In this document: one piece after another, positions 1 through 64,000 of the stretch | How the letters are laid out: every line of letters begins with the position of its first letter | Numbering within the stretch: the stretch's first letter is position 1 | Assembly: GCA_947480015.1 (NCBI GenBank) | Contig: CANKBS010000003.1 | Coordinates: 124,001-188,000, forward strand | Source: Sphingobacteriaceae bacterium | Lineage (GTDB): Bacteria; Bacteroidota; Bacteroidia; B-17B0; Aurantibacillaceae | Direction of reading: 5' to 3' | Length of the DNA: 64,000 nucleotides | Notes under the pieces: generated by a model | Databases searched by the model: none | What the model was told of the DNA's origin: nothing | Seen by the model: the letters and a program-made list of their open reading frames with translations, nothing else | Position numbers and translations under genes: made by a program

Positions 1-563
1 TAAAAGAGAACGATAAATTACCTCAGCCCATTATTACGCCAACTACCAAGGCTTCAGAAGGACATGATGAGGATATTAGTCGCGAAGAAATTATAAAACA
101 AGGCATTGTAAGTAAGGAACATTACGAACAACTGGAAAAATTCACATTGGCGCTTTATCAGCGCGGTCAAGAAATTGCCAACAAAATGGGGTTGATTTTA
201 GTGGATACCAAATACGAGTTTGGTTTGTTTGATGGACAAATCTGTTTAATGGATGAAATCCACACACCTGATTCGTCGCGTTATTTTTATAAGGAAGGAT
301 ATGAAGACCGTCAATTGGCTGGTGAAGAACAGAAACAATTAAGTAAAGAATTTGTACGTCGTTGGTTAATTGAAAACGGATTTCAGGGTAAGGACGGTCA
401 GAAAGTACCCGAAATGGGAGTAGCCTGGATTATGGAGATTAGCAACCGTTACATTGAACTATATGAAAAAGTAACCGGCAAACCATTTGTGAAATCAAAT
501 TACGCCAATGTGTTGGCTGATGTGGAAAGTGCTGTGAATGCTGAGTTAATTCGACTTGGCTAA
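1..563 (+). CDS. purC: SAICAR synthase, 3' part (5' end outside window)
   Basis: Phosphoribosylaminoimidazole-succinocarboxamide synthase joins aspartate to CAIR with ATP in de novo purine synthesis, in the cytoplasm. The open frame enters from the window edge (first full codon at position 3) and gives about 186 residues. They include the family stretch ending [11 protein letters not shown] (codons about 57-89), the [12 protein letters not shown] strand, the [11 protein letters not shown] nucleotide/product-binding motif, and a C-terminal helix region. The full family length in Bacteroidota is roughly 310 residues, so the ATP-grasp N-terminal part lies upstream. The in-frame TTG at 147 is internal and is not the start. 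No operon partner is visible downstream. Confidence 0.93.
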
Positions 564-626
564 ACAATTTCTCAAAGAAGCTTCACTCAGGTTTCAGAAA
601 GAATTCGATTTAATGCTTAATTTATT

Positions 627-1439
627 TTGTTGAAAAAACAGTTTCATATACTTTTTGGTTTTCTACTTTTTGGATCTACTCTATTCAGTCAACTTGCCAT
701 GTGTTCGTGGAATCTTGAAAATTTCGGACGATCTAAATCTGATTCGGCCATACAATTTATTGCTGTCAATTTAAAAGATTTTGATGTGGTGGCTGTGGTT
801 GAAGTGGTAGCTGGTGATGGCGGGGCTCAGGCAGTAGCAAGACTGGCCGACGAACTTAATCGAAAAGGATCAAAATGGGATTACTGTATTAGCGATCCAA
901 CCCTGAGCACACTGGGTAGTACAGAGCGTTATGCTTTTTTATGGAAAACGGCGCGCTTAAAAAAAATGGGTGATGCCGTGCTTGAAAAAAAATACCAAAC
1001 CAGTATTGAACGCGAGCCTTATATAGCCACCTTTGCATTAGGCGACAAGCAGTTTAGCATTGCTGCTTTTCATGCGGTACCTAAAAGCAAACATCCGGAA
1101 ACGGAAATTAAGTATTTGCAGTTCATGCCACAGGAATATCCCGATAAAACCATTTTATTTTGTGGGGACTTTAACTGCTCCGAATCCAATCAGGTATTTA
1201 ACCCCCTTAAGACCATGAATTATCCGCCGGTCTTGGTTCATCAGCGCACCTCATTAAAAATGAAATGCAAGGGCGACACCTGTTTGGCTAACGAATACGA
1301 CAATGTTTTTTATCCTAAACAAAAAATTCAATTTATCGAATCGGGCGTGATCCATTTTTATAAAGGCTTTAGCAGCATGAAAGCCGCCAGAAAGATTTCT
1401 GACCATTTACCGGTTTATTTTAAGTTCTCTTTGAACTGA
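627..1439 (+). CDS. secreted endonuclease/exonuclease/phosphatase (EEP) family protein
   Basis: 270 residues. An N-terminal signal peptide (residues about 1-21, ending LFSQ) is followed by an EEP (DNase I-like) fold. Visible motifs are WNLEN at 28-32 (Asn/metal site), a VVEVV strand with the metal-binding Glu, the CGDFN motif, and the terminal SDHLPV motif with the catalytic Asp-His. These are the expected Mg-dependent phosphodiesterase residues. The substrate (nucleic acid, phospholipid or other phosphoester) cannot be told from sequence. The start is TTG at 627, with a second TTG right after. No ATG lies upstream of the signal peptide, and the next internal Met would remove it. It sits 63 bp after purC. 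Confidence 0.8.
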   Translation: MLKKQFHILFGFLLFGSTLFSQLAMCSWNLENFGRSKSDSAIQFIAVNLKDFDVVAVVEVVAGDGGAQAVARLADELNRKGSKWDYCISDPTLSTLGSTERYAFLWKTARLKKMGDAVLEKKYQTSIEREPYIATFALGDKQFSIAAFHAVPKSKHPETEIKYLQFMPQEYPDKTILFCGDFNCSESNQVFNPLKTMNYPPVLVHQRTSLKMKCKGDTCLANEYDNVFYPKQKIQFIESGVIHFYKGFSSMKAARKISDHLPVYFKFSLN

Positions 1440-1458
1440 GGTTCAAAACATTTTCTTC

Positions 1459-1488
1459 AAAAAAAATCCCCGCCTTTTCGGGCAGGGA
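1459..1488 (-). terminator. intrinsic terminator of pckA
   Basis: Read on the minus strand: TCCCTGCC, a 6-nt loop, GGCGGGGA (one G·U pair), then eight T. It lies 22 bp past the pckA stop and between converging genes. Confidence 0.8.
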
Positions 1489-1510
1489 CCTTTACAAATC
1501 TCAATAAGCA

Positions 1511-3124
1511 TTAAGCCGTCACTTCAACTTTAGGAGCAGCGGCAAGAATTTCTTCATTAGCAGCAGAAGCATACTGTTCGAAGTTTTTCAGGAATGAAGC
1601 AGCTAAATTGCGTGCAACTTTATTGTATTCTGCTTTATCCTTCCAAGCGTTGATTGGTTCCAGAATTTCTGTTGGAACACCGGCACAAGCTTTAGGGAAT
1701 TTTAATTGGAAATAGGGCGTTACACCATATTCGGCTTTGTCTAACTCACCGCTTAATGCAGCAGTAATTAAAGAACGGGTATACGATAATTTGATACGGG
1801 AACCTACACCGTAGGCACCGCCTACCCAGCCGGTATTTAATAACCAAACATTAACTTTATGTTTTTTTAATTTATCACCTAATAATTCAGCGTACTTGGT
1901 TGGATGCAAAGGAAGGAAAGCCTTCCCAAAACATGCCGAGAAAGTTGTGGTAGGTTCTGTAATACCCATTTCGGTACCGGCCACTTTAGCTGTGTAACCG
2001 CTGATGAAATTATACATGGCCTGACCTGGCGTTAATTTAGAAATGGGAGGTAATACTCCAAATGCATCACAGGTTAAAAAGAAAATATTTTTAGGAATAT
2101 CGCCTATTGCCGGAGTTACTGCATTATCAATGTAATTGGCAGGATAACTTACGCGGGTGTTTTCTGTTCTGCTGATATTTGCATAATCTACAGTGCTTGT
2201 ACCATCGTAGAAACCAATGTTTTCTAATAATGATCCGAATTTAATAGCTGAGAAAATTTGTGGTTCTTTTTCAGCCGTCAGGTCTACACATTTTGCGTAG
2301 CAACCACCTTCAAAATTAAACACGCCTTTGTCACTCCAACCATGCTCATCGTCACCGATTAATTTTCTACCCGGATCAGCACTTAATGTTGTTTTACCGG
2401 TTCCTGATAAACCGAAGAAAATAGCGGTATCGCCATCTTTACCAATGTTAGCAGAACAGTGCATGCTTAATACTTTTTTCTCGTGTGGTAAAATATAATT
2501 TAAAACAGAGAAAATTGATTTTTTAATTTCACCGGTATACGCGGTACCACCGATAAGAATAATTTTTTTAGTAAAATCAAGAATGGCGAAATTATGCTGA
2601 CGGGTACCGTCGATCTTAGGATCCGCTTTAAAACCAGGCGCATTAATAATCAACCATTCGTGTTGGAAGGTTTTAATTTCTTCAACGGTTGGGCGTAAAA
2701 ATAAATTATAAGCAAATAAATTACTCCATGATAATTCGTTTACGACACGAATGTTAATGCGGTAGGTTGGATCGGCACAAGCATAAGCATCGCGCACCCA
2801 AATTTCTTTACCACCCAAATAAGCCAACATGCGGTTGTGTAGAGCATCAAATTTATCCGAATCAAAACGATTGTTTACATCGCCCCACCAAACACTGTCT
2901 TTGGTTTTTTCGTCATACACTACATATTTATCTTTAGGAGAACGACCGGTGAATTCACCCGTGTCAATGGCTAAAGCGCCAACATCCGTTAAAACTCCTT
3001 CTCCTCTTACAATACACTCTTCTACTAACTCGCTAGGGTGAAGATTCCAGTACGCCATATCTACATTTGAAAGGCCAAGTTGAGCAACCGAAGCATTTTC
3101 TGCTTTAATTCCAATTTCGTTCAT
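1511..3124 (-). CDS. pckA: phosphoenolpyruvate carboxykinase (ATP)
   Basis: Converts oxaloacetate + ATP to phosphoenolpyruvate + CO2 + ADP, the entry step of gluconeogenesis in the cytoplasm. 537 residues, the normal length for the ATP-dependent family. Visible motifs are RSPKDKY (61-67, substrate side), the P-loop GLSGTGKTT (238-246), the kinase-2 motif GDDEHGW (257-263) carrying the metal-binding Asp, and the adenine-side RTENTRVSYP segment. The ATG at 3124 is preceded by a -7 box (3149-3156), and a terminator follows the stop. It appears monocistronic. Confidence 0.97.
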   Translation of the reverse strand: MNEIGIKAENASVAQLGLSNVDMAYWNLHPSELVEECIVRGEGVLTDVGALAIDTGEFTGRSPKDKYVVYDEKTKDSVWWGDVNNRFDSDKFDALHNRMLAYLGGKEIWVRDAYACADPTYRINIRVVNELSWSNLFAYNLFLRPTVEEIKTFQHEWLIINAPGFKADPKIDGTRQHNFAILDFTKKIILIGGTAYTGEIKKSIFSVLNYILPHEKKVLSMHCSANIGKDGDTAIFFGLSGTGKTTLSADPGRKLIGDDEHGWSDKGVFNFEGGCYAKCVDLTAEKEPQIFSAIKFGSLLENIGFYDGTSTVDYANISRTENTRVSYPANYIDNAVTPAIGDIPKNIFFLTCDAFGVLPPISKLTPGQAMYNFISGYTAKVAGTEMGITEPTTTFSACFGKAFLPLHPTKYAELLGDKLKKHKVNVWLLNTGWVGGAYGVGSRIKLSYTRSLITAALSGELDKAEYGVTPYFQLKFPKACAGVPTEILEPINAWKDKAEYNKVARNLAASFLKNFEQYASAANEEILAAAPKVEVTA

Positions 3125-3148
3125 TCTTTATAATAAGTTTATAGTACG

Positions 3149-3156
3149 CAAAAGTA
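3149..3156 (-). promoter_or_regulatory. predicted -7 promoter box of pckA
   Basis: TACTTTTG on the minus strand fits the Bacteroidota TAnnTTTG consensus and lies 24 bp before the pckA ATG. It directly abuts the terminator hairpin of the gene upstream. I found no clear TTG at the -33 distance. Confidence 0.45.
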
Positions 3157-3157
3157 C

Positions 3158-3188
3158 AAAAAAAACCGGTCTTTATGGGACCGTTTTT
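3158..3188 (-). terminator. intrinsic terminator after the lipoprotein gene at 3206
   Basis: Read on the minus strand: AACGGTC, loop, GACCGGTT with one bulged base, then a T run. It ends the 3206-3583 gene just before the pckA promoter. Confidence 0.65.
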
Positions 3189-3205
3189 GCACAATTTTAT
3201 TTTTT

Positions 3206-3583
3206 TTATCTTATTGATAATGAGGTGAGTTGGCCCTCTTTAACAATACTTTTCAACTGGTTAATAAATTGTGTTTTTTTCTTGCCTTTGAGTTCTTTTA
3301 ATGGTAAACAAAGTCGTGTTTCACCCTCACGGCCAATGTTTTTAGAAGTGTATTTAAGCTTATTCTTTTCGATAAGTTCGGTTACTTTGGTAAAAGTGGT
3401 TCCGTCTATTCCTGAACCATAACTACCAAACGACACTTCAACAGCACAGGTCTGATCGGTTACTCCTTTATATACACATGCTTCTTTGGTTGGTTGCGGG
3501 TCTTTTGGATTCACTACCTGGGCTTTGCAGGATAATAAAACAAATACAAATAATGCGGTGACTAAAATTTCAATACGTTTCAT
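3206..3583 (-). CDS. small lipoprotein of unknown function
   Basis: 125 residues. The N-terminus (MKRIEILVTALFVFVLLSC) is a signal peptide ending in the lipobox LLSC with the lipidated Cys at about 19, so the mature protein should be membrane-anchored. The remainder has three more Cys, with no motif I recognise. The C-terminal half (KGKKKTQFINQLKSIVKEG) looks helical and basic. The mature part begins with a Pro-rich linker. The gene lies 72 bp downstream of the DUF423 gene on the same strand and is followed by its own terminator. Function is unknown. Confidence 0.7.
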   Translation of the reverse strand: MKRIEILVTALFVFVLLSCKAQVVNPKDPQPTKEACVYKGVTDQTCAVEVSFGSYGSGIDGTTFTKVTELIEKNKLKYTSKNIGREGETRLCLPLKELKGKKKTQFINQLKSIVKEGQLTSLSIR

Positions 3584-3655
3584 AATTTAAAGGTTTAAAT
3601 GTTGAATTTAATAGATTATCTCTTCTTAAGCAAAAGTCATTCCTTAATTTCCTTC

Positions 3656-4063
3656 TTAACTTTTTTTGTAGACCGAATAGCTTAAACACAGCCAACCGGC
3701 TACAAAACAAAGGCCACCCAATGGCGTAACCGGACCGAGGAACTTCAGCCACTCGGCCCCTATTAAATTACGGGTGCATAAAAAATAAAGTGAACCGCTG
3801 AATAAAAGAATACCGATAAAAAATAAATTATAGGCGTAGTTCAAAAACTTAGATTGGTAATTATTTTTTAAAAGTACAATGGCGAACATGGCTAAGGCAT
3901 GATACATCTGGTATTTAACAGCCGTATCAAATCCATTTAATTGATCGGTTGTAATAAGTCCGCTTGGCAATTGATTTTTTAAAGCGTGTGCTCCTAGCGC
4001 TCCTAATGCCACGGCAATGGCACCAAGTAAACCAATGGTAATAAATTGTTTTGGAAGCTTCAT
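3656..4063 (-). CDS. DUF423 family membrane protein
   Basis: 135 residues with four hydrophobic segments (about 8-28, 53-67, 73-92, 105-125), matching the small DUF423/YgdD family of inner-membrane proteins. The family hallmark is seen near the N-terminus: GALGAHALK at about 21-29, followed by FDTAVKYQMYHALA around 46-59. The molecular function of the family is not established. It follows a TPR-like lipoprotein gene by 30 bp, so the two may be cotranscribed. Confidence 0.82.
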   Translation of the reverse strand: MKLPKQFITIGLLGAIAVALGALGAHALKNQLPSGLITTDQLNGFDTAVKYQMYHALAMFAIVLLKNNYQSKFLNYAYNLFFIGILLFSGSLYFLCTRNLIGAEWLKFLGPVTPLGGLCFVAGWLCLSYSVYKKS

Positions 4064-4093
4064 ATTTTAATTTTAAAGGTATTAAATAAACAG

Positions 4094-4699
4094 CTACTTC
4101 GTTTTTTTCTTTTTGGTCAGTTCACGCATTATCTCGTCATCGCTTTTACCAATAAAACGAATGGCCCCTTTGGCACTGGAAGCCCAATCGCTTTTAGGAT
4201 ATTCATCTATTATTTTTTGATAAATTTTTCTGGCTTCCTCTTCGTTGTTTAAATAACCCGGTTCATCGTAAAGTTGCGCCAATAAAAACAAAGCCGCAGC
4301 ACGATTTTTAAAAGCAGGGTAATCGTCAATGCATTTATCTAAAACCAATTTAGCTTGTGGCAGGTTATTGATGGCGCGGGCCACCTGTGCTGTTTTAATT
4401 AAATAAACCGGTGATAAACTGTCGCTGTTACAATAATAGGCAAAGTCGGTAAATGCAATAATGGCCTTCTGTGCCGAAGGAATATCAATTTCGGTTTGAA
4501 GCAATAAAATGCTATCCAGGCGTCTGGCTTCTTTTGCTAGATTTTTGCAGTCGCCAATATAATTTTTCGGCGAACGTGTTGCACGATCTGTGTTAGGCTT
4601 TGAATTAGTCGACTGCGAGGCCACAGGTGGTTCAGATTTGCAAGAAAATAAAAATGAAAGGAGGATGACTAAACTAGAAGCCGAAATTTTTTTGTGCAT
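4094..4699 (-). CDS. TPR-like lipoprotein
   Basis: About 201 residues from the Met at 4699; an in-frame Met at 4711 is an alternative. The signal peptide ends at lipobox FLFSC, so the protein should be lipidated. A Ser/Thr-rich linker follows, then helical repeats: AYYCNSDSLSPVYLIKTAQVARAINN, LPQAKLVLDKCI and AALFLLAQLYDEP. The last of these leads into EEARKIYQKIIDEYPKS, a good TPR helix pair. The architecture resembles BamD/YbgF-like outer-membrane-associated helical proteins, but no specific family is identifiable. It lies 32 bp downstream of def on the same strand. Confidence 0.7.
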   Translation of the reverse strand: MHKKISASSLVILLSFLFSCKSEPPVASQSTNSKPNTDRATRSPKNYIGDCKNLAKEARRLDSILLLQTEIDIPSAQKAIIAFTDFAYYCNSDSLSPVYLIKTAQVARAINNLPQAKLVLDKCIDDYPAFKNRAAALFLLAQLYDEPGYLNNEEEARKIYQKIIDEYPKSDWASSAKGAIRFIGKSDDEIMRELTKKKKTK

Positions 4700-4731
4700 T
4701 GATCCGATCATCTTTCGTTTAAGGAACTTTG

Positions 4732-5340
4732 TTATTTTTTTGGTTTATAAACCTTTATCTTGTAATCAGCCGAAATTTTACCTTTAGAAATGTCGGCTAA
4801 TTTTCCTGCAATCATTTTACGTTTAAATGGACTGATTTTATCGGTAAACAGAATGCCGTTAATATGATCGTATTCATGTTGAATCACACGTGCAATAACG
4901 CCGGTAAACGTGTCCTTGTGCTTTTTAAATTTTTCATCTACATATTCAAGCACCACTTCAGGTTTACGCAACACATCTTCTCTAATTTTAGGAATGCTTA
5001 AACAGCCTTCATTAAATTTCCATTCAGAGCCTTCTTCGCTAACAACACGGGCATTGATAAAAACACGTTTAAATGCTTCTAGTTCCTTTCTTTCTTCGGC
5101 TGTAAACTCCTCGTCTTCGTCCTCATCATCTTCATCCACTTCTGCAAAAGGATGGGTATCTACAATAAACAAACGAATGGCTTTACCTACTTGAGGAGCG
5201 GCTAAGCCAACACCCTTTGCCTTGTACATGGTTTCAAACATGTCTTTAATCAATTGATCAAGATCTTCATAATTCTTGTCTATATCCTCACCCATTTTTC
5301 TTAATACAGGGTCGCCGTAAACAACTATTGGTAATATCAT
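4732..5340 (-). CDS. def: peptide deformylase
   Basis: Removes the formyl group from the N-terminal Met of nascent proteins; an Fe/Zn hydrolase acting at the ribosome. 202 residues carry the three family motifs: GVGLAAPQ (43-50), EGCLS with metal ligand Cys113 (111-115), and QHEYDH with His155, catalytic Glu156 and His159. An unusual acidic stretch, residues about 66-79 (mostly Asp/Glu), sits between motifs 1 and 2, making the protein longer than the usual 170-190 residues. The gene is 69 bp downstream of guaB on the same strand. Confidence 0.96.
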   Translation of the reverse strand: MILPIVVYGDPVLRKMGEDIDKNYEDLDQLIKDMFETMYKAKGVGLAAPQVGKAIRLFIVDTHPFAEVDEDDEDEDEEFTAEERKELEAFKRVFINARVVSEEGSEWKFNEGCLSIPKIREDVLRKPEVVLEYVDEKFKKHKDTFTGVIARVIQHEYDHINGILFTDKISPFKRKMIAGKLADISKGKISADYKIKVYKPKK

Positions 5341-5409
5341 ATCTATTAATTCAATTAAATCGGAATTCAGTTTTAATTTTAGTGAATCCCATTTGTCATT
5401 CTACAATTC

Positions 5410-6942
<1,533 letters not shown>

Positions 6943-7026
6943 CTATGGCTATCTGCTTTCAGGCTTAGGCTTTTGAGGCCGAGACTTAGTGTTTTTTAAC
7001 AGGCCTAAGTCCTAAAATAAAGGCAT

Positions 7027-7068
7027 AAAAAAAGCCACCCGGAAAATCTCCAAAATCCTGCGGCGGCT
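7027..7068 (-). terminator. intrinsic terminator of the two-component operon
   Basis: Read on the minus strand: AGCCGCC pairs with GGTGGCT (one G·U pair) across a loop of about 22 nt, followed by seven T. The long loop makes it weaker than the others in the window. Confidence 0.6.
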
Positions 7069-7223
7069 AATTTTTTTTTGTTTAACTAAACAAAACCTTT
7101 ATAAAGAACGTAGTGTAAAATTAGTTCTGTTTTTATGGTTTTATCCGGCATTCAAATAAGTGGTTTGCTTTGATTTATAAGTGGTGTCTATTAGTAATTG
7201 CTTGTGGAAAAGAGTTAGGCGGA

Positions 7224-7970
7224 TTATTTATTGAGTTTTTCCATAAAAGCTTCTTTTTTCCGTCGTGAGATTTCAATTTTTGAACCATCGCTCATAATGG
7301 CATAACCGCCATCTTCTTTTAAAAAGCGTACCACATGATTCATATTAATGAGGTGATGGTGATGCACACGAATAAAATCACCTTCCGGAAGAAGGTCCTC
7401 ATAGTGTTTTAGGCCCGCGCTGATCATTAGTTTACGTTTATCGTTGAGATAAAAATTGGTATAACTGCCATCGGCTTCACAGCGGATGATGTCTTTTATG
7501 TTCACAATTTCGTAGGCATTACCTGTTGGAAGGGTGATTTTTTGGGGCACTTCATCGGCACGTTTTAAATGTTGAACCAAAAATTCGAGGTTAGCCATAT
7601 TTGGAACCGCGCTTTTCTTTTTTACGACTTTATCTACGGCCGCTTTTAATTCTTCAATGTCGATTGGTTTTAAAAGATAATCGCAGGCGCTGTATTTAAA
7701 AGCTTTAATGGCATGCTGATCGCTGGCAGTAGCAAAAATAAGTTCAAACTTATGTCCGAAAACTTTTTCCAACAAATCAAAGCCGCTTCCATCGGGCATG
7801 CTAATATCCAGAAAAACCAATTCGGGATTTAAACTTTCGATGAGTTGAACACCCTCTTTTACATTTTTTGCTAGGCCAATAACGCTTAATTCCGGGCAAT
7901 TTTTTTCGATGATGGCGGCCAGCATCTCGCGGCTCTTTTGCTCATCTTCTATTATCACTGTTTTAATCAT
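7224..7970 (-). CDS. LytTR-type response regulator
   Basis: 248 residues. The N-terminal receiver domain (about 1-120) has the acidic pair EDE at 8-10, phospho-acceptor Asp55 in LVFLDISMPDGSG, and the C-terminal CDYLLKPID lysine motif. After a linker (KRADEVPQ) comes a LytTR DNA-binding domain (about 140-245) with IIRCEADGSYTNFYL, FIRVHHHHLINMNHV and the closing DGSKIEISRRKKEAF motif. It probably binds promoter repeats when phosphorylated by the kinase encoded 6 bp upstream. No target can be deduced; neighbouring genes carry no obvious LytTR half-sites. Confidence 0.93.
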   Translation of the reverse strand: MIKTVIIEDEQKSREMLAAIIEKNCPELSVIGLAKNVKEGVQLIESLNPELVFLDISMPDGSGFDLLEKVFGHKFELIFATASDQHAIKAFKYSACDYLLKPIDIEELKAAVDKVVKKKSAVPNMANLEFLVQHLKRADEVPQKITLPTGNAYEIVNIKDIIRCEADGSYTNFYLNDKRKLMISAGLKHYEDLLPEGDFIRVHHHHLINMNHVVRFLKEDGGYAIMSDGSKIEISRRKKEAFMEKLNK

Positions 7971-7976
7971 AAAATT

Positions 7977-10900
7977 TTATCCGTTTAATGGCACAAAAAG
8001 TTCAACTTTGGTTCCTAGCGATTCGTGTTTATCATCTTCCAAATCAGTGATGGTGACACTTAATCGCGAATTATTGATTTCATTCAAAATTTTCAAACGA
8101 TCTTCTGTTATTTTCATTCCTAAAGATTTGTACTTTTTAAATGGCATGGTATGTTTTATTTCGGAGGCTTTTTTTCTACCAATACCATTATCCATAATAG
8201 TACATATTAAAAAATTATTCTCACAATTTAACTTTATGGTCAATTTACCTTTCACCGGTTTTGGATTAAGGCCATGCAGTATGGCATTCTCAACGTAAGG
8301 TTGCATAAGCAATGGTGGCATAATGTCATAATCCACGTCAACGCTTTTATCAATAATTATCTCGTAATCAAATTTTTCCTCAAAACGCATTTGTTCTAAC
8401 TCCAGGTATAATTTTAAGGCTTCAAGGTCGTCACCTACAGTAACCGTAGGCTTTTCGGAGTTATTCAAAATGATACGTACCAAACGTGCAAATTTATTGA
8501 GGTATTTGATGGCTTCATCACTTTGAGCATGGAAAATATAATGTTGAATAGAATTAAGCGAATTAAAAATAAAATGTGGATTCATTTGGGAACGTAAGGC
8601 TTTTAATTCTATTTTACTCATCTCCACTTTACGTTCAAAATCGAGTTTTTGTTGCTTTTTGATATTGTATATACGCAGCATAAAAATGGTATAAATGACG
8701 GAAAAAACAAACAAGGCACTCAATAAAATAAACCACCAGGTTTGGTAATAAGGTTGTTTGATACTGAAACTAAACGTGGTTTCTTTTGAATTCCAAATCC
8801 CTTCATTGTTACACGACCTTACTTTAAAAGTATATTTACCCGGAGCTAAATTGGTGTACTTGCTGTAATCCTCAGCACTAGAAGGACTCCAGTCTTTATC
8901 CTGAGAAAGGCCTTCGAGTTTTTTCTGATACATAACCTTATCCGGATTGGTAAAACAAATGCCACGGTAATAAAAAGAAATGGTATTATGATCACTTGGG
9001 AGTTCAACACCGTTTTGAATGAGGGTGTCTTCATTACGCAATTTTATATTTTGTATGAGGGTAATATTTTCGAGGGTGTTTTTTCTGAAATTAAACGGTT
9101 GATGTTTAATTAATCCGCTAACCGTTCCAAACCAAAGCGTGCCATCTTTATCTTCCCAAATCCCACCTGTATTGCACTCAACCCCGGTAAACCCTTCTTT
9201 TAGTCCGTAGGAACTTAATTCGATTTTAGCGTTGTTTAAATACTTTTCCAGATTAAGTTTATTAATACCTTGGTTGGTACCCATCCACAGGGATTTAGTA
9301 TCTTTTGTAAATTCGATAGAATAAATAAGCTCAGAATTCAAACCATCTTCATCGGTTATTTTTTTTATGGTTTTGGTGTTTAGATTTATCACTAACAAGC
9401 CATTAAGGGAGGCTGCAAAAATTTGATGGTTAATGTATTTCAGTGTAAAAAACGTTTCTTCATTCAAGTGCCATTGCGTTGATAAATTAACAAGACCCTC
9501 GGCATTCAATTTAAAAAGTCCGGCTTTAAATGTTCCAATGTATAAATTATGCTCCTTGTCTTCACAAAAGCCATACACGCCAAAATCTAATTTTGATTCG
9601 ATTGGATAAAATTTAGTTTCCAGTTTAGACCCTTTCCATTTGAGTGAGGCAAAGCCGTTGGTACCACCTACCCATAGGGTATGATCGCTACTTTGAAAAA
9701 GCACATCGTATGAACCACGAAACCCTTCGGGTAACTTTAGAGAATGGAATTTTTCGTTTTTGAATTCACTTAAATCTTCTGCAGTAGCAAATATCAGGCG
9801 ACCTTCCTTTGTTTCAAGACCGGCCTTAATGTTTGAATTACTTAGTCCGTCTTTTAAGCTATAATGTTTAAAATAATTTTCCGACCCTCTGTATATTCCC
9901 GAATTTTGTGAAGTCACCCAAAGTTCACCTGTTTTATCGCGAAAAATCTGATAGACAAAAGCCGTTCCTAATCCCTGCACTTTTTCAAAGGTTGAAAAAG
10001 AATTGTCGTGATAACGGTACAAGCCACTATGCGTACCTAACCAAATATTATCTTCGCGGTCTTGCGAAATACATTGAACTTGATTGGAGTTATTATCGGA
10101 ATTTATATTGTAGTAGCTAAACTCAAAGCCATTAAAACGCAGCAAACCGCTTTGTGAGCCAACCCACAAGCATTCATTGTCTTGGCTTACGAGTGATGTG
10201 ATGGCTTCGTCAATGAGTCCGCTTTCGATGAAGTAATTGGTGAATTTTTGGGTATTAAAATTGTATAGGCTTAAACCCTTGGTAGTACCAATAACCAGGT
10301 AATTTCTAAATTTTGTAATACAGGTTACCTGATTAGAAACCAAACCTTTTGATACATCTAAAATCTTAAAAGTATTGTGCCCGTAAAGGATCAATCCTTT
10401 GTCCGTTCCTATGTAAATAAGTGTTGAATCGGGATGAAAAAGGTAATTAATCTTATAGTTATCGAGTTTTTTAACGTGGCTAATTTTATCATTTCTAAAC
10501 ATATACAAACCATTGCTCGTGCCAATGTATATGGCATGATGATGGCCTTTACAAAAGGAGGTGATGCGGGGCGATTCAAGACCATCTTGTTTGGTATAAT
10601 TGGTAAACGTATGACCATTAAAAACGCTTAAGCCATTATTGGTGCCAACAAAAAGGCGACCGTCATTATCGGCGCTAATGGCATTCACATTATGATCAAT
10701 GAGTCCGTTTTTACGATTATAATTTAAAAATTGTTTGCCATCAAAACGGCTTAAACCTCCAAACCCGCCAATCCACAAATAACCGTTACTATCTTGATAC
10801 GTGCAAGAAACTTGCACAAAGGGCAGCCCACTTTCGACACTGTAATTTTTAAAAAAATATTGCTGTGCGCTACCAAAAAGACAGCTAATGAGAAAAACAA

Positions 10901-10985
10901 AAACGACTATTTTATGATTGATTGAAATGGTAAATATAGTTGTAAGGTGAACAAACTTAGTTCTAAAGTAAGCTTTAAACTTCAA
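7977..10985 (-). CDS. two-component regulator propeller histidine kinase (LytS-type)
   Basis: 1002 residues. A signal/anchor segment (about 24-42) is followed by a large periplasmic beta-propeller built from repeats of the form GLSRFDGKxF...W(I/V)GTxxGL (about 45-680). Next come a Y_Y_Y domain (LAPGKYTFKVRSCNNEG), a transmembrane segment (WWFILLSALFVFSVIYTIFML), and a His_kinase domain with NPHFIFNSL, phospho-acceptor His804. The HATPase domain has ENAILHGLNP and DNGIGRKKA. It is not a hybrid: no receiver or AraC domain is fused, and the partner regulator is the next gene, 6 bp downstream. The propeller/Y_Y_Y class often senses extracellular ligands such as glycans. No transport or glycan genes adjoin, so the ligand is unknown. 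Confidence 0.93.
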   Translation of the reverse strand: MKFKAYFRTKFVHLTTIFTISINHKIVVFVFLISCLFGSAQQYFFKNYSVESGLPFVQVSCTYQDSNGYLWIGGFGGLSRFDGKQFLNYNRKNGLIDHNVNAISADNDGRLFVGTNNGLSVFNGHTFTNYTKQDGLESPRITSFCKGHHHAIYIGTSNGLYMFRNDKISHVKKLDNYKINYLFHPDSTLIYIGTDKGLILYGHNTFKILDVSKGLVSNQVTCITKFRNYLVIGTTKGLSLYNFNTQKFTNYFIESGLIDEAITSLVSQDNECLWVGSQSGLLRFNGFEFSYYNINSDNNSNQVQCISQDREDNIWLGTHSGLYRYHDNSFSTFEKVQGLGTAFVYQIFRDKTGELWVTSQNSGIYRGSENYFKHYSLKDGLSNSNIKAGLETKEGRLIFATAEDLSEFKNEKFHSLKLPEGFRGSYDVLFQSSDHTLWVGGTNGFASLKWKGSKLETKFYPIESKLDFGVYGFCEDKEHNLYIGTFKAGLFKLNAEGLVNLSTQWHLNEETFFTLKYINHQIFAASLNGLLVINLNTKTIKKITDEDGLNSELIYSIEFTKDTKSLWMGTNQGINKLNLEKYLNNAKIELSSYGLKEGFTGVECNTGGIWEDKDGTLWFGTVSGLIKHQPFNFRKNTLENITLIQNIKLRNEDTLIQNGVELPSDHNTISFYYRGICFTNPDKVMYQKKLEGLSQDKDWSPSSAEDYSKYTNLAPGKYTFKVRSCNNEGIWNSKETTFSFSIKQPYYQTWWFILLSALFVFSVIYTIFMLRIYNIKKQQKLDFERKVEMSKIELKALRSQMNPHFIFNSLNSIQHYIFHAQSDEAIKYLNKFARLVRIILNNSEKPTVTVGDDLEALKLYLELEQMRFEEKFDYEIIIDKSVDVDYDIMPPLLMQPYVENAILHGLNPKPVKGKLTIKLNCENNFLICTIMDNGIGRKKASEIKHTMPFKKYKSLGMKITEDRLKILNEINNSRLSVTITDLEDDKHESLGTKVELFVPLNG

Positions 10986-11116
10986 AATTAAAAAGCATTT
11001 AATAAATGGTCGTATTTTTCAGTTAATTGGCGAGCCACACGGCAGGCTGCTAAATGTTTAGGTAAAGCGAAAAAAAATCAATCCCCATTATATTAAACAT
11101 TTTTGGCACACACCTG

Positions 11117-11149
11117 TTTGTGAAATAAGAAGGAATATTAATACTTTTG
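11117..11149 (+). promoter_or_regulatory. predicted promoter of idi
   Basis: TTTG (11117-11120), a 21-nt spacer, then TACTTTTG (11142-11149), a good match to the Bacteroidota -33/-7 pattern. It is 25 bp before the GTG start. Confidence 0.6.
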
Positions 11150-11174
11150 AGTTCGGATAATGAATTATTAACCT

Positions 11175-11675
11175 GTGGAAGAAGAAGTTATATTAGTAGA
11201 TCAAACTGATCAAGTTATTGGCAGCATGGAGAAGCTGGAAGCCCATGAAAAGGGCATTTTGCATAGGGCCTTTTCGGTTTTTATATTTAATTCAAAAAAT
11301 GAGTTATTAATGCAACAGCGTGCTTTAACAAAATACCACAGTGCCGGTTTGTGGACCAATAGTTGTTGTTCTCATCCGCGTCCTGGTGAATTGATTTTGG
11401 ATGCGGCAAATAGGCGCATGTTAGAAGAGATGGGGATGCGGGTAGAACTGACACATAAAACCAGTTTTATTTACAAAGCCGTTTTCGACAACGGCCTCAC
11501 GGAACATGAATTGGATCACATATTTATTGGTCATAGCGATTTACAGCCGCAAATAAACCCTGAAGAGGTAAATGCCTCTGCTTGGGAATCGCTCTCCACT
11601 ATTAAGGATTCGATAACACAAAAACCCGAACAGTATACCGCTTGGTTTAAACTGGCTTTGGAAAAATTCTTCTGA
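11175..11675 (+). CDS. idi: isopentenyl-diphosphate delta-isomerase, type 1
   Basis: Interconverts IPP and DMAPP in isoprenoid synthesis; a Nudix-fold metalloenzyme of the cytoplasm. 166 residues carry the type 1 hallmarks: HRAFSVFIFN, WTNSCCSHPRPGE with the catalytic Cys, RRMLEEMGM (Nudix box), and a YxAxFDNGLTEHELDHIFIG segment with the catalytic/metal Glu. The start is GTG at 11175; an ATG 15 nt upstream is in frame but meets a stop at once. The gene is divergent from the sensor kinase with a well-formed promoter. Confidence 0.92.
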   Translation: MEEEVILVDQTDQVIGSMEKLEAHEKGILHRAFSVFIFNSKNELLMQQRALTKYHSAGLWTNSCCSHPRPGELILDAANRRMLEEMGMRVELTHKTSFIYKAVFDNGLTEHELDHIFIGHSDLQPQINPEEVNASAWESLSTIKDSITQKPEQYTAWFKLALEKFF

Positions 11676-11684
11676 GTTTGAAAA

Positions 11685-12080
11685 TCAGCTTGGTTTGGAC
11701 AACCATTTTTTTCGCAAGTTACTTAACATTGCATCGAGGTCAAGGTTTTCGAGGGAATTGTTATAAAACTCATTTGCACCGGTTTGATAAATGTGATGAA
11801 TATTACACTCACTACTTTCCTTTGCAATAACAACAACAGGCGTGTTTTCATGCGACTTGTTATTCTTAATATAACGCAGCATATCGAGATTAAAAATATT
11901 TTTTACGCCAAAATTTAAAAAAATAATATCCGGAACTTTATTGGTGTTTTGAAAATACTCTAAGGCCTCTGAAACATTATATAAGGATTCTATAATGGTA
12001 TGCGGAATTTCTTTAGAAATGGCTTTCCTTAAACAGAAATGACCGGAATTAGTGTCATCTAATATTAGTACATAGTTCAT
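11685..12080 (-). CDS. degenerate receiver-domain protein
   Basis: 131 residues from the Met at 12080 (an ORF extension of 12 residues to 12116 looks spurious). The whole length has the CheY-like alternation: YVLILDD, PDIIFLNFG, PVVVIAK, GANEFY. The acidic pair is present at 8-9, but the phospho-acceptor position is Asn56, the conserved Thr/Ser is Ala86 and the conserved Lys is Asn108. By family knowledge it should not be phosphorylated, so it may act as a constitutive or protein-binding pseudo-receiver. It has no output domain. It converges on idi with 9 bp between stops. Confidence 0.8.
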   Translation of the reverse strand: MNYVLILDDTNSGHFCLRKAISKEIPHTIIESLYNVSEALEYFQNTNKVPDIIFLNFGVKNIFNLDMLRYIKNNKSHENTPVVVIAKESSECNIHHIYQTGANEFYNNSLENLDLDAMLSNLRKKWLSKPS

Positions 12081-12220
12081 TTTGTATATTTTCTTGCGTT
12101 TACCATTCACTTGCAAAGATTCACAACTGGAAAGCTAATTTTTTTTAAGTTTCGTTTAATATAATTCTTCCATATTACTCGTTGGCAGCTGTGTAAAAGT
12201 GTTTTATTTTTATTGAGAAG

Positions 12221-12637
12221 TTAATTACCTGATTTTACCAGACAGGGCAAATAATTATAGTTTACATCCTTAACAGTCAAACATATGTTTTGATTGCAGG
12301 TTAGTTTATGTTTTGTTTTTAATACTGTTAAGTCGCGATTACTTGTTGTGGGGATTAATTTAGTTAGTTCTGAATAAAGGATAGCTTTATTTGTGTAAGC
12401 TACAATACCCAATGCAAAATTAAGTGAGGCAGGCGTAAAGATGGACAAACCGGCTTTGCTGCAACGTGTGTGGCTTGAAACAGTTTGAAAATGCGAACAG
12501 GCTTGAATTGATTTGTAAATTAAAAAGGCTGGTGGTGTGATTTTTGCTTTACATGTGCGCAATTGATTCCCAATGCCGGCATTTGAAATAAACGATAACA
12601 GGATGAGCGCTACTAAAAACAGGATTGCTTTTTTCAT
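12221..12637 (-). CDS. small exported protein of unknown function
   Basis: 138 residues. MKKAILFLVALILLSFISNAG is a clear signal peptide with a likely cut after SNA. The mature part has seven Cys, which could form disulfides, and no recognisable domain. It is the last gene of the run sigma factor - FecR - 80-residue protein - this gene (gap 30 bp), so it may belong to the regulon or operon of that sigma factor. Base composition is like its neighbours. It may be restricted to close relatives. Confidence 0.55.
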   Translation of the reverse strand: MKKAILFLVALILLSFISNAGIGNQLRTCKAKITPPAFLIYKSIQACSHFQTVSSHTRCSKAGLSIFTPASLNFALGIVAYTNKAILYSELTKLIPTTSNRDLTVLKTKHKLTCNQNICLTVKDVNYNYLPCLVKSGN

Positions 12638-12667
12638 GTTGATTCGGTTTTAATGATGAATACACTA

Positions 12668-12910
12668 TTAATCACTCGGACTGTTTTTCATTTTTTCTGA
12701 TAGCAGTTTTACTTCCAGATGGGCGGCAGAAACAATCTCGTAAGAGGTTTCCTTAATATGATTACTCATGTTGTCCCAATTCCTACTCATATAGCCTTGT
12801 GTTCGGTAAATGAGGCTAACACAATATTTAATTCTCTCCTGTAAAGTAATTTGATGGTTTATGGTTGCATAAACTTTATCAATTTCCGAAAGGCCTTTAT
12901 TTGTTATCAT
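12668..12910 (-). CDS. small cytoplasmic protein of unknown function
   Basis: 80 residues, no signal peptide, predicted mostly helical (ITLQERIKYCVSLIYRTQGYM ... YEIVSAAHLEVKLLSEKMKN). I do not recognise a family. It starts 21 bp after the FecR-like gene and ends 30 bp before the exported 138-residue gene, all on the minus strand, which favours a real operon member. There is no other evidence of function. Confidence 0.5.
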   Translation of the reverse strand: MITNKGLSEIDKVYATINHQITLQERIKYCVSLIYRTQGYMSRNWDNMSNHIKETSYEIVSAAHLEVKLLSEKMKNSPSD

Positions 12911-12931
12911 AAAATAAATTTTAAAGAATTA

Positions 12932-13942
12932 TTAATTGAATTTACTTTTAATTTTATCGAGGAACATTTTGATCATATTTCTTAAACCACGCTTATTCCA
13001 CCATTTGTAATCACTTCTGTTATTTTTACCATGCGATATCAATTGGTTATCCTTGCTAACCAGAGCGCGCTCGCCACTGTTAAGGATAAGTTTTTTAAAT
13101 TCTTTTTTACCCACGCCGGTAAATTCAGCTAATCCACTCGCTACAATCAATTCCACGTCACTATCTTTTGAAGTGTTTTTGATATTAAAGCAAGATCCGG
13201 TAGCGCGCGTTACCGTGTTTTGACAGTTTACATAAAACTGCGTTGAATCGGGAGCCACTTCAAAATAGGCTTCACCAGTAAGCGACACTTTATGATTGTA
13301 TTTATTAAAATTACTTGGATATGAAAGTTTAGAATTTTTATTTAAATACACGATGCTATTATCCGGTAACATAAATACATAAACCGAATCGCGTGTAACT
13401 ATTGTTACAAGACCTGAGCCGGCATCTGCTTTCGTTTGCTTCTTGTTAAACAACTTATTGTGTGCTACTTGTTTTTTTACTTGAGTGTCAATTTCAGTGC
13501 CTTTTTGATTACCTGAATCTTTTAGTAAATCATTTACCGGATTTTCAATTACAGCCATTGGTGTAGCGCCTGTAGTGGGATTCGACGCTAATTGCATTTC
13601 GTTGTTAGTGCTTTTATTAAATAAAACAAGACTAACGACTGTTGCCAATCCAATTACCAAAGCCAAACCTGCGGCAACGCGTATTAAGTTAGAACGCATG
13701 GGAATGATTTTAGCATCTTTAGCAGATTCTGCCAAGGTTTTGAATTCATTCCAAGCAAAATCAAGGTCATAATTCTTTTCTGTTTTAAGTTCAGCAGAAA
13801 GCTTCCATAACTTTTCAATCTGGTCAAATTCTTTTTGATTTGCGGAATTTGATTTCAGCCAATTGTTTAATTGATTGATTTCAGATGTCGTCGCATTTCC
13901 CGAGAGAAATTTTCCGATTAGTATTTCTTTATTTAAAAGCAT
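12932..13942 (-). CDS. FecR-like anti-sigma factor lacking the C-terminal domain
   Basis: 336 residues from the Met at 13942, whose N-terminus (MLLNKEILIGKFLSG) is typical; the upstream 24 residues look untranslated. An N-terminal anti-sigma helical region (1-75) with W/L-rich helices is followed by a transmembrane segment (about 85-107). The periplasmic FecR domain follows, with LPDNSIVYLNKNSKLSYP, VSLTGEAYFEVAPD and the ATGSCFNI strand. Family members in Bacteroidota normally continue into a DUF4974 domain after the FecR repeat. Here the protein stops with WWNKRGLRNMIKMFLDKIKSKFN, so that domain is absent. It should hold the sigma factor encoded 139 bp upstream. Confidence 0.85.
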   Translation of the reverse strand: MLLNKEILIGKFLSGNATTSEINQLNNWLKSNSANQKEFDQIEKLWKLSAELKTEKNYDLDFAWNEFKTLAESAKDAKIIPMRSNLIRVAAGLALVIGLATVVSLVLFNKSTNNEMQLASNPTTGATPMAVIENPVNDLLKDSGNQKGTEIDTQVKKQVAHNKLFNKKQTKADAGSGLVTIVTRDSVYVFMLPDNSIVYLNKNSKLSYPSNFNKYNHKVSLTGEAYFEVAPDSTQFYVNCQNTVTRATGSCFNIKNTSKDSDVELIVASGLAEFTGVGKKEFKKLILNSGERALVSKDNQLISHGKNNRSDYKWWNKRGLRNMIKMFLDKIKSKFN

Positions 13943-14081
13943 TTTATGTTGTTTAAACCAGGTTGGTAATGGTGGTTTTATATCTATGACAGAATTTAGA
14001 AGGTTAACCCCCAAAAGAATTTTGATTATTATGTAACTGCTTGATTGTCAGTAGATAAAACACATATGGAAAGCTCCGTCC

Positions 14082-14645
14082 TTAGAAGAAAATAATGAAT
14101 TTGATCAAAAAAGAGATCAGACTGAAGAATATGAGACTAAAAAATTCTTTTTGAAAATAGGGTCTTAAATCGTCGCGCATTTTTTTTAAGGCGATTCCCA
14201 TTTGATTTTCAACTGTTTTTAAGGATAAGCCCAGGCAATCGGCAATTTCTTTGTTTTTTAAATTTTCAAATCGGCTCAATATAAAAATAGCTTTGCATTT
14301 GGCGGGTAAACTGTTAAGTGCCGATTGAATTTTTGATTCGAGTTCTTTGGTGAGGAGGCCCGAATCTGTTCTTCCTCCCGATTCTATTTTTAACTCTCCT
14401 AAACGCACTTTTCCTTTATTACTTTCGAGATAAGTAATGGATGCATTGATGACTGATTTGAATAAATAGGCTTTTAAATTCAGGATGACATGCAGTTCAT
14501 CGCGTTTCCCCCAAAGTTTGATAAACACCTCCTGAACCAAGTCATGAGCGGCTTCGTGATCACCAATAATGTTTTCCGATGCATTACGCAATTGTTTATA
14601 ATGCGCTTTATACATGTCTTCAAAACTATTTGTTAACTCAGCCAT
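14082..14645 (-). CDS. ECF RNA polymerase sigma factor, FecI-like
   Basis: 187 residues from the Met at 14645 (MAELTNSF); the six codons before it look like leader. Sigma2: FEDMYKAHYKQLRN, DLVQEVFIKLWG. Sigma4: SALNSLPAKCKAIFILSRFENLKNKEIADCLGLSLKTVENQMGIALKKMRDDL, a helix-turn-helix. This is the Bacteroidota ECF subgroup paired with FecR. The C-terminus ends in a strongly hydrophobic tail of about 20 residues (FFSLIFFSLISFLIKFIIFF) that could touch the membrane. No SusC/FecA receptor is nearby. Confidence 0.9.
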   Translation of the reverse strand: MAELTNSFEDMYKAHYKQLRNASENIIGDHEAAHDLVQEVFIKLWGKRDELHVILNLKAYLFKSVINASITYLESNKGKVRLGELKIESGGRTDSGLLTKELESKIQSALNSLPAKCKAIFILSRFENLKNKEIADCLGLSLKTVENQMGIALKKMRDDLRPYFQKEFFSLIFFSLISFLIKFIIFF

Positions 14646-14737
14646 GGTAAAACAAAAGTACAATTAATACCTTAAAAAAATAATTCCCGCCACTTTTGGT
14701 TGCGCAAAACAAACGGAGTTTAGCCTAAATTATTTAT

Positions 14738-15031
14738 TCAATCAAAGCAAATTTCCTTTACTGTCCATGCTTGTGGCTTGTCGTTGAATAATACTTTTGT
14801 CGCCCCCCAAACTTTGGAAAATAATTCTGAATCACGGTATTTATTCAAATGCTCTTCGCTTAACCACAAACTATAGGTAAAAAAAATAGAAGAATTGTTT
14901 TCATCCTGCAATAATTCAACGTGATTACAACCCTCAAAGCCTTTTATAAAAGTCCAGTTAGTTTCAAATATTTTTTTGAAAGCTTCGCATTTATCAGGCA
15001 TGAAGCTCATTTTTACAATGCGTTTAATCAT
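14738..15031 (-). CDS. antibiotic biosynthesis monooxygenase (ABM)-like protein
   Basis: 97 residues in a ferredoxin-like ABM/dimeric alpha-beta barrel pattern: MIKRIVKMSFMPDKCEAFKKIFETNW, GFEGCNHVELLQDENN, FFTYSLWLSEEHLNKYRDSELF, and the closing VWGATKVLFNDKP. Such proteins include quinol monooxygenases and heme-degrading enzymes. No Asn/His/Trp set diagnostic of one activity is clear, so only the fold is assigned. Its start overlaps the end of the DUF62 gene by 8 bp, so the two are cotranscribed. Confidence 0.75.
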   Translation of the reverse strand: MIKRIVKMSFMPDKCEAFKKIFETNWTFIKGFEGCNHVELLQDENNSSIFFTYSLWLSEEHLNKYRDSELFSKVWGATKVLFNDKPQAWTVKEICFD

Positions 15032-15842
15032 AAAACTCTATCAGGATATTAAATTCAAATGTTGTGCCAATGTCACGCGGACAAAGCATATTCAAAGCAC
15101 TTTTACCATTTATGGCTACCTCTAGGTAACCAAAACTATTAAATAACACCAAAGGGGTTCCATATTTTACCTCGTCATACGTGGCATGAATACGATCGAG
15201 GCGCGAACCCGGTAAAGTTATGGTGAACCTCTTTTTACCAATGACCTCTTCAAATTTTTCTTTCGTAATATTGGTGATAATGTTTCCGAAATCATCCACA
15301 TAAATTCCTTTACCTCTGAACATGTTTCCATTCACAAAACTTTCAAACTGAAAAGCTTTGTAATAATCGTTAGTGGCAGAGGCAATCTCGCCAATGGGTT
15401 TCTTCTCAATTAAATGTAAGGCGGCGTCTACAAAAACATCTTTCAGAAAAAAATGATGGGCGTTGTCGCCTTCATAATACAATTGATAAACAGGTTCATT
15501 AAAATTTGAATCGATAAGTGTAAACAAACCGTTATCGGGACAAATTATAAATTGATTTTTATATCGACAGAGCAAATACCTTGAATTATCTACATTTTCG
15601 GCTTTGTTAAGTTTGCTTTTATCGATGATAAATTTTACGGCAACTAGGTGAATGGTTTCGTCAGGAAAATAGGGTAAGGCACTTTTTAAAATAAAAGCCG
15701 CATCAGAAATATTATTTTCTTTTATGTCGCAACTCAGATCAATAATGTGTTTGGGAAGATTCGAAGCTATGAGTCTGGCTTTAACAATGGCCAAATAAGG
15801 ATCGCGGTAGCCCAAATCGGTAGTTAAAGTAATAATGCTCAT
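15024..15842 (-). CDS. SAM hydroxide adenosyltransferase (DUF62 family)
   Basis: 272 residues matching the S-adenosyl-L-methionine hydroxide adenosyltransferase family, relatives of fluorinase that hydrolyse SAM to adenosine and methionine. The N-terminus has the family start ITLTTDLGYRDPYLAIVKA. HIIDLSCDI, a VKF strand and CPDNGLFTLID follow. The C-terminal domain includes GKGIYVDDFGNIITNI and LVLFNSFGYLEVAINGKSALNML. The metabolic purpose of the family is unsettled. It is translationally coupled to the ABM-like gene and divergent from phoH. Confidence 0.88.
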   Translation of the reverse strand: MSIITLTTDLGYRDPYLAIVKARLIASNLPKHIIDLSCDIKENNISDAAFILKSALPYFPDETIHLVAVKFIIDKSKLNKAENVDNSRYLLCRYKNQFIICPDNGLFTLIDSNFNEPVYQLYYEGDNAHHFFLKDVFVDAALHLIEKKPIGEIASATNDYYKAFQFESFVNGNMFRGKGIYVDDFGNIITNITKEKFEEVIGKKRFTITLPGSRLDRIHATYDEVKYGTPLVLFNSFGYLEVAINGKSALNMLCPRDIGTTFEFNILIEFYD

Positions 15843-15944
15843 TTGTTCAAAAATAATTATTATTTATGCGCTTAATTTTTTAAACTTGGTGAGAGATTAA
15901 CAGGGTTATAAACAATACAGTCCCAGCCTTGTTATCAAGTCACT

Positions 15945-16895
15945 ATGAGCGAAAAAATAATTACCCTCGATAGCGTTGAGCCCGTTGAAATTTATGGTGT
16001 AAACGATGTAAAATTGAATGTCATAAAAAAACACTTCCCAAAACTTAAACTGGTAGCCAGGGGCTACTCTTTAAAAGTTATTGGTGATCCGCCCGAAATA
16101 GCACGTTTTGAAAAAAGACTGGAACTTCTCCTTGATTATTACCACAAAAGTGGAGTCCTTACTGATACGGTGATTGAACGCTTATTGGGTCAAACCGGCG
16201 ATAACCTGGTAGAATCAAAAGAAGAAGCTGTTAACAGCGATTTGATTGTATTTGGCAACAATGGCTTGGTGGTTAAGGCTAAAACAGAAAACCAACGCAA
16301 AATGTTAAGCGGCATTGTTAAAAACGACATGTTGTTTGCCATTGGTCCGGCCGGTACGGGCAAAACCTATACCGCTGTTGCCCTTGCTGTAAAAGCCTTA
16401 AAAAACAAAGAAGTTAAACGCATTATCATGACCCGTCCTGCCGTGGAAGCCGGAGAGAACTTGGGTTTTTTACCCGGTGATCTGAAAGAGAAACTCGACC
16501 CTTACATGCAACCGTTATACGATGCTTTGAATGACATGTTGCCGGCCGACAAAATAAATCAATACATCGAAAGCAGAACCCTACAGATTGCCCCATTGGC
16601 CTTTATGCGGGGCCGCACCTTAGATAATGCCTTTGTGATTTTAGATGAGGCGCAAAACACCACCGAAAGTCAGATGAAAATGTTTTTAACTCGGATGGGG
16701 GCAAATGCAAAATTTATTATTACGGGTGATCTTACCCAGATTGATTTACCGAGCAAGCAGCCGAGTGGCCTTGTGCAAGCCATTCGTTTACTCAAAAAAG
16801 TTGATGGCATTAGTATTGTTGAGCTGGATAATACGGATGTGATCCGACATAAACTGGTCAGATCCATTATCGAAAAATATGAAGCTATGAAATAA
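15945..16895 (+). CDS. PhoH-like ATPase
   Basis: 316 residues. The N-terminal PhoH-associated KH-like region (1-110) is followed by a RecA-type ATPase core: Walker A GPAGTGKT at 134-141, PAVEAGENLGFLPGDL (PhoH signature) around 165-180, Walker B FVILDEAQN at 230-238, and sensor ITGD before the Arg-containing C-terminus. The family is linked to RNA metabolism (YbeZ-type, often near YbeY); YbeY is not in this window. The ATG start gives the standard length. Monocistronic by the 49-bp gap to the next start. Confidence 0.93.
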   Translation: MSEKIITLDSVEPVEIYGVNDVKLNVIKKHFPKLKLVARGYSLKVIGDPPEIARFEKRLELLLDYYHKSGVLTDTVIERLLGQTGDNLVESKEEAVNSDLIVFGNNGLVVKAKTENQRKMLSGIVKNDMLFAIGPAGTGKTYTAVALAVKALKNKEVKRIIMTRPAVEAGENLGFLPGDLKEKLDPYMQPLYDALNDMLPADKINQYIESRTLQIAPLAFMRGRTLDNAFVILDEAQNTTESQMKMFLTRMGANAKFIITGDLTQIDLPSKQPSGLVQAIRLLKKVDGISIVELDNTDVIRHKLVRSIIEKYEAMK

Positions 16896-16944
16896 GTTTT
16901 TATATTTAGGTCCACATGCAAAAGCCTTACCAATATTTCAGCAC

Positions 16945-17916
16945 TTGACAAAGTTCCTCATATGTTTCAGTTTGATCTTTTGTTATCATCTCGTTACTGC
17001 TCAATCAGTCGATAAGGTTCTTTTATCCAAATTATGGTATTGTAATTGTGATTTAAATCAGGAGCAGATGTTGGTTTCATCTGACAGTAAAAATAAAGGG
17101 AATTGTGAAGTGAAATTTTCAAAAAGCGGTAAATTGATTTTAGTTAATCCGCTAAAAAAGAAAATAGATTCAAGTTACACCTATTCCTTTACTAAAAACA
17201 AACTTTCACTGTCTTATTCTTTAAAGGATTCGGCACTCAGGTTACATTTTAAACTAACAACCATTCAAAAAAGAAGGGCTTATCAACTTGCTCTCCTTAG
17301 TAAAAACACTTACCACAAGAAATTGGGCGATGATACCATTCGCTTAGATCAATTCAGCGTGTTGCAAGGAAACAAAAGAAGAATTTTTTTTAATCAGCAG
17401 GAACTCACCGTGTTTAGTCAGAAAAAAGCCTTGCATAACGACAGCATTGATATGGCCGTGTGGGGGCGTTTTGTAGGTTATATTAAGGATACCATTTTAA
17501 TGGATTCAGATCAATTTGTGGAACACAATTTCTATAAAAAATACACAGACTCCTTGCATTTTTACGCTCCGCTTTTATTAGATACAATTATACGGATAAA
17601 AATTCCGGTGAAAGAAATTACCGGAATTTATTGTCAACGTGAACCTTTCACCAGCATTACCACCGGAACAAGTTTGCTAGCCATGGGTGGTGGACTGGTT
17701 CTGGTAGCTGCCTCGTTAATTCTTAAGGATTCGCCCATGGCATCCGAATATGCACAAATTGGCGTTGGCTCCTTTTTAACTATTCCAATTTCTTTCGGGC
17801 TTGGCATTGCCTTTTCAACCAAAAAATATACTCTATCAAGCAATCAGTTAACCAAAAAAAACTGGCATATAGAAAATCATATGCCACATCAGGTATACAC
17901 AAAAAAGATTAACTGA
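16945..17916 (+). CDS. exported protein of unknown function with C-terminal membrane segments
   Basis: 323 residues. The TTG start at 16945 gives an N-terminal signal peptide (MTKFLICFSLIFCYHLVTAQ). No ATG in the correct frame lies near; the ATG at 16962 is out of frame. The central region (30-215) is beta-rich with no recognised motif. Two hydrophobic stretches near the C-terminus (SLLAMGGGLVLVAASLIL and SFLTIPISFGLGIAF) suggest membrane anchoring. No family identified. It converges on the UXS gene with 12 bp between stops. Confidence 0.6.
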   Translation: MTKFLICFSLIFCYHLVTAQSVDKVLLSKLWYCNCDLNQEQMLVSSDSKNKGNCEVKFSKSGKLILVNPLKKKIDSSYTYSFTKNKLSLSYSLKDSALRLHFKLTTIQKRRAYQLALLSKNTYHKKLGDDTIRLDQFSVLQGNKRRIFFNQQELTVFSQKKALHNDSIDMAVWGRFVGYIKDTILMDSDQFVEHNFYKKYTDSLHFYAPLLLDTIIRIKIPVKEITGIYCQREPFTSITTGTSLLAMGGGLVLVAASLILKDSPMASEYAQIGVGSFLTIPISFGLGIAFSTKKYTLSSNQLTKKNWHIENHMPHQVYTKKIN

Positions 17917-17928
17917 AAAAGAATTTAC

Positions 17929-18906
17929 CTAGTCGAATTTACGGTGTTCAACTTTATTTAAATCGGCTTTGCTGAGTGATTTAAAATACTCATACGTAAT
18001 TTTTAAACCCTCTGCCCTGTTTACTTTAGGATTCCAACCCAAAATTTCCTGGGCTTTACTAATATCGGGTCGGCGTTGTTTAGGATCATCTTTTGGAAGC
18101 GGCAAGGAAATTAATTTTTGTTTGGCACCGGTTAATTTTAAAATCTCTTCACCAAATTCTTTAATGGTAATTTCACTTGGATTTCCAACATTTACCGGCA
18201 AGTGATAATCACTCATAAGTAAACGATAAATACCTTCCACTAAATCATCCACGTAACAAAAACTACGGGTTTGGCTTCCGTCGCCAAACATGGTCAAATC
18301 TTCCCCACGCAAAGCCTGGCCTATAAAGGCAGGCAACACACGGCCGTCATTTAGTCGCATACGCGGACCATAGGTATTAAAAATACGAATGATACGGGTT
18401 TCTAAGCCATGGGCATCGTGATAAGCCATGGTTAAGGCTTCCATAAAACGTTTGGCTTCATCGTAACACCCACGCGGACCAACCGGATTTACATTACCCC
18501 AGTATTCTTCCGTTTGGGGATGTACATGTGGATCACCGTAAACTTCAGATGTAGAGGCAACCAATACGCGGGCCTTTTTAACGCGAGCTAAACCTAACAC
18601 ATTGTGCGTTCCTAAGGACGAAACTTTTAATGTTTGGATAGGGATTTTTAAATAATCGATTGGACTGGCCGGTGAGGCGAAGTGCAGAATATAATCCAAC
18701 TCACCCGGAACATGGATAAAACGTGATACATCGCAATGATAGAATTCAAACTGTTCGAGTTTAAAAAGATGTTCAATGTTTTTAAGATCGCCGGTTATCA
18801 GGTTATCCATGGCAACCACACGCATGCCTTCTTTTATAAAACGATCACAGAGGTGTGAACCTAAAAATCCCGCAGCTCCTGTAATCAATATTCTTTTTTG
18901 CGCCAT
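17929..18906 (-). CDS. uxs: UDP-glucuronate decarboxylase (UDP-xylose synthase)
   Basis: 325 residues, extended SDR fold. Glycine-rich NAD site GAAGFLG (10-16). Catalytic set Thr119, Glu121, Tyr148 and Lys152 within STSEVYG and YDEAK, plus the QRRPD motif whose Arg is typical of UXS. The Glu and Arg separate UXS from epimerases of the same fold. It converts UDP-glucuronate to UDP-xylose with CO2 release. Its substrate would be made by the upstream Ugd, 44 bp away on the same strand, so the two form a UDP-xylose pathway feeding surface glycans. Confidence 0.88.
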
Positions 18907-18950
18907 ACTTCATGTTTTTTTTTGGTTGATGATTTTAATAACCTAGGCTT

Positions 18951-20273
18951 TTACTTGGCTCTAACCCCAATACAGTAATATTCAAAACCAATTTCTTTCA
19001 TGTCTTTTTTATCGAAAATATTTCTTCCGTCAAATATTACTTTGTTGTTTAAACGTTTTGTCAATTCGTCAAAATCGGGTGATCTGAATTCAGGCCACTC
19101 GGTAACAATTAATAATGCATCACTATTATTTAAGGTGTCGTACATGTCGGTAGAGTATGAAATGGTATCGCCAATCATACGTTGTGCTTCGTGCATAGCA
19201 ACCGGATCATAGGCAACTACACTTGCTCCAGCTTTTAATAATTTCTCAATAATCACCAAACTTGGAGCTTCACGCATATCATCCGTTTTTGGTTTAAAGG
19301 ATAATCCCCATAAAGCAAATGTCTTACCTTTTAAATTATTATTAAAATGGGTGCGTACTTTATTAAACAACACTTCTTTCTGTGATTCGTTCACTTCTTC
19401 TACGGCATTTAAAATACGCATGTCGTATTTATGTTCTTTTGCGGTTTTAATAAGCGCTTTTACATCTTTAGGAAAACAGCTACCGCCATAACCAACACCG
19501 GGGTAAATAAATTTAGGGCCAATTCGGCCATCACTGCCAATTCCTTTGCGAACCATGTTTACGTCGGCGCCCATGATCTCACATAAATTCGCCACATCAT
19601 TCATAAAAGATATTTTTGTAGCTAGCATGGCATTTGCAGCATATTTGGTCATTTCAGCACTAGGGATATCCATAAAAATAATCGGATGTCCGTTCATTAA
19701 AAAGGGCTTATACAACTTGCGCATGATCTCTTCCGCTTCTGCTCTATCGGTGCCTACTACGATACGGTCGGGCTTCATAAAATCTTCAATGGCAGCACCT
19801 TCCTTTAAAAATTCGGGATTGGAAGCCACATAAAAATCAATTTGCACGCCGCGTTTATCTAACTCGGCCTGTAAAGCTTTGCGTACTTTTTCAGCAGTTG
19901 TTACCGGCACGGTTGATTTGGTAACTACTACCAAAGGTTTTTGCATGTGTTGACCAATTCCGGCAGCAACGGCCAAAACATATTTAAGATCGGCTGAACC
20001 GTCTTCATCGGGAGGCGTGCCCACCGCAATAAATGCGACTTCCACTTCCTTAATACTTTCTTCCAGTGACGTAGAAAAATGAAGACGATGTTTTTGTGTA
20101 TTTCTTAAAACCATTTCCTCTAAACCCGGTTCGTAAATGGGTAAGATTCCTTTATTCAGGTTAGCAATTTTAGTTTGATCGATATCCACGCAGGTAACAT
20201 CAACGCCTACTTCGGCAAAGCAGGTGCCTGTAACTAATCCAACGTATCCTGTTCCAACAACTGTAATTTTCAT
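18951..20273 (-). CDS. ugd: UDP-glucose 6-dehydrogenase
   Basis: 440 residues. NAD site [10 protein letters not shown] at 7-16, middle helix with [24 protein letters not shown], and nucleophile Cys266 in [13 protein letters not shown]. The C-terminal UDP-binding domain has [13 protein letters not shown]. It oxidises UDP-glucose twice to UDP-glucuronate. It lies between the aminotransferase (39-bp gap) and UXS, all in one minus-strand transcript. Confidence 0.96.
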
Positions 20274-20312
20274 ATGTTCAATTTAATAAATCTTGATTAC
20301 TTTTTATTAAGC

Positions 20313-21449
20313 CTATCCAATTAATTCCAAAACTGTTTTTGTAATGTAATTAACCGTTTCTTCATCCAATTCGGTATGCATGGGTAAGGATAAGACATGG
20401 CTACACAAATGTAGTGTCACCGGAAAATCTTTGTCCTGAAAACGATCGCTGCTAAAAGCTTTTTGGTGATGTAAAGGGATTGGGTAATACACCATGGATG
20501 CAATGCCCCGTTCAGCAAGCTGTTCACGCAATTTGCTTCTATCTAAATTTACCAGTTGCAAGGTGTATTGATGAAACACATGAGTTGACTGAGGTGATCT
20601 TTTAGGTGTTATTAAATTTTTATTCCCTGCAAACGCTTTATCATAAAGATCGGCCACTTTATTACGAGCAGCGGCGTATTCATCGAGGTGTTTTAATTTT
20701 ACTTTTAAAATGGCTGCTTGAATGGTATCCAGTCGTGAATTTACACCTAACACATCGTGCACATATTGTACACTTTGACCATGGTGTGCAATCATACGTA
20801 ATTTTTTCGCCAAGTCATCATCATTGGTATATATGGCTCCACCATCGCCATAACAGCCTAAATTTTTGCTTGGAAAAAATGAGGTACAACCCACAGTACC
20901 TATAGTACCAGCTTTGGCAGTTGTTCCATTACTAAATGTGTAATCGGCACCAATAGCCTGAGCCACATCTTCGATCACAAATAACTTGTATTTTTTTGCC
21001 AGAGTTATTAAACGTTCGATGTTAGCGCATTGGCCAAAAAGATGTACCGGCACAATGGCTTTGGTTTTGGAAGTAATTTGTTTCTCAACCGCATCCAAAT
21101 CAATATCGTAAGTATCCGGATTAACATCCACTAAAATCGGTGTGAGTCCGAGTAAGCCAATTACCTCGGCAGTTGCCACATAGGTAAAACTGGCAGTAAT
21201 CACTTCGTCGCCCGGTTTTAAGTTAAGTGCCATCATGGCAATTTGAAGTGCATCCGTACCATTCGCACATGGAATGACGTGTTTCACCCCGAGGTACTTT
21301 TCAAAATCAGATTGAAATTCTTTTACCGCCGGTCCATTAATAAAAGCGGTGGTATCCAATACTTCCTGAATACCTGCATCTACTTCAGTTTTTATTTTAT
21401 GGTATTGACCTTTGAGGTCAACCATTTGTATTTTTTTGGAACTGATCAT
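20313..21449 (-). CDS. DegT/DnrJ/EryC1/StrS-family PLP aminotransferase
   Basis: 378 residues of the sugar-nucleotide aminotransferase family. Visible are ANGTDAL (PLP phosphate binding), DVAQAIGA, and SFFPSKNLGCYGDGG with PLP Lys195. Later come RLDTIQAAILKVKLKHL and HVFHQYTL, followed by a conserved PIPLHHQ. These enzymes add an amino group to a keto-sugar nucleotide, such as 3-keto-hexuronate (WbpE-like) or 4-keto-sugar. The Ugd neighbour suggests a UDP-hexuronate derivative, but the WbpB/WbpD partners are not present here. Confidence 0.85.
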   Translation of the reverse strand: MISSKKIQMVDLKGQYHKIKTEVDAGIQEVLDTTAFINGPAVKEFQSDFEKYLGVKHVIPCANGTDALQIAMMALNLKPGDEVITASFTYVATAEVIGLLGLTPILVDVNPDTYDIDLDAVEKQITSKTKAIVPVHLFGQCANIERLITLAKKYKLFVIEDVAQAIGADYTFSNGTTAKAGTIGTVGCTSFFPSKNLGCYGDGGAIYTNDDDLAKKLRMIAHHGQSVQYVHDVLGVNSRLDTIQAAILKVKLKHLDEYAAARNKVADLYDKAFAGNKNLITPKRSPQSTHVFHQYTLQLVNLDRSKLREQLAERGIASMVYYPIPLHHQKAFSSDRFQDKDFPVTLHLCSHVLSLPMHTELDEETVNYITKTVLELIG

Positions 21450-21491
21450 GTTCTAATTTCGAACAGCGAAAATAGTAAAAATTCAGGGATT

Positions 21492-21902
21492 TCAGGGGAA
21501 AAAAGGTGTAAAAGCTTCGCGAAACCATGTTGGCATAGGGCAAGGCTTTCCACTAATTTTATCAACACACACCAGTGTTACGATACCTGTATTGAGAAGT
21601 TCACCCATCGAATTGTAACATTCATATTCAAACGGAATACGCATTCCGGTTGGTATTTGTTTTAAAAAAGTAACTATGGTGAGTTCGTCATCGTAATAAG
21701 CCGGCTTTTTATAATGAATACTATAGTCAATCACGGGCATAAAAATGCCGCGATCTTCTACCTCTTTATAACTAAAACCAAGCAAACGCATGGCCTCTAC
21801 CCTACCCACCTCATAATACTGTGCATAAATGCCATAATAAGCATATCCCATTTGGTCGGTTTCACCATAGCGCACACGGATTTTTGTTTCTGATCTGATC
21901 AT
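21492..21902 (-). CDS. hotdog-fold acyl-CoA thioesterase (4HBT/YbgC type)
   Basis: 136 residues. The N-terminus RVRYGETDQMGYAYYGIYAQYYEVGRVEAMR carries the hotdog catalytic Asp and the D-x-M-G-x-x-Y-x-x-x-Y hallmark. VDYSIHYKKPAYYDDELTI and IPFEYECYN are the typical central strands. It hydrolyses acyl-CoA or acyl-ACP thioesters; chain specificity unknown. Its ATG overlaps the end of the acyltransferase pseudogene by 4 bp, so the two were probably translationally coupled when the upstream gene was intact. Confidence 0.88.
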   Translation of the reverse strand: MIRSETKIRVRYGETDQMGYAYYGIYAQYYEVGRVEAMRLLGFSYKEVEDRGIFMPVIDYSIHYKKPAYYDDELTIVTFLKQIPTGMRIPFEYECYNSMGELLNTGIVTLVCVDKISGKPCPMPTWFREAFTPFFP

Positions 21903-22984
21903 AAAAGTTGCCTATTTTTCTTCAACAAATTTGTTTCCTTGGTATTCAAGTCGGTGATTAATAATAATTTCATTTTTGAACCCAAAGGTTTTTCAATATA
22001 ATAGGTAAGTAATGTGGCTAAAAGAATGGTGCAGGGTAAAATGATGAGGCATGAAGAAAGCCAAAAATTAAGTCCGAGTGTATTGACCAAAAAAGGGAGT
22101 AAAATATTTACGGAAATAAATTGATGGTTAAGATAAAGGGCAAAGGAGATACGTCCCATAAATACGGTGAATCTGTTCACGATAAATTTTAATTTACCAT
22201 TCACGAACAATATAAAAACAACAAAAAACAAAAACATCATAGTGGCATATTGATAAAACTTCAAAAAAAATCCACTTACTGTTTGTTCGACTAGGCACAA
22301 CTAACAGAGGTAAACCAACTGTAACAAAACATAAAGAACCTTTGTGTTACTTTTTTCTGATCCAAAAAGTAGACTACAATACCTGATAAAAACAATGCAA
22401 GATACGTAAAAAAGGGCATCCAGTTAAAGAGCTCAGTAGTAACATGAGCCTGCATGAAATTTGCGATACTTGCTAATAATACACTGATAACAACACCTAT
22501 TTGAAGTAGTCGAGGAAAGTGATAAAAACAGAATAGCTCCCCCATCATTGTAAAAAAAATCAATTCAACAATCCTGGTCCAATGTGGCTGGTTAACATTT
22601 GGTGCATTAAAATAAAACTGAAACATACTGAGATTGATGAGATAATCATTCCACACAAGTTTTTCGAAATCAACGGTATGTTAGTGGCAATAGAGGTTGC
22701 AAGGATGTAGGGAAAGCTTACTGAGGCCCAATAGGTTGGGTAAAGTCGGCAAATTCGGTTAATCACAAACTCTTTAATGCCATTGCTGTTAGGTAAACTC
22801 ATAAAAATAACAAAGCCGCTAAGGATAAAAAAAAGGCCAAGCCCGGTATTGCCATAAACAAAGATAAATCCCGGCACGCAGATACCCCAAGTGAAATCAA
22901 AAAAACAACTAGTAGTGCGGCTAATCCCCTCAGCGCATCGAGTTCCAATAAGCGTTCCGATTTGGGTAAAGTAAACAGACTCAT
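21899..22984 (-). pseudogene. acyltransferase 3 family (membrane O-acyltransferase), frameshifted
   Basis: Reads as one AT3-type membrane acyltransferase broken by at least three frameshifts. Part 1 (22984 to about 22905) starts MSLFTLPKSERLLELDALRGLAA, the conserved AT3 N-terminus. Part 2 (about 22900 to 22660) has GNTGLGLFFILSGFVIF and ICRLYPTYWAS. Part 3 (about 22660 to 22310) has NAPNVNQPHWT and several membrane helices. Part 4 (22300 to 21899) has IVNRFTVFMGRISFALYLNHQF and ends in IEKPLGSKMK. The first break is at a run of seven A (plus strand 22899-22905); eight would restore frame. The third break may hide a further shift near the A8 run at 22263-22270. It would acylate a sugar or lipid at the head of the sugar-nucleotide operon. 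Confidence 0.85.
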
Positions 22985-23158
22985 TTTTTTGTAAACGAAA
23001 CTTTAAATATAGCATTTTTTATTATCAGATATAAATCATTTCTGGAGGACAATTCTTGTTTGCGTGCTTACAATAGCTCGTGAAAAATGCTTATTGGAGA
23101 TGGGTAGTTTTCGCCTGACCGAGCGTGTCGGATAACTGAAAAGAACGATTGATGTAAA

Positions 23159-23177
23159 TTTCACTATAAAAGTGAAA
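23159..23177. repeat. short inverted repeat
   Basis: TTTCACT, loop ATAAA, AGTGAAA: perfect 7-bp arms, six bp before the larger hairpin. It may be a protein-binding palindrome upstream of dnaA. Confidence 0.5.
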
Positions 23178-23182
23178 AATAA

Positions 23183-23234
23183 AATACGCGCGAATACATA
23201 TTTGGGTGGCGAATAGCCACTATTCGCGTGTATT
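23183..23234. repeat. nested imperfect hairpin with GCGAATA arms
   Basis: The outer arms at 23183-23196 and 23221-23234 match in 13 of 14 positions. Inside lies GTGGC-GAATA-GCCAC (23206-23220). The motif CGAATA occurs in the left arm and the inner loop and as its complement in the right arm. A 9-nt bulge separates the left outer and inner arms. Confidence 0.6.
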
Positions 23235-23451
23235 TACCGAAACCTTATAAGTTACATCCTTACTAAAAATAACCAGCTCTTTTTTAAAACGCCAAATCAA
23301 TAACACAAATTTACCCGTGAACAAATATTCCATATATAATAAAAAAAACGGAATGAAAACAATTTTTTCGATGGGAAAAGGGCGAATTAATAAAATATTG
23401 AATTTCCAAGCTCAAAGCTAAATTTTCTGAAGTTTTTTTTTGATATTCCTA

Positions 23452-23481
23452 TTGCAAACACAAATAATCGCATTATATTTA
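23452..23481 (+). promoter_or_regulatory. predicted promoter of dnaA
   Basis: TTG (23452-23454), exactly 19 nt, then TATATTTA (23474-23481), one mismatch from TAnnTTTG. The distance to the ATG is 57 bp. Confidence 0.6.
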
Positions 23482-23538
23482 CCAACATATTTAGGTTGAT
23501 TACTTATAACAATACAATATTTAAAACTTTTTTATAAC

Positions 23539-24981
23539 ATGATGAAAGAAAAAACTGCGGAGCAAGTTTGGAATGGTTGCCTGGAAATAGTAAAAGATAA
23601 TGTTAGTCCACAAAACTTTAAAACATGGTTTGAACCGATCAAACCAATCAAAATAAACAACAGTGTTTTAACCATTCAGGTTCCTTCTCAGTTTTTTTAT
23701 GAATGGATTGAAGAACATTACATTACACTTATTAAAAAAGTGATCAAAAAAGAATTAGGCGCTGAAGGTCGATTAGAGTATAATATTATTATGGATAACG
23801 CTTCAGGGAAAACTGAAACGCCAATCACTTTTAAATTACCCAACATCAATACCAATTTAAAAAACCCATCGGTATCTATGCCAATAGATATTGGCGGATC
23901 CAATCCGATCAAAAATCCATTTGTGATTCCGGGTTTAAAAAAGGTTCAGGTTGAATCGCAATTAAATCCAAATTATAGTTTTGACAATTTTGTGGAAGGT
24001 GATTGTAATCGTTTATCGCGTAGTGCCGGTTATGCGGTTGCACAAAAGCCGGGCGGAAACGCTTTTAACCCACTCTTATTATATGGCGGCGTTGGTTTAG
24101 GTAAAACTCACTTAGCTCAGGCTATCGGTATTGAAGTAAAAAAGAACTATCCGAATAAAACCGTACTTTATGTGCAGTCTGAAAAATTTATCACCCAGTT
24201 CATCGAATCGATAAAAAACAACAATCAAAATGATTTTGTGCACTTTTATCAAATGATTGATGTTTTGATTATTGATGACGTTCAATATTTTGCGGGGAAA
24301 GAAAAAACTCAGGATGTGTTTTTCCATATCTTTAACCATCTACACCAATTAGGAAAACAAATTATTTTAACAGCCGACCGTGCACCGGTTGATATTCAAG
24401 GAATTGAACAGCGCTTGTTATCCCGTTTCAAATGGGGGCTTAGTGCTGATCTTCAAGCTCCGGGGCTTGAAACCCGTATTGCTATTCTGGATAAAAAAGT
24501 TTATAACGAAGGCATTCAATTGCCAAAAGAAGTCAATGAATATTTGGCTTATAGTATTACTTCTAATGTACGCGAACTGGAAGGTGCATTGATCTCCTTA
24601 TTAGCACAATCGAGCTTAAACAAAAAAACAATCACTTTGGAATTAGCCAAAACCATGATTGATAAATTTGTGAAGAGCACTGCCCGCGAGGTTTCTATTG
24701 ATTATATCCAAAAAGTGGTTTGTGATTATTTTGATCTGGCCATTGATACCATGAAATCAAAAACCCGCAAACGTGAGGTGGTACAAGCCCGTCAAATTGC
24801 GATGTATTTTGCAAAAAGCATGACCAAATCATCTTTAGCTACCATCGGCATGCACTGTGGTGGTAAAGATCACGCAACGGTTTTACATGCTTGTCGCACC
24901 GTTAATAATTTAATGGACACCGATAAACGTTTTAAAGCTTACATCGAAGAACTTGAAAAAAAGATTAGTATAACAAATTAA
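23539..24981 (+). CDS. dnaA: chromosomal replication initiator protein DnaA
   Basis: 480 residues. Domain I at 1-85 (AEQVWNGCLEIVKDNVSPQNFKTWFEPI), a low-complexity linker (about 90-140), AAA+ domain III with Walker A GGVGLGKTH at 183-191 and Walker B VLIIDDVQYF. Domain IV carries the DnaA signature GGKDHATVLHACRT. It opens the replication origin and controls its own promoter. The first of two adjacent ATGs was used. The upstream region carries repeats rather than consensus boxes; a terminator follows at 25003. Confidence 0.98.
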   Translation: MMKEKTAEQVWNGCLEIVKDNVSPQNFKTWFEPIKPIKINNSVLTIQVPSQFFYEWIEEHYITLIKKVIKKELGAEGRLEYNIIMDNASGKTETPITFKLPNINTNLKNPSVSMPIDIGGSNPIKNPFVIPGLKKVQVESQLNPNYSFDNFVEGDCNRLSRSAGYAVAQKPGGNAFNPLLLYGGVGLGKTHLAQAIGIEVKKNYPNKTVLYVQSEKFITQFIESIKNNNQNDFVHFYQMIDVLIIDDVQYFAGKEKTQDVFFHIFNHLHQLGKQIILTADRAPVDIQGIEQRLLSRFKWGLSADLQAPGLETRIAILDKKVYNEGIQLPKEVNEYLAYSITSNVRELEGALISLLAQSSLNKKTITLELAKTMIDKFVKSTAREVSIDYIQKVVCDYFDLAIDTMKSKTRKREVVQARQIAMYFAKSMTKSSLATIGMHCGGKDHATVLHACRTVNNLMDTDKRFKAYIEELEKKISITN

Positions 24982-25002
24982 AATCTTAAAAATTTAAAAA
25001 GA

Positions 25003-25030
25003 ACCCTTCAGTTAGCTGAGGGGTTTTTTT
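25003..25030 (+). terminator. intrinsic terminator of dnaA
   Basis: ACCCTTCAG, loop TTAG, CTGAGGGGT (one G·U pair), then a T run. It is 21 bp past the dnaA stop. Confidence 0.85.
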
Positions 25031-25102
25031 ATTGATAATCGTTGAAAATTTTCTTTGTTAAAACCGAATTTCTCTGCTAGCTTTAAGCACTTAAGAAAGC
25101 AC

Positions 25103-26011
25103 ATGAAGAATATTACAGTTATAGGAAGTGGTACTATGGGAAACGGCATTGCACATACATTTGCGCAATGCGGGTATTTAGTAAATTTAGTTGATGTAAA
25201 CGAGGTAGCTTTGCAAAAAGCAATTGCCACCATAACCAAAAATTTAGATAGGCAAGTCCAAAAAGGAATTATTTCAGAAGAGGCGAAAGCTGCGACTTTA
25301 AAAAATATTAGCATTGGAACTGACCTGACAAAAATGGCTGCCAATGCCGACTTAGTTGTGGAAGCTGCAAGTGAGAATACCGATATTAAGTTTAAACTCT
25401 TTAAACAGCTTGATGAAATTTGTCCACCTTCTACTATTTTAGCATCCAACACGTCCTCAATCTCCATTACTCAAATTGCCGCTGTAACGAAGCGTGCCGA
25501 TAAAGTAATTGGAATGCACTTTATGAATCCTGTGCCGGTGATGAAACTGGTAGAAGTGATTAGAGGATACAGCACTTCCGATGAAGTATGTGATTTGATT
25601 ATGGATACTTCGAAAAAATTAAACAAGGTTCCGGTTGAAGTAAATGATTTTCCGGGTTTTGTTGCGAATAAAATTTTAATGCCCATGATTAACGAAGCCA
25701 TCATCAGCTTAAATGAAGGTGTTGCCGGCGTTGAAGAAATTGATACGGTGATGAAATTAGGAATGGCTCATCCCATGGGTCCATTACAATTAGCCGATTT
25801 TATTGGGTTAGATGTTTGTTTAAACATCTTACGTGTGTTACAAGATGGTTTTGGAAATCCAAAATATGCGCCAAGTCCATTATTGGTAAACATGGTAACA
25901 GCGGGACATTTGGGTGTAAAATCAGGTCAAGGATTTTACGATTACAGTGGCGGAAGCAAGGACCTTGTCTTAGCCGATCGTTTTAGAAAAAAAATAAACG
26001 CCACCTTATAA
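25103..26011 (+). CDS. 3-hydroxybutyryl-CoA dehydrogenase
   Basis: 302 residues from the ATG at 25103; the sixteen codons before it, from TTG 25055, are not needed. The Rossmann site is ITVIGSGTMGNGIAHTFAQCGY. Catalytic-region motifs are SNTSSISITQIAAVTKR, GMHFMNPVPVMKLVEVI (His/Asn of the active site), and PGFVANKILMPMINEAI. It oxidises (S)-3-hydroxyacyl-CoA with NAD+, or acts in reverse in butyryl-CoA formation. It works in the same acyl-CoA chemistry as the acyl-CoA dehydrogenase at 53.7 kb and IcmF at 36 kb. The 142-residue gene follows after 9 bp. Confidence 0.92.
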   Translation: MKNITVIGSGTMGNGIAHTFAQCGYLVNLVDVNEVALQKAIATITKNLDRQVQKGIISEEAKAATLKNISIGTDLTKMAANADLVVEAASENTDIKFKLFKQLDEICPPSTILASNTSSISITQIAAVTKRADKVIGMHFMNPVPVMKLVEVIRGYSTSDEVCDLIMDTSKKLNKVPVEVNDFPGFVANKILMPMINEAIISLNEGVAGVEEIDTVMKLGMAHPMGPLQLADFIGLDVCLNILRVLQDGFGNPKYAPSPLLVNMVTAGHLGVKSGQGFYDYSGGSKDLVLADRFRKKINATL

Positions 26012-26020
26012 TTCACACCC

Positions 26021-26449
26021 TTGTCCAACCCTTATCAAAACATATTACCGATTGATTACCCTAACATTCCAAGTGCAGGTGTTTATTATTTTACAACCAA
26101 AAGTGGTTTACGCTATGAAGTAAGATTTGGACGTTTGCAGGATAATATTTTACATGCCAATATTGTGTTTGGGGTAATTAATGATGAGTTTGAAGGGGAA
26201 GAATATGTGACCACCAACCGTGGTGAAGTTTATCAAGTAATGAATACAATAGTTGAGATTGTATTAAATTACATGAAAGAACATCCAAAAGTAAACATCT
26301 ACGAATTTAATGCCGTTGGTCGCGAAGGTGAAGATGAAAATGTGGAAAACGCACGCATGGCTCTATACAGAAGGTTTTTACCAAAAATATTTACCACCGG
26401 TTGGAAATTTAAAATCGATGGCAACTTTGCTTTGGTAACCAAAGCCTAA
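26021..26449 (+). CDS. conserved hypothetical protein, Bacteroidota type
   Basis: 142 residues from TTG at 26021, 9 bp after the dehydrogenase. Sequence alternates strands and helices (VYYFTTKSGLRYEVRFGRLQDN, YQVMNTIVEIVLNYMKEHP, IYEFNAVGREG). An acidic loop (EDENVENARMALYRRFLPKIF) lies before the C-terminus. No signal peptide, no catalytic motif that I recognise. Its tight spacing behind the dehydrogenase suggests cotranscription. The next gene converges from the right at 26476. Confidence 0.6.
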   Translation: MSNPYQNILPIDYPNIPSAGVYYFTTKSGLRYEVRFGRLQDNILHANIVFGVINDEFEGEEYVTTNRGEVYQVMNTIVEIVLNYMKEHPKVNIYEFNAVGREGEDENVENARMALYRRFLPKIFTTGWKFKIDGNFALVTKA

Positions 26450-26475
26450 TAAATCATTCATTTATTCTAAATATG

Positions 26476-27465
26476 CTAGATACCAAGCCAAGCCTTGGCT
26501 GAATGACTCATTATTTTTTCTTTATCCGTTTGACTCATTGGAGCCGTTCTTACCAATTCACCCGGCACACTTTCTCCTAATGGAAATGGATAATCACTTC
26601 CCTGCATCACTTTATCGGCACCAACTAAATCAACCACGTATTGTAGCATTTTATGATCACATACATGACTGTCTACCCAAAACTTGCCTAAATACTCTTT
26701 TGGATTTTTCCGATTATCAATGGCAACAAGATCGGGGCGGCAATCCCAGCCATGTTCGATACGACTGATGGTGGGCAAAAAAGAACCGCCACCATGGGCA
26801 AAACACACTTTTAAATTTTTATATTTTTCAAATACTCCACCAAAAATCATGCTGCAAATAGCTCGGCTAATTTCGGCCGGCATGCCTACTAACCAAGGTA
26901 ACCAGTATTTACTCATGTGCTCCTGCCCCATCATTTGCCAGGGATGAACGAGAATTGCGGCGTTTAAACTTTCGCAGGCAGCAAAAAAATCATCAAACTG
27001 TTCTTCGTTTAAATTCTGATCATTAATGTTACTTCCAATTTGTACGCCTCTGAACCCATTAGCCATACATCGTTCAAGCTCCTTCACTGCTAATTTTGTA
27101 TCCTGCATGGGTACGGTAGCTAATCCAATAAAATGATCGGGATGATTGTTAACTGTTGCGGCAATATCATCATTTAAAAACTGACTGATTTCGAAACAGT
27201 CATGTGCCTTAGCCCAATAACTAAAAAGAACCGGGATGGTACAAATAACCTGCATGTTAGCATGGTGTTGTTGCATTTCCTCAATTCTCACCAATGGATC
27301 CCAACAATTCTCAGTAATCTCACGAAAACGTTTTTCCCCCTGCATCATCCAAGCGCGACCAGCCTCATGGTGATCGAGTGTGATAAAATTTCCGTAGCCG
27401 AATTTTTTTGTAAAATTAGGCATATGTTTGGGTATAATATGCGTATGTGTGTCTATCGTAAACAT
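26476..27465 (-). CDS. amidohydrolase of the ACMSD family
   Basis: 329 residues. N-terminal metal ligands His7 and His9 (DTHTH), then VHPWQMMG, CFAHGGGSF and GSDYPFPLGE. This set is typical of 2-amino-3-carboxymuconate-6-semialdehyde decarboxylase, a Zn-dependent decarboxylase. ACMSD acts in tryptophan (kynurenine) or 2-nitrobenzoate breakdown, but no other kynurenine-pathway gene is seen in this window, so the substrate is only inferred. It starts 8 bp after the serine hydrolase gene and is the last gene of a three-gene transcript. Confidence 0.85.
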   Translation of the reverse strand: MFTIDTHTHIIPKHMPNFTKKFGYGNFITLDHHEAGRAWMMQGEKRFREITENCWDPLVRIEEMQQHHANMQVICTIPVLFSYWAKAHDCFEISQFLNDDIAATVNNHPDHFIGLATVPMQDTKLAVKELERCMANGFRGVQIGSNINDQNLNEEQFDDFFAACESLNAAILVHPWQMMGQEHMSKYWLPWLVGMPAEISRAICSMIFGGVFEKYKNLKVCFAHGGGSFLPTISRIEHGWDCRPDLVAIDNRKNPKEYLGKFWVDSHVCDHKMLQYVVDLVGADKVMQGSDYPFPLGESVPGELVRTAPMSQTDKEKIMSHSAKAWLGI

Positions 27466-27473
27466 GTGTTTTT

Positions 27474-28664
27474 TTATTGTTTTTGTTTCGGTAAATTTCT
27501 TCTTAATTCATAGTTATAAAACTGTCTGCCCAGCTCAGCCAGAAAGGGAAGGGCAATGGTTTTATAGTCGTATTTTCCATCATTAATAATTTCGTCTTCA
27601 TTGGCATATATCACTGCCGATAACATAAATTCTACCCCACTTTTCCCATCCTTTATTCGGGCGCAATCAGACATAAAACCATATGATTGCCCTACAATAT
27701 TAGTAATAATTACAGAGCTGTCGCCAATGCTTTTCTTAGAATCGCCATAAATAAAATACTTTTTATAACTGTCATAAAAAACTTTTGTATCGTATTTAGG
27801 ATACATACTCTGTCGCGGTAAGGCGCTCAGATACTGAATTAAAAAGGCTTGTTGATCTTCCTTCAGTCCGGAGTTTGAGGCTGGTTCGTAAATTAAATCT
27901 CTTAATATCTTATGACAATTGCTAAGGGGTAAATAATTCATGCTGCTAAAATCCTTCGGACCGTTCACCTTTTTGTTTTTTGTGTTGTAGTATGCTTTTC
28001 CAACAAGCGCATTTGGTATAGCTGTATCAAACTTTAGCGAACCTATTTGTTCGGCTTGTGAATAAAGTAAGTTCAACTTGTCGTCAAAAAAACGAAGTGG
28101 ATTACTGATGAGGTGATCGGCTCCGGCACAATTACCGTCATAGCGGTTAATAATCCGGATTTCGGGATACCCCCAGTTTTTTAAATTTTGATGAATATAA
28201 TCCACTCCTAAAAATTCATAAGTACGGCTAAAGGCTTCATTATCGCTGATTAAAAACATTTTTTTTACATAATGCTCAATACTTGGATAACCCTTAGCAG
28301 CGCTGGTATCTCGTTTAACAGTTCGGTGACATAGCCGTGAACTATCTGTAAATAGGATGCTTTTAGCGGGGACACCGATCTCATTTAATTTTTTATAAGC
28401 TAAGATGCTGAGTGGTAATTTTACCAAGGAAGCACAATAAAAATAGTTTTCATTTCCGGTATTGAAATAATAATCTTTAAACTCCGGTTGTCCATTTGTG
28501 TAATCTATTTGCGTGTAAATAATCTGCAAATGGTAGTTATCCTTTTGCATACTGATTTTTTTTAGGAAGGGGCTTTGATTTAGGATGCTATCAAAACTAA
28601 ATTGTGCTAAGAGCGCCTGAAAGAAAAATAGACTCAGTAGAACTGATAATTTACTTTTCCTCAT
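27474..28664 (-). CDS. exported SxxK serine hydrolase (class A beta-lactamase-like)
   Basis: 396 residues. Signal peptide ending LLAQ (about 1-21). Active-site serine Ser79-x-x-Lys82 in SLVKLP, Ser-Asp-Asn at 140-142 in LISDNEAF, and a Lys-Ser-Gly triad late in the sequence (KDGKSGVEF). This is the order and spacing of beta-lactamase/penicillin-recognising enzymes. The protein is longer than true class A beta-lactamases (about 290), so a cell-wall or peptide hydrolase role is also possible. It is 4 bp from the upstream lipoprotein gene. Confidence 0.8.
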   Translation of the reverse strand: MRKSKLSVLLSLFFFQALLAQFSFDSILNQSPFLKKISMQKDNYHLQIIYTQIDYTNGQPEFKDYYFNTGNENYFYCASLVKLPLSILAYKKLNEIGVPAKSILFTDSSRLCHRTVKRDTSAAKGYPSIEHYVKKMFLISDNEAFSRTYEFLGVDYIHQNLKNWGYPEIRIINRYDGNCAGADHLISNPLRFFDDKLNLLYSQAEQIGSLKFDTAIPNALVGKAYYNTKNKKVNGPKDFSSMNYLPLSNCHKILRDLIYEPASNSGLKEDQQAFLIQYLSALPRQSMYPKYDTKVFYDSYKKYFIYGDSKKSIGDSSVIITNIVGQSYGFMSDCARIKDGKSGVEFMLSAVIYANEDEIINDGKYDYKTIALPFLAELGRQFYNYELRRNLPKQKQ

Positions 28665-28668
28665 GCGT

Positions 28669-29865
28669 TTAGTTTTTAGTAATAATCATAAGATTACTGT
28701 TCTTATCTTTAAAATTATAACCTATCCCAAAACCCAAAGGTGTTGACCCTTGTTTTTTATACAATGAATCCAAGTCCTTTTGGTAGCGATTACTGAACAT
28801 GGCAATTGGTTTGCTGTAAGTTCCGAAGAGTTTATAATTTCGCATTACCCCGTCTTTTTCAAAATAACTAAAGGCTATCCCACTGTCATCCTGAACAATG
28901 CTTGTTGAACCATTAAGAATGGTATTTCTTACCACAGAAAAGTGTTCTTTATGTAAAAGATAAGAAGCTCCTTTTAAATAGGTATTAAAGTGTTGCATGC
29001 CGGCCAAATAGTGTTTAAAACCCTTATTTCCCTTTAGCGCATAATCAGCCATGTTTAAAGAGAAATAACTAAGTTCCTTCAATTCTGAATTTGCTGTATT
29101 AAACATAATCTCGATGCCTTTACTTGCTTCTTTTGCCTGAGCCAGTTTATTAAATCCAGACAAATAAACTTTATTTCCTAAAGAGTCGAGTGTGAATGCT
29201 TTGGCAGATACCACAGTATTGCCGCTTCTATTCAGAAACAGAAAAAGCAAATGCAAGGTGCCGTTGATCTCTGTATTTTTGAGATCCTTACTCATGCTTT
29301 CCGTTCTGAAAAAACTAAATTTTAAAATAGCATTCAACGAGGTGTTTAATTTATTAAAATAACGTTTTAAGGTATCATTTTGTATGTCCTTAAATTCAGG
29401 CAAACTACCCACCGGCTCAAGACCCACTAAAATGTACTTCGTAGCATCGGGAAAGAATAAAACCGGGTATAAAATATCGGGGCCGGAAAATGGGTAGAAA
29501 AGAGTTGGTTCTGTTTTTATTGCTTTTTGTAATTCGGTGTTTCTAAAATCAAGCAAACGTGTCACTCTGTTAGAATCAAAATCATTCCAGCGTTTAGAAA
29601 AACCAGCTGCAAAATCTTTGTAATTTAGGTTAGCTGTTATTGCGGGGAAAACTTTCGAACTATCGCACATACCGGCCATAATAGCCGCCATGTCGTTAAG
29701 GGTGTCATTTACCAAGGCCAGCTTTTTATGCTCCAATTTTTGAGTCGTTATACTATCCGTATGCTGTTTGTTGATGCTGTCGTTTGAAGCATGATATGAT
29801 TCTTCCTTTTTAGTGCCGGGATTGCAGGCTACAAGAATTAGTATTAAAGCCAGGTATTTGGTCAT
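28669..29865 (-). CDS. lipoprotein of unknown function
   Basis: 398 residues. The lipobox LVAC near residue 14 gives a lipidated Cys followed by a charged linker (NPGTKKEES). The rest looks like a globular alpha/beta protein without familiar motifs. It is the first gene of a minus-strand run of three with the serine hydrolase (4-bp gap) and the ACMSD-like enzyme (8-bp gap). By position it could be a cell-surface binding or accessory protein for these two enzymes. No homologous family is recognised. Confidence 0.62.
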   Translation of the reverse strand: MTKYLALILILVACNPGTKKEESYHASNDSINKQHTDSITTQKLEHKKLALVNDTLNDMAAIMAGMCDSSKVFPAITANLNYKDFAAGFSKRWNDFDSNRVTRLLDFRNTELQKAIKTEPTLFYPFSGPDILYPVLFFPDATKYILVGLEPVGSLPEFKDIQNDTLKRYFNKLNTSLNAILKFSFFRTESMSKDLKNTEINGTLHLLFLFLNRSGNTVVSAKAFTLDSLGNKVYLSGFNKLAQAKEASKGIEIMFNTANSELKELSYFSLNMADYALKGNKGFKHYLAGMQHFNTYLKGASYLLHKEHFSVVRNTILNGSTSIVQDDSGIAFSYFEKDGVMRNYKLFGTYSKPIAMFSNRYQKDLDSLYKKQGSTPLGFGIGYNFKDKNSNLMIITKN

Positions 29866-29901
29866 GCCAACAAAATTAATGCATTTGCGTTGAGATAAAA
29901 G

Positions 29902-29924
29902 AAAAAAAGCGGGGAATTCCCGCT
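29902..29924 (-). terminator. intrinsic terminator of the MerR gene
   Basis: Minus strand: AGCGGG, loop AATTC, CCCGCT, then T run. It separates merR from the downstream lipoprotein operon. Confidence 0.75.
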
Positions 29925-29951
29925 CATTTATTATATTTTTTGAATTTGGAA

Positions 29952-30305
29952 CTAGTCTTCTTCCTTATCGCGCAGTTCTATTAGTTTTTCGCGTATAGAC
30001 TTTAATTTTTGAATCACCTCTGAATTGATATCACCCACCGATTTATTATGATTTTTGTTCTTTAATTGCTCTTTGGCGCCTTGTATGGTAAAGCCTTTTT
30101 GTTTCACCAGATCAACGATCTGGCTGATATGTTCGATATCTTTTTTAGTAAATAAACGGTTTCCCTTTTTGTTTTTTGTGGGCTTTAATACATCAAATTC
30201 TTTTTCCCAAAAGCGCAAGGTGCTTGCATTGAGGTCAAACAATTCAGAAACCTCGCTAATTGAATAATATAGCTTTTGCGTTTCTTCTTTTTCGTTTACA
30301 CCCAT
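29952..30305 (-). CDS. MerR-family transcriptional regulator
   Basis: 117 residues. Winged HTH at the N-terminus: YYSISEVSELFDLNASTLRFWEKEFDVLKPTKNKKGNRLFTKKDIEHISQIVDLV, as in MerR N-domains. The C-terminal coiled helix (KSIREKLIELRDKEED) is short, without an effector domain or metal-binding Cys. It resembles the small MerR proteins common in Bacteroidota that accompany housekeeping genes. The target is not visible; it is flanked by terminators on both sides. Confidence 0.9.
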   Translation of the reverse strand: MGVNEKEETQKLYYSISEVSELFDLNASTLRFWEKEFDVLKPTKNKKGNRLFTKKDIEHISQIVDLVKQKGFTIQGAKEQLKNKNHNKSVGDINSEVIQKLKSIREKLIELRDKEED

Positions 30306-30401
30306 TGAACTTGCTGTTTAATATAAAATAAATGTAATTCTAATTGACCCAAAATCAAGTTTTAGTTTTCAACAGAAAAGGGGGGATTTTAACAAGCATA
30401 A

Positions 30402-30431
30402 AAAAAGCCTACTCTACTAAGCTGGCTTTTT
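30402..30431. terminator. bidirectional terminator between lipoprotein gene and merR
   Basis: AAAAAGCC and GGCTTTTT form an 8-bp stem around a 14-nt loop, so T runs exist on both strands. It follows the 30447 gene on the minus strand. Confidence 0.75.
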
Positions 30432-30446
30432 ATATGTGCGGTACGA

Positions 30447-31460
30447 CTATGGCAGAATGATATTATAGGTATTACCGTTAATGGTAAGGGTGGCGTTCAG
30501 GTCACAATTACCATTACCATAATCGATTACACGTGGGTAACGATTAGCAGGTGAATAAGTTATTGTGCCACTCACAAATGGGTGACGGTGTAGGTGTAAT
30601 GGATCGGGTGTACAAGCAAAATCGCGAACCAAATTAGAGGCTACCGAAGTATAATTTTCATTTTTTGCATTAACACCGGTAGCCGAACCGTTTAATTTAA
30701 CTCGTGCAAGTGTCCAAACAATGGCTTTGTTTTGACCTCGGTAACAAGCGGTATCGCTGGTGTTTACCAATTCTTTGGTACGACTGCATGCCCAACTTAT
30801 GGTTCCGGCATTACTGGGTTTGATAATTGAAATAGTGGCATTAACCGACCAGGTTAAATTCACGCCCGGATTAACACCCGAAGAAATCGTATTTGGAGTT
30901 GTGTTTGTGACTGTTTTATTTACAATGTTGACAGTATAACCATCCACCACATAATTTTGAGAACTTACAGTCATACTAAATCCAGGATTACGATAATGTA
31001 TGGCGTTTGTAGAAGTTGAGGCGGAAAAATTATAAACTAAAATACCGGTGCGTGTATGGCCATCATTTCCAACACAACCGCTTGTGCCAAAATTAACTGT
31101 GATGACTTGCCCTGCTGTTGTAACAGTTGCACAAGGCGTTACCGCCAGTCCTTCATCGCCAGTAACACTGCTACTTCCACTTTGTTTAAATGTACTGAGT
31201 ATACCGTTATCAGAAACCTGACTTCCCATGTTTTCAATATCACTCACAAAACTTTCTGCCAGATTATTATCGGTTGCCGTGCTTTGTTCGTTCTCGGTTT
31301 GTACAACAGGGTCGGTAGTTTCCTGTGTTTTTTTCTTACAGGAAGTAAAACCCATAGTTCCCATGACTAATGCTGTTGTTATAAACAAGCCAACTAGTTT
31401 TCCACTGCTCAACCCTGACTTATTTTTTTCAGAGAAGAATTTTTTGATGTTTGTTTTCAT
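30447..31460 (-). CDS. exported lipoprotein of unknown function
   Basis: 337 residues. A long basic N-terminus (MKTNIKKFFSEKNKSGLSSG) precedes a hydrophobic stretch and lipobox-like FTSCKKK with the Cys at about 41. An acidic, Thr-rich linker follows, then a beta-rich body with repeated TVSS, TVTN and TYSPANRYPRVIDYGNGNC segments. There are several Cys. It resembles extracellular beta-sandwich adhesin-like proteins, but no family is assigned. It is flanked by a terminator at 30402. Confidence 0.6.
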   Translation of the reverse strand: MKTNIKKFFSEKNKSGLSSGKLVGLFITTALVMGTMGFTSCKKKTQETTDPVVQTENEQSTATDNNLAESFVSDIENMGSQVSDNGILSTFKQSGSSSVTGDEGLAVTPCATVTTAGQVITVNFGTSGCVGNDGHTRTGILVYNFSASTSTNAIHYRNPGFSMTVSSQNYVVDGYTVNIVNKTVTNTTPNTISSGVNPGVNLTWSVNATISIIKPSNAGTISWACSRTKELVNTSDTACYRGQNKAIVWTLARVKLNGSATGVNAKNENYTSVASNLVRDFACTPDPLHLHRHPFVSGTITYSPANRYPRVIDYGNGNCDLNATLTINGNTYNIILP

Positions 31461-31543
31461 TGTGTAAGGTTTATTGTTTGTGATTTGTATCTATGACTTC
31501 ATTTCATGAGGAAGGTTTAATTAAGCCTTAATTTTTTTTGAAT

Positions 31544-32452
31544 TTAATAATAAATTGGTCTGAATTTTAAGCTATGACCGCTTAGCTCGAGCGCAGGTGC
31601 CGGTATTTTAAGTAAATTAAAAACAGAGAAAATTCCTTTTAATACTTTCGATTTAGTTTTTATGCGGCTTAGGTCAACATCCAAGCTTAGATAGTAATTT
31701 CGTTGCCTTTCGAAATGAAGCACATTTCCATTCTTATCTGTCACGTCGTTATTTATAAACCCTCCAATCATACCGATGGCATTATAACCCAGTGCCACAT
31801 TTAGCCATTTAGGAAATTTAGTTTCTTTTGGCATAAATGAAGAAGGATTAATGCTGAGCCAATAACTTTGTCCGTTGTAATCCTTAAGTAATTGCGTTGA
31901 AAAGTTTTCCCCCAACAAAGTTGGATTGTACTGAGCGAAGCCGCTGTTGTTGTATGAAAACTTCAATAACACGCGTTGCTCTCTCCAAAAGGCCTGTTGC
32001 GAAATGGCTAATGATGAGCCAAAGGCATTCGCACACATATCACCCCATGAAAAACCCCAGCCACTGCTAAAACCATCCATGCATTCAATGGCGGTCATAT
32101 AAGCAAAACCCATGGTGCCTCCAATCCACATGGTTTTGTTTTTAGTAAACCCTGCCCAATCATAGGCATTCATCATTAAACGTGATGTTTGGTAGGTTGT
32201 AAAAGTATGTCCGAGTTTATCCATCTGCATCCACTCTGCATTGTCGTTAAAAAAATGAAAATTTCCGGTGGCATAATCTGCATACCAAGCCTGATTCAGA
32301 TAAAGCAAAGAACCAGTGGTAAGCAGCATGGCCGAGCTACTCAAAAGCATTTTTCGTTTTTCGATCCTGGCTCCCTTCGAAGTATCCACCTGTGAAAAAG
32401 TGGTTTTGAACACCGTCAGAAAAACTAAAATACAGATTAGTCGCTTTTGCAT
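31544..32452 (-). CDS. DUF2279 family exported protein
   Basis: 302 residues. N-terminal signal peptide (CILVFLTVFKTTFSQ). The body has the DUF2279 pattern DKLGHTFTTYQTSRLM, YDWAGFTKNKTMWIGGTMGFAYM, and FSSGWGFSWGDMCANAFGS, with hydrophobic segments suggesting outer-membrane or periplasmic association. Function of the family unknown. It stands 62 bp downstream of the sigma-operon outer-membrane gene on the same strand, so it may be transcribed with it. Confidence 0.78.
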   Translation of the reverse strand: MQKRLICILVFLTVFKTTFSQVDTSKGARIEKRKMLLSSSAMLLTTGSLLYLNQAWYADYATGNFHFFNDNAEWMQMDKLGHTFTTYQTSRLMMNAYDWAGFTKNKTMWIGGTMGFAYMTAIECMDGFSSGWGFSWGDMCANAFGSSLAISQQAFWREQRVLLKFSYNNSGFAQYNPTLLGENFSTQLLKDYNGQSYWLSINPSSFMPKETKFPKWLNVALGYNAIGMIGGFINNDVTDKNGNVLHFERQRNYYLSLDVDLSRIKTKSKVLKGIFSVFNLLKIPAPALELSGHSLKFRPIYY

Positions 32453-32514
32453 TAAAGCAAATATAAAACAAAATTTAAGTAAAAGGCCTGTTGATCATGA
32501 TATCAAACATGGCG

Positions 32515-33690
32515 TTAAAAGTCGTTATAATCAACCAGATCCTGAACTGACTTGAGGTTATAATCAGATTTTTTCTTTGGTGTTAGAGGAATTTGTGCAT
32601 TACCATTATTCTGACCCATGGTATTATTGAGATCAATGGCATCGTAAATATTCCGGTTATTATAAAATGATTTTGTTTTGCCGAATTTGAACACCAATCC
32701 GAAATTAAAATACAAACTTGGCGCAATATCTTTAGTAAAGAAGTAGGTACTGTATATTCCTGCTCTGCCTTTGTTTGCCCGTTCTGAATAAAAACTAATA
32801 TTGTTTCTTGAGCTGATTCCGGAAGCCATATAAAAATTAAAGTGAGTACTAACCCGTACATCAAATCGAAATCCCGTATTTATTTCATAACGTGCAAAGT
32901 GAAAGGTGGCATCCGTTTTTTTATAATAGAGGGAATCGTGGTTAGAGAAATTAAACATACCCCCTTGAGGTTTGGTGTAAACACTAAAAATATATTTCGA
33001 TTTGAAAGGGAAATTAAGACTGGCGCAGCGTGGAAACTGAATGCTTAAATTTACTTTATCCAAGCGTCCGATTCTGAATCCAATAAAAGGCAAGTATAAG
33101 CGGTTACCCCATAAAAATGATTTCGTAACACCCAACCGCATATTTAGTTTATCACTAAAATTATAACTATAAATCGCACTGCTTGCTAGGCGGTAATAAG
33201 GCCGTGAAGGATACGTCACGTCATGGGTTACAAAAGGTGAAACCTCAAAAAACCATAATCCTTTTCTTCCGGTATTATAAATAAAGCGCAAACCAATACC
33301 GGCCTTTACTAATTTATGCTGACTCAAACCATCAAAGACAGGTTTTAAAGCCAAATAATTTCCGGTGAGCAAAAGATGCACATTTGAAATGGCACCATCA
33401 GTTTCTTTAATGTCCTTCGTGTATAAGGGAATATGAAAAGATAAATTAAATTGTTTGATGCCGTAACTTTTCAAACGTTTGTTAATAGGAGGAATGGTAT
33501 CCTTAAAGGCCCTGTCTGGCTTGCGGTAAGCATCCATAACAATAAGCGTGTTGAAATAATGTTTGGGTGATTTAATGTTTAAACTATCGAATGATGTTTG
33601 GGCCGTAATTGCTCCGTATATAAAAAAAAGAAGGCAGATTAATGCCGACTTAAAATTGAAAACTAGGTGTATGTTTTTCAATTTATTCAC
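32515..33690 (-). CDS. putative outer-membrane beta-barrel protein
   Basis: 391 residues with signal peptide (ALICLLFFIYGAITAQ). The mature part is rich in amphipathic strands such as LLLTGNYLALKP, AGIGLRFIYNT and GLWFFEVSPFVT, typical of an outer-membrane barrel. The C-terminus turns hydrophilic (KKKSDYNLKSVQDLVDYNDF). A DUF6268-like barrel is possible, not proved. It overlaps the Spy-like gene by 8 bp and is the last product of the ECF sigma operon. Confidence 0.65.
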   Translation of the reverse strand: MNKLKNIHLVFNFKSALICLLFFIYGAITAQTSFDSLNIKSPKHYFNTLIVMDAYRKPDRAFKDTIPPINKRLKSYGIKQFNLSFHIPLYTKDIKETDGAISNVHLLLTGNYLALKPVFDGLSQHKLVKAGIGLRFIYNTGRKGLWFFEVSPFVTHDVTYPSRPYYRLASSAIYSYNFSDKLNMRLGVTKSFLWGNRLYLPFIGFRIGRLDKVNLSIQFPRCASLNFPFKSKYIFSVYTKPQGGMFNFSNHDSLYYKKTDATFHFARYEINTGFRFDVRVSTHFNFYMASGISSRNNISFYSERANKGRAGIYSTYFFTKDIAPSLYFNFGLVFKFGKTKSFYNNRNIYDAIDLNNTMGQNNGNAQIPLTPKKKSDYNLKSVQDLVDYNDF

Positions 33691-34111
33691 TTTTTTCTTT
33701 AATACTGTTAATGATCTCGCGTTTAAACTCTTCTTCGGCTAAGCGTAACTTCACTATTTTTTTTGCGCCAATAATGGTTTTGATTTTTTCGCTATATTGT
33801 TTATGCACATCGGTTTCGGCCTGGCGCGATTGTATGTCAAGTTGGTATAATTCTTCGGCTTCCTCATTGCTGGCATTTAAGCCCTTGCGGTTGTAACTCT
33901 GACGGAGATTGCGTTTGATGGCCTTTATTTTATCGTTATATTCATTATAAAGTGGCCAAAATTTTTCTGATTCAGAGCTGGTTAATTCCAATTTTTTAGA
34001 AATAAAAGTCACCCGCAAAGCCTCCACTTTATCCCTTTCGGTTTGGGCAAAGAGTTGCTCTGTAGAAAACAACACAGTGATGAGTACAAATATCTTAAAC
34101 AGGTCCTTCAT
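33683..34111 (-). CDS. periplasmic Spy/CpxP-like helical protein
   Basis: 142 residues. Signal peptide (FKIFVLITVLFSTEQLFAQ). A charged helical body follows with FISKKLELTSSESEKFWPLYNEYNDKIKAIK and a Glu/Lys-rich C-terminal coil. The pattern matches the small periplasmic 'sensor of ECF sigma factor' proteins of Bacteroidota, related in fold to Spy/CpxP. It directly abuts the anti-sigma-like gene (stop and start touch) and overlaps the barrel gene by 8 bp. It may sense envelope stress for the sigma factor. Confidence 0.75.
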   Translation of the reverse strand: MKDLFKIFVLITVLFSTEQLFAQTERDKVEALRVTFISKKLELTSSESEKFWPLYNEYNDKIKAIKRNLRQSYNRKGLNASNEEAEELYQLDIQSRQAETDVHKQYSEKIKTIIGAKKIVKLRLAEEEFKREIINSIKEKSE

Positions 34112-34903
34112 TTACATTTCATCCAACAGATCTTCGGCACTTAAATTCTTAAAATCACTGTCAGTAGTTTTTTTATTTTCTTTTTTAATTTCTTTAGCTT
34201 CCAGTTTTTTTTCGAGTTTACTTGAGTTGACTAACTCATACAATTCATCGTTATCCAGATTTTCAAGATTTTTAGTTTTTACCAAATCGTTCTTGTCAAT
34301 ACAGGCCATCGTACCACAATCTTTTACTTCAATTGTTGTAAAATAAAAGGAAAAGATCCAAAAACCCAGACTCAACACAACTATCGCGGCTGCTGCAAAA
34401 GCGAGGCGTTTGGTGAATAAATGAATAATCCTTCCAACTTCTTTTTTTACAAGATTTGAATTGAGTTGACTTTTGTTCTTTTCAAAATAATTGGCAGGGA
34501 TAACAAAGCCGGCCTTGTACTTTAACCCGTTTAACTGCGTAAAAGAATGTAACTCATCTTCTGAATCACTGATAACTTTAGCTAATTCAGACACTTCGGC
34601 TTTTTCAAAATAATCAGAAGGTACGGTAAATACCGGCTTGTTTTTTACCTTATATAATTCGGAATAAGTTACTATATCAAGATTGCCAGCATTTAAACCA
34701 AAATAATCCTGAGGCACTACAAATCCGCAATGGTTTGCACTTAGCGCTCTTTTCAATTTTAGCAAAAAAGCAAATTCTTTATGTTCATCCTGCCAGGCAA
34801 TTTTATTCATGATCGACTCAGCCGATTGTTTAAAATAATCCTGAGGCAAGGCAAAGTCATTTGCTTCATTGTCTGATGGAATATGTCCGTTTTCGTTACT
34901 CAC
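34112..34903 (-). CDS. membrane anti-sigma-like protein with four VPxxYF repeats
   Basis: 263 residues. The cytoplasmic N-terminal part has four copies of the motif F-x-[VLI]-P-x-[DN]-Y-F at about 17-24, 61-68, 92-99 and 133-140. A single transmembrane helix (about 168-188) and an acidic/Lys-rich periplasmic tail ending in LSAEDLLDEM follow. The position directly after the sigma factor (33-bp gap) and before the Spy-like sensor is that of an anti-sigma factor. The sequence is not a recognised RseA/FecR family; the repeats may contact sigma. Confidence 0.68.
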   Translation of the reverse strand: MSNENGHIPSDNEANDFALPQDYFKQSAESIMNKIAWQDEHKEFAFLLKLKRALSANHCGFVVPQDYFGLNAGNLDIVTYSELYKVKNKPVFTVPSDYFEKAEVSELAKVISDSEDELHSFTQLNGLKYKAGFVIPANYFEKNKSQLNSNLVKKEVGRIIHLFTKRLAFAAAAIVVLSLGFWIFSFYFTTIEVKDCGTMACIDKNDLVKTKNLENLDNDELYELVNSSKLEKKLEAKEIKKENKKTTDSDFKNLSAEDLLDEM

Positions 34904-34936
34904 GCTACCTTTTAGATGCTATAATTCGTTGTTAGT

Positions 34937-35485
34937 TTAAGTGTTCACCAATATTTCCTCAATTTTCTTAGCGGCAATGTGATAACTCGCTTTGAGCGCC
35001 CCAACCGAAGTTTCAAGAATTTCCGACATTTGTTCATAAGGCGTTTCATCGTAATAACGCATGTTAAACACCAGTCGTTGTTTTTCAGGAAGCGTAAGAA
35101 TGGCTTGTTGTAATTTTAATTGTATGACGTCACCTGTAAAATAATTATCCGATTCCAGATTTTTACTCAATTCATATTCAATCGGATTTATGGAGGTGGT
35201 TTGTCGTTTTTGTTTTTGCCTTAATAAGGTCAGTGCTTCATTGGTGGCTATGCGGTAGATCCATGTATATAACTGACTTTCGCCTTTAAAATTTTCGAGG
35301 CCTTTCCAGATCTTAATAAACGTATTTTGCAGTGCATCATCACTGTCGTCGTGATCAATCACGATTTTCCGGATATGCCAGTATAAACGTTGCTGATATT
35401 TAGTAATGAGGTGGCTCAAGGCGGAGTTACGCGACTTTTCATCACGAAACAGTTCCAAAATTGTATGATCCTCCAAATTTGCCAC
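34937..35485 (-). CDS. ECF RNA polymerase sigma factor (RpoE-like)
   Basis: 182 residues. Sigma2: LSHLITKYQQRLYWHIRKIVIDHDDSDDALQNTFIKIWKGLENFKGESQLYTWIYRIATNEAL. Sigma4: AILTLPEKQRLVFNMRYYDETPYEQMSEILETSVGALKASYHIAAKKIE, with helix-turn-helix. It is the promoter-proximal gene of a four-gene operon. It should be held by the membrane protein downstream and released when the envelope is disturbed. The divergent 35545 gene starts 59 bp upstream. Confidence 0.94.
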   Translation of the reverse strand: MANLEDHTILELFRDEKSRNSALSHLITKYQQRLYWHIRKIVIDHDDSDDALQNTFIKIWKGLENFKGESQLYTWIYRIATNEALTLLRQKQKRQTTSINPIEYELSKNLESDNYFTGDVIQLKLQQAILTLPEKQRLVFNMRYYDETPYEQMSEILETSVGALKASYHIAAKKIEEILVNT

Positions 35486-35544
35486 TAATAATAATTGTTA
35501 GATGTAAAAATAAACTAAAAGTTTAATTTTGACCTAAATTAAAG

Positions 35545-35889
35545 ATGGAGCTCATAGATAAAATAAAAAAATATGAAAATTTCCACATTGTACTTTGGCT
35601 GCTTAAAGATACGTGTTGGATGCTTGAACTGAGGTGGCTTGGGGCTTCCATAATGGTACCAACCCTTCTTTTCGCATTTTACATTGTAAATAAAACCTCT
35701 AAATCTGCCGATTTTTACATCAATCTGGCTATCTTTTTCTGGATTTTCGCAAATAGTTTCTGGATGATGACCGAGTTTTTCTTTCAAAATCAATTCAAAT
35801 ATTTCTCCATCATTCCCTTTAGTCTTGGTTTTGTATTTGTAGCTGTTTTTTACTGGAAGGCTTTCCTCACCAAACGCCTTAATTCATAG
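35545..35889 (+). CDS. small integral membrane protein of unknown function
   Basis: 114 residues with three to four hydrophobic segments (about 31-49, 57-78, 88-107) and aromatic-rich helices (FFWIFANSFWMMTEFFF). I do not recognise a family. ATG start at 35545, divergent from the sigma operon. It ends 101 bp before icmF on the same strand; there is no evidence of operon linkage beyond position. Confidence 0.6.
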   Translation: MELIDKIKKYENFHIVLWLLKDTCWMLELRWLGASIMVPTLLFAFYIVNKTSKSADFYINLAIFFWIFANSFWMMTEFFFQNQFKYFSIIPFSLGFVFVAVFYWKAFLTKRLNS

Positions 35890-35990
35890 ATTCAGCCTAT
35901 TTCCCCTAAAATTAAATCACAATCTTTCTTTTATTAAAAAAATTAAAGAAATTGGCTTAAATCCTTTAAATTTATGCCTCTAAAAGATTG

Positions 35991-38900
35991 ATGATGATAG
36001 AAACCAAACCGTATCAAACCAAACACAAAATAAGAATCGTCACAGCTGCTGCCCTTTTTGATGGGCATGATGCTGCCATTAATATCATGCGCCGTGTGAT
36101 GCAAAGTACCGGAGCAGAAATAATCCATTTGGGTCACGATCGCAGTGTGCAGGAAATTGTAGATTGCGCCATTCAAGAAGATGCCAATGCCATTGCTATT
36201 ACCAGCTACCAGGGCGGTCATAATGAGTATTTTAAATACATGTTTGATCTGTTGAAAGAGCGGGGATGCGGACACATCAAGATTTTTGGCGGCGGCGGTG
36301 GCACCATCCTTCCATCAGAAATCGAAGAACTTCAGAATTACGGTATTGCCCGCATTTACCATCCCGATGATGGACGTTCACTTGGCTTGCAAGGCATGAT
36401 CAACGATGTGTTAAAACAAAGTGATTATGCTACCGGCGCCAATTTAAACGGTGAAGCGCTGCATTTAAAAGAAAAAGATCATAAATCAATTGCCCGTTTA
36501 ATTTCTGCAGCCGAAAATTTTAATGAGGAAAGTAAAGCGGTACTTAGTAAAATTCGTGAGGAGGCCAAAAAATCAACAACCCCCGTGATTGGTATAACCG
36601 GTACTGGTGGAGCAGGTAAATCATCACTAGTGGATGAGTTGGTGCGTCGTTTTTTATTGGATTTTCCCGACAAACACATTGGTATCGTTTCGGTTGATCC
36701 GAGTAAACGTAAAACCGGTGGTGCTTTATTAGGTGATCGTATCCGTATGAATTCGATCAAAAATCCCCGTGTTTACATGCGTTCACTGGCCACCCGCCAG
36801 AGTAATTTAGCCTTAAGTAAATACGTACAAGATGCCATCGATATTTTAAAAGTGTCGGGTTTCGACCTAGTGATTATTGAAACAGCCGGTATTGGACAAA
36901 GTGATACCGAAATCATCGAACACAGCAACATGAGCTTGTACATTATGACACCTGAATTTGGTGCCGCTACACAACTCGAAAAAATAGACATGCTGGAGTT
37001 TGCCGACATCGTAGCCATAAATAAATTCGACAAACGCGGTGCTTTGGATGCCCTGCGTGACGTAAAAAAACAATACAAACGCAATCATAATCTGTGGGAC
37101 AGCAAAGATGAAGATATTCCGGTGTATGGCACCATAGCTTCTCAATTCAACGATCCGGGAACCAACACACTTTACAAGGCATTGATGGATAAGTTGGTTG
37201 AAAAAACCAAATGTAATCTCATCTCCACTTTCAAAATTAGCGATGAAATGAGCGAGAAGATTTACATCATTCCTCCTCATCGCACCCGTTATTTAAGTGA
37301 AATTTCGGAAGCTTCGCGCGCTTATGACAAATGGACTAACGATCAGGCCCGCATTGCCATACAATTGCAAAGCATTCGAAATACGATTGACACCTTAAAA
37401 AATTCAAAAATTGAGGATAGGGATCGTATCATTAAAACACTGCAAGAACAATCGGAAGTGATCCGTTTGGATATTGACCCACGTAACTTAAAAACCTTAG
37501 AAACTTTCGACGCTAAGAAACAACGTTACGTTGATGAATACTACATTTTTAAAGTGCGCGACAAAGAAATTAAAATTAAAACGCATTACGAAAGTTTATC
37601 ACATTCACAAATTCCAAAAGTTTCAGTTCCGAAGTATTCGGGCTGGGGTGATATTTTAAAATGGAGTTTGCGCGAAAATTTTCCGGGTGAATTTCCTTAT
37701 ACAGCCGGCATTTACCCGTTTAAACGCGAAGGCGAAGATCCAACGCGCATGTTTGCTGGCGAAGGCGGACCCGAACGCACCAACAAACGTTTTCACTATG
37801 TAAGTATTGGCATGCCTGCACATCGTTTAAGTACGGCCTTCGACAGCGTTACCCTTTATGGAAATGATCCCGATAACCGTCCGGATATTTATGGTAAAAT
37901 TGGCAATAGCGGTGTAAGTGTGTGTTGTTTGGATGACGCTAAAAAATTATACTCCGGTTTTAATTTAGCTGACCCCAAAACTTCTGTATCTATGACCATT
38001 AATGGTCCAGCTGCAACCATTGCTGCCTTTTATATGAATGCCGCTATTGATCAGCAATGTGAATTTTACATCAAAGAAAACGGACTTGAAAAAGAAGTCG
38101 ATAAAAAAATCGACGAACTGTTTAAGAAAAAAGGAACCGAACGTCCGCGTTACAACGAAGCTGAATTGCCAGAAGGCAACAATGGCTTAGGTTTAATGCT
38201 ATTGGGTGTTACCGGCGATATGGTATTACCAGCAGACGTGTATGAAAAAATTAAAACTTATACTTTATCGCAGGTACGTGGTACCGTTCAGGCCGATATT
38301 TTAAAAGAAGATCAGGCGCAAAACACGTGTATATTCAGTACTGAATTCAGTTTACGCGTGATGGGTGATGTGCAGCAATATTTTATTGATAAAAATGTAA
38401 GAAACTTTTATTCGGTTTCCATTAGTGGTTATCACATTGCTGAAGCGGGCGCCAATCCTATTTCGCAGCTGGCCTTTACGTTATCAAACGGATTTACATT
38501 TGTGGAGTATTACTTAAGTCGCGGTATGAACATCAATGATTTTGCACCGAACTTATCTTTCTTTTTCAGTAATGGTATCGATCCCGAATACAGTGTCATT
38601 GGTCGCGTAGCCCGTCGTATATGGGCCAAAGCCATGAAACAAAAATACGGCGCTAACGAAAGAAGTCAGATGTTGAAATACCACATTCAAACATCAGGAC
38701 GGTCGTTGCATGCTCAGGAAATTGACTTTAATGATATCCGTACCACACTTCAGGCTTTATATGCCATTTATGATAACTGCAACAGTTTACATACCAATGC
38801 CTATGATGAAGCCATTACCACGCCTACCGAAGAATCGGTTCGCAGGGCCATGGCCATTCAATTGATCATTAACCGCGAATTAGGTTTAGCTAAAAATGAA

Positions 38901-39377
38901 AATCCATTACAAGGTGCCTTTATTATTGAAGAATTAACCGACCTGGTTGAAGAAGCGGTGTTAAAGGAATTTGACAGCATTACCGAACGTGGTGGCGTAT
39001 TGGGTGCCATGGAAACCATGTATCAACGCAGTAAAATTCAGGAAGAAAGTTTGTATTACGAAACACTAAAACACAACGGAGAATATCCTTTAATTGGTGT
39101 GAATACTTTCCTGAGTTCTAAAGGTAGTCCAACCATGTTGCCACGTGAGGTAATTCGTTCGACTACTGAAGAAAAAGATGCACAAATAAGTACACGCAAT
39201 AATTTATGGGAAACCCACAAAGGCGATGGTCCGGGTGCTTTAAAAGCTTTACAGCAAGCAGCCATACACAACCAGAATTTATTCGAAGGCTTGATGGAAG
39301 CCGTTAAATATTGTTCGTTGGGTCAGATCACCGGCGCTTTATTTGAAGTGGGTGGTCAGTACCGTAGAAACATGTAA
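35991..39377 (+). CDS. icmF: fused isobutyryl-CoA mutase with MeaB-type GTPase (IcmF)
   Basis: 1128 residues from the ATG at 35991 (a TTG at 35988 is not needed). N-terminal B12-binding domain with FDGHDAA (numbering from the TTG: His27, cobalamin lower ligand) and the GGGGG motif at 101-105. A G3E GTPase domain follows: Walker A GTGGAGKS at 205-212, [16 protein letters not shown] and NKFDKRGA. The mutase large domain then has [19 protein letters not shown] and [17 protein letters not shown]. Order and length match IcmF, which interconverts isobutyryl-CoA and butyryl-CoA (some act on pivalyl-CoA) with adenosylcobalamin; the GTPase protects the cofactor. A strong terminator follows. Confidence 0.95.
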
Positions 39378-39421
39378 AAACCAACACAAGACTCGCACGT
39401 TTTCTATTTTCTGTTAAATCC

Positions 39422-39460
39422 ACGAAAACCCTTGTTATCAGAGGGTTTTCGTCGTTTTTT
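39422..39460 (+). terminator. intrinsic terminator of icmF
   Basis: Perfect 11-bp stem ACGAAAACCCT/AGGGTTTTCGT, 9-nt loop, then six T. It separates icmF from the operator cluster. Confidence 0.85.
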
Positions 39461-39492
39461 AGATAACTAGTACTTTTACTTTTTGTTAATTC

Positions 39493-39572
39493 TGTCAACG
39501 TAATGACAAATTTTATACAAATTCTGTCATTATAATGACAATTTTTACACTAATTTTGTCACTATATTGACT
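39493..39572. promoter_or_regulatory. three phased 16-bp palindromic operators
   Basis: Sites at 39493-39508 (TGTCAACGTAATGACA), 39525-39540 (TGTCATTATAATGACA, perfect palindrome) and 39557-39572 (TGTCACTATATTGACT). Starts are exactly 32 bp apart, about three helical turns, so all would face the same side of DNA. The third overlaps the predicted -33 of the ATPase promoter. The pattern fits a dimeric repressor binding cooperatively. The protein that binds is not identified; the ATPase itself has no clear HTH. Confidence 0.75.
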
Positions 39573-39587
39573 AAATTAGTATATTTG
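39555..39587 (+). promoter_or_regulatory. predicted promoter of the DUF4143 ATPase gene
   Basis: TTTG (39555-39558), 21 nt, then TATATTTG (39580-39587), an exact TAnnTTTG box. Transcription would begin near the GTG start at 39592, so the leader would be absent or only a few nt. Confidence 0.6.
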
Positions 39588-39591
39588 TGGG

Positions 39592-40725
39592 GTGGAAATA
39601 ATACGCATTCAACAATCAGAACTTCTCAAAAGTCTTAAACCTCAAAAGGTGACCCTCTTACTCGGCGCCCGCCGTGTGGGTAAATCGGTATTGATTGAAG
39701 CGCTTTTAGCAAACTATAAACGCCCTTATCTTTACCTCAACGGCGAAGATGAAGACACCCATCAACTTCTTGCTCAGCGCACGGTGAGTAATTACACGCG
39801 GGTTTTAAAAGGAAACGACCTGTTGGTAATTGACGAAGCGCAAGGCATTCCCGATATAGGAAAAAAACTCAAATTAATGGTTGATTCCTTTAAAGGATTA
39901 AAAGTACTGGTAACGGGCTCTTCTTCTTTTGATATTCTCAATATGTCGGGCGAGCCACTCACCGGACGAAGTAACACTGTTTACCTCTACCCTATCTGGC
40001 AAGGTGAATTAAAAGAAAATGCTTTACAAATAAAACAAAATATGGAAGACCGCTTGATTTACGGCTCTTACCCCGAATTGTGGCACTTAAAAACTGCTGA
40101 TGATAAAAAGCGTTACTTAAGTGATTTGGTGAATTCTTACTTACTTAAAGATATTTTAATACTCGACGGTTTACGCAATGCCTCCATTGTGTACAGCCTA
40201 CTTAAAATGATTGCTTATCAAATTGGCAAAGAAGTTTCTTACAACGAATTAGGAACAGCTTTGGGTATCAGTAAAAACACCGTAGAAAAATACCTAAACC
40301 TACTTACCAAAGTATTTGTATTGCATAAAGTATCAGCTTACAGCAATAATTTAAGAAAAGAAATTTCTAAAAGTCAGCGCTGGTACTTTATAGATAACGG
40401 TATTCGCAACGCCGTTATTGGCGATTTTGAGCCCATGGCCTTAAGACGAGATGACGACAAAGGCATGTTATGGGAAAATTATTTATTTATGGAACGTCTC
40501 AAACGGAACAACTACAAAAAACAAACACCCGAGTATTACTTCTGGCGCACCTACGATCAACAAGAAATTGATTTATTGGAACTAAAGTCTAAAAAAATTA
40601 AGGCCTTCGAATTTAAACTAAGCTCAAAAAAAACACCGAAGAAACCGATCGCTTTCGCAAAAGCCTATCCGGATGCCAGTTTCGAGGTAATTAATGATAA
40701 AACGTATTTGGATTTCATACTTTAA
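39592..40725 (+). CDS. AAA_14/DUF4143 family ATPase
   Basis: 377 residues. Walker A GARRVGKS at 25-32, Walker B LLVIDEAQ with Asp81-Glu82, then TGSSSFDI (sensor 1). ELGTALGISKNTVEKYLNLL forms a winged-helix-like segment, and the C-terminal DUF4143 nuclease-fold part has FWRTYDQQEIDLLELK and KAFEFKLS, resembling PD-(D/E)xK Asp/Glu-x-Lys positions. Function of the family is unclear; members are often multi-copy and have been linked to mobile or defence contexts. GTG start; three operators lie directly upstream. It is followed by a convergent epimerase gene. Confidence 0.88.
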   Translation: MEIIRIQQSELLKSLKPQKVTLLLGARRVGKSVLIEALLANYKRPYLYLNGEDEDTHQLLAQRTVSNYTRVLKGNDLLVIDEAQGIPDIGKKLKLMVDSFKGLKVLVTGSSSFDILNMSGEPLTGRSNTVYLYPIWQGELKENALQIKQNMEDRLIYGSYPELWHLKTADDKKRYLSDLVNSYLLKDILILDGLRNASIVYSLLKMIAYQIGKEVSYNELGTALGISKNTVEKYLNLLTKVFVLHKVSAYSNNLRKEISKSQRWYFIDNGIRNAVIGDFEPMALRRDDDKGMLWENYLFMERLKRNNYKKQTPEYYFWRTYDQQEIDLLELKSKKIKAFEFKLSSKKTPKKPIAFAKAYPDASFEVINDKTYLDFIL

Positions 40726-40773
40726 AAAAGCAACAGAGTGCTGACATGTTTTAGATCAGATCGCGGCTCTATT

Positions 40774-41763
40774 TTACTTTAAATTCTCCCAATACCATTT
40801 TACCGATTCTTTCAGGCCTTGTTCAAGTGTATGCGTGGGCGCATAATTCAAAAGACTTTGTGCCTTCTCAATGGAAGCCAATGAATGCGATATATCACCG
40901 GTACGTTCAGGTCCGTAGCTAATTTTTACGTTTGAAATTTCGGGATCGAAGTCAGATAAATAACGTTTTAATAAAGAGGTTAATTGGTTTAAATCAGCAC
41001 GTTCGCCAACGGCCGTATTAAACACCTCACCGATTGCCTTTGTGTTTTCAGTGAGTGCAGCTAAATGATTCATTTGAATCACATTGTCGATGAAAGTAAA
41101 ATCACGTGAATTTGTTCCGTCACCATTTATAAGTGGTGATTGATGGGCCATGAATAGTTTAGTAAACTTTGGTATGGCTGCGGCATAAGCCCCATCCGGA
41201 TCCTGATTTCTACCATATACATTAAAATAACGCAGACCAATTAATTGCATACCATAGTTTAATCCAAACACATGGGCGTACAATTCATTGACATATTTAG
41301 TGACGGCGTATGGCGACAATGGTTTCCCAATAACATCTTCGGTTTTAGGTAAAACTTTCGAATCGCCGTAAGTACTCGAACTGGCGGCATACACAAAACG
41401 TTTAACATTTGCATCACGAGCTGCCACCAACATGTTTAAAAAACCGCCAATGTTCACTTCATTGGTGGTTATTGGATCATTTAATGACCTAGGCACCGAA
41501 CCCAATGCCGCCTGCTGCAAAACAATATCCGCATTTTCAACAGCTAAACGGCAATCGCTTAAATTTCTGATATCACCTTGTATCAATTTAAAATTCTGAA
41601 CTTCAAGAAAAGCCTCAATGTTTTCGTGTTTTCCGGTTGAAAAATTATCAAGACAAATTACGTGGTTGTGATGTTTTAATAAATCGGCACATAAGTTAGA
41701 ACCGATAAAACCGGCACCTCCTGTAACGACTACTTTCAAATGACTGATGCGTTTGTATGACAT
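40774..41763 (-). CDS. UDP-N-acetylglucosamine 4-epimerase-like SDR (WbpP/TviC type)
   Basis: 329 residues. GGAGFIGS NAD site near 15-22, SSSTYGDSKVLPKTED and YAVTKYVNE (catalytic Tyr-x-x-x-Lys), and GLRYFNVYGRNQDPDGAYAAAIPKF. The latter stretch and the GDGTNSRDFTFIDNVI segment are typical of WbpP/TviC-type epimerases acting on UDP-GlcNAc or its uronate. It would supply UDP-GalNAc(A) to surface polysaccharide. A TAATTTTG box on the minus strand (41815-41822) may be its -7 promoter element. The sugar genes at 18-21 kb are not adjacent. Confidence 0.85.
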   Translation of the reverse strand: MSYKRISHLKVVVTGGAGFIGSNLCADLLKHHNHVICLDNFSTGKHENIEAFLEVQNFKLIQGDIRNLSDCRLAVENADIVLQQAALGSVPRSLNDPITTNEVNIGGFLNMLVAARDANVKRFVYAASSSTYGDSKVLPKTEDVIGKPLSPYAVTKYVNELYAHVFGLNYGMQLIGLRYFNVYGRNQDPDGAYAAAIPKFTKLFMAHQSPLINGDGTNSRDFTFIDNVIQMNHLAALTENTKAIGEVFNTAVGERADLNQLTSLLKRYLSDFDPEISNVKISYGPERTGDISHSLASIEKAQSLLNYAPTHTLEQGLKESVKWYWENLK

Positions 41764-41907
41764 AAAGGTGGCCTTTGTAGCTAAAAAAGTTGGACCCTAT
41801 TCGGATCAAGTAAACAAAATTAGGCTTTTTTGTTGAAATCCGGAGCCTCAAAAAGTTTACAAGGACAACTATTTTATCTACCTTGTTACTTCTTAATACT
41901 TCCTGCC

Positions 41908-43971
41908 ATGAAGTCTATTTTGGTCAGTTTAATTATACTAGTCTGTTTTGTTGCGATTGCCCAAAACAATAAACGCGATATTGATTCGATTGAAAACCGA
42001 ATTAAAATGCTAAGCGACAAGAACGAAATTCTGATTGATAAAGCCGGGCTTGTGATGAACTACTTTAGTTCGGGTGATCAGAAGAAGGCAAATCAACTAT
42101 ACCAACAGACATTAAATGAAGCATTAACGCAGGGCTCCGACCTCGGCCTTGGTGCTTTATATCACTGCAAAGGCAATTTATTTTATTATGAATCACAATT
42201 CGATTCAGCCCTTTATTATTTCGAAAAAGCGCTGGTGTACAGAAAAAAATCTGGCGACAATGTGGGCATCTTGAAAACAACCGGAAATATTGGTTCCATA
42301 TATTTTATGATGACCAATTATAAACAAGCGCTCATTTACTATGAGGCCACTCAAAAAAAAGAAGCCGAACTCAAGTATGAAGAAGGAAAATATTTCTCAA
42401 TTAATAACCTGGGTTATATTTATGCACGACTTCGGATGTATACTAAAGCCCTTCACTATTTTAAAAAAGCTGAAGGTGTTTATTTAAAGAACAGTAAAAA
42501 CGATCAATTAATTTTCACCTACGATGGCCTTTCGACTGTTTATAAGGAGTTAGATAAGCCAGACTCGGCGCTTTATTTTGAATTTAAATCAAAAGATTTA
42601 TCCGAAATAACCAACGATCAAACCTCATTAAATTATGCCCTTACGAGTATTGGCATTTTATATCAACGAAAAAGAGACTTCATAAAAGCAAAAGCGTATT
42701 TTAATCAGGCCTTAGCTCTCGCTCGCAAATTCAACGATCAACGCTTGCAACTCTCCATCTATGGAAACTTTGCCGCCATAGCACTCGAACAAAATCTGCC
42801 CGACTCGGCCATGCAATATGTGGCGTTAATTATCCCCTTGCAAAGGGCACTAAAGGACAACTCAAGTCAGGAAGATCTTGCCAAATTATTTGCAGAATAT
42901 TACCACAAAAAAAAGGATTTTGAAAAGGCCTATGATTACATACAAATTTACGACCATTATAAGGACAGCTTGTATAACCTCGAAACCACCAGGCAAATAA
43001 CTGAAATCCAAGAAAAATACGAAACCGATAAAAAAGAAAAAGAAAACCAGTTACTGCAAGCCGACAATACCATGTACCGATCGACCCGTAATTATTTGCT
43101 GGTCATTTTAGGCATTGCCCTGCTTGGTATTATTGGTGCTTATGTAGCTTATAAAAAAATAAAAAGTGCCAAACATCTTTTGGAAGAACAAAAAGAATTG
43201 ATAGAAGAAAAACAAAAAGAAATTCTCGACAGCATTCATTATGCTAAACGGATTCAATTTGCTTTATTAGCCAGCGATACCCTGCTTACAAACTATTTAC
43301 CTGAACACTTTGTGTTATTTAAACCCAAAGATGTGGTAAGTGGTGATTTTTACTGGGCCTGTCCAAGCCCGGAAGGATTTATCTACATTACCGCCGATTG
43401 CACCGGACATGGGGTTCCTGGAGCTTTTATGAGCTTACTTAACATTAGCAAATTAAGTCAAACCATTAATGAAAGTAAAATTTACCGCTGTGATCATATT
43501 TTAAATGCCATCCGAAGCGAAATTATTAAAGTTCTTAATCCACATGGTAGCAGCGAAGAAAGTAAAGATGGCATGGATGCAGTGGTGTGTAAACTGGACC
43601 TTAAAAACATGAAACTGGAATATGCCGCCGCCAATAATTCATTTTATATTATTCGCGATAACAACCTACTTGTTTGCAAAGCCGACAAAATGTCGGTTGG
43701 TAAAGGTTTCAACGACAGTCTGCCGTTTTCATACAATGAGATTGCACTTCTTAAAGGTGACATCATTTATACGTTTACAGATGGATTTGCCGATCAGTTT
43801 GGCGGTCCACTCGGAAAAAAATACAAGTACAAGGCATTCGAAGAATTTCTGCTTTCCATCCATCAGAAAAACTTAACCACACAAAAGGAATTACTCTTAC
43901 AAAGTTTTAATACTTGGAAAGGCGATCTGGAACAGGTTGATGATGTATGTGTTTTGGCAGTTAAAGTCTGA
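41908..43971 (+). CDS. TPR-containing SpoIIE/PP2C-type phosphatase
   Basis: 687 residues from the ATG at 41908, which gives a proper signal/anchor (MKSILVSLIILVCFVAIAQ); the 26 codons before it are probably untranslated. A TPR array (about 60-330) of LYHCKGNLFYYESQFDSALYYFEKAL-type repeats is followed by a transmembrane helix (about 392-412) and a coiled coil. The SpoIIE phosphatase domain follows, with KPKDVVSGDFYW, ADCTGHGVPGAFMS, GMDAVVC and FTDGFADQFGG carrying metal-binding Asp residues. It should dephosphorylate a cytoplasmic regulator in response to an extracytoplasmic cue. No anti-sigma antagonist is nearby. Confidence 0.9.
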   Translation: MKSILVSLIILVCFVAIAQNNKRDIDSIENRIKMLSDKNEILIDKAGLVMNYFSSGDQKKANQLYQQTLNEALTQGSDLGLGALYHCKGNLFYYESQFDSALYYFEKALVYRKKSGDNVGILKTTGNIGSIYFMMTNYKQALIYYEATQKKEAELKYEEGKYFSINNLGYIYARLRMYTKALHYFKKAEGVYLKNSKNDQLIFTYDGLSTVYKELDKPDSALYFEFKSKDLSEITNDQTSLNYALTSIGILYQRKRDFIKAKAYFNQALALARKFNDQRLQLSIYGNFAAIALEQNLPDSAMQYVALIIPLQRALKDNSSQEDLAKLFAEYYHKKKDFEKAYDYIQIYDHYKDSLYNLETTRQITEIQEKYETDKKEKENQLLQADNTMYRSTRNYLLVILGIALLGIIGAYVAYKKIKSAKHLLEEQKELIEEKQKEILDSIHYAKRIQFALLASDTLLTNYLPEHFVLFKPKDVVSGDFYWACPSPEGFIYITADCTGHGVPGAFMSLLNISKLSQTINESKIYRCDHILNAIRSEIIKVLNPHGSSEESKDGMDAVVCKLDLKNMKLEYAAANNSFYIIRDNNLLVCKADKMSVGKGFNDSLPFSYNEIALLKGDIIYTFTDGFADQFGGPLGKKYKYKAFEEFLLSIHQKNLTTQKELLLQSFNTWKGDLEQVDDVCVLAVKV

Positions 43972-44043
43972 ATTAACTTATTATAACGAAAATTGGTTGT
44001 GCTCTGGCACCTTATTTGGTACCTTCAATCTAAATTTCTTCTT

Positions 44044-45120
44044 ATGAAAACCAATCTTAAAATCACCGCTTTTTCAGCTGCAATTTTTTTGAGTTTTTCA
44101 ACGAGGGCTCAGAGTGATTCACTCGGATTAGCCGGAGACAATCTTGATTTAAATGCCGTATTGAGCATTTTCAAACAATCTTCCACTGTTGAAGATTTTG
44201 AAAAACGATTAAACGCTGCCGATTCTAAAGTAAATAATCTCGACCTCAACAACGATCAGAAAGTAGATTACTTAAGGGTTGTTGATTCAGGAAAAGATGA
44301 TTTTCACTCCATCATTATTCAAGATCCGGTAAGTAAAACGGAATCACAGGATGTGGCCGTCATTGAAATTCAAAAAAAAGATAATCAAACGGCACACATT
44401 CAAATTGTGGGTGATGAAACACTCTATGGTAAAAATTATATTATTGAACCCCATGATCAGGCACAATCTGTCACCGACAAAAATGCCAATGTAGATGATG
44501 TTTACGCCTCACCGGGCAGTGGTACCGGAAATGTGATGATAAACGTTTGGGCCTGGCCCAGTGTAGGCTATATTTATAGTCCGGGTTATAATTACTGGGT
44601 GTCGCCCTGGTACTGGGGTTATTATCCGGGTTGGTATACACCTTGGAATCCTTATGGTTATTACTTTTACCGCAGAAATTTTATCAACTATAATTATGGC
44701 TTTTACGGCTGGCATTGTCACCATTATGCTTTTCAATCGGGACATAATTATTATTACGGTTACAGAACAACTTCAGGTTATGTTCAAAAAACGGCTCCCC
44801 GCTCTGGCGGCAACGATGGAAACATGCGCAATGGAAGAATGAATGGGAATCAGCAACGTGGAGGCACTAACCGAAATGGTACAGATCAACCCAGAAACCG
44901 CATAGAAAATAACCAAGGTCAAAACCGCGGTAATTCGGGTTCACCTAACAGAATAGAAAGGGGTCAACCTCAAAACAATCCCAATCAAGGTCGTAATCAA
45001 TCGCAGCGTATGGATAATTCACCTCGCATTAATCCCAGTGGTGGCATGCGAAACGGCGGTGGCGGCAGTATACGTGGTGGCGGCGGCGGAAATGTTGGCG
45101 GTGGTGGCCGAAGAAGATAG
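44044..45120 (+). CDS. exported protein with Tyr/Trp/Gly-rich and low-complexity tail
   Basis: 358 residues from the ATG at 44044. Signal peptide (ITAFSAAIFLSFSTRAQ). A folded N-terminal part up to about 150 includes VDYLRVVDSGKDDFHSIIIQDPV. Then comes a Tyr/Trp/Gly/Pro-rich stretch (VSPWYWGYYPGWYTPWNPYG, HCHHYAFQSGHNYYYG). The last 110 residues are Asn/Arg/Gly/Gln-rich and end in GGGG(N)VGGGGRRR. No family recognised. It ends just before a strong terminator hairpin. Confidence 0.6.
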   Translation: MKTNLKITAFSAAIFLSFSTRAQSDSLGLAGDNLDLNAVLSIFKQSSTVEDFEKRLNAADSKVNNLDLNNDQKVDYLRVVDSGKDDFHSIIIQDPVSKTESQDVAVIEIQKKDNQTAHIQIVGDETLYGKNYIIEPHDQAQSVTDKNANVDDVYASPGSGTGNVMINVWAWPSVGYIYSPGYNYWVSPWYWGYYPGWYTPWNPYGYYFYRRNFINYNYGFYGWHCHHYAFQSGHNYYYGYRTTSGYVQKTAPRSGGNDGNMRNGRMNGNQQRGGTNRNGTDQPRNRIENNQGQNRGNSGSPNRIERGQPQNNPNQGRNQSQRMDNSPRINPSGGMRNGGGGSIRGGGGGNVGGGGRRR

Positions 45121-45134
45121 ATCGTATGTAAGAT

Positions 45135-45165
45135 AAAAGCCATATTTTTGAAATATGGCTTTTTT
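45135..45165 (+). terminator. hairpin terminator overlapping the start of the next gene
   Basis: Perfect 13-bp stem (45135-45147 with 45151-45163), 3-nt loop, followed by a T run. The ATG of the P-loop gene at 45155 sits in the right arm. By itself it is a good terminator of the 44044 gene. Confidence 0.75.
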
Positions 45166-45559
45166 AATTTTAGTACGCGGATTACCCGGTAGCGGTAAAA
45201 CGAGTCTGGCAAAGGTATTAAGTGAAGACGGAAAATATCCTGTTTTTTCGGTAGATGAGTATTTCACCAATCCTGATAACGGCAGCTATACCTTTGTTTA
45301 CAGCGAAAATCATAAGGCTTACAAACACTGTGAAACCAATTGTCGTGAACAAATGGCAGAAGGCACTGAAAAAATTTTTATTGATAACACCTTTACGCTG
45401 GAATGGGAAATGGAACCTTATTTCAAAATGGCGGCTGAATTTAATTACCGTGTTTTTGTGATTACGGTTGAACATCGGCATGAAGGCAAAAACTGTCATC
45501 AGATTAGCGATGAGCAACTTAAAAAGATGGCCGAAAAATACAAGGTGGTGCTTTTGTAA
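45155..45559 (+). CDS. small P-loop kinase (AAA_33, N4BP2L1-like)
   Basis: 134 residues. Walker A GLPGSGKT at 9-16 directly after a beta strand, DEYF around 33, HRHEGKNCHQI, and FIDNTFTLEWEMEPY. This fits the AAA_33 family of polynucleotide/small-molecule kinases, of short length. No substrate is known. The only possible start is the ATG at 45155, which is inside the terminator-like hairpin. Translation may therefore require transcript readthrough and RNA opening. Confidence 0.78.
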   Translation: MAFLILVRGLPGSGKTSLAKVLSEDGKYPVFSVDEYFTNPDNGSYTFVYSENHKAYKHCETNCREQMAEGTEKIFIDNTFTLEWEMEPYFKMAAEFNYRVFVITVEHRHEGKNCHQISDEQLKKMAEKYKVVLL

Positions 45560-45681
45560 AAATTCCTTGTTAGTTGGGCGAAAACAGCATATGAGTGTTA
45601 ATTCAACCTAAATCCTTCTGAGCAAGACCCAAAAAGCATTTTTTCCTGTATCTTTATAGGCTTAAAACACTTATCCTCTTT

Positions 45682-46434
45682 ATGAGAAAATTTGCGCTAA
45701 TTTGTTTAGTTATTCAGTCTGTATTGCTTTTTGGTCAAACCCTCGATTCAAAGGGTCAAAAACAAGGTTACTGGAAAAAGAAAGATGAAAAGACCAATAA
45801 ATTAATTTATGAAGGTGAGTTTAAAGACAACAAGCCGATAGGTAAGTTTAAATACTATCATCCCAACGATAGCATTAGTGTGCTAATGATTTTTAAGGAT
45901 GGCAGCAAAATAGCTTATGCTAAAATGTTTCATTTAAATGGCAAACGCAAAGCTGAAGGAAAATATGTGGGTAAGGAAATAAAGGATTCGGTATGGAACT
46001 ATTATGACGAATTGGGTGTATTAATCGCGAAAGAAAAATATAAAGAAGGAAAAAAACACGGCGCTTCATTCGTTTACATTCCTGATGGTAGTGTTTCGGA
46101 AGAAAAATACTTTAAAGACGATGTCATGGATGGTCCGTATAAAGAGTATTTCACCGCTAATGTGCTGCGATCACAAGCCACATACAGTAAAGGACTCATA
46201 GAGGGAAGAACCGTGTATTATTATCCTAATGGGGTTGAAGTTGCTGTCGGATTTTACAAAAACGGGAACAAAGTTGGTCCATGGATTTACAAAACAGAAA
46301 GTGGTAAAATAAGAGAAAAAGAATTGTATAAGAACGGCAAACTTGTCTCTACAAAAGAGACTGACGAGTTTTTTGCAAAAAACAAACCCGAGAGTATTAA
46401 ACTGGAACCAAAAAAGACAGGAAGCAAAAAATGA
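45682..46434 (+). CDS. exported MORN-variant (YwqK-like) repeat protein
   Basis: 250 residues. Signal peptide (ALICLVIQSVLLFG). Then many copies of the short repeat seen as YEGEFKDNKPIGKFKYYHPND, AEGKYVGKEIKDSVWNYYDELG and GKKHGASFVYIPDG, a MORN-type pattern also used in YwqK-like proteins. These often serve as scaffolds or as antitoxin-like repeats, and function here is unknown. The stop overlaps the mnmA start by 4 bp (ATGA), suggesting translational coupling. Confidence 0.78.
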   Translation: MRKFALICLVIQSVLLFGQTLDSKGQKQGYWKKKDEKTNKLIYEGEFKDNKPIGKFKYYHPNDSISVLMIFKDGSKIAYAKMFHLNGKRKAEGKYVGKEIKDSVWNYYDELGVLIAKEKYKEGKKHGASFVYIPDGSVSEEKYFKDDVMDGPYKEYFTANVLRSQATYSKGLIEGRTVYYYPNGVEVAVGFYKNGNKVGPWIYKTESGKIREKELYKNGKLVSTKETDEFFAKNKPESIKLEPKKTGSKK

Positions 46435-47531
46435 GCAGAAAGGGTAAAGTATTAGTAGCCATGAGTGGTGGTATTGATAGCAGTGTGACTGCTATGATGC
46501 TGCACGAACAGGGTTATGAGGTGATTGGTATTACCATGAAAACCTGGGACTATGAAAGTTCGGGATCGAGCAGCCGTGAAACCGGTTGTTGCAGTTTAGA
46601 CAGTATTAACGATGCGCGTAGTATGGCGGTATCCTTTGGATTTCCACATTATATTCTCGATATCCGTGGTGAGTTTGGTGAGTTTATCATTAATAATTTT
46701 GTGGAAGAGTACCTGGCAGGCAGAACACCGAATCCATGCGTGTTATGTAACACCCACATTAAATGGGATGCTCTTCTTAAAAGGGCAGATATGCTCGACT
46801 GTGAGTTTATTGCAACCGGTCATTATGCCCAAGTGCGCGAAGAAAATAATCGCCGAGTTATTTTTAAGGGCTTAGATCAAACCAAAGATCAAACTTATGT
46901 GTTATGGGGCCTGGGACAAGAGAGTTTAAAACGCACCATGTTTCCTTTGGGAAATTTTAAAAAAACCGAAATAAAACAAATGGCCAAAGATGCCGGATTT
47001 TTTGATCTGGCCAACAAAAGTGAGAGCTACGACATTTGTTTTGTACCCGACAACGATTACCGTGAATTTTTAAAACACCGATTGCCTGATTTGGAGAAGA
47101 AAGTAGATGGTGGTGATTTTATTTTTAAAGGAAAAAAAGTTGGTCAACACCGCGGTTACCCCTTCTATACGGTAGGCCAGCGTAAAGGCCTCGAAATTGC
47201 CTTGGGCGCTCCGGTGTTTGTAAAAGAAATTATTCCCGAAAGCAACACCATCATATTAGGCGATAAGGAAGATTTGGAAGAAAATCATTTAACCGTGCGC
47301 GACTTTAATCTGATCAAATACGAAAGTCTGCCCGAAGATTTTGTTGGCTTAACAAAAATCCGCTACAAAGATCCCGGAACCCTGGCTACCATTAATACCA
47401 TCGATAACAAACTCGATGTTATTTTTCATGCGAGTGTGAATGGTGTTGCTCCCGGACAAAGTGCTGTGATTTACGAAGGCAACGATTTGATTGGTGGCGG
47501 CTTTATTGATCGCAAAAAACTGATCTTCTAG
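46431..47531 (+). CDS. mnmA: tRNA-specific 2-thiouridylase
   Basis: Makes 2-thiouridine at wobble U34 of tRNA for Lys/Glu/Gln. 366 residues. P-loop SGGIDSS (12-18), catalytic Cys103 in NPCVLCN, and the second catalytic Cys203 in SYDICFVP, positions matching the E. coli enzyme pattern. The C-terminal PP-loop partner domain has KIRYKDPGTLATI. Translationally coupled to the MORN gene. A weak terminator may follow at 47559. Confidence 0.96.
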   Translation: MSRKGKVLVAMSGGIDSSVTAMMLHEQGYEVIGITMKTWDYESSGSSSRETGCCSLDSINDARSMAVSFGFPHYILDIRGEFGEFIINNFVEEYLAGRTPNPCVLCNTHIKWDALLKRADMLDCEFIATGHYAQVREENNRRVIFKGLDQTKDQTYVLWGLGQESLKRTMFPLGNFKKTEIKQMAKDAGFFDLANKSESYDICFVPDNDYREFLKHRLPDLEKKVDGGDFIFKGKKVGQHRGYPFYTVGQRKGLEIALGAPVFVKEIIPESNTIILGDKEDLEENHLTVRDFNLIKYESLPEDFVGLTKIRYKDPGTLATINTIDNKLDVIFHASVNGVAPGQSAVIYEGNDLIGGGFIDRKKLIF

Positions 47532-47558
47532 GCCATTTTCCAACAGGCAAAGTTGAAT

Positions 47559-47583
47559 AACCAATCATGCTTTTGGTTTTTTT
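47559..47583 (+). terminator. weak terminator candidate after mnmA
   Basis: AACCAA, 8-nt loop, TTGGTT, then T run. A 6-bp stem only, so attenuation rather than a full stop is possible. Confidence 0.5.
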
Positions 47584-47632
47584 ATTTGCTTTATTCTACT
47601 AAATTTACCATTCTAACAACAGTATTAAAAGT

Positions 47633-48520
47633 ATGAAAAAAGCCTATGTGTTTCCCGGTCAGGGCTCACAATTTCCCGGTATGGGAAAAGACCTTTATGA
47701 AAATAATAGTTTAGCAAAACAACTTTTTGAACAAGCTAACGAAATATTGGGATTCAGAATTTCCGATACCCTATTCGCCGGCACCGACGAAGAACTCAAA
47801 CAAACCAAAATAACGCAACCTGCTGTGTTTTTACACTCGGTCATATTAGCGGCCACCATTGGTGATAGCTTTCAACCCAATATGGTTGCCGGTCACTCAC
47901 TGGGCGAATTTTCAGCCTTAGTGGCCAATAAAACCTTAAGTTTTGAAGATGGGCTTAAACTGGTCTACAATAGAGCTTTAGCCATGCAAAAAGCCTGTGA
48001 AATCAATCCAAGCACCATGGCTGCCATCTTAAATCTGGATGATAAAATAGTAGAAGACATTTGTGCCGAAATTAGCCATGCCGGTAACATTGTGGTTGCG
48101 GCCAATTATAATTGTCCGGGTCAATTAGTGATTTCAGGAAGCATGGAAGGCATTAGCATTGCCTGTGAAAAATTAAAAGCAGCCGGTGCTAAACGTGCCT
48201 TGGTATTGCCTGTTGGCGGTGCCTTTCACTCGCCTTTAATGGAACCTGCCCGCATTGAACTGGAAGCAGCCATTAACAGCACTCACTTCAGCTCTCCCAT
48301 TTGTCCGGTTTATCAGAACGTAACAGCCAATGCCGTTTCGGCACCCGAACAAATAAAATTAAACCTCATTGCACAATTAACGGCCCCGGTAAGATGGACA
48401 CAAAGTGTGCAACAAATGTTAGCCGATGGCGCTACGCAATTTATTGAGGTTGGTCCTGGTAAAGTATTACAAGGTTTAGTAAAAAAAATAAATGCTTCGG
48501 CCGAGGCCATGAGCGCTTAA
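47633..48520 (+). CDS. fabD: malonyl-CoA:ACP transacylase
   Basis: Loads malonyl onto ACP in fatty-acid synthesis. 295 residues. Nucleophile Ser89 in GHSLGEFSAL, catalytic His in VGGAFHSPLM, entrance Arg region RALAMQKACE. FPGQGSQFPGMGKDL starts the fold. The ATG start gives the standard length. Next gene follows by 6 bp. Confidence 0.95.
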   Translation: MKKAYVFPGQGSQFPGMGKDLYENNSLAKQLFEQANEILGFRISDTLFAGTDEELKQTKITQPAVFLHSVILAATIGDSFQPNMVAGHSLGEFSALVANKTLSFEDGLKLVYNRALAMQKACEINPSTMAAILNLDDKIVEDICAEISHAGNIVVAANYNCPGQLVISGSMEGISIACEKLKAAGAKRALVLPVGGAFHSPLMEPARIELEAAINSTHFSSPICPVYQNVTANAVSAPEQIKLNLIAQLTAPVRWTQSVQQMLADGATQFIEVGPGKVLQGLVKKINASAEAMSA

Positions 48521-48526
48521 TCACTT

Positions 48527-49255
48527 ATGAGAAAAACAATCCTCCTATTTTTTATCTGCCTTTCATTTTTAATGAATGCGCAAAAACTATTTAAAGGTGT
48601 TGGTGTATTTGGCGCCTTAACAGTTTCCAAGCACGAATACAATAATTTAGATACCGATAAAAAACCGGGCAACGACAGTATTCTAAAATACTTTAATCCC
48701 GAGTCGCATTTGTCGAAAGAATTTTTAAATTGGGGTGCCGGGGTTTTTCTCGAACTCTCCCGCCGGGATGATATTCGCTGGTTAACCGAATTGGAATATG
48801 CCAACAAAGGTGCTCAGGAAATGGCTTTGGTGAATCCAATCTCCGGCGAACGCAGTGGTTCTTATTCAGCCAACAAGCTCACGTACATTCAATGGAATAA
48901 TTATGTGAAATTTTACAATCCCATTTTTTATGATAAACACTGGTATTTTATGGCCGGCGTGCGTCTTGAATATTTATTTAAAAAATCAGCAAGCGTTTAT
49001 CCAGAAGTGATTAATGCCTTTCCGAAATTTTGGTTTAGTGGTGATGTAGCCCTTGGTTATGAATTTCCCATCGCCAAAAAAATCTCTGCTTTTGTTGAAA
49101 CGCATTGGAATCCGGATATTCTCACACACAAATACAATGGCAATACCAATGTAAGAGCCCGAACTTTTGAAGCCAGAGTTGGTTTAGTAATGCGACCAAG
49201 AAAAAAACGTATTGATGATTGTAATGCTCCGGTATATCGGGGACCAGCCTACTAA
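48527..49255 (+). CDS. outer-membrane beta-barrel-like protein
   Basis: 242 residues. Signal peptide (TILLFFICLSFLMNAQ). The body alternates strands such as LFKGVGVFGALTVSKHEYNN, YIQWNNYVKFYNPIFYD, and YFMAGVRLEYLFKKSA, typical of a small outer-membrane barrel (porin/PorT-like). No sharper match. It lies between fabD (6-bp gap) and ald (about 20 bp), hence cotranscribed with lipid/amino-acid genes. Confidence 0.66.
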   Translation: MRKTILLFFICLSFLMNAQKLFKGVGVFGALTVSKHEYNNLDTDKKPGNDSILKYFNPESHLSKEFLNWGAGVFLELSRRDDIRWLTELEYANKGAQEMALVNPISGERSGSYSANKLTYIQWNNYVKFYNPIFYDKHWYFMAGVRLEYLFKKSASVYPEVINAFPKFWFSGDVALGYEFPIAKKISAFVETHWNPDILTHKYNGNTNVRARTFEARVGLVMRPRKKRIDDCNAPVYRGPAY

Positions 49256-49276
49256 AATGATAAAAAATTGAAACAC

Positions 49277-50494
49277 ATGGTCATGACAAAAGATGTTTTA
49301 TACTCTTTAACCAAAGGTGGTTTTGCTCCGCAAGAAGAAATGCTGGAAGTGGCCCGCAAAAAAGGGAAATTGTATATCGGCATTCCAAAAGAAATCGCCT
49401 TTCAGGAAAACCGCGTTGCTCTGGTGCCTGATGCGGTTGCATTAATCGTAAACAATGGTCACCGTGTGGTGATTGAAGCCGGTGCGGGTAAAGCTGCCAA
49501 TTTTGATGATACGGATTACAGTGAAGCCGGTGCTGAAATTGTGCTCACACCAAGAGACGTTTACAAAGCCGATACCATTTTTAAAATCGCTCCTCCTACT
49601 CTGGAAGAAATTGAAATGATGCAGCCGAAACAAACATTGTTTAGTGCCTTACAATTACCGGTTCAGCCCCAGGATTTTTTAAAGAAATTAATTTCTAAAA
49701 AATTAAATTGTGTGGCCTTTGACCTTATTATCGACGATGCCGGTATTTTTCCGGTGATTCGTGCCATGGGCGAAATTGCCGGTGGCGCGAGTATTTCCAT
49801 TGCTGCCGAATTATTAAGCAACGTTAACAATGGCGTTGGTTCTATCCTGGGTGGTATTAGCGGCATTTCTCCAACCGAAGTGGTCATTATTGGTGCTGGT
49901 ACCGTGGGTGAATTTGCAGCCCGCGCCGCTATTGGATTAGGTGCCACCGTAAAAGTATTCGACAATTCGACTTCCCGCTTAAGAAGATTACAAAATCAAT
50001 TAGGTAGCCGTGTATTTACCTCCGTGATTGTTCCAAAAGTTTTAGAAAAACACTTAAAATCGGCCGACGTTGCTATTGGTGCTTTGCGCGCTACACGTGG
50101 ACGTACCCCTTGTATCGTAACCGAAAACATGGTAAGTGAAATGAAAACCGGTTCGGTAATTATTGACGTGAGCATCGATCAAGGTGGTGTATTTGAAACT
50201 TCCGAAGTTACCAATCACACCCATCCTGTATTCAGAAAACACGGCGTGATTCATTATTGTGTGCCTAACATTAATAGCCGCGTAGCTAGAACCGCCTCTT
50301 ACGCTTTAAGTAATATTTTTTCGCAGGTGATGTTAAACATGGGTGATGAAGGTGGTTTTGATGGCATCGTGCGTAAAGATCCGGGACTAAGAAATGGGGT
50401 TTATATTTATAACGGAATCTTAACCAATCAATATCTGGGAGAAGCCTTCCATTTGCCTTTCAAGGACATCAATTTATTGATGGCGGCAATTTAA
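49277..50494 (+). CDS. ald: alanine dehydrogenase
   Basis: Reversible NAD-dependent deamination of L-alanine to pyruvate. 405 residues from the ATG at 49277 (TTG at 49268 and ATG at 49283 are alternatives). Family motifs: IGIPKEIAFQENRVALVPDAV (substrate Arg/Lys region), and the NAD-binding VVIIGAGTVGEFAARAAIGLGATVKVFD. VIVPKVLEKHLKSADVAIGALRATRGRTPCIV and IDVSIDQGG also match. A strong terminator follows at 50557. Confidence 0.94.
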   Translation: MVMTKDVLYSLTKGGFAPQEEMLEVARKKGKLYIGIPKEIAFQENRVALVPDAVALIVNNGHRVVIEAGAGKAANFDDTDYSEAGAEIVLTPRDVYKADTIFKIAPPTLEEIEMMQPKQTLFSALQLPVQPQDFLKKLISKKLNCVAFDLIIDDAGIFPVIRAMGEIAGGASISIAAELLSNVNNGVGSILGGISGISPTEVVIIGAGTVGEFAARAAIGLGATVKVFDNSTSRLRRLQNQLGSRVFTSVIVPKVLEKHLKSADVAIGALRATRGRTPCIVTENMVSEMKTGSVIIDVSIDQGGVFETSEVTNHTHPVFRKHGVIHYCVPNINSRVARTASYALSNIFSQVMLNMGDEGGFDGIVRKDPGLRNGVYIYNGILTNQYLGEAFHLPFKDINLLMAAI

Positions 50495-50556
50495 TTTCAT
50501 GTAAGCATTTTTATATTTCGAAAAAAATCAATTAACTCGAAAAAAAATTACCTCAC

Positions 50557-50589
50557 AAAAAAAAGCCCGATACGACTCGGGCTTTTTTT
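50557..50589. terminator. intrinsic terminator between ald and the T9SS gene
   Basis: AAAAAAAAGCCCGA, loop TACGAC, TCGGGC, T run. A and T runs on both sides make it bidirectional for two convergent genes. Confidence 0.85.
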
Positions 50590-50605
50590 ATTTTATAATC
50601 TAAAA

Positions 50606-52408
50606 CTATTCCTTCACTAATTTAAAAACTTCCTGTTTCCCTACTGCTGTTAGTTGCACATAATATATGCCGGCAGCAAGTTGACTTGTATTTAAAAGCG
50701 AATTACCCTTTTCTAATTTACTTGTCATTACAATTCTTCCGCTAACATCCACTAAGGTAATAAGCCCGGCCTCTTGCGAATCGATGGATAAATTTGATTT
50801 AGTTGGATTCGGATAAAGTTTAAAGAAGGAATTTTCGTTTTTATTTGCAGAGATTCCTAAACAAGCGTTCACATTTACACTTACCAAAAGTTTTGCGGTG
50901 CAAGCATTTGCATCTGTCCCATTTAAAGTAAAAGTGCTTGTAATAGTTGGATTCACAATTACCGGATTACCGGGAGGAAAACCTTCCCATTGATAAACTG
51001 GATTTCCGATGGCTGTTAAGGTAGATGCTTCGCCCGCACAGATGCTTGGATTAGATACCGAGGCATTTAATACCGGTAAAGGATTTACGGTAACACACCA
51101 AACCGATTGCGACTGGCAACTATAAGTGTTTGCTCCTGTTACGGTATAACATCCGGTTACCGTGGGTGTAATATTAATGGTAGAACTCGTAACACTGGGT
51201 GAAGCCCATGAGTAGGTGCTAGCACCAAGACCGGCAATGATAATTGATTCGCCCAAACAGATTTTGGATTTTGTTCCGAATGCCAAAACATTTGGAGTCG
51301 GATTCACAACCATATTTAATGTTTTACTGCCAATACATGTGCTGAGTGTTTTTGTGCCAATCACACTAAGTGGAGTGATGCTTGAAACTGTGCCTGTAAA
51401 TACTGGTCCTGTTGCACCGTTACTCCATGTGTAGATATCGGCACCTGTTGCTGTAGCGCTAAACGCAGAGCCCACACAAAGTGTTGGTGTGGCCGGACTA
51501 ACCGTAATAGTAGCCCCGTTAGCACTTCCGTTGCATGGGACTGTTACAAAAAGGTCATCAAATGAAAGATACAGAGCTGCACCCGTGCTGGCATTTGCGC
51601 GAAGGGCCATGTAATAAAACCCTGAACTTGGCACCGTAAATGTTCCTGATAATAATTGGTATGGACCGCTCACAGCAGGACTTAAGGCTGCAACTGGACT
51701 TAGTGCTGTAGTACTTTGATTTGGACCAACGAGTAATTCTAAGTTTGTCCAGTTTAAAGAACCACTATAATCTGTTGTAAAATACACCCCGGTTGAATAG
51801 GTAAGCCCTGGATTCATTTTAATACCACTACTATAAACTGTATTATTTGTTGACGGCAATGCAAAGACTGCAAACTTTGAACCGGTTCGTGGTACCCGAT
51901 TATTGGTTTGTGAACTTGTGTACGTGTTCACACTGGAGACCAAGTTGGCTGCCGACCACGAACAATTGGGTAATTGGTTAACAGTGGTAATCCCTTCGAA
52001 GCCTTCCGTGTATGGAACCGAGTTGGTTGTAGTGGGAGGCGCAATATTTAAAAGAATGGATGAGGTAAAAAATGTTGCATTAACATTGGTACAAGTAATT
52101 ACTACAGCATAATAGGTATTCATGTTTAAAGTTGGCGTACCATAAGTGTTGAGGGTTGCCCCGGGAATAGCACTGAATGGCCCGACCGGTGAAATGGTGG
52201 AGGATTGCCATTGATAAGTGATGCCTGAAACGGAATAAGAATTCGCCAAACTCATACTGCCAAGGGCACCCGGACAAATGGTTAATGAAGAAAGCACAAT
52301 GGTGTTTGTTCCCGGTGTTGTAAAGCAGGGTGATTGCGCGTTAAGATTTACCGAGATTAGACTCAGCAAAACACTAACTATTTTTAAGAGAGAGTGGTTT
52401 TTTATCAT
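50606..52408 (-). CDS. T9SS type A sorting domain protein (extracellular)
   Basis: 600 residues. Signal peptide (VSVLLSLISVNLNAQ). The middle is Ser/Thr/Ala-rich with PKD/Ig-like strands (GASTYSWASPSVTSS, TPTLCVGSAFSATATGADIYTWSNGATG). The C-terminus has the type IX secretion type A signal: FKLYPNPTKSNLSIDSQEAG, VDVSGRIVMT, and a closing GIYYVQLTAVGKQEVFKLVKE. It is secreted and anchored at the cell surface by T9SS. Binding or adhesive function inferred from repeats only. Confidence 0.88.
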   Translation of the reverse strand: MIKNHSLLKIVSVLLSLISVNLNAQSPCFTTPGTNTIVLSSLTICPGALGSMSLANSYSVSGITYQWQSSTISPVGPFSAIPGATLNTYGTPTLNMNTYYAVVITCTNVNATFFTSSILLNIAPPTTTNSVPYTEGFEGITTVNQLPNCSWSAANLVSSVNTYTSSQTNNRVPRTGSKFAVFALPSTNNTVYSSGIKMNPGLTYSTGVYFTTDYSGSLNWTNLELLVGPNQSTTALSPVAALSPAVSGPYQLLSGTFTVPSSGFYYMALRANASTGAALYLSFDDLFVTVPCNGSANGATITVSPATPTLCVGSAFSATATGADIYTWSNGATGPVFTGTVSSITPLSVIGTKTLSTCIGSKTLNMVVNPTPNVLAFGTKSKICLGESIIIAGLGASTYSWASPSVTSSTINITPTVTGCYTVTGANTYSCQSQSVWCVTVNPLPVLNASVSNPSICAGEASTLTAIGNPVYQWEGFPPGNPVIVNPTITSTFTLNGTDANACTAKLLVSVNVNACLGISANKNENSFFKLYPNPTKSNLSIDSQEAGLITLVDVSGRIVMTSKLEKGNSLLNTSQLAAGIYYVQLTAVGKQEVFKLVKE

Positions 52409-52491
52409 GTGCTGTAAATTTGGAACTGTTAAGATAAAGGTAGTAAATAATAACCCCCTTTTACCACACTAGCACCGAAGAAAAAGAAAAC

Positions 52492-53571
52492 CTAGTTACC
52501 CGAATAAACGGCGCCACCACAGCTGTTATGAGAGGATCCTGTGACAGATTGGAGTGTGTTAGTTTGACCACTAAGTCGCAAATACCCTAAAAAGGCAAAA
52601 ATAAGGGCTTCTTTAAAATTAATAATAGACTCGTTAGGTATAACAAGTTCTGCTTTAGTTTTCGATTTTAATTTTTCAATTAAAAAAGTATTGAAGGCTC
52701 CCCCTCCACTCAGTAAAACCTGTTTACAATTTAATTGATCAATTTCCTTTGCAATAATCATTGCAACATGCTCGGTTGAAGTGGCTAAGAGGTCGTTGTT
52801 ATTTAGTTTCGAATTTTCAATGATCGGAATGATCTCTTTTTCAAACCATTCACGTCCTATGGATTTAGCTCCACTTTGTGAGTAGTAGGAAAGTCCGTTT
52901 AATTTACTCAGCAATCCTTCATTTATGTTACCTGTTCTTGCCAGCTCTCCTCCCTTATCATAAGCCTGTCCGTTTTTCTCTGCCAAATAATTCAATAACA
53001 TGTTGGCTACACACACATCATAAGCCACGCGGTTTCCATTGGTATCATCCACCGAAATATTCGCAATGCCACCAATATTTAAACAGGCTTCATAGTTGCC
53101 AAATAAGTATTTATCGCCAATGGGCACTAAGGGCGCAGCTTGTCCGCCTAAAGCAGTATCTAAACTTCTGAAATCGCAAACCGTGGTAAGGCCTGTTTTT
53201 GCAGCTATGGTAGCGCCGCAACCTAATTGGCTGCTAAAACCCAATTCCGGACGATGAAAGATGGTATGTCCGTGCGAAGCAATGGCCTCGGGTTTTAAAC
53301 CGGATGCTATAATAAAGGTGCTGATTTCTTCGGCTAAAAATCTGCCATAAGCCGCATGCAATTCAAAATACGCTTCGGCTTTAAGGTCTTTGGCTTCGCT
53401 GAGATGTTTTTTCCATAATAAGGTATACGCCACCGTTTTTGCACCAATAATCTTAAACAAAAAACCCTCGTCTACTTGCTCAAATTCACAAAAGGCCAGG
53501 TCAAGCCCATCGAGCGAAGTGCCGCTCATTAGCCCTAAAACAAGCCTTTTATCCGATCGTTTTGCTTCCAA
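52492..53571 (-). CDS. anmK: anhydro-N-acetylmuramic acid kinase
   Basis: Phosphorylates and hydrolyses anhydroMurNAc in peptidoglycan recycling. 359 residues. GLMSGTSLDGLDLAF (ATP-binding), ASHGHTIFHRPE, VCDFRSLDTALGGQAAPLVP, and FGNYEACLNIGGIANIS match the family. The start is TTG at 53571; an internal Met at 15 would cut the ATP motif. Divergent from acyl-CoA dehydrogenase. Confidence 0.93.
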   Translation of the reverse strand: MEAKRSDKRLVLGLMSGTSLDGLDLAFCEFEQVDEGFLFKIIGAKTVAYTLLWKKHLSEAKDLKAEAYFELHAAYGRFLAEEISTFIIASGLKPEAIASHGHTIFHRPELGFSSQLGCGATIAAKTGLTTVCDFRSLDTALGGQAAPLVPIGDKYLFGNYEACLNIGGIANISVDDTNGNRVAYDVCVANMLLNYLAEKNGQAYDKGGELARTGNINEGLLSKLNGLSYYSQSGAKSIGREWFEKEIIPIIENSKLNNNDLLATSTEHVAMIIAKEIDQLNCKQVLLSGGGAFNTFLIEKLKSKTKAELVIPNESIINFKEALIFAFLGYLRLSGQTNTLQSVTGSSHNSCGGAVYSGN

Positions 53572-53590
53572 AATAAATTCGTTTTTTTAA

Positions 53591-53621
53591 TTGCTGCAAT
53601 GAGACTATACCATTATATTTG
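53591..53621 (+). promoter_or_regulatory. predicted promoter of the acyl-CoA dehydrogenase
   Basis: TTG (53591-53593), 20 nt, then TATATTTG (53614-53621), an exact -7 match 42 bp before the ATG. Confidence 0.65.
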
Positions 53622-53663
53622 CAAGGTTACAAAAAATAGTATAAACCTTAAAAATATAATACC

Positions 53664-54803
53664 ATGCATTTCGAGTTATCTGAAGAACATTTGATGATCC
53701 AAAAAGCGGCGCGGGAGTTCGCACAAACAGAATTGAAGCCGGGAGTAATTGAGCGTGACGAACATCAAAAATTTCCAACCGAGCAGATCAAAAAAATGGG
53801 GGAGTTGGGTTTTATGGGTATGATGGTTGACCCGAAATACGGCGGTGGCGGAATGGATGCCATTTCTTATGTATTGGCTATGGAGGAGATCTCTAAAATA
53901 GATGCTTCTTGCTCGGTTGTGATGAGTGTAAATAATTCGCTTGTTTGCTGGGGATTAGAAACTTTTGGAAACGAAGAACAAAAACAAAAATATTTAGTGC
54001 CTTTGGCCAAGGGTGAAAAAATCGGCGCCTTTTGTTTAAGCGAGCCCGAAGCTGGAAGTGATGCCACTTCGCAACGTACCACCGCAATTGATATGGGCGA
54101 CCATTATTTATTGAACGGTACAAAAAACTGGATCACCAATGGCAATTCAGCTTCCACTTATTTAGTCATTGCACAAACCAATGTGGCCGCCGGTCACCGT
54201 GGTATTAACGCCCTTATTATAGAAAAAGGCATGCCAGGCTTTACTATTGGTCCGAAAGAAAATAAAATGGGCATTCGTGCCAGCGACACGCACTCCTTAA
54301 TGTTTGATAATGTAAAAGTGCCGAAAGAAAACCGCATTGGCGAAGATGGTTTTGGATTTAAATTTGCCATGAAAACCTTAAGTGGCGGGCGTATCGGGAT
54401 TGCTTCACAGGCTTTGGGAATTGCCAGCGGCGCTTATGAATTAGCTTTGGCTTATTCAAAAGAAAGAAAAGCATTTGGCAAAGAAATTTGTCAGCATCAA
54501 GCCATTCAATTTAAACTGGCTGATATGGCTACAAAAATTGAAGCGGCCCGTTTATTAATTTTCCGTTCGGCCTGGTTAAAAGACCAACATTTACCATTAG
54601 ATAAGGAAAGCGCCATGGCCAAAGTATTTGCCAGCGAAACAGCCATGTGGGTAACCACTGAAGCCGTTCAGGTTCACGGTGGATATGGTTATGTAAAAGA
54701 ATACCATGTGGAACGTTTAATGCGCGATGCCAAAATTACTCAGATTTATGAAGGAACCAGCGAAGTTCAACGCATTGTGATTTCACGTGCGGTATTAGCA
54801 TAA
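53664..54803 (+). CDS. acyl-CoA dehydrogenase
   Basis: FAD-dependent enzyme of beta-oxidation or amino-acid breakdown. 379 residues. FAD/substrate motifs AFCLSEPEAGSDATSQRTTA and NGTKNWITNGNSASTYLV, plus LGIASGAYELALAYSKERKAFGKEI. The C-terminal catalytic base region is DAKITQIYEGTSEVQRIVISRAVL, with the catalytic Glu in YEGTSE. The sequence type fits a short-chain/butyryl- or isovaleryl-CoA enzyme. A terminator follows at 54821. Confidence 0.94.
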   Translation: MHFELSEEHLMIQKAAREFAQTELKPGVIERDEHQKFPTEQIKKMGELGFMGMMVDPKYGGGGMDAISYVLAMEEISKIDASCSVVMSVNNSLVCWGLETFGNEEQKQKYLVPLAKGEKIGAFCLSEPEAGSDATSQRTTAIDMGDHYLLNGTKNWITNGNSASTYLVIAQTNVAAGHRGINALIIEKGMPGFTIGPKENKMGIRASDTHSLMFDNVKVPKENRIGEDGFGFKFAMKTLSGGRIGIASQALGIASGAYELALAYSKERKAFGKEICQHQAIQFKLADMATKIEAARLLIFRSAWLKDQHLPLDKESAMAKVFASETAMWVTTEAVQVHGGYGYVKEYHVERLMRDAKITQIYEGTSEVQRIVISRAVLA

Positions 54804-54820
54804 TAGTTGACTATTATCTT

Positions 54821-54857
54821 AAAAACCCTCCTTTTGTGCAAAAATGAGGGGTTTTTT
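54821..54857 (+). terminator. intrinsic terminator of the acyl-CoA dehydrogenase
   Basis: AAAACCCTC and GAGGGGTTTT with one bulge, plus inner pairing CTTTT/AAAAA, then T run. Confidence 0.72.
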
Positions 54858-54934
54858 GTTATAAAAAATTTTAATAAAATCAACCTTTTTTACTGAAATT
54901 ATTGACGTAATTTTAAGAATTAGTTTATTAGCGT

Positions 54935-56347
54935 ATGAGTGAGTTTGACGACGATGCAGATGGATCGAATGACAAGGAGTTTGAAGATAATTTAAGGCTT
55001 TTTGAAGATATGCTGGCCACCGGTCAGGTTCATTTTTTTGATGCAGATGATATTGAGGAGATTATTGATTATTATCTGCAATGGGTAAATTATGAGATGG
55101 CCAAAAAAGCCATCGATTACGGCCTTGAGCGTTTCCCCTTTTCTTCCATCATTAAAATTCGTTATGCCCAGTACCTTTCAAGCCAGCATTACACCCACGA
55201 AGCCCTCACCATTTTAAATGAGGTAGAACAAATTGAACAAAGCAATTTCGAGCTCTACATGGCCCGTGGTTATATTTACAGCCAAATGGGTCTAGGTGAA
55301 CAAGCCATCGAAAATTTTAAAAAAGCCATTCCTCTTTCTGATCAAAAAGACGAGGTTTACGTGGCTTTGGGCGTAGAATTTTTAAATGAAGACAAACCCG
55401 ATGATGCGCTTTATTATTTAAAAAAAGCCATTAAATTAAATCCTAAAAACGAGGTCGCTCTTAATGAATTGTCTCTTTGTTTCGACCTTACCGGCAAATC
55501 CGACGAGGCCATCGCATTTTTTGAACACTACATCGATAATCATCCTTACAGTTATTTTGCCTGGTTTAATCTTGGTTTGGGTTACGGCCGAATTGGTTTG
55601 TTTGAAAAAGCCATGGAAGCTTACGATTATGCCATAGCCATCAACGAACAATTCAGCTCTGCCTACTTCAACAAAGCAAATTCATTGGCGCAGTTAAATC
55701 GTTTTGAGGAAGCCATTGAAGTCTACAAAGAAACCTTTAAATACGAAGAACACGAACCGACCACTTACTATTACATTGGGGAGTGTTACGAAAACTTGAA
55801 CCGTTTTGAAGAATCACTGGTTAATTATAACAAATGCGTAAAGCTCGACCCTGCCAATGCCGACGCCTGGTTAGGAATCGGCGTGGTATTGGATGCCATG
55901 AACCGTTTAACCGAAGGGGTGCATTACATTAAAAAAGCCATTGAAATTAATCCAACGGAACCCGAGTACTGGTATGTGTTTGCAGAAGTGCAGGAAAAGC
56001 TCGGTTTTATTGAGGAAGCAGCCATGGCCTACCAACGTGTCATTGAACTCGATTACACCGATTACGACGTTTGGTTAGATTATTCTAAATTACTGCATCA
56101 TAATTCCTATATTGACGATGCTATCGCCGCCTTAAACGAGGGGATCACTAAATTTCCTGATGTAGCTGAACTGTATTACCGCTTGGGAACTATTTTACTT
56201 GACAAGAACCGCAGAAAAGAATCGCTGGATACCTTTGCCAGAGCAATGGACATGGATTACAGCAAACATAACGAAATTTTTGAATACGCTCCTGTTTTAA
56301 AAAATGATCAGGAAATTTTATCTTTAATCTCTACATTAAAAAAATAA
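54935..56347 (+). CDS. tetratricopeptide repeat protein
   Basis: 470 residues, cytoplasmic (no signal). An acidic N-terminus (MSEFDDDADGSND) precedes about a dozen TPRs from residue 55 on. Examples are ALTILNEVEQIEQSNFELYMARGYIYSQMGLGEQAIENFKKAI and AWLGIGVVLDAMNRLTEGVHYIKKAIEINP. It is a scaffold or interaction protein; no catalytic domain. Ends 2 bp before the phosphosulfolactate-synthase gene, so coupled. Confidence 0.9.
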   Translation: MSEFDDDADGSNDKEFEDNLRLFEDMLATGQVHFFDADDIEEIIDYYLQWVNYEMAKKAIDYGLERFPFSSIIKIRYAQYLSSQHYTHEALTILNEVEQIEQSNFELYMARGYIYSQMGLGEQAIENFKKAIPLSDQKDEVYVALGVEFLNEDKPDDALYYLKKAIKLNPKNEVALNELSLCFDLTGKSDEAIAFFEHYIDNHPYSYFAWFNLGLGYGRIGLFEKAMEAYDYAIAINEQFSSAYFNKANSLAQLNRFEEAIEVYKETFKYEEHEPTTYYYIGECYENLNRFEESLVNYNKCVKLDPANADAWLGIGVVLDAMNRLTEGVHYIKKAIEINPTEPEYWYVFAEVQEKLGFIEEAAMAYQRVIELDYTDYDVWLDYSKLLHHNSYIDDAIAALNEGITKFPDVAELYYRLGTILLDKNRRKESLDTFARAMDMDYSKHNEIFEYAPVLKNDQEILSLISTLKK

Positions 56348-56349
56348 TT

Positions 56350-57141
56350 ATGGCGAATCCTTACAATTTTAATTTATCGCACTTACCCAAACGCAGTGTA
56401 AAACCCCGTAAAGACGGAACTACCATGGTAATGGATAAGGGCATCAGTTTAAGACAGGCCGAAGATTTTGTGAGCATGTCGGCAGGTTTTGTTGATTTTG
56501 TGAAATTAGGCTTTGGCACTTCCCTCATTTCACCAAACGTAAGAGAAAAAATAAAACTGTATAAAAATGCCGGCCTAAAGGTTTATGTGGGTGGTACTTT
56601 ATTTGAAGCCTTTGTGATCCGCAATCAGTTTGACGATTATTTAAAATACATTGCCGATCTTGATTTAGATGCCGCCGAAGTTAGCGATGGCAGCATTGAA
56701 CTGGAGCATGAAAAAAAATGCGAGTACATCAGCATATTAGCCAAAGATTATACCGTATTAAGTGAAGTGGGTAGCAAAGAAGAAGGCGTGATCATTCATC
56801 CGGCCCGCTGGATTAAAATGATGCAAAATGAATTGGAGGCCGGTGCCTTTAAAGTTATTGCCGAAGCCCGTGAAAGCGGTACCGTTGGTATTTATCACAA
56901 AAACGGCAGCGCGCACACCTTGCTCATTAACCGCATTGTGAACAAAGTAAAAATTGAAAACATCATTTGGGAAACCCCGCAAAAAAGCCAGCAAATTTAT
57001 TTCTTAAAATTATTTGGCTGTGATGTTAATTTGGGTAATATTGGTATGGACGATGTGATTCCTTTAGAAACCTTACGTTTAGGTTTACGTGGCGATACCT
57101 TTTTTACATTTTTACCCGAAGCCTTAAAACAACCCGTTTAA
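56350..57141 (+). CDS. comA: phosphosulfolactate synthase (ComA family)
   Basis: 263 residues, TIM-barrel. Motifs: TTMVMDKGISLRQAEDFV, VDFVKLGFGTSLISP, KVYVGGTLFEAFVIRNQFDDYLKY, then AAEVSDGSIELEHEKK and VIAEARESGTVGIY. This matches the family that joins phosphoenolpyruvate and sulfite to (R)-phosphosulfolactate, first step to coenzyme M in methanogens; in bacteria it leads to sulfolactate or cysteate-type compounds. Here it may feed sulfonolipid synthesis (inference). In a four-gene operon with TPR, rhodanese and DedA genes. Confidence 0.86.
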   Translation: MANPYNFNLSHLPKRSVKPRKDGTTMVMDKGISLRQAEDFVSMSAGFVDFVKLGFGTSLISPNVREKIKLYKNAGLKVYVGGTLFEAFVIRNQFDDYLKYIADLDLDAAEVSDGSIELEHEKKCEYISILAKDYTVLSEVGSKEEGVIIHPARWIKMMQNELEAGAFKVIAEARESGTVGIYHKNGSAHTLLINRIVNKVKIENIIWETPQKSQQIYFLKLFGCDVNLGNIGMDDVIPLETLRLGLRGDTFFTFLPEALKQPV

Positions 57142-57150
57142 AATTACACC

Positions 57151-57453
57151 ATGAAAGAAATAAATGTCAAAGAATTAAAACAACTCATCGACAGCAAAGC
57201 CGATTTTCAATTAATTGATGTGCGCGAAGAACATGAGTTTGACGAAGCCAATATCAATGGCCAACTTATTCCTATGGGAGAAGTGATGGATCGTTTGGAT
57301 GAAATCTCAAAAACCAAACAAGTGGTGGTACACTGCAGAAGCGGCAAACGCTCGGCCTCGGTTATCAGTGCGCTGGAAGCCCATCACGGCTTTACAAATT
57401 TATATAATTTACAAGGCGGCATTTTAGCCTACATCGACGAAATAGGATTATAA
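57151..57453 (+). CDS. rhodanese-like sulfurtransferase domain protein
   Basis: 100 residues, single rhodanese domain. IDVREEHEFDEANINGQLIPMGEV and the active loop VHCRSGKRS with Cys62. It carries sulfane sulfur or acts in thiol chemistry. The gene lies 9 bp after the phosphosulfolactate-synthase gene, which favours shared sulfur metabolism. It lacks a signal peptide, so it is cytoplasmic. Confidence 0.93.
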   Translation: MKEINVKELKQLIDSKADFQLIDVREEHEFDEANINGQLIPMGEVMDRLDEISKTKQVVVHCRSGKRSASVISALEAHHGFTNLYNLQGGILAYIDEIGL

Positions 57454-57467
57454 TTAAACAAAAAACT

Positions 57468-58109
57468 ATGCTACATTCATTTTTAGACTTTTTCCTTCAT
57501 CTAGATAAACATCTTGCTGAAATAATGCAGAACTATCAGGGAACTACTTATTTCATTTTATGTCTTATAATTTTCTGCGAGACTGGTTTAGTTGCAACAC
57601 CTTTTTTACCTGGCGACTCCCTGCTTTTTGCTGCGGGTATGCTAACTGCAAGTACAGGGATATTGAATATTTGGTTATTAATACCACTTTTATTCATCGC
57701 TGCAATTCTTGGTGACAATGTAAATTATTTCGTAGGAAGATTTTTTGGCGAAAAAGTTTTCGAAATCAAGTTCCTTAAGAGATTTATAAAAAGGGAGTAT
57801 TTAGATAAAACCCACGCCTTTTACGAAAAACATGGAGGCAAAACAATAATAATGGCCCGCTTCGTTCCTATTGTTAGGACCTTTGCTCCGTTTGCAGCTG
57901 GGCTTGGTAAAATGAATTACTCAAAATACATTACATTCTGTTTAGCTGGAGGAATTCTTTGGGTTAGTCTACTCTCACTTTGTGGTTACTACTTAGGTAA
58001 TATACCTGTAATTAAGAACAACTTTGAAAAAGTAATTCTTGGAATCATATTCATCTCAGTTATCCCAATTCTTTTTTCTGCTATAAAAGGCAGAATGACC
58101 AAGGCTTAA
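57468..58109 (+). CDS. DedA-family membrane protein
   Basis: 213 residues. Hydrophobic segments at about 26-46, 52-80, 140-160, 165-200. DedA hallmarks: FCETGLVATPFLPGDSLLFAAG, GDNVNYFVGRFFG and FYEKHGGKTIIMARFVPIVRTFAPFAAG. The family includes phospholipid scramblase-like/undecaprenyl phosphate carriers. Last of the operon started by the TPR gene. A terminator follows. Confidence 0.92.
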   Translation: MLHSFLDFFLHLDKHLAEIMQNYQGTTYFILCLIIFCETGLVATPFLPGDSLLFAAGMLTASTGILNIWLLIPLLFIAAILGDNVNYFVGRFFGEKVFEIKFLKRFIKREYLDKTHAFYEKHGGKTIIMARFVPIVRTFAPFAAGLGKMNYSKYITFCLAGGILWVSLLSLCGYYLGNIPVIKNNFEKVILGIIFISVIPILFSAIKGRMTKA

Positions 58110-58474
58110 AAAGAACTTGTAATTAAATCAAAAAGGTCGCTCTAATCGGGCGACTTTCTTTTTGCTTATTATTTAATTTATGAAGCTAGTGGCTTCCAAA
58201 AAAAATGAAAACAGATTTCTCATCCATTCCCCATTCGATTGGAAATAGCAGATTCCAGACCAAAAGCCGTTTGCTTTAAGCCAAATTGATTTATTAATCA
58301 TCTTAATGCGCTTGCCCTTTTAACTTATGATTAATATCACTTATGGCCCTATATTCGCTTAGTTTGTCTCATAAAATTAAAACCCCCTACAAATTGTATG
58401 TTCCTTATTTTTTTCGCATTTTTAGGGTTTAATGACAAAACTCGAATTGTAGGCTAACCCATAGAATCTCCACC
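58110..58474. other. intergenic region between dedA and the protease gene
   Basis: 365 bp. It holds the dedA terminator and, near 58386-58395 and 58445-58453, a weak interrupted inverted repeat CCTACAAATT/AATTGTAGG. I see no coding frame, RNA gene or further promoter I would call. Confidence 0.5.
58132..58163 (+). terminator. intrinsic terminator after dedA
   Basis: AAAGGTCGC, 8-nt loop, GCGACTTT (imperfect), then T-rich tail. Confidence 0.65.
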
Positions 58475-60115
58475 ATGATTAAATACCTTTATTTTACTCT
58501 TTTTTTCACACTCTGTTTATTTACCGCATTTTCTCAAAATGATAAACGAAAAATTTACTTTGATAAATCAGGCAAATCCTGTCCTGAGGGTATGGCTTAC
58601 TATTACAGGCAACAAACCGATACCAGCGCATATTACCGATCTTTTTACAGCTCTAACGACAAGCTGTATTTTGAAGGTGCCATAACCGCCGCCAGCAATG
58701 ATGACGAAAATAAAAATGAATATAAAGGCAATTGCCACTGGTACTTTAAAAATGGCAATTTAAAATACCTCAAATCATACAATGATAAAGGCGTTGAAGT
58801 AGGCATCTCAAAATATTATTACGAGTCGGGTAAAATTTGGAAAGAAATTGAATTAGAAAACGGAAAAATAAAAAACAGCACCTATTCCGAATACAACGAA
58901 GACGGTGCCAGAAACGTTATTTTTGAAGACCATTTTAACAATAACTACAATGAATGGGATTTATACATGAGCAATAAAAGCCTCTCGGGTATAGGTAATG
59001 GCGTTTTTGAAATTGAAGCGCTCACCAAAGAAGGAACTTCCAGATATATCAACATTCCCGTAAATTCTAAAAGTTATGCGGTTGAAGCTACCTTAACTAT
59101 AAAAGACTTAAAAGAAGGATCAAAAGTTGGACTCCTATATGGATTCAAGGATTGGCAAAACTATCACTATTTCGCTATTTCAAAAAAAGGCGTTTTTATT
59201 GGTAGTGTTTATGAAGGCATTAATTCGACTGACGTAGATGCCATGTTTTCAAATAACATTAATGCCATTGAAGATAACAACCTAAAAGTAATTTGTAATG
59301 GTGAGAAGAATTATTTTTCGATAAACGGTGAAATACAATATACCTGCAACCTCAACAGGCTTTATGGCAATAACTTTGGGTTTATTGCCAGTGGTAAAAG
59401 CAAAACCAAAATAGACGAATTCATTGTGAAAGGTATGGATGCGGGTAAGGCTTCTCGAACCGAAACCTCGCCTTCGGATGTTAATATTAAAGCAACAGGC
59501 TCGGGACTGTTATTAAGTGCTAGTGGTTACTTTATCACGAATCATCACGTGGTAGAACATTCATCTACCTTTTTAGTTGAAATAAATGAGAACTCAACGA
59601 AAAAAACCTATTCAGCTGTGTTAGTGACGCAGGATAAAGAAAATGATTTAGCCATATTAAAAATTAATGATGGTGCTTTTGAAAAATTGACCCCACTCAA
59701 ATACTCGTTTAAACTAAGCGGTCAATTGGATGTTGGAGCTACCGCATTTACCATTGGCTATCCCATGGCATTAAATGGTATGGGCAAAGAAGCTAAATTT
59801 ACCGATGGTAAAATAAGTGCCAAAACCGGTTATGATGGGGCTATAAATTCCTTTCAAACAACCATTCCTGTTCAACCGGGTAATAGTGGCGGTCCTGTAT
59901 TTAATACCGATGGTCAATTAATAGGATTAATAAATGCGAGTATTCGGAATGCCGACAATGTTTCATATGCCATTAAATTAAATTACATCAAAAATTTAAT
60001 CGAACTATTACCCGATAATTTGGATTTGCCGACCGACAATGTGAATAGTGCCCTTACTTTAGAAGAAAAGATTAAGGTATTAACCAATTATGTTGTTTTA
60101 GTAAAAGTAAAATAA
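58475..60115 (+). CDS. secreted MORN - laminin G-like - trypsin-fold protease
   Basis: 546 residues. Signal peptide (1-20, ending FSQ). MORN-type repeats at about 65-145 (HWYFKNGNLKYLKSY, SKYYYESGKIWKEI). A beta-sandwich of laminin-G/DUF1080 type (about 150-320; FEDHFNNNYNEWDLY, YAVEATLTIKDL). C-terminal trypsin-like domain (about 340-515) with His358 (TNHHVV), Asp391 (NDLAIL) and Ser471 (QPGNSGGPV), the complete DegP/HtrA-like triad. No PDZ domain follows. The fusion of repeat, sandwich and protease is unusual. It ends 5 bp before the 270-residue outer-membrane gene. Confidence 0.88.
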   Translation: MIKYLYFTLFFTLCLFTAFSQNDKRKIYFDKSGKSCPEGMAYYYRQQTDTSAYYRSFYSSNDKLYFEGAITAASNDDENKNEYKGNCHWYFKNGNLKYLKSYNDKGVEVGISKYYYESGKIWKEIELENGKIKNSTYSEYNEDGARNVIFEDHFNNNYNEWDLYMSNKSLSGIGNGVFEIEALTKEGTSRYINIPVNSKSYAVEATLTIKDLKEGSKVGLLYGFKDWQNYHYFAISKKGVFIGSVYEGINSTDVDAMFSNNINAIEDNNLKVICNGEKNYFSINGEIQYTCNLNRLYGNNFGFIASGKSKTKIDEFIVKGMDAGKASRTETSPSDVNIKATGSGLLLSASGYFITNHHVVEHSSTFLVEINENSTKKTYSAVLVTQDKENDLAILKINDGAFEKLTPLKYSFKLSGQLDVGATAFTIGYPMALNGMGKEAKFTDGKISAKTGYDGAINSFQTTIPVQPGNSGGPVFNTDGQLIGLINASIRNADNVSYAIKLNYIKNLIELLPDNLDLPTDNVNSALTLEEKIKVLTNYVVLVKVK

Positions 60116-60120
60116 ACGCT

Positions 60121-60933
60121 ATGAAATTTATCCATATACTCCTCACTTTTCTGTTTATTACCACTTTTTCGAAAGTGATTCAGGGCCAAGAAGCGATTGA
60201 AGATCCGAATATTAAACTTGATAAAAAGTACACACCAAATCAAAATTCCGTTTTCAGTAGTAACTCAAAACACTCGGGTAGTGCGGTAAGTTCAGGCGAC
60301 ATTACAATAAAAAACTTAGTGAAATTTTGCCCTACAGCACTATTCAGACAAAAAGCCATTTTATATTATGAATTCGATCTGATAAATGGTTTAACGCTAA
60401 ACGCTGGCGTTGGTAAATCATTTGGCGAGGACTTTTTTCAAAAAACCTACCTTTCTACCTTACTCGTAGATGTAAACGCTAACAGATTAAGTTTAGATAA
60501 TGTTTTTAATAATTCCACTTATACCAGTGGCAGCATTTTTTTAACCGGTGGAATAAAGTACTATTTCACAGGCACTGCCTTTGATGGAAACTTTATGCAA
60601 TTCAACTACTCGCATGAAAAAATGGATTACACCTTAAACGCCAACGTTAATAGCGCCACGGTAATTGGCGACGATCGCGTGATGAATTTTAAGGTCAGTT
60701 CATTTAATTTTGGATATGGTTACACCATGTTGAGTGGGCCAAAAAACAATTTTTCACACGAATTTTTTATGGGTTGCGGTGTCCGATTTGTTACCTATTC
60801 TGAATTTGAAATGTCGACTAACTTTAGCAGTTCTTACAATGCTTCTCAAACCTATACTAAAACCGGAGGAGAGCTCAAAGCACGTATTTTCCCGTCGGTT
60901 AATATGAGTTATTTATTTGGATTCGGATTTTAA
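60121..60933 (+). CDS. outer-membrane beta-barrel-like protein
   Basis: 270 residues. Signal peptide (IHILLTFLFITTFSKVIQGQ). Strand-rich body (LTLNAGVGKSFGEDFFQ, SIFLTGGIKYYFTG, FNFGYGYTMLSG) and a terminal aromatic end (YLFGFGF), as in outer-membrane barrels. It starts 5 bp after the secreted protease and should be cotranscribed. It could be a porin or a receptor tied to the protease. Confidence 0.66.
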   Translation: MKFIHILLTFLFITTFSKVIQGQEAIEDPNIKLDKKYTPNQNSVFSSNSKHSGSAVSSGDITIKNLVKFCPTALFRQKAILYYEFDLINGLTLNAGVGKSFGEDFFQKTYLSTLLVDVNANRLSLDNVFNNSTYTSGSIFLTGGIKYYFTGTAFDGNFMQFNYSHEKMDYTLNANVNSATVIGDDRVMNFKVSSFNFGYGYTMLSGPKNNFSHEFFMGCGVRFVTYSEFEMSTNFSSSYNASQTYTKTGGELKARIFPSVNMSYLFGFGF

Positions 60934-61074
60934 ATTGATTGTTTTACACATGCTTGTATTTTGTTTATGGTCCATTTGTTTTATTCTCATTTTAAGAACT
61001 TTCTCGTTAGATTAGTCATTCCACGTTTTGCTAAATAAATTTTATTGTTACATTTAAAAAAAAATAAACCCTTT

Positions 61075-62844
61075 ATGAAAAAAATAGTTAGTGTATTATG
61101 TCTGTTATTTCTTGTGAGTAACTCCTTTGCCCAATCCATTGATGTTAAATGGAGTGATCAATTACAGTATGATAATAAGTTAGATGGTTTTTTTGACTTA
61201 TATCTCGGAACCAATAACAATTACATTTATGCCAAGTTCAGTAACCTTGCTATAAACCCTAAAAAGAATAATAAAAAAGTAAAAATTCTGGCCTTTGATA
61301 AAAACACCATGAAAAAGGTTGGTGATTCAGAATTGAAAGGTTATTCAGGTTCTGCCAAAGAAAGCGAATTAGACTATTACAAAAGCATTATCTTAAATGA
61401 CATCATTTATGTATTATGGACAAAAAAAGCTAAGAATACCATTGAACTTTATGCTCAATCATTTGATGCGAAATTAAAACGCGTAAATAAGCTTAAAAAG
61501 GTTTACGAAGTAAGCACAGCAAAAGGTGCTGTTGAAAAACTCGTTGTTATTTACAATAAAGATCATAATAACAGTATCCTAATTGTTAAAGAATTTCCGG
61601 TGGCCAAAGATGGTGACAATTTAAAAATTGAATACAAATTAATGGGTTCTGATTTTAATTTCGTTTCTGCTAAACAAGTAACACTTCCAATCACCATCAC
61701 AAAAAGACGCATGGGTATTTTTGGTGGAGGCTCTGATAATTTCAACAACAACATTTGTGGGTATGAGTTTGGCGATGACGGCAACTTATATGTGCAAGAA
61801 ACGATTAAAATGAGTGACGAAGAAAAGCAGAACTTAAAACGAGGAGAAACATCGTCATACACCGAAATCATGCAAATTCAATTGGAATCAGGTAATTTGG
61901 AAGAGTTCCGATTAAAATTCCCAAGAAAAAACACCTTTAACTTTTCTTCCATTGTTACCAAAGATGGTGTGAAATTATATGGCTTTTTCAGCGATTTGGA
62001 TAAGGACGAGAAAGGTAGAGATACCCATGGAACCTTTTACATTTCGTTAGATAACAAAACCTTTAAAGTAAAAGAAACCAAGTTTTCATATTTCGATAAA
62101 GCGTTCTTAGATGTTTTATATGCGGCTGATAAGGAGAATCAAAAAAAGGGAAAGGGTTTATTTAAAGGTAAAAAAGCAAAAGAATCAGATAACGAAAGTA
62201 TTGACGATAATTATGTGATTGAACAAGTAATTGCAGATGGGAGTGACATTGTTTTGTTTTGTTCGATTATGAGAAATTGGGAAAGAACTGTTTGTACATC
62301 AAGTGGCAATGGTCAACAAACCTGTCGTACGTATTATTACTGTACGAAAAGTAATGTCACTTCTTTTAAACTTAACTCGGCGGGTGATATCGTTTGGGCA
62401 AAAAATTTAGACAGACAAATAACGTATGAAAGATGGAATGTATACGATGTGAGTGTTGTAAAACAAGATAACAGTTATTATGTGGTGTATGGGTCGGCAT
62501 TTCAAGCAAACGCCACGAAAAAAAATAGAAGGTCTAAAAAATCAAGTTCACAAATGGTTGACAGATTAGAATATGCCGTGTTTGCAAGCAGTAATGGAGA
62601 CTACAAAAAAAATGAATACCAGGTAAACGGATTGAGTGTAAAAAGCAAGGATAAAAAATTCATTAAACAATCGGAAATTGATGTGTTTGATAATAAAATG
62701 TACACCAACTGCGCGAAAAATAAATTAAAGCCCACCACCTTTATCGCCTGTTTATGTCCGCCCGTATTTTACGTATTATTAATGTCCGGTAATTCTAAAA
62801 AAGGAACCGGTTATCTAGGCACTATTGAACCCTTAAGGAAATAG
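61075..62844 (+). CDS. large exported protein of unknown function
   Basis: 589 residues from the ATG at 61075, which gives the signal peptide MKKIVSVLCLLFLVSNSFAQ. Beta-rich body; one Cys cluster (around CTSSGNGQQTC) near residue 415 and a basic patch KGKGLFKGKKAK. No family recognised. It ends 22 bp inside the 3' end of the convergent minus-strand gene. Its terminator is the palindrome at 62871. Separate from the upstream protein by 141 bp. Confidence 0.62.
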   Translation: MKKIVSVLCLLFLVSNSFAQSIDVKWSDQLQYDNKLDGFFDLYLGTNNNYIYAKFSNLAINPKKNNKKVKILAFDKNTMKKVGDSELKGYSGSAKESELDYYKSIILNDIIYVLWTKKAKNTIELYAQSFDAKLKRVNKLKKVYEVSTAKGAVEKLVVIYNKDHNNSILIVKEFPVAKDGDNLKIEYKLMGSDFNFVSAKQVTLPITITKRRMGIFGGGSDNFNNNICGYEFGDDGNLYVQETIKMSDEEKQNLKRGETSSYTEIMQIQLESGNLEEFRLKFPRKNTFNFSSIVTKDGVKLYGFFSDLDKDEKGRDTHGTFYISLDNKTFKVKETKFSYFDKAFLDVLYAADKENQKKGKGLFKGKKAKESDNESIDDNYVIEQVIADGSDIVLFCSIMRNWERTVCTSSGNGQQTCRTYYYCTKSNVTSFKLNSAGDIVWAKNLDRQITYERWNVYDVSVVKQDNSYYVVYGSAFQANATKKNRRSKKSSSQMVDRLEYAVFASSNGDYKKNEYQVNGLSVKSKDKKFIKQSEIDVFDNKMYTNCAKNKLKPTTFIACLCPPVFYVLLMSGNSKKGTGYLGTIEPLRK

Positions 62845-63646
62845 GATATTTTTCTAACACTTTTTTTACATTAAGCTCGCAAGTACTTGCGAGCTTAATT
62901 TTTTGCCGAGTTTCTGATTTATAAAACAACGTTTCGGTTAGTTTTATATTTCCGGTGTAAAACTTTAAACCCAGCCCACTTCCCCAAAGTGCAGCATTTA
63001 CATACAAGCCGTAATCAAGTAAACGAATAACAGCATAAACCGAACCAGCTGTTAAGGCTAAAGAAACTAAGCCTTTAAATGCATAACCGTTCATAAGGCT
63101 TCCCGAACCCGGCAAAATGGTAGAAGATAGCAGATAAAAATTAAGATGCTTTTTAGAGTAGGTTGCCACTTCTTTAAAACAAGCTAAACAGGTAAACAAA
63201 CTATCCTTTAAACTTAGTTGCCGTATTTGTTTTCCGGTGCTACTCGTATCATCATATTTATTTATAAAAACAGAAAGTAATTGAAATTCAAGGGAGCTGT
63301 CTTTTTTAAAGGCTTCGAATTCGGCTAAATAAAATCGTGCGTAATTGATATCACTGTTTAAATACGCAATTACTGCGGCATTCCATAAGAAGTTCTCTTT
63401 TAAACGTGCTGTTGGGATTGACTTTATTGTGACGCGTTTTATTTCTTTTAAAACCGCCTCATCCAAATTATTATGTTGCAAATAATAATTAATTTTTTTA
63501 ATGAGTATGCCCTGCTTCAACGAATCGTTTGTGTTTTTAAAATAAACGAATTCATACTGCATCAAACTGTCTTTACACGCATTTTGAGCATGTAAGCGCC
63601 TGATACTGATGAGGCAAAAACTAATTATAAGAATTCGTAGCATCAA
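62822..63646 (-). CDS. membrane protein of unknown function
   Basis: 274 residues. Signal/anchor at N-terminus (MMLRILIISFCLISIRRLHAQN). A helical middle, then TILPGSGSLMNGYAFKGLVSLALTAGSVYAVIRLL near 178-215 as membrane hairpin. It overlaps the upstream gene on the same strand by 26 bp and the convergent 61075 gene by 23 bp. Its last part is made by the palindromic terminator. Similar PGxGxL...G segment occurs in the next gene. Confidence 0.68.
   Translation of the reverse strand: MMLRILIISFCLISIRRLHAQNACKDSLMQYEFVYFKNTNDSLKQGILIKKINYYLQHNNLDEAVLKEIKRVTIKSIPTARLKENFLWNAAVIAYLNSDINYARFYLAEFEAFKKDSSLEFQLLSVFINKYDDTSSTGKQIRQLSLKDSLFTCLACFKEVATYSKKHLNFYLLSSTILPGSGSLMNGYAFKGLVSLALTAGSVYAVIRLLDYGLYVNAALWGSGLGLKFYTGNIKLTETLFYKSETRQKIKLASTCELNVKKVLEKYPISLRVQ
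62871..62904 (+). terminator. perfect 28-bp palindrome acting as terminator of the 61075 gene
   Basis: Positions 62871-62898 form a perfect palindrome (TTAAGCTCGCAAGT and its complement), followed by six T on the plus strand. It lies inside the 3' coding region of the convergent minus-strand gene. No T run is present in the minus-strand direction. Confidence 0.8.
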
Positions 63647-64000
63647 TGATAAATTGTTTTTTACGTTCTTTTTTTAAATCTAAAATCGCTTTATAACTGC
63701 CATAAATATTTGACAAGTAAAACACCGAAAAGGCGCCTATATTGATGATGCTCAGTGGGTGTTGAATGCCTAATTTGTATGAACTTTCGATGCTTTGGGC
63801 GGCATATGCGGCGTTGAGTAAAAAGGTAGTGCCAAATGAACGTGCTTTTCCGGCATATAATTTTCCTAATCCCGGCACCAGTGTAGATAAGAAGGCCGCT
63901 ACAATCGGTTTTTTATGGTATATTTTTTTGTAGCTACCATAACTTTTTTGCAGCTCTTCGGGAAAATCTTCTTTTGTAAATAAATTGGGATTGATGGCCG
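63621..64000 (-). CDS. membrane protein, 5' end outside window
   Basis: About 126 codons visible; the frame runs open to the window edge (first full codon at 63998), so the GTG at 63878 is not the true start. Sequence: ...KKPIVAAFLSTLVPGLGKLYAGKARSFGTTFLLNAAYAAQ, then a second hydrophobic hairpin and a basic C-terminus (DLKKERKKQF). It shares with the downstream gene the pattern S-T-x-x-P-G-x-G-x-L-x-x-G followed by two hydrophobic segments. The last 26 bp overlap that gene. Confidence 0.65.
   Translation of the reverse strand, partial: AINPNLFTKEDFPEELQKSYGSYKKIYHKKPIVAAFLSTLVPGLGKLYAGKARSFGTTFLLNAAYAAQSIESSYKLGIQHPLSIINIGAFSVFYLSNIYGSYKAILDLKKERKKQFIIDATNSYN

Follow-up and report, generated by a model that had tools for sequence, protein, structure and literature searches.

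Proteins in which an ATPase is fused to a PD-(D/E)XK-superfamily domain are described as the defence candidate PDC-S01, which is ranked fourth in frequency among the defences of prokaryotes, 29,494 instances being counted in bacteria and 9,986 in archaea (PMC12988326). The same paper states validation to be pending for most PDC candidates. In rumen genomes, 10,358 occurrences of PDC-S01 are reported (PMC13356809). The passages describing PDC-S01 in PMC12988326 and PMC13356809 mention no upstream repeats. A related gene, TT_P0211 (AAA_14, DUF4143), is reported to be more than 4-fold up with plasmid, and only when Argonaute is present (PMC4406477). Our search of the open-licence PMC literature, conducted mostly at title level, found no description of the array and no mechanism for PDC-S01. 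The protein family is already known as a defence candidate, and the array in front of the gene is new to the literature searched.

Results

A phased palindrome array in front of an AAA_14-DUF4143 gene

In the window, the whole 64-kb stretch of DNA that was analysed, an AAA_14-DUF4143 gene is preceded by three TGTCA-N6-TGAC(A/T) palindromes whose successive starts are exactly 32 bp apart (Table 1). The coordinates of the sites, their spacing and the perfect symmetry of the middle one were all as given in the first-pass annotation. At 0-1 mismatches the palindrome was found in the window at these three sites only. At up to 2 mismatches it was not enriched in the window (21 found compared to 26.7 expected), indicating that the signal is the array and not the single motif. 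In the 3.77-Mb genome, exact TGTCA-N6-TGACA was found three times, two of them at this locus; the reversed pattern, used as a control, was found once. The phased version, with 32-bp spacing and at most 1 mismatch, was found in one place, which is this locus (reversed-pattern control, 0). The region upstream of the gene gave 27/32 self-matches at period 32, compared to a maximum of 22 in 40 dinucleotide shuffles. The analysis supports what was first proposed, that the sites are real and helically phased operators.

The promoter was read according to the -33/-7 consensus of Bacteroidota promoters. A TTTG with the spacing of a -33 element, and presumed to be one, runs into the third palindrome, so that this site appears to overlap the promoter as had been claimed. 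The -7 box (TATATTTG) is also present, but the GTG start follows it after 4 nt rather than after 5 bp. A near-leaderless message is plausible for this gene; as a general trait it did not hold, with ~20 nt from box to start in several distant homologues when inspected by eye. Judged from the sequence, the proposal that the array controls this gene alone appears to be supported.

At L009 (G000:C4:154895-155305), the second DUF4143 gene of the source genome has no 32-bp array upstream. Just upstream of it lies an inverted repeat, CAACTAATTG...CAATTAGTTG, and words similar to this repeat are also found after the gene.

Table 1. Features of the array, the promoter and the gene, in window coordinates.
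Feature	Position	Strand	Basis or remark
Hairpin and T-run 3' of the upstream mutase gene	39422..39460	+	Inspection, unscored; sets the module apart
Operator 1, TGTCAACGTAATGACA	39493..39508	.	Sequence; array kept upstream of orthologues
A/T-rich half of first 32-bp unit	39509..39524	.	Weaker second dyad at centre, 16 bp from first
Operator 2, TGTCATTATAATGACA, perfect palindrome	39525..39540	.	Sequence
A/T-rich half of second 32-bp unit	39541..39556	.	Sequence; array-averaged dyad profile
Presumed -33 element TTTG, overlaps start of operator 3	39555..39558	+	Sequence; known consensus
Operator 3, TGTCACTATATTGACT, between presumed -33 and -7 elements	39557..39572	.	Sequence
-7 box, TATATTTG (TAnnTTTG type)	39580..39587	+	Sequence
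AAA_14-DUF4143 gene (PDC-S01), 377 aa, GTG start at 39592	39592..40725	+	Pfam, PADLOC; start backed by alignment
AAA_14 domain, residues 18-140; Walker A GARRVGKS, Walker B LLVIDEAQ	39643..40011	+	
Winged-helix region, residues 217-266	40240..40389	+	AlphaFold2 model; specificity scan
Recognition helix, residues 228-240, Ser227 just ahead	40273-40311	+	AlphaFold2 model; specificity scan
PD-(D/E)XK-type C-terminal domain, residues 287-377; E295, D327, E340, K342	40450..40722	+	Models, conservation

The gene product is a predicted ATPase with a nuclease-like C-terminal domain

Both Pfam domains of the protein scored over their curated cut-offs (in brackets), DUF4143 with 136.8 bits (28.1) and AAA_14 with 91.5 bits (27). 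An AlphaFold2 model built with 44 sequences (pLDDT 89.1) comprised an AAA domain, a winged helix and, at the end, a PD-(D/E)XK-like part; the helices of the winged helix are predicted at residues 217-224 and 228-240. The Walker residues K31, D81 and E82 were each present in 193/193 family genes (defined below), as were E295 and D327 (193 each); E340 was present in 189 and K342 in 192. An E...D...ExK signature made of these conserved residues is present on a helix-strand-strand-strand-helix-strand core, the order of the elements being taken from the models. The C-terminal domain modelled alone gave a pLDDT of 82.5. When this domain was used in a fold search against solved structures, no match was obtained at E <= 0.001; the matches were weak, the best being an R2 retrotransposon protein (E 0.064) and then Cdn1, with Can2, McrBC and Holliday-junction resolvases among the further weak matches. 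The AAA and winged-helix part matched 2qen and 2fna best and NLR/CED-4-type proteins next. A profile search against PDB sequences gave three matches, all to VCP-like ATPases over residues 16-62, and a PHROGs search gave a weak clamp-loader match and one unknown. The NCBIfam search of the protein gave no match.

PADLOC, in which PDC-S01 is a single-gene phage-defence candidate, matched the protein to the PDC-S01 model PDLC04789 (residues 1-376 on 1-373 of 375, E 5.5e-147), and the same model was matched by all 44 sequences of alignment A1, among them the window protein. Ten genes were then sampled, and the best fit was PDLC04789 for 4/4 array-bearing genes and PDLC04790 for 5/6 array-less ones; for the array-less gene L009, PDLC04789 and PDLC04787 fitted about equally. 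The first-pass suggestion of a self-regulated, defence-like module with an AAA/nuclease protein is consistent with the PADLOC match and with the co-variation of helix and operator described below. The defence role is that of a candidate, its one basis being the PADLOC candidate status of the protein.

Arrays recur across the AAA_14-DUF4143 family

In a first search for relatives (50 loci), similar tandem palindromes were found before most Bacteroidota homologues. All 11 near orthologues (L010-L020) scored 25-31 of 32 at period 32, with TGTCA-N6-TGACA or close variants, and more distant homologues often had CCGTCA-N6-TGACGG-like sites. Comparison of the regions upstream of homologues, suggested at the outset as a check, therefore gave a strongly positive result. 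For the family as a whole, an array was called at a self-similarity score of at least 23. The 193 genes scored come from this first search and from further genomes, and cover part of the places in the gene list used below; genes were left out beforehand where they had no P-loop pattern match or less than 150 bp upstream, or were duplicates over the first 200 residues from the P-loop. An upstream tandem array was called in 112/193 genes, and 81/193 were under the threshold. Of the array genes, 104 had a period of 32 and 6 a period of 33; the remaining two had periods of 28 and 37. In comparison, the same score was reached by 8/1411 background tiles from flanks and windows (period 32 in 2) and by 6/192 downstream regions (period 32 in 3). 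Together with the shuffles, these controls rule out a chance origin of the arrays. The source gene, initially described as an orphan, is no exception but one instance of an architecture found family-wide. Many other DUF4143 genes have arrays, but it is not the case that all of them share the operator word or even have an array.

The arrays are concentrated in one part of the family. With the window protein as BLAST query and period 32 or 33 required in addition to a score of at least 23, arrays were found in 13/13 genes at >500 bits, 6/8 at 400-500, 42/62 at 300-400, 42/64 at 250-300, 5/8 at 150-250, 2/30 at 100-150 and 0/8 at 50-100. Two exact GTCA-N6-TGAC sites 32 bp apart were present in 18/375 class genomes, and the reversed-pattern control was present in one genome (G421). 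Comparison of coordinates with the gene list placed these sites only beside an AAA_14-DUF4143 gene in 15/18 genomes. Three arrays lie away from a listed gene, namely a contig-end copy in G365, which also has array copies beside a gene, and the solitary arrays L261 (G299) and L262 (G019).

Outside Bacteroidota, at period 32, a Treponema plasmid gene (L278) scored 26/32 and a Desulfosarcina plasmid gene (L285) scored 20; L047-L052 and L054 scored 17-23, and Rhodoferax and Thermus homologues 16-17. A Bacteroides uniformis plasmid gene (L276) scored 32/32, and a phage-collection contig (L277) scored 22. A search of viral contigs gave 45 pattern matches, none of which was confirmed. Repeats of other kinds were also observed. 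An array-less homologue on a Runella plasmid (L288) has one long inverted repeat upstream, CAATATTAACATTGAAA...TTTCAATGTTAATATTG, and L070 has a different tandem array ~250 bp downstream of the gene, with short units around CCGATGGTAGCTGAG / CCGATGGTATCAGAG.

The period is constant while the operator word varies

Site geometry was examined in the GxRR clade (78 genes, being 81 less L009, L070 and L086). GTCA-N6-TGAC with at most 1 mismatch was found at least once in 60 of these genes and at least twice in 50/78, compared to two or more sites in 0/112 and a single site in 7/112 GxRQ genes. The spacing of successive sites was exactly 32 in 75/83 cases and 31 or 33 in none; the remaining 8 spacings were 4, 34, 64, 73, 113, 123, 159 and 176, once each. 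Within the 32-bp unit, the main dyad is accompanied by a weaker dyad 16 bp away, dyad pairing at +16 bp being 3.24 of 7 compared to ~2.0 elsewhere (mean over period-32 arrays). A TAnnTTTG box lies within 60 bp after the last site in 49/60 GTCA-type genes, compared to 3.2 expected from shuffles. The distance from the last dyad to the box was 15 in 12 genes, 16-18 in 6, 25-27 in 19, 46-48 in 8, 7 in 3 and 23 in 1. The main distance groups are separated by about one or three turns, and the 46-48 group may reflect one worn site.

Operator words vary between lineages and the period is constant. Other words were TTGGATT..AATCCAA (L191), TTTCGTTTTGAAACGAAA (L189) and GGTGATTATAATCACC (L226). The TGTCA word was ruled out as the defining feature, as it changes while the period stays.

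The predicted recognition helix co-varies with the operator

To relate protein to operator, aligned protein positions were ranked as predictors of operator similarity after overall identity had been removed, using the 100 genes that scored 24 or more with a period of 32 or 33 (4645 pairs). The best predictors were N229 and K228 in the predicted recognition helix, and this helix was also the best 12-residue stretch. When the scan was restricted to the GxRQ clade (46 genes, 1015 pairs), first rank again went to column 229, and the pre-set helix window (rho 0.180) beat 999/1000 permutations, which ignore the tree. A helix window starting at residue 225 reached a rho of 0.231 in this clade, and an ATPase-domain stretch from residue 102 came near the pre-set window with 0.177. 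When it was restricted to the GxRR (GTCA) clade (54 genes, 1146 pairs), 888/1000 permutations were as high as the helix window, which was thus not predictive there, and stretches 186-200 and 249-260 outdid it. This failure is expected because the core word is constant in the clade, and it is a result against the generality of the co-variation. Some correlation between helix and operator is also expected without binding, because operator and protein are linked and share common ancestry.

The column scan was set beforehand, whereas the classes of helix and of word were drawn post hoc. In these post hoc classes, exact GTCA-N6-TGAC was found with 55/64 SKNT-type helices and in 3/129 other genes. 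The D-type class (xDKNT[VI][SAIG]) was loose, with exact GTGAAT-N2-ATTCAC in 5/15 and GTGATT-N2-AATCAC in 2/15. One gene of the GTCA clade, L178, has Asp in place of Ser227 and no GTCA-N6-TGAC; its sites, ATGAATAAATTCAC, GTGAATGAAATCAC and GTGAATAGGAATGC, are imperfect and GTGAAT/ATTCAC-like. Of the GTCA-type proteins compared with it, the window protein (51% identity) and L035 (52%) are nearest to the L178 protein; identity to L182 is 48%, and to six D-type proteins 40-42%. L178 appears to represent a natural change of specificity, Ser227 to Asp. The regulator that binds the array is likely the gene's own product, because the recognition helix co-varies with the operator and because of the swap in L178. 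On the same grounds of co-variation, the first-pass statement that no regulator gene lies next door is probably mistaken.

We also considered whether the array is an orphan target of some global regulator. This reading is disfavoured, as the source genome has no further arrays, and a single array gives no sign of another regulator's regulon.

Paired, solitary and tandem arrays

A second array lies downstream of 8 genes (L017, L018, L020, L044, L128, L188, L206 and L251), which were chosen by eye among downstream scores of at least 20 at period 31-33. Four of these downstream arrays (L018, L128, L188 and L206) resemble the upstream array of the same gene more than any of 111-112 others. The own upstream array ranked 8th for L017, 9th for L020, 11th for L044 and 30th for L251. 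The solitary arrays L261 and L262 are of the GTCA type and have no DUF4143 gene beside them; that of L262 lies between genes that we take, from their translations, to be xseA-like and xseB-like. REP/RAYT-like dispersal of the array was not observed; the source genome has one array only, and G299 and G019 have one solitary array each.

In G365 (L128, L279-L284; C280, C235), the array lies within a ~153-bp unit that is repeated in tandem around the gene. Dispersed copies were ruled out in this genome, the copies being local and in tandem, with one at a contig end. At L232 (G135:C10), which has two divergent DUF4143 genes, the array in front of the + strand gene is of the GGAAT/ATTCC type, and there is another like it past the end of the - strand gene.

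Of 30 same-genus loci compared, 6 (the source locus included, two seen in part) have the gene no more than ~1 kb from the mutase, and in two same-genus loci mutase and epimerase are adjacent and the AAA_14-DUF4143 gene is absent. The gene is ~2.3 kb from the mutase in G001, and G003 has a 61% copy on a contig other than that of its mutase. No clean insertion or target-site duplication was readable at the mutase locus because the flanks have diverged. Homologues were also found on plasmids and phage-collection contigs. A Bacteroides finegoldii plasmid record (L274, 2628-9239) has a homologue of 53% identity located after an RteC-domain gene. The stretch in which they lie bears tet(Q) and resembles CTnDOT-type elements; the region upstream of this homologue scored 22/32 at period 33.

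Discussion

We consider it probable that the palindromes form an autoregulatory operator array, which the gene's own ATPase binds cooperatively at three-turn spacing and through which it represses itself. Dimers of the AAA ATPase / winged-helix / PD-(D/E)XK protein would each bind one palindrome via the recognition helix. With 32 bp, or three helical turns, between sites, neighbouring dimers would lie on the same face of the DNA and could cooperate through their ATPase parts. Binding over the promoter would repress the gene and so keep a potentially harmful nuclease scarce, and loss of binding, for example through a change of ATP state or a phage or DNA signal, would lead to derepression. The argument for repression is the position of the last operator, which runs into the -33 region and keeps preferred distances to the -7 box. 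The same protein could also bind the array and activate its own promoter by positive feedback, and the preferred spacing of 15 and 25-27 bp before the -7 box does fit a face-of-helix placement that activators can use. At the source locus and in near orthologues, however, site 3 is flanked by the presumed -33 element on one side and the -7 element on the other, a typical position for a repressor, and activation seems to us very unlikely. Palindromes of this size suit many dimeric repressors and no regulator was noted next door, so a separate host transcription factor might bind the arrays, with the ATPase a mere target gene. That the lineage-specific words track the ATPase's own recognition helix would be unexpected for a common factor, and the one array of the source genome leaves no visible regulon; we give this explanation little credence.

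REP palindromes serve RAYT genes, and the arrays might likewise mark, in cis, the ends or the address of a mobile or selfish unit and be acted on by its ATPase-nuclease, with autoregulation secondary. This would accommodate the 8 genes with a downstream array, of which four have it closest to their own upstream array, as well as the solitary arrays L261 and L262, the sporadic occurrence of the gene at same-genus mutase loci, the G003 copy on another contig and the homologues on plasmids and phage-collection contigs. Yet in most of the 112 array genes the array was seen upstream alone, over the promoter; neither a target-site duplication nor a clean empty site is readable; the closest copies keep the mutase neighbourhood and do not scatter; and G365 has its extra copies as local tandem repeats, with one more at a contig end. 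A mobile unit as the primary explanation is thus unlikely. The second downstream array of the 8 genes is beyond what simple repression needs, and paired and solitary arrays and the sporadic gene keep a mobile or platform role in play. A platform role is a tentative idea, which we hold possible but rather doubtful: an ATP-driven polymer of PDC-S01 would assemble on the array as its private platform, one protein would serve as sensor, repressor and nuclease, and infection would trigger release from, or growth beyond, the array. The lineage-specific address would travel with the gene, and paired or solitary arrays would then suggest that gene and address travel as a unit.

An autoregulatory operator array, the reading we prefer, would give PDC-S01 a testable regulatory circuit together with a natural specificity change (Ser227 to Asp). 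Being conserved in cis, and with a recognition code that can be read, the array offers a concrete candidate DNA target for the PDC-S01 family, and the rigid 32-bp spacing limits how an ATPase oligomer could sit on DNA.

Among known proteins, the AAA_14 + DUF4143 family (PF13173, PF13635) has both domains in common with the source protein but has the array in part only, with 2/38 genes at BLAST scores of 50-150 to the window protein. The archaeal ATPases SSO1545 (2fna) and PABY2304 (2qen), which we take to be STAND-like, match the model of residues 1-277 with Z of 16.3 and 16.7 over 258 and 256 residues, at 23% and 20% identity to the source protein. Iterons, parS/parC centromere arrays and the autoregulated operators of toxin-antitoxin and C-protein genes are likewise phased repeats next to the gene of their binder, which here is a presumed one. 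Autoregulated operators are therefore a known kind. Compared to iterons, parS and toxin-antitoxin operators, what appears unusual here is that the presumed binder is an AAA-nuclease protein, that the ruler is a rigid 32-bp period, and that the recognition code has diversified into words particular to each lineage.
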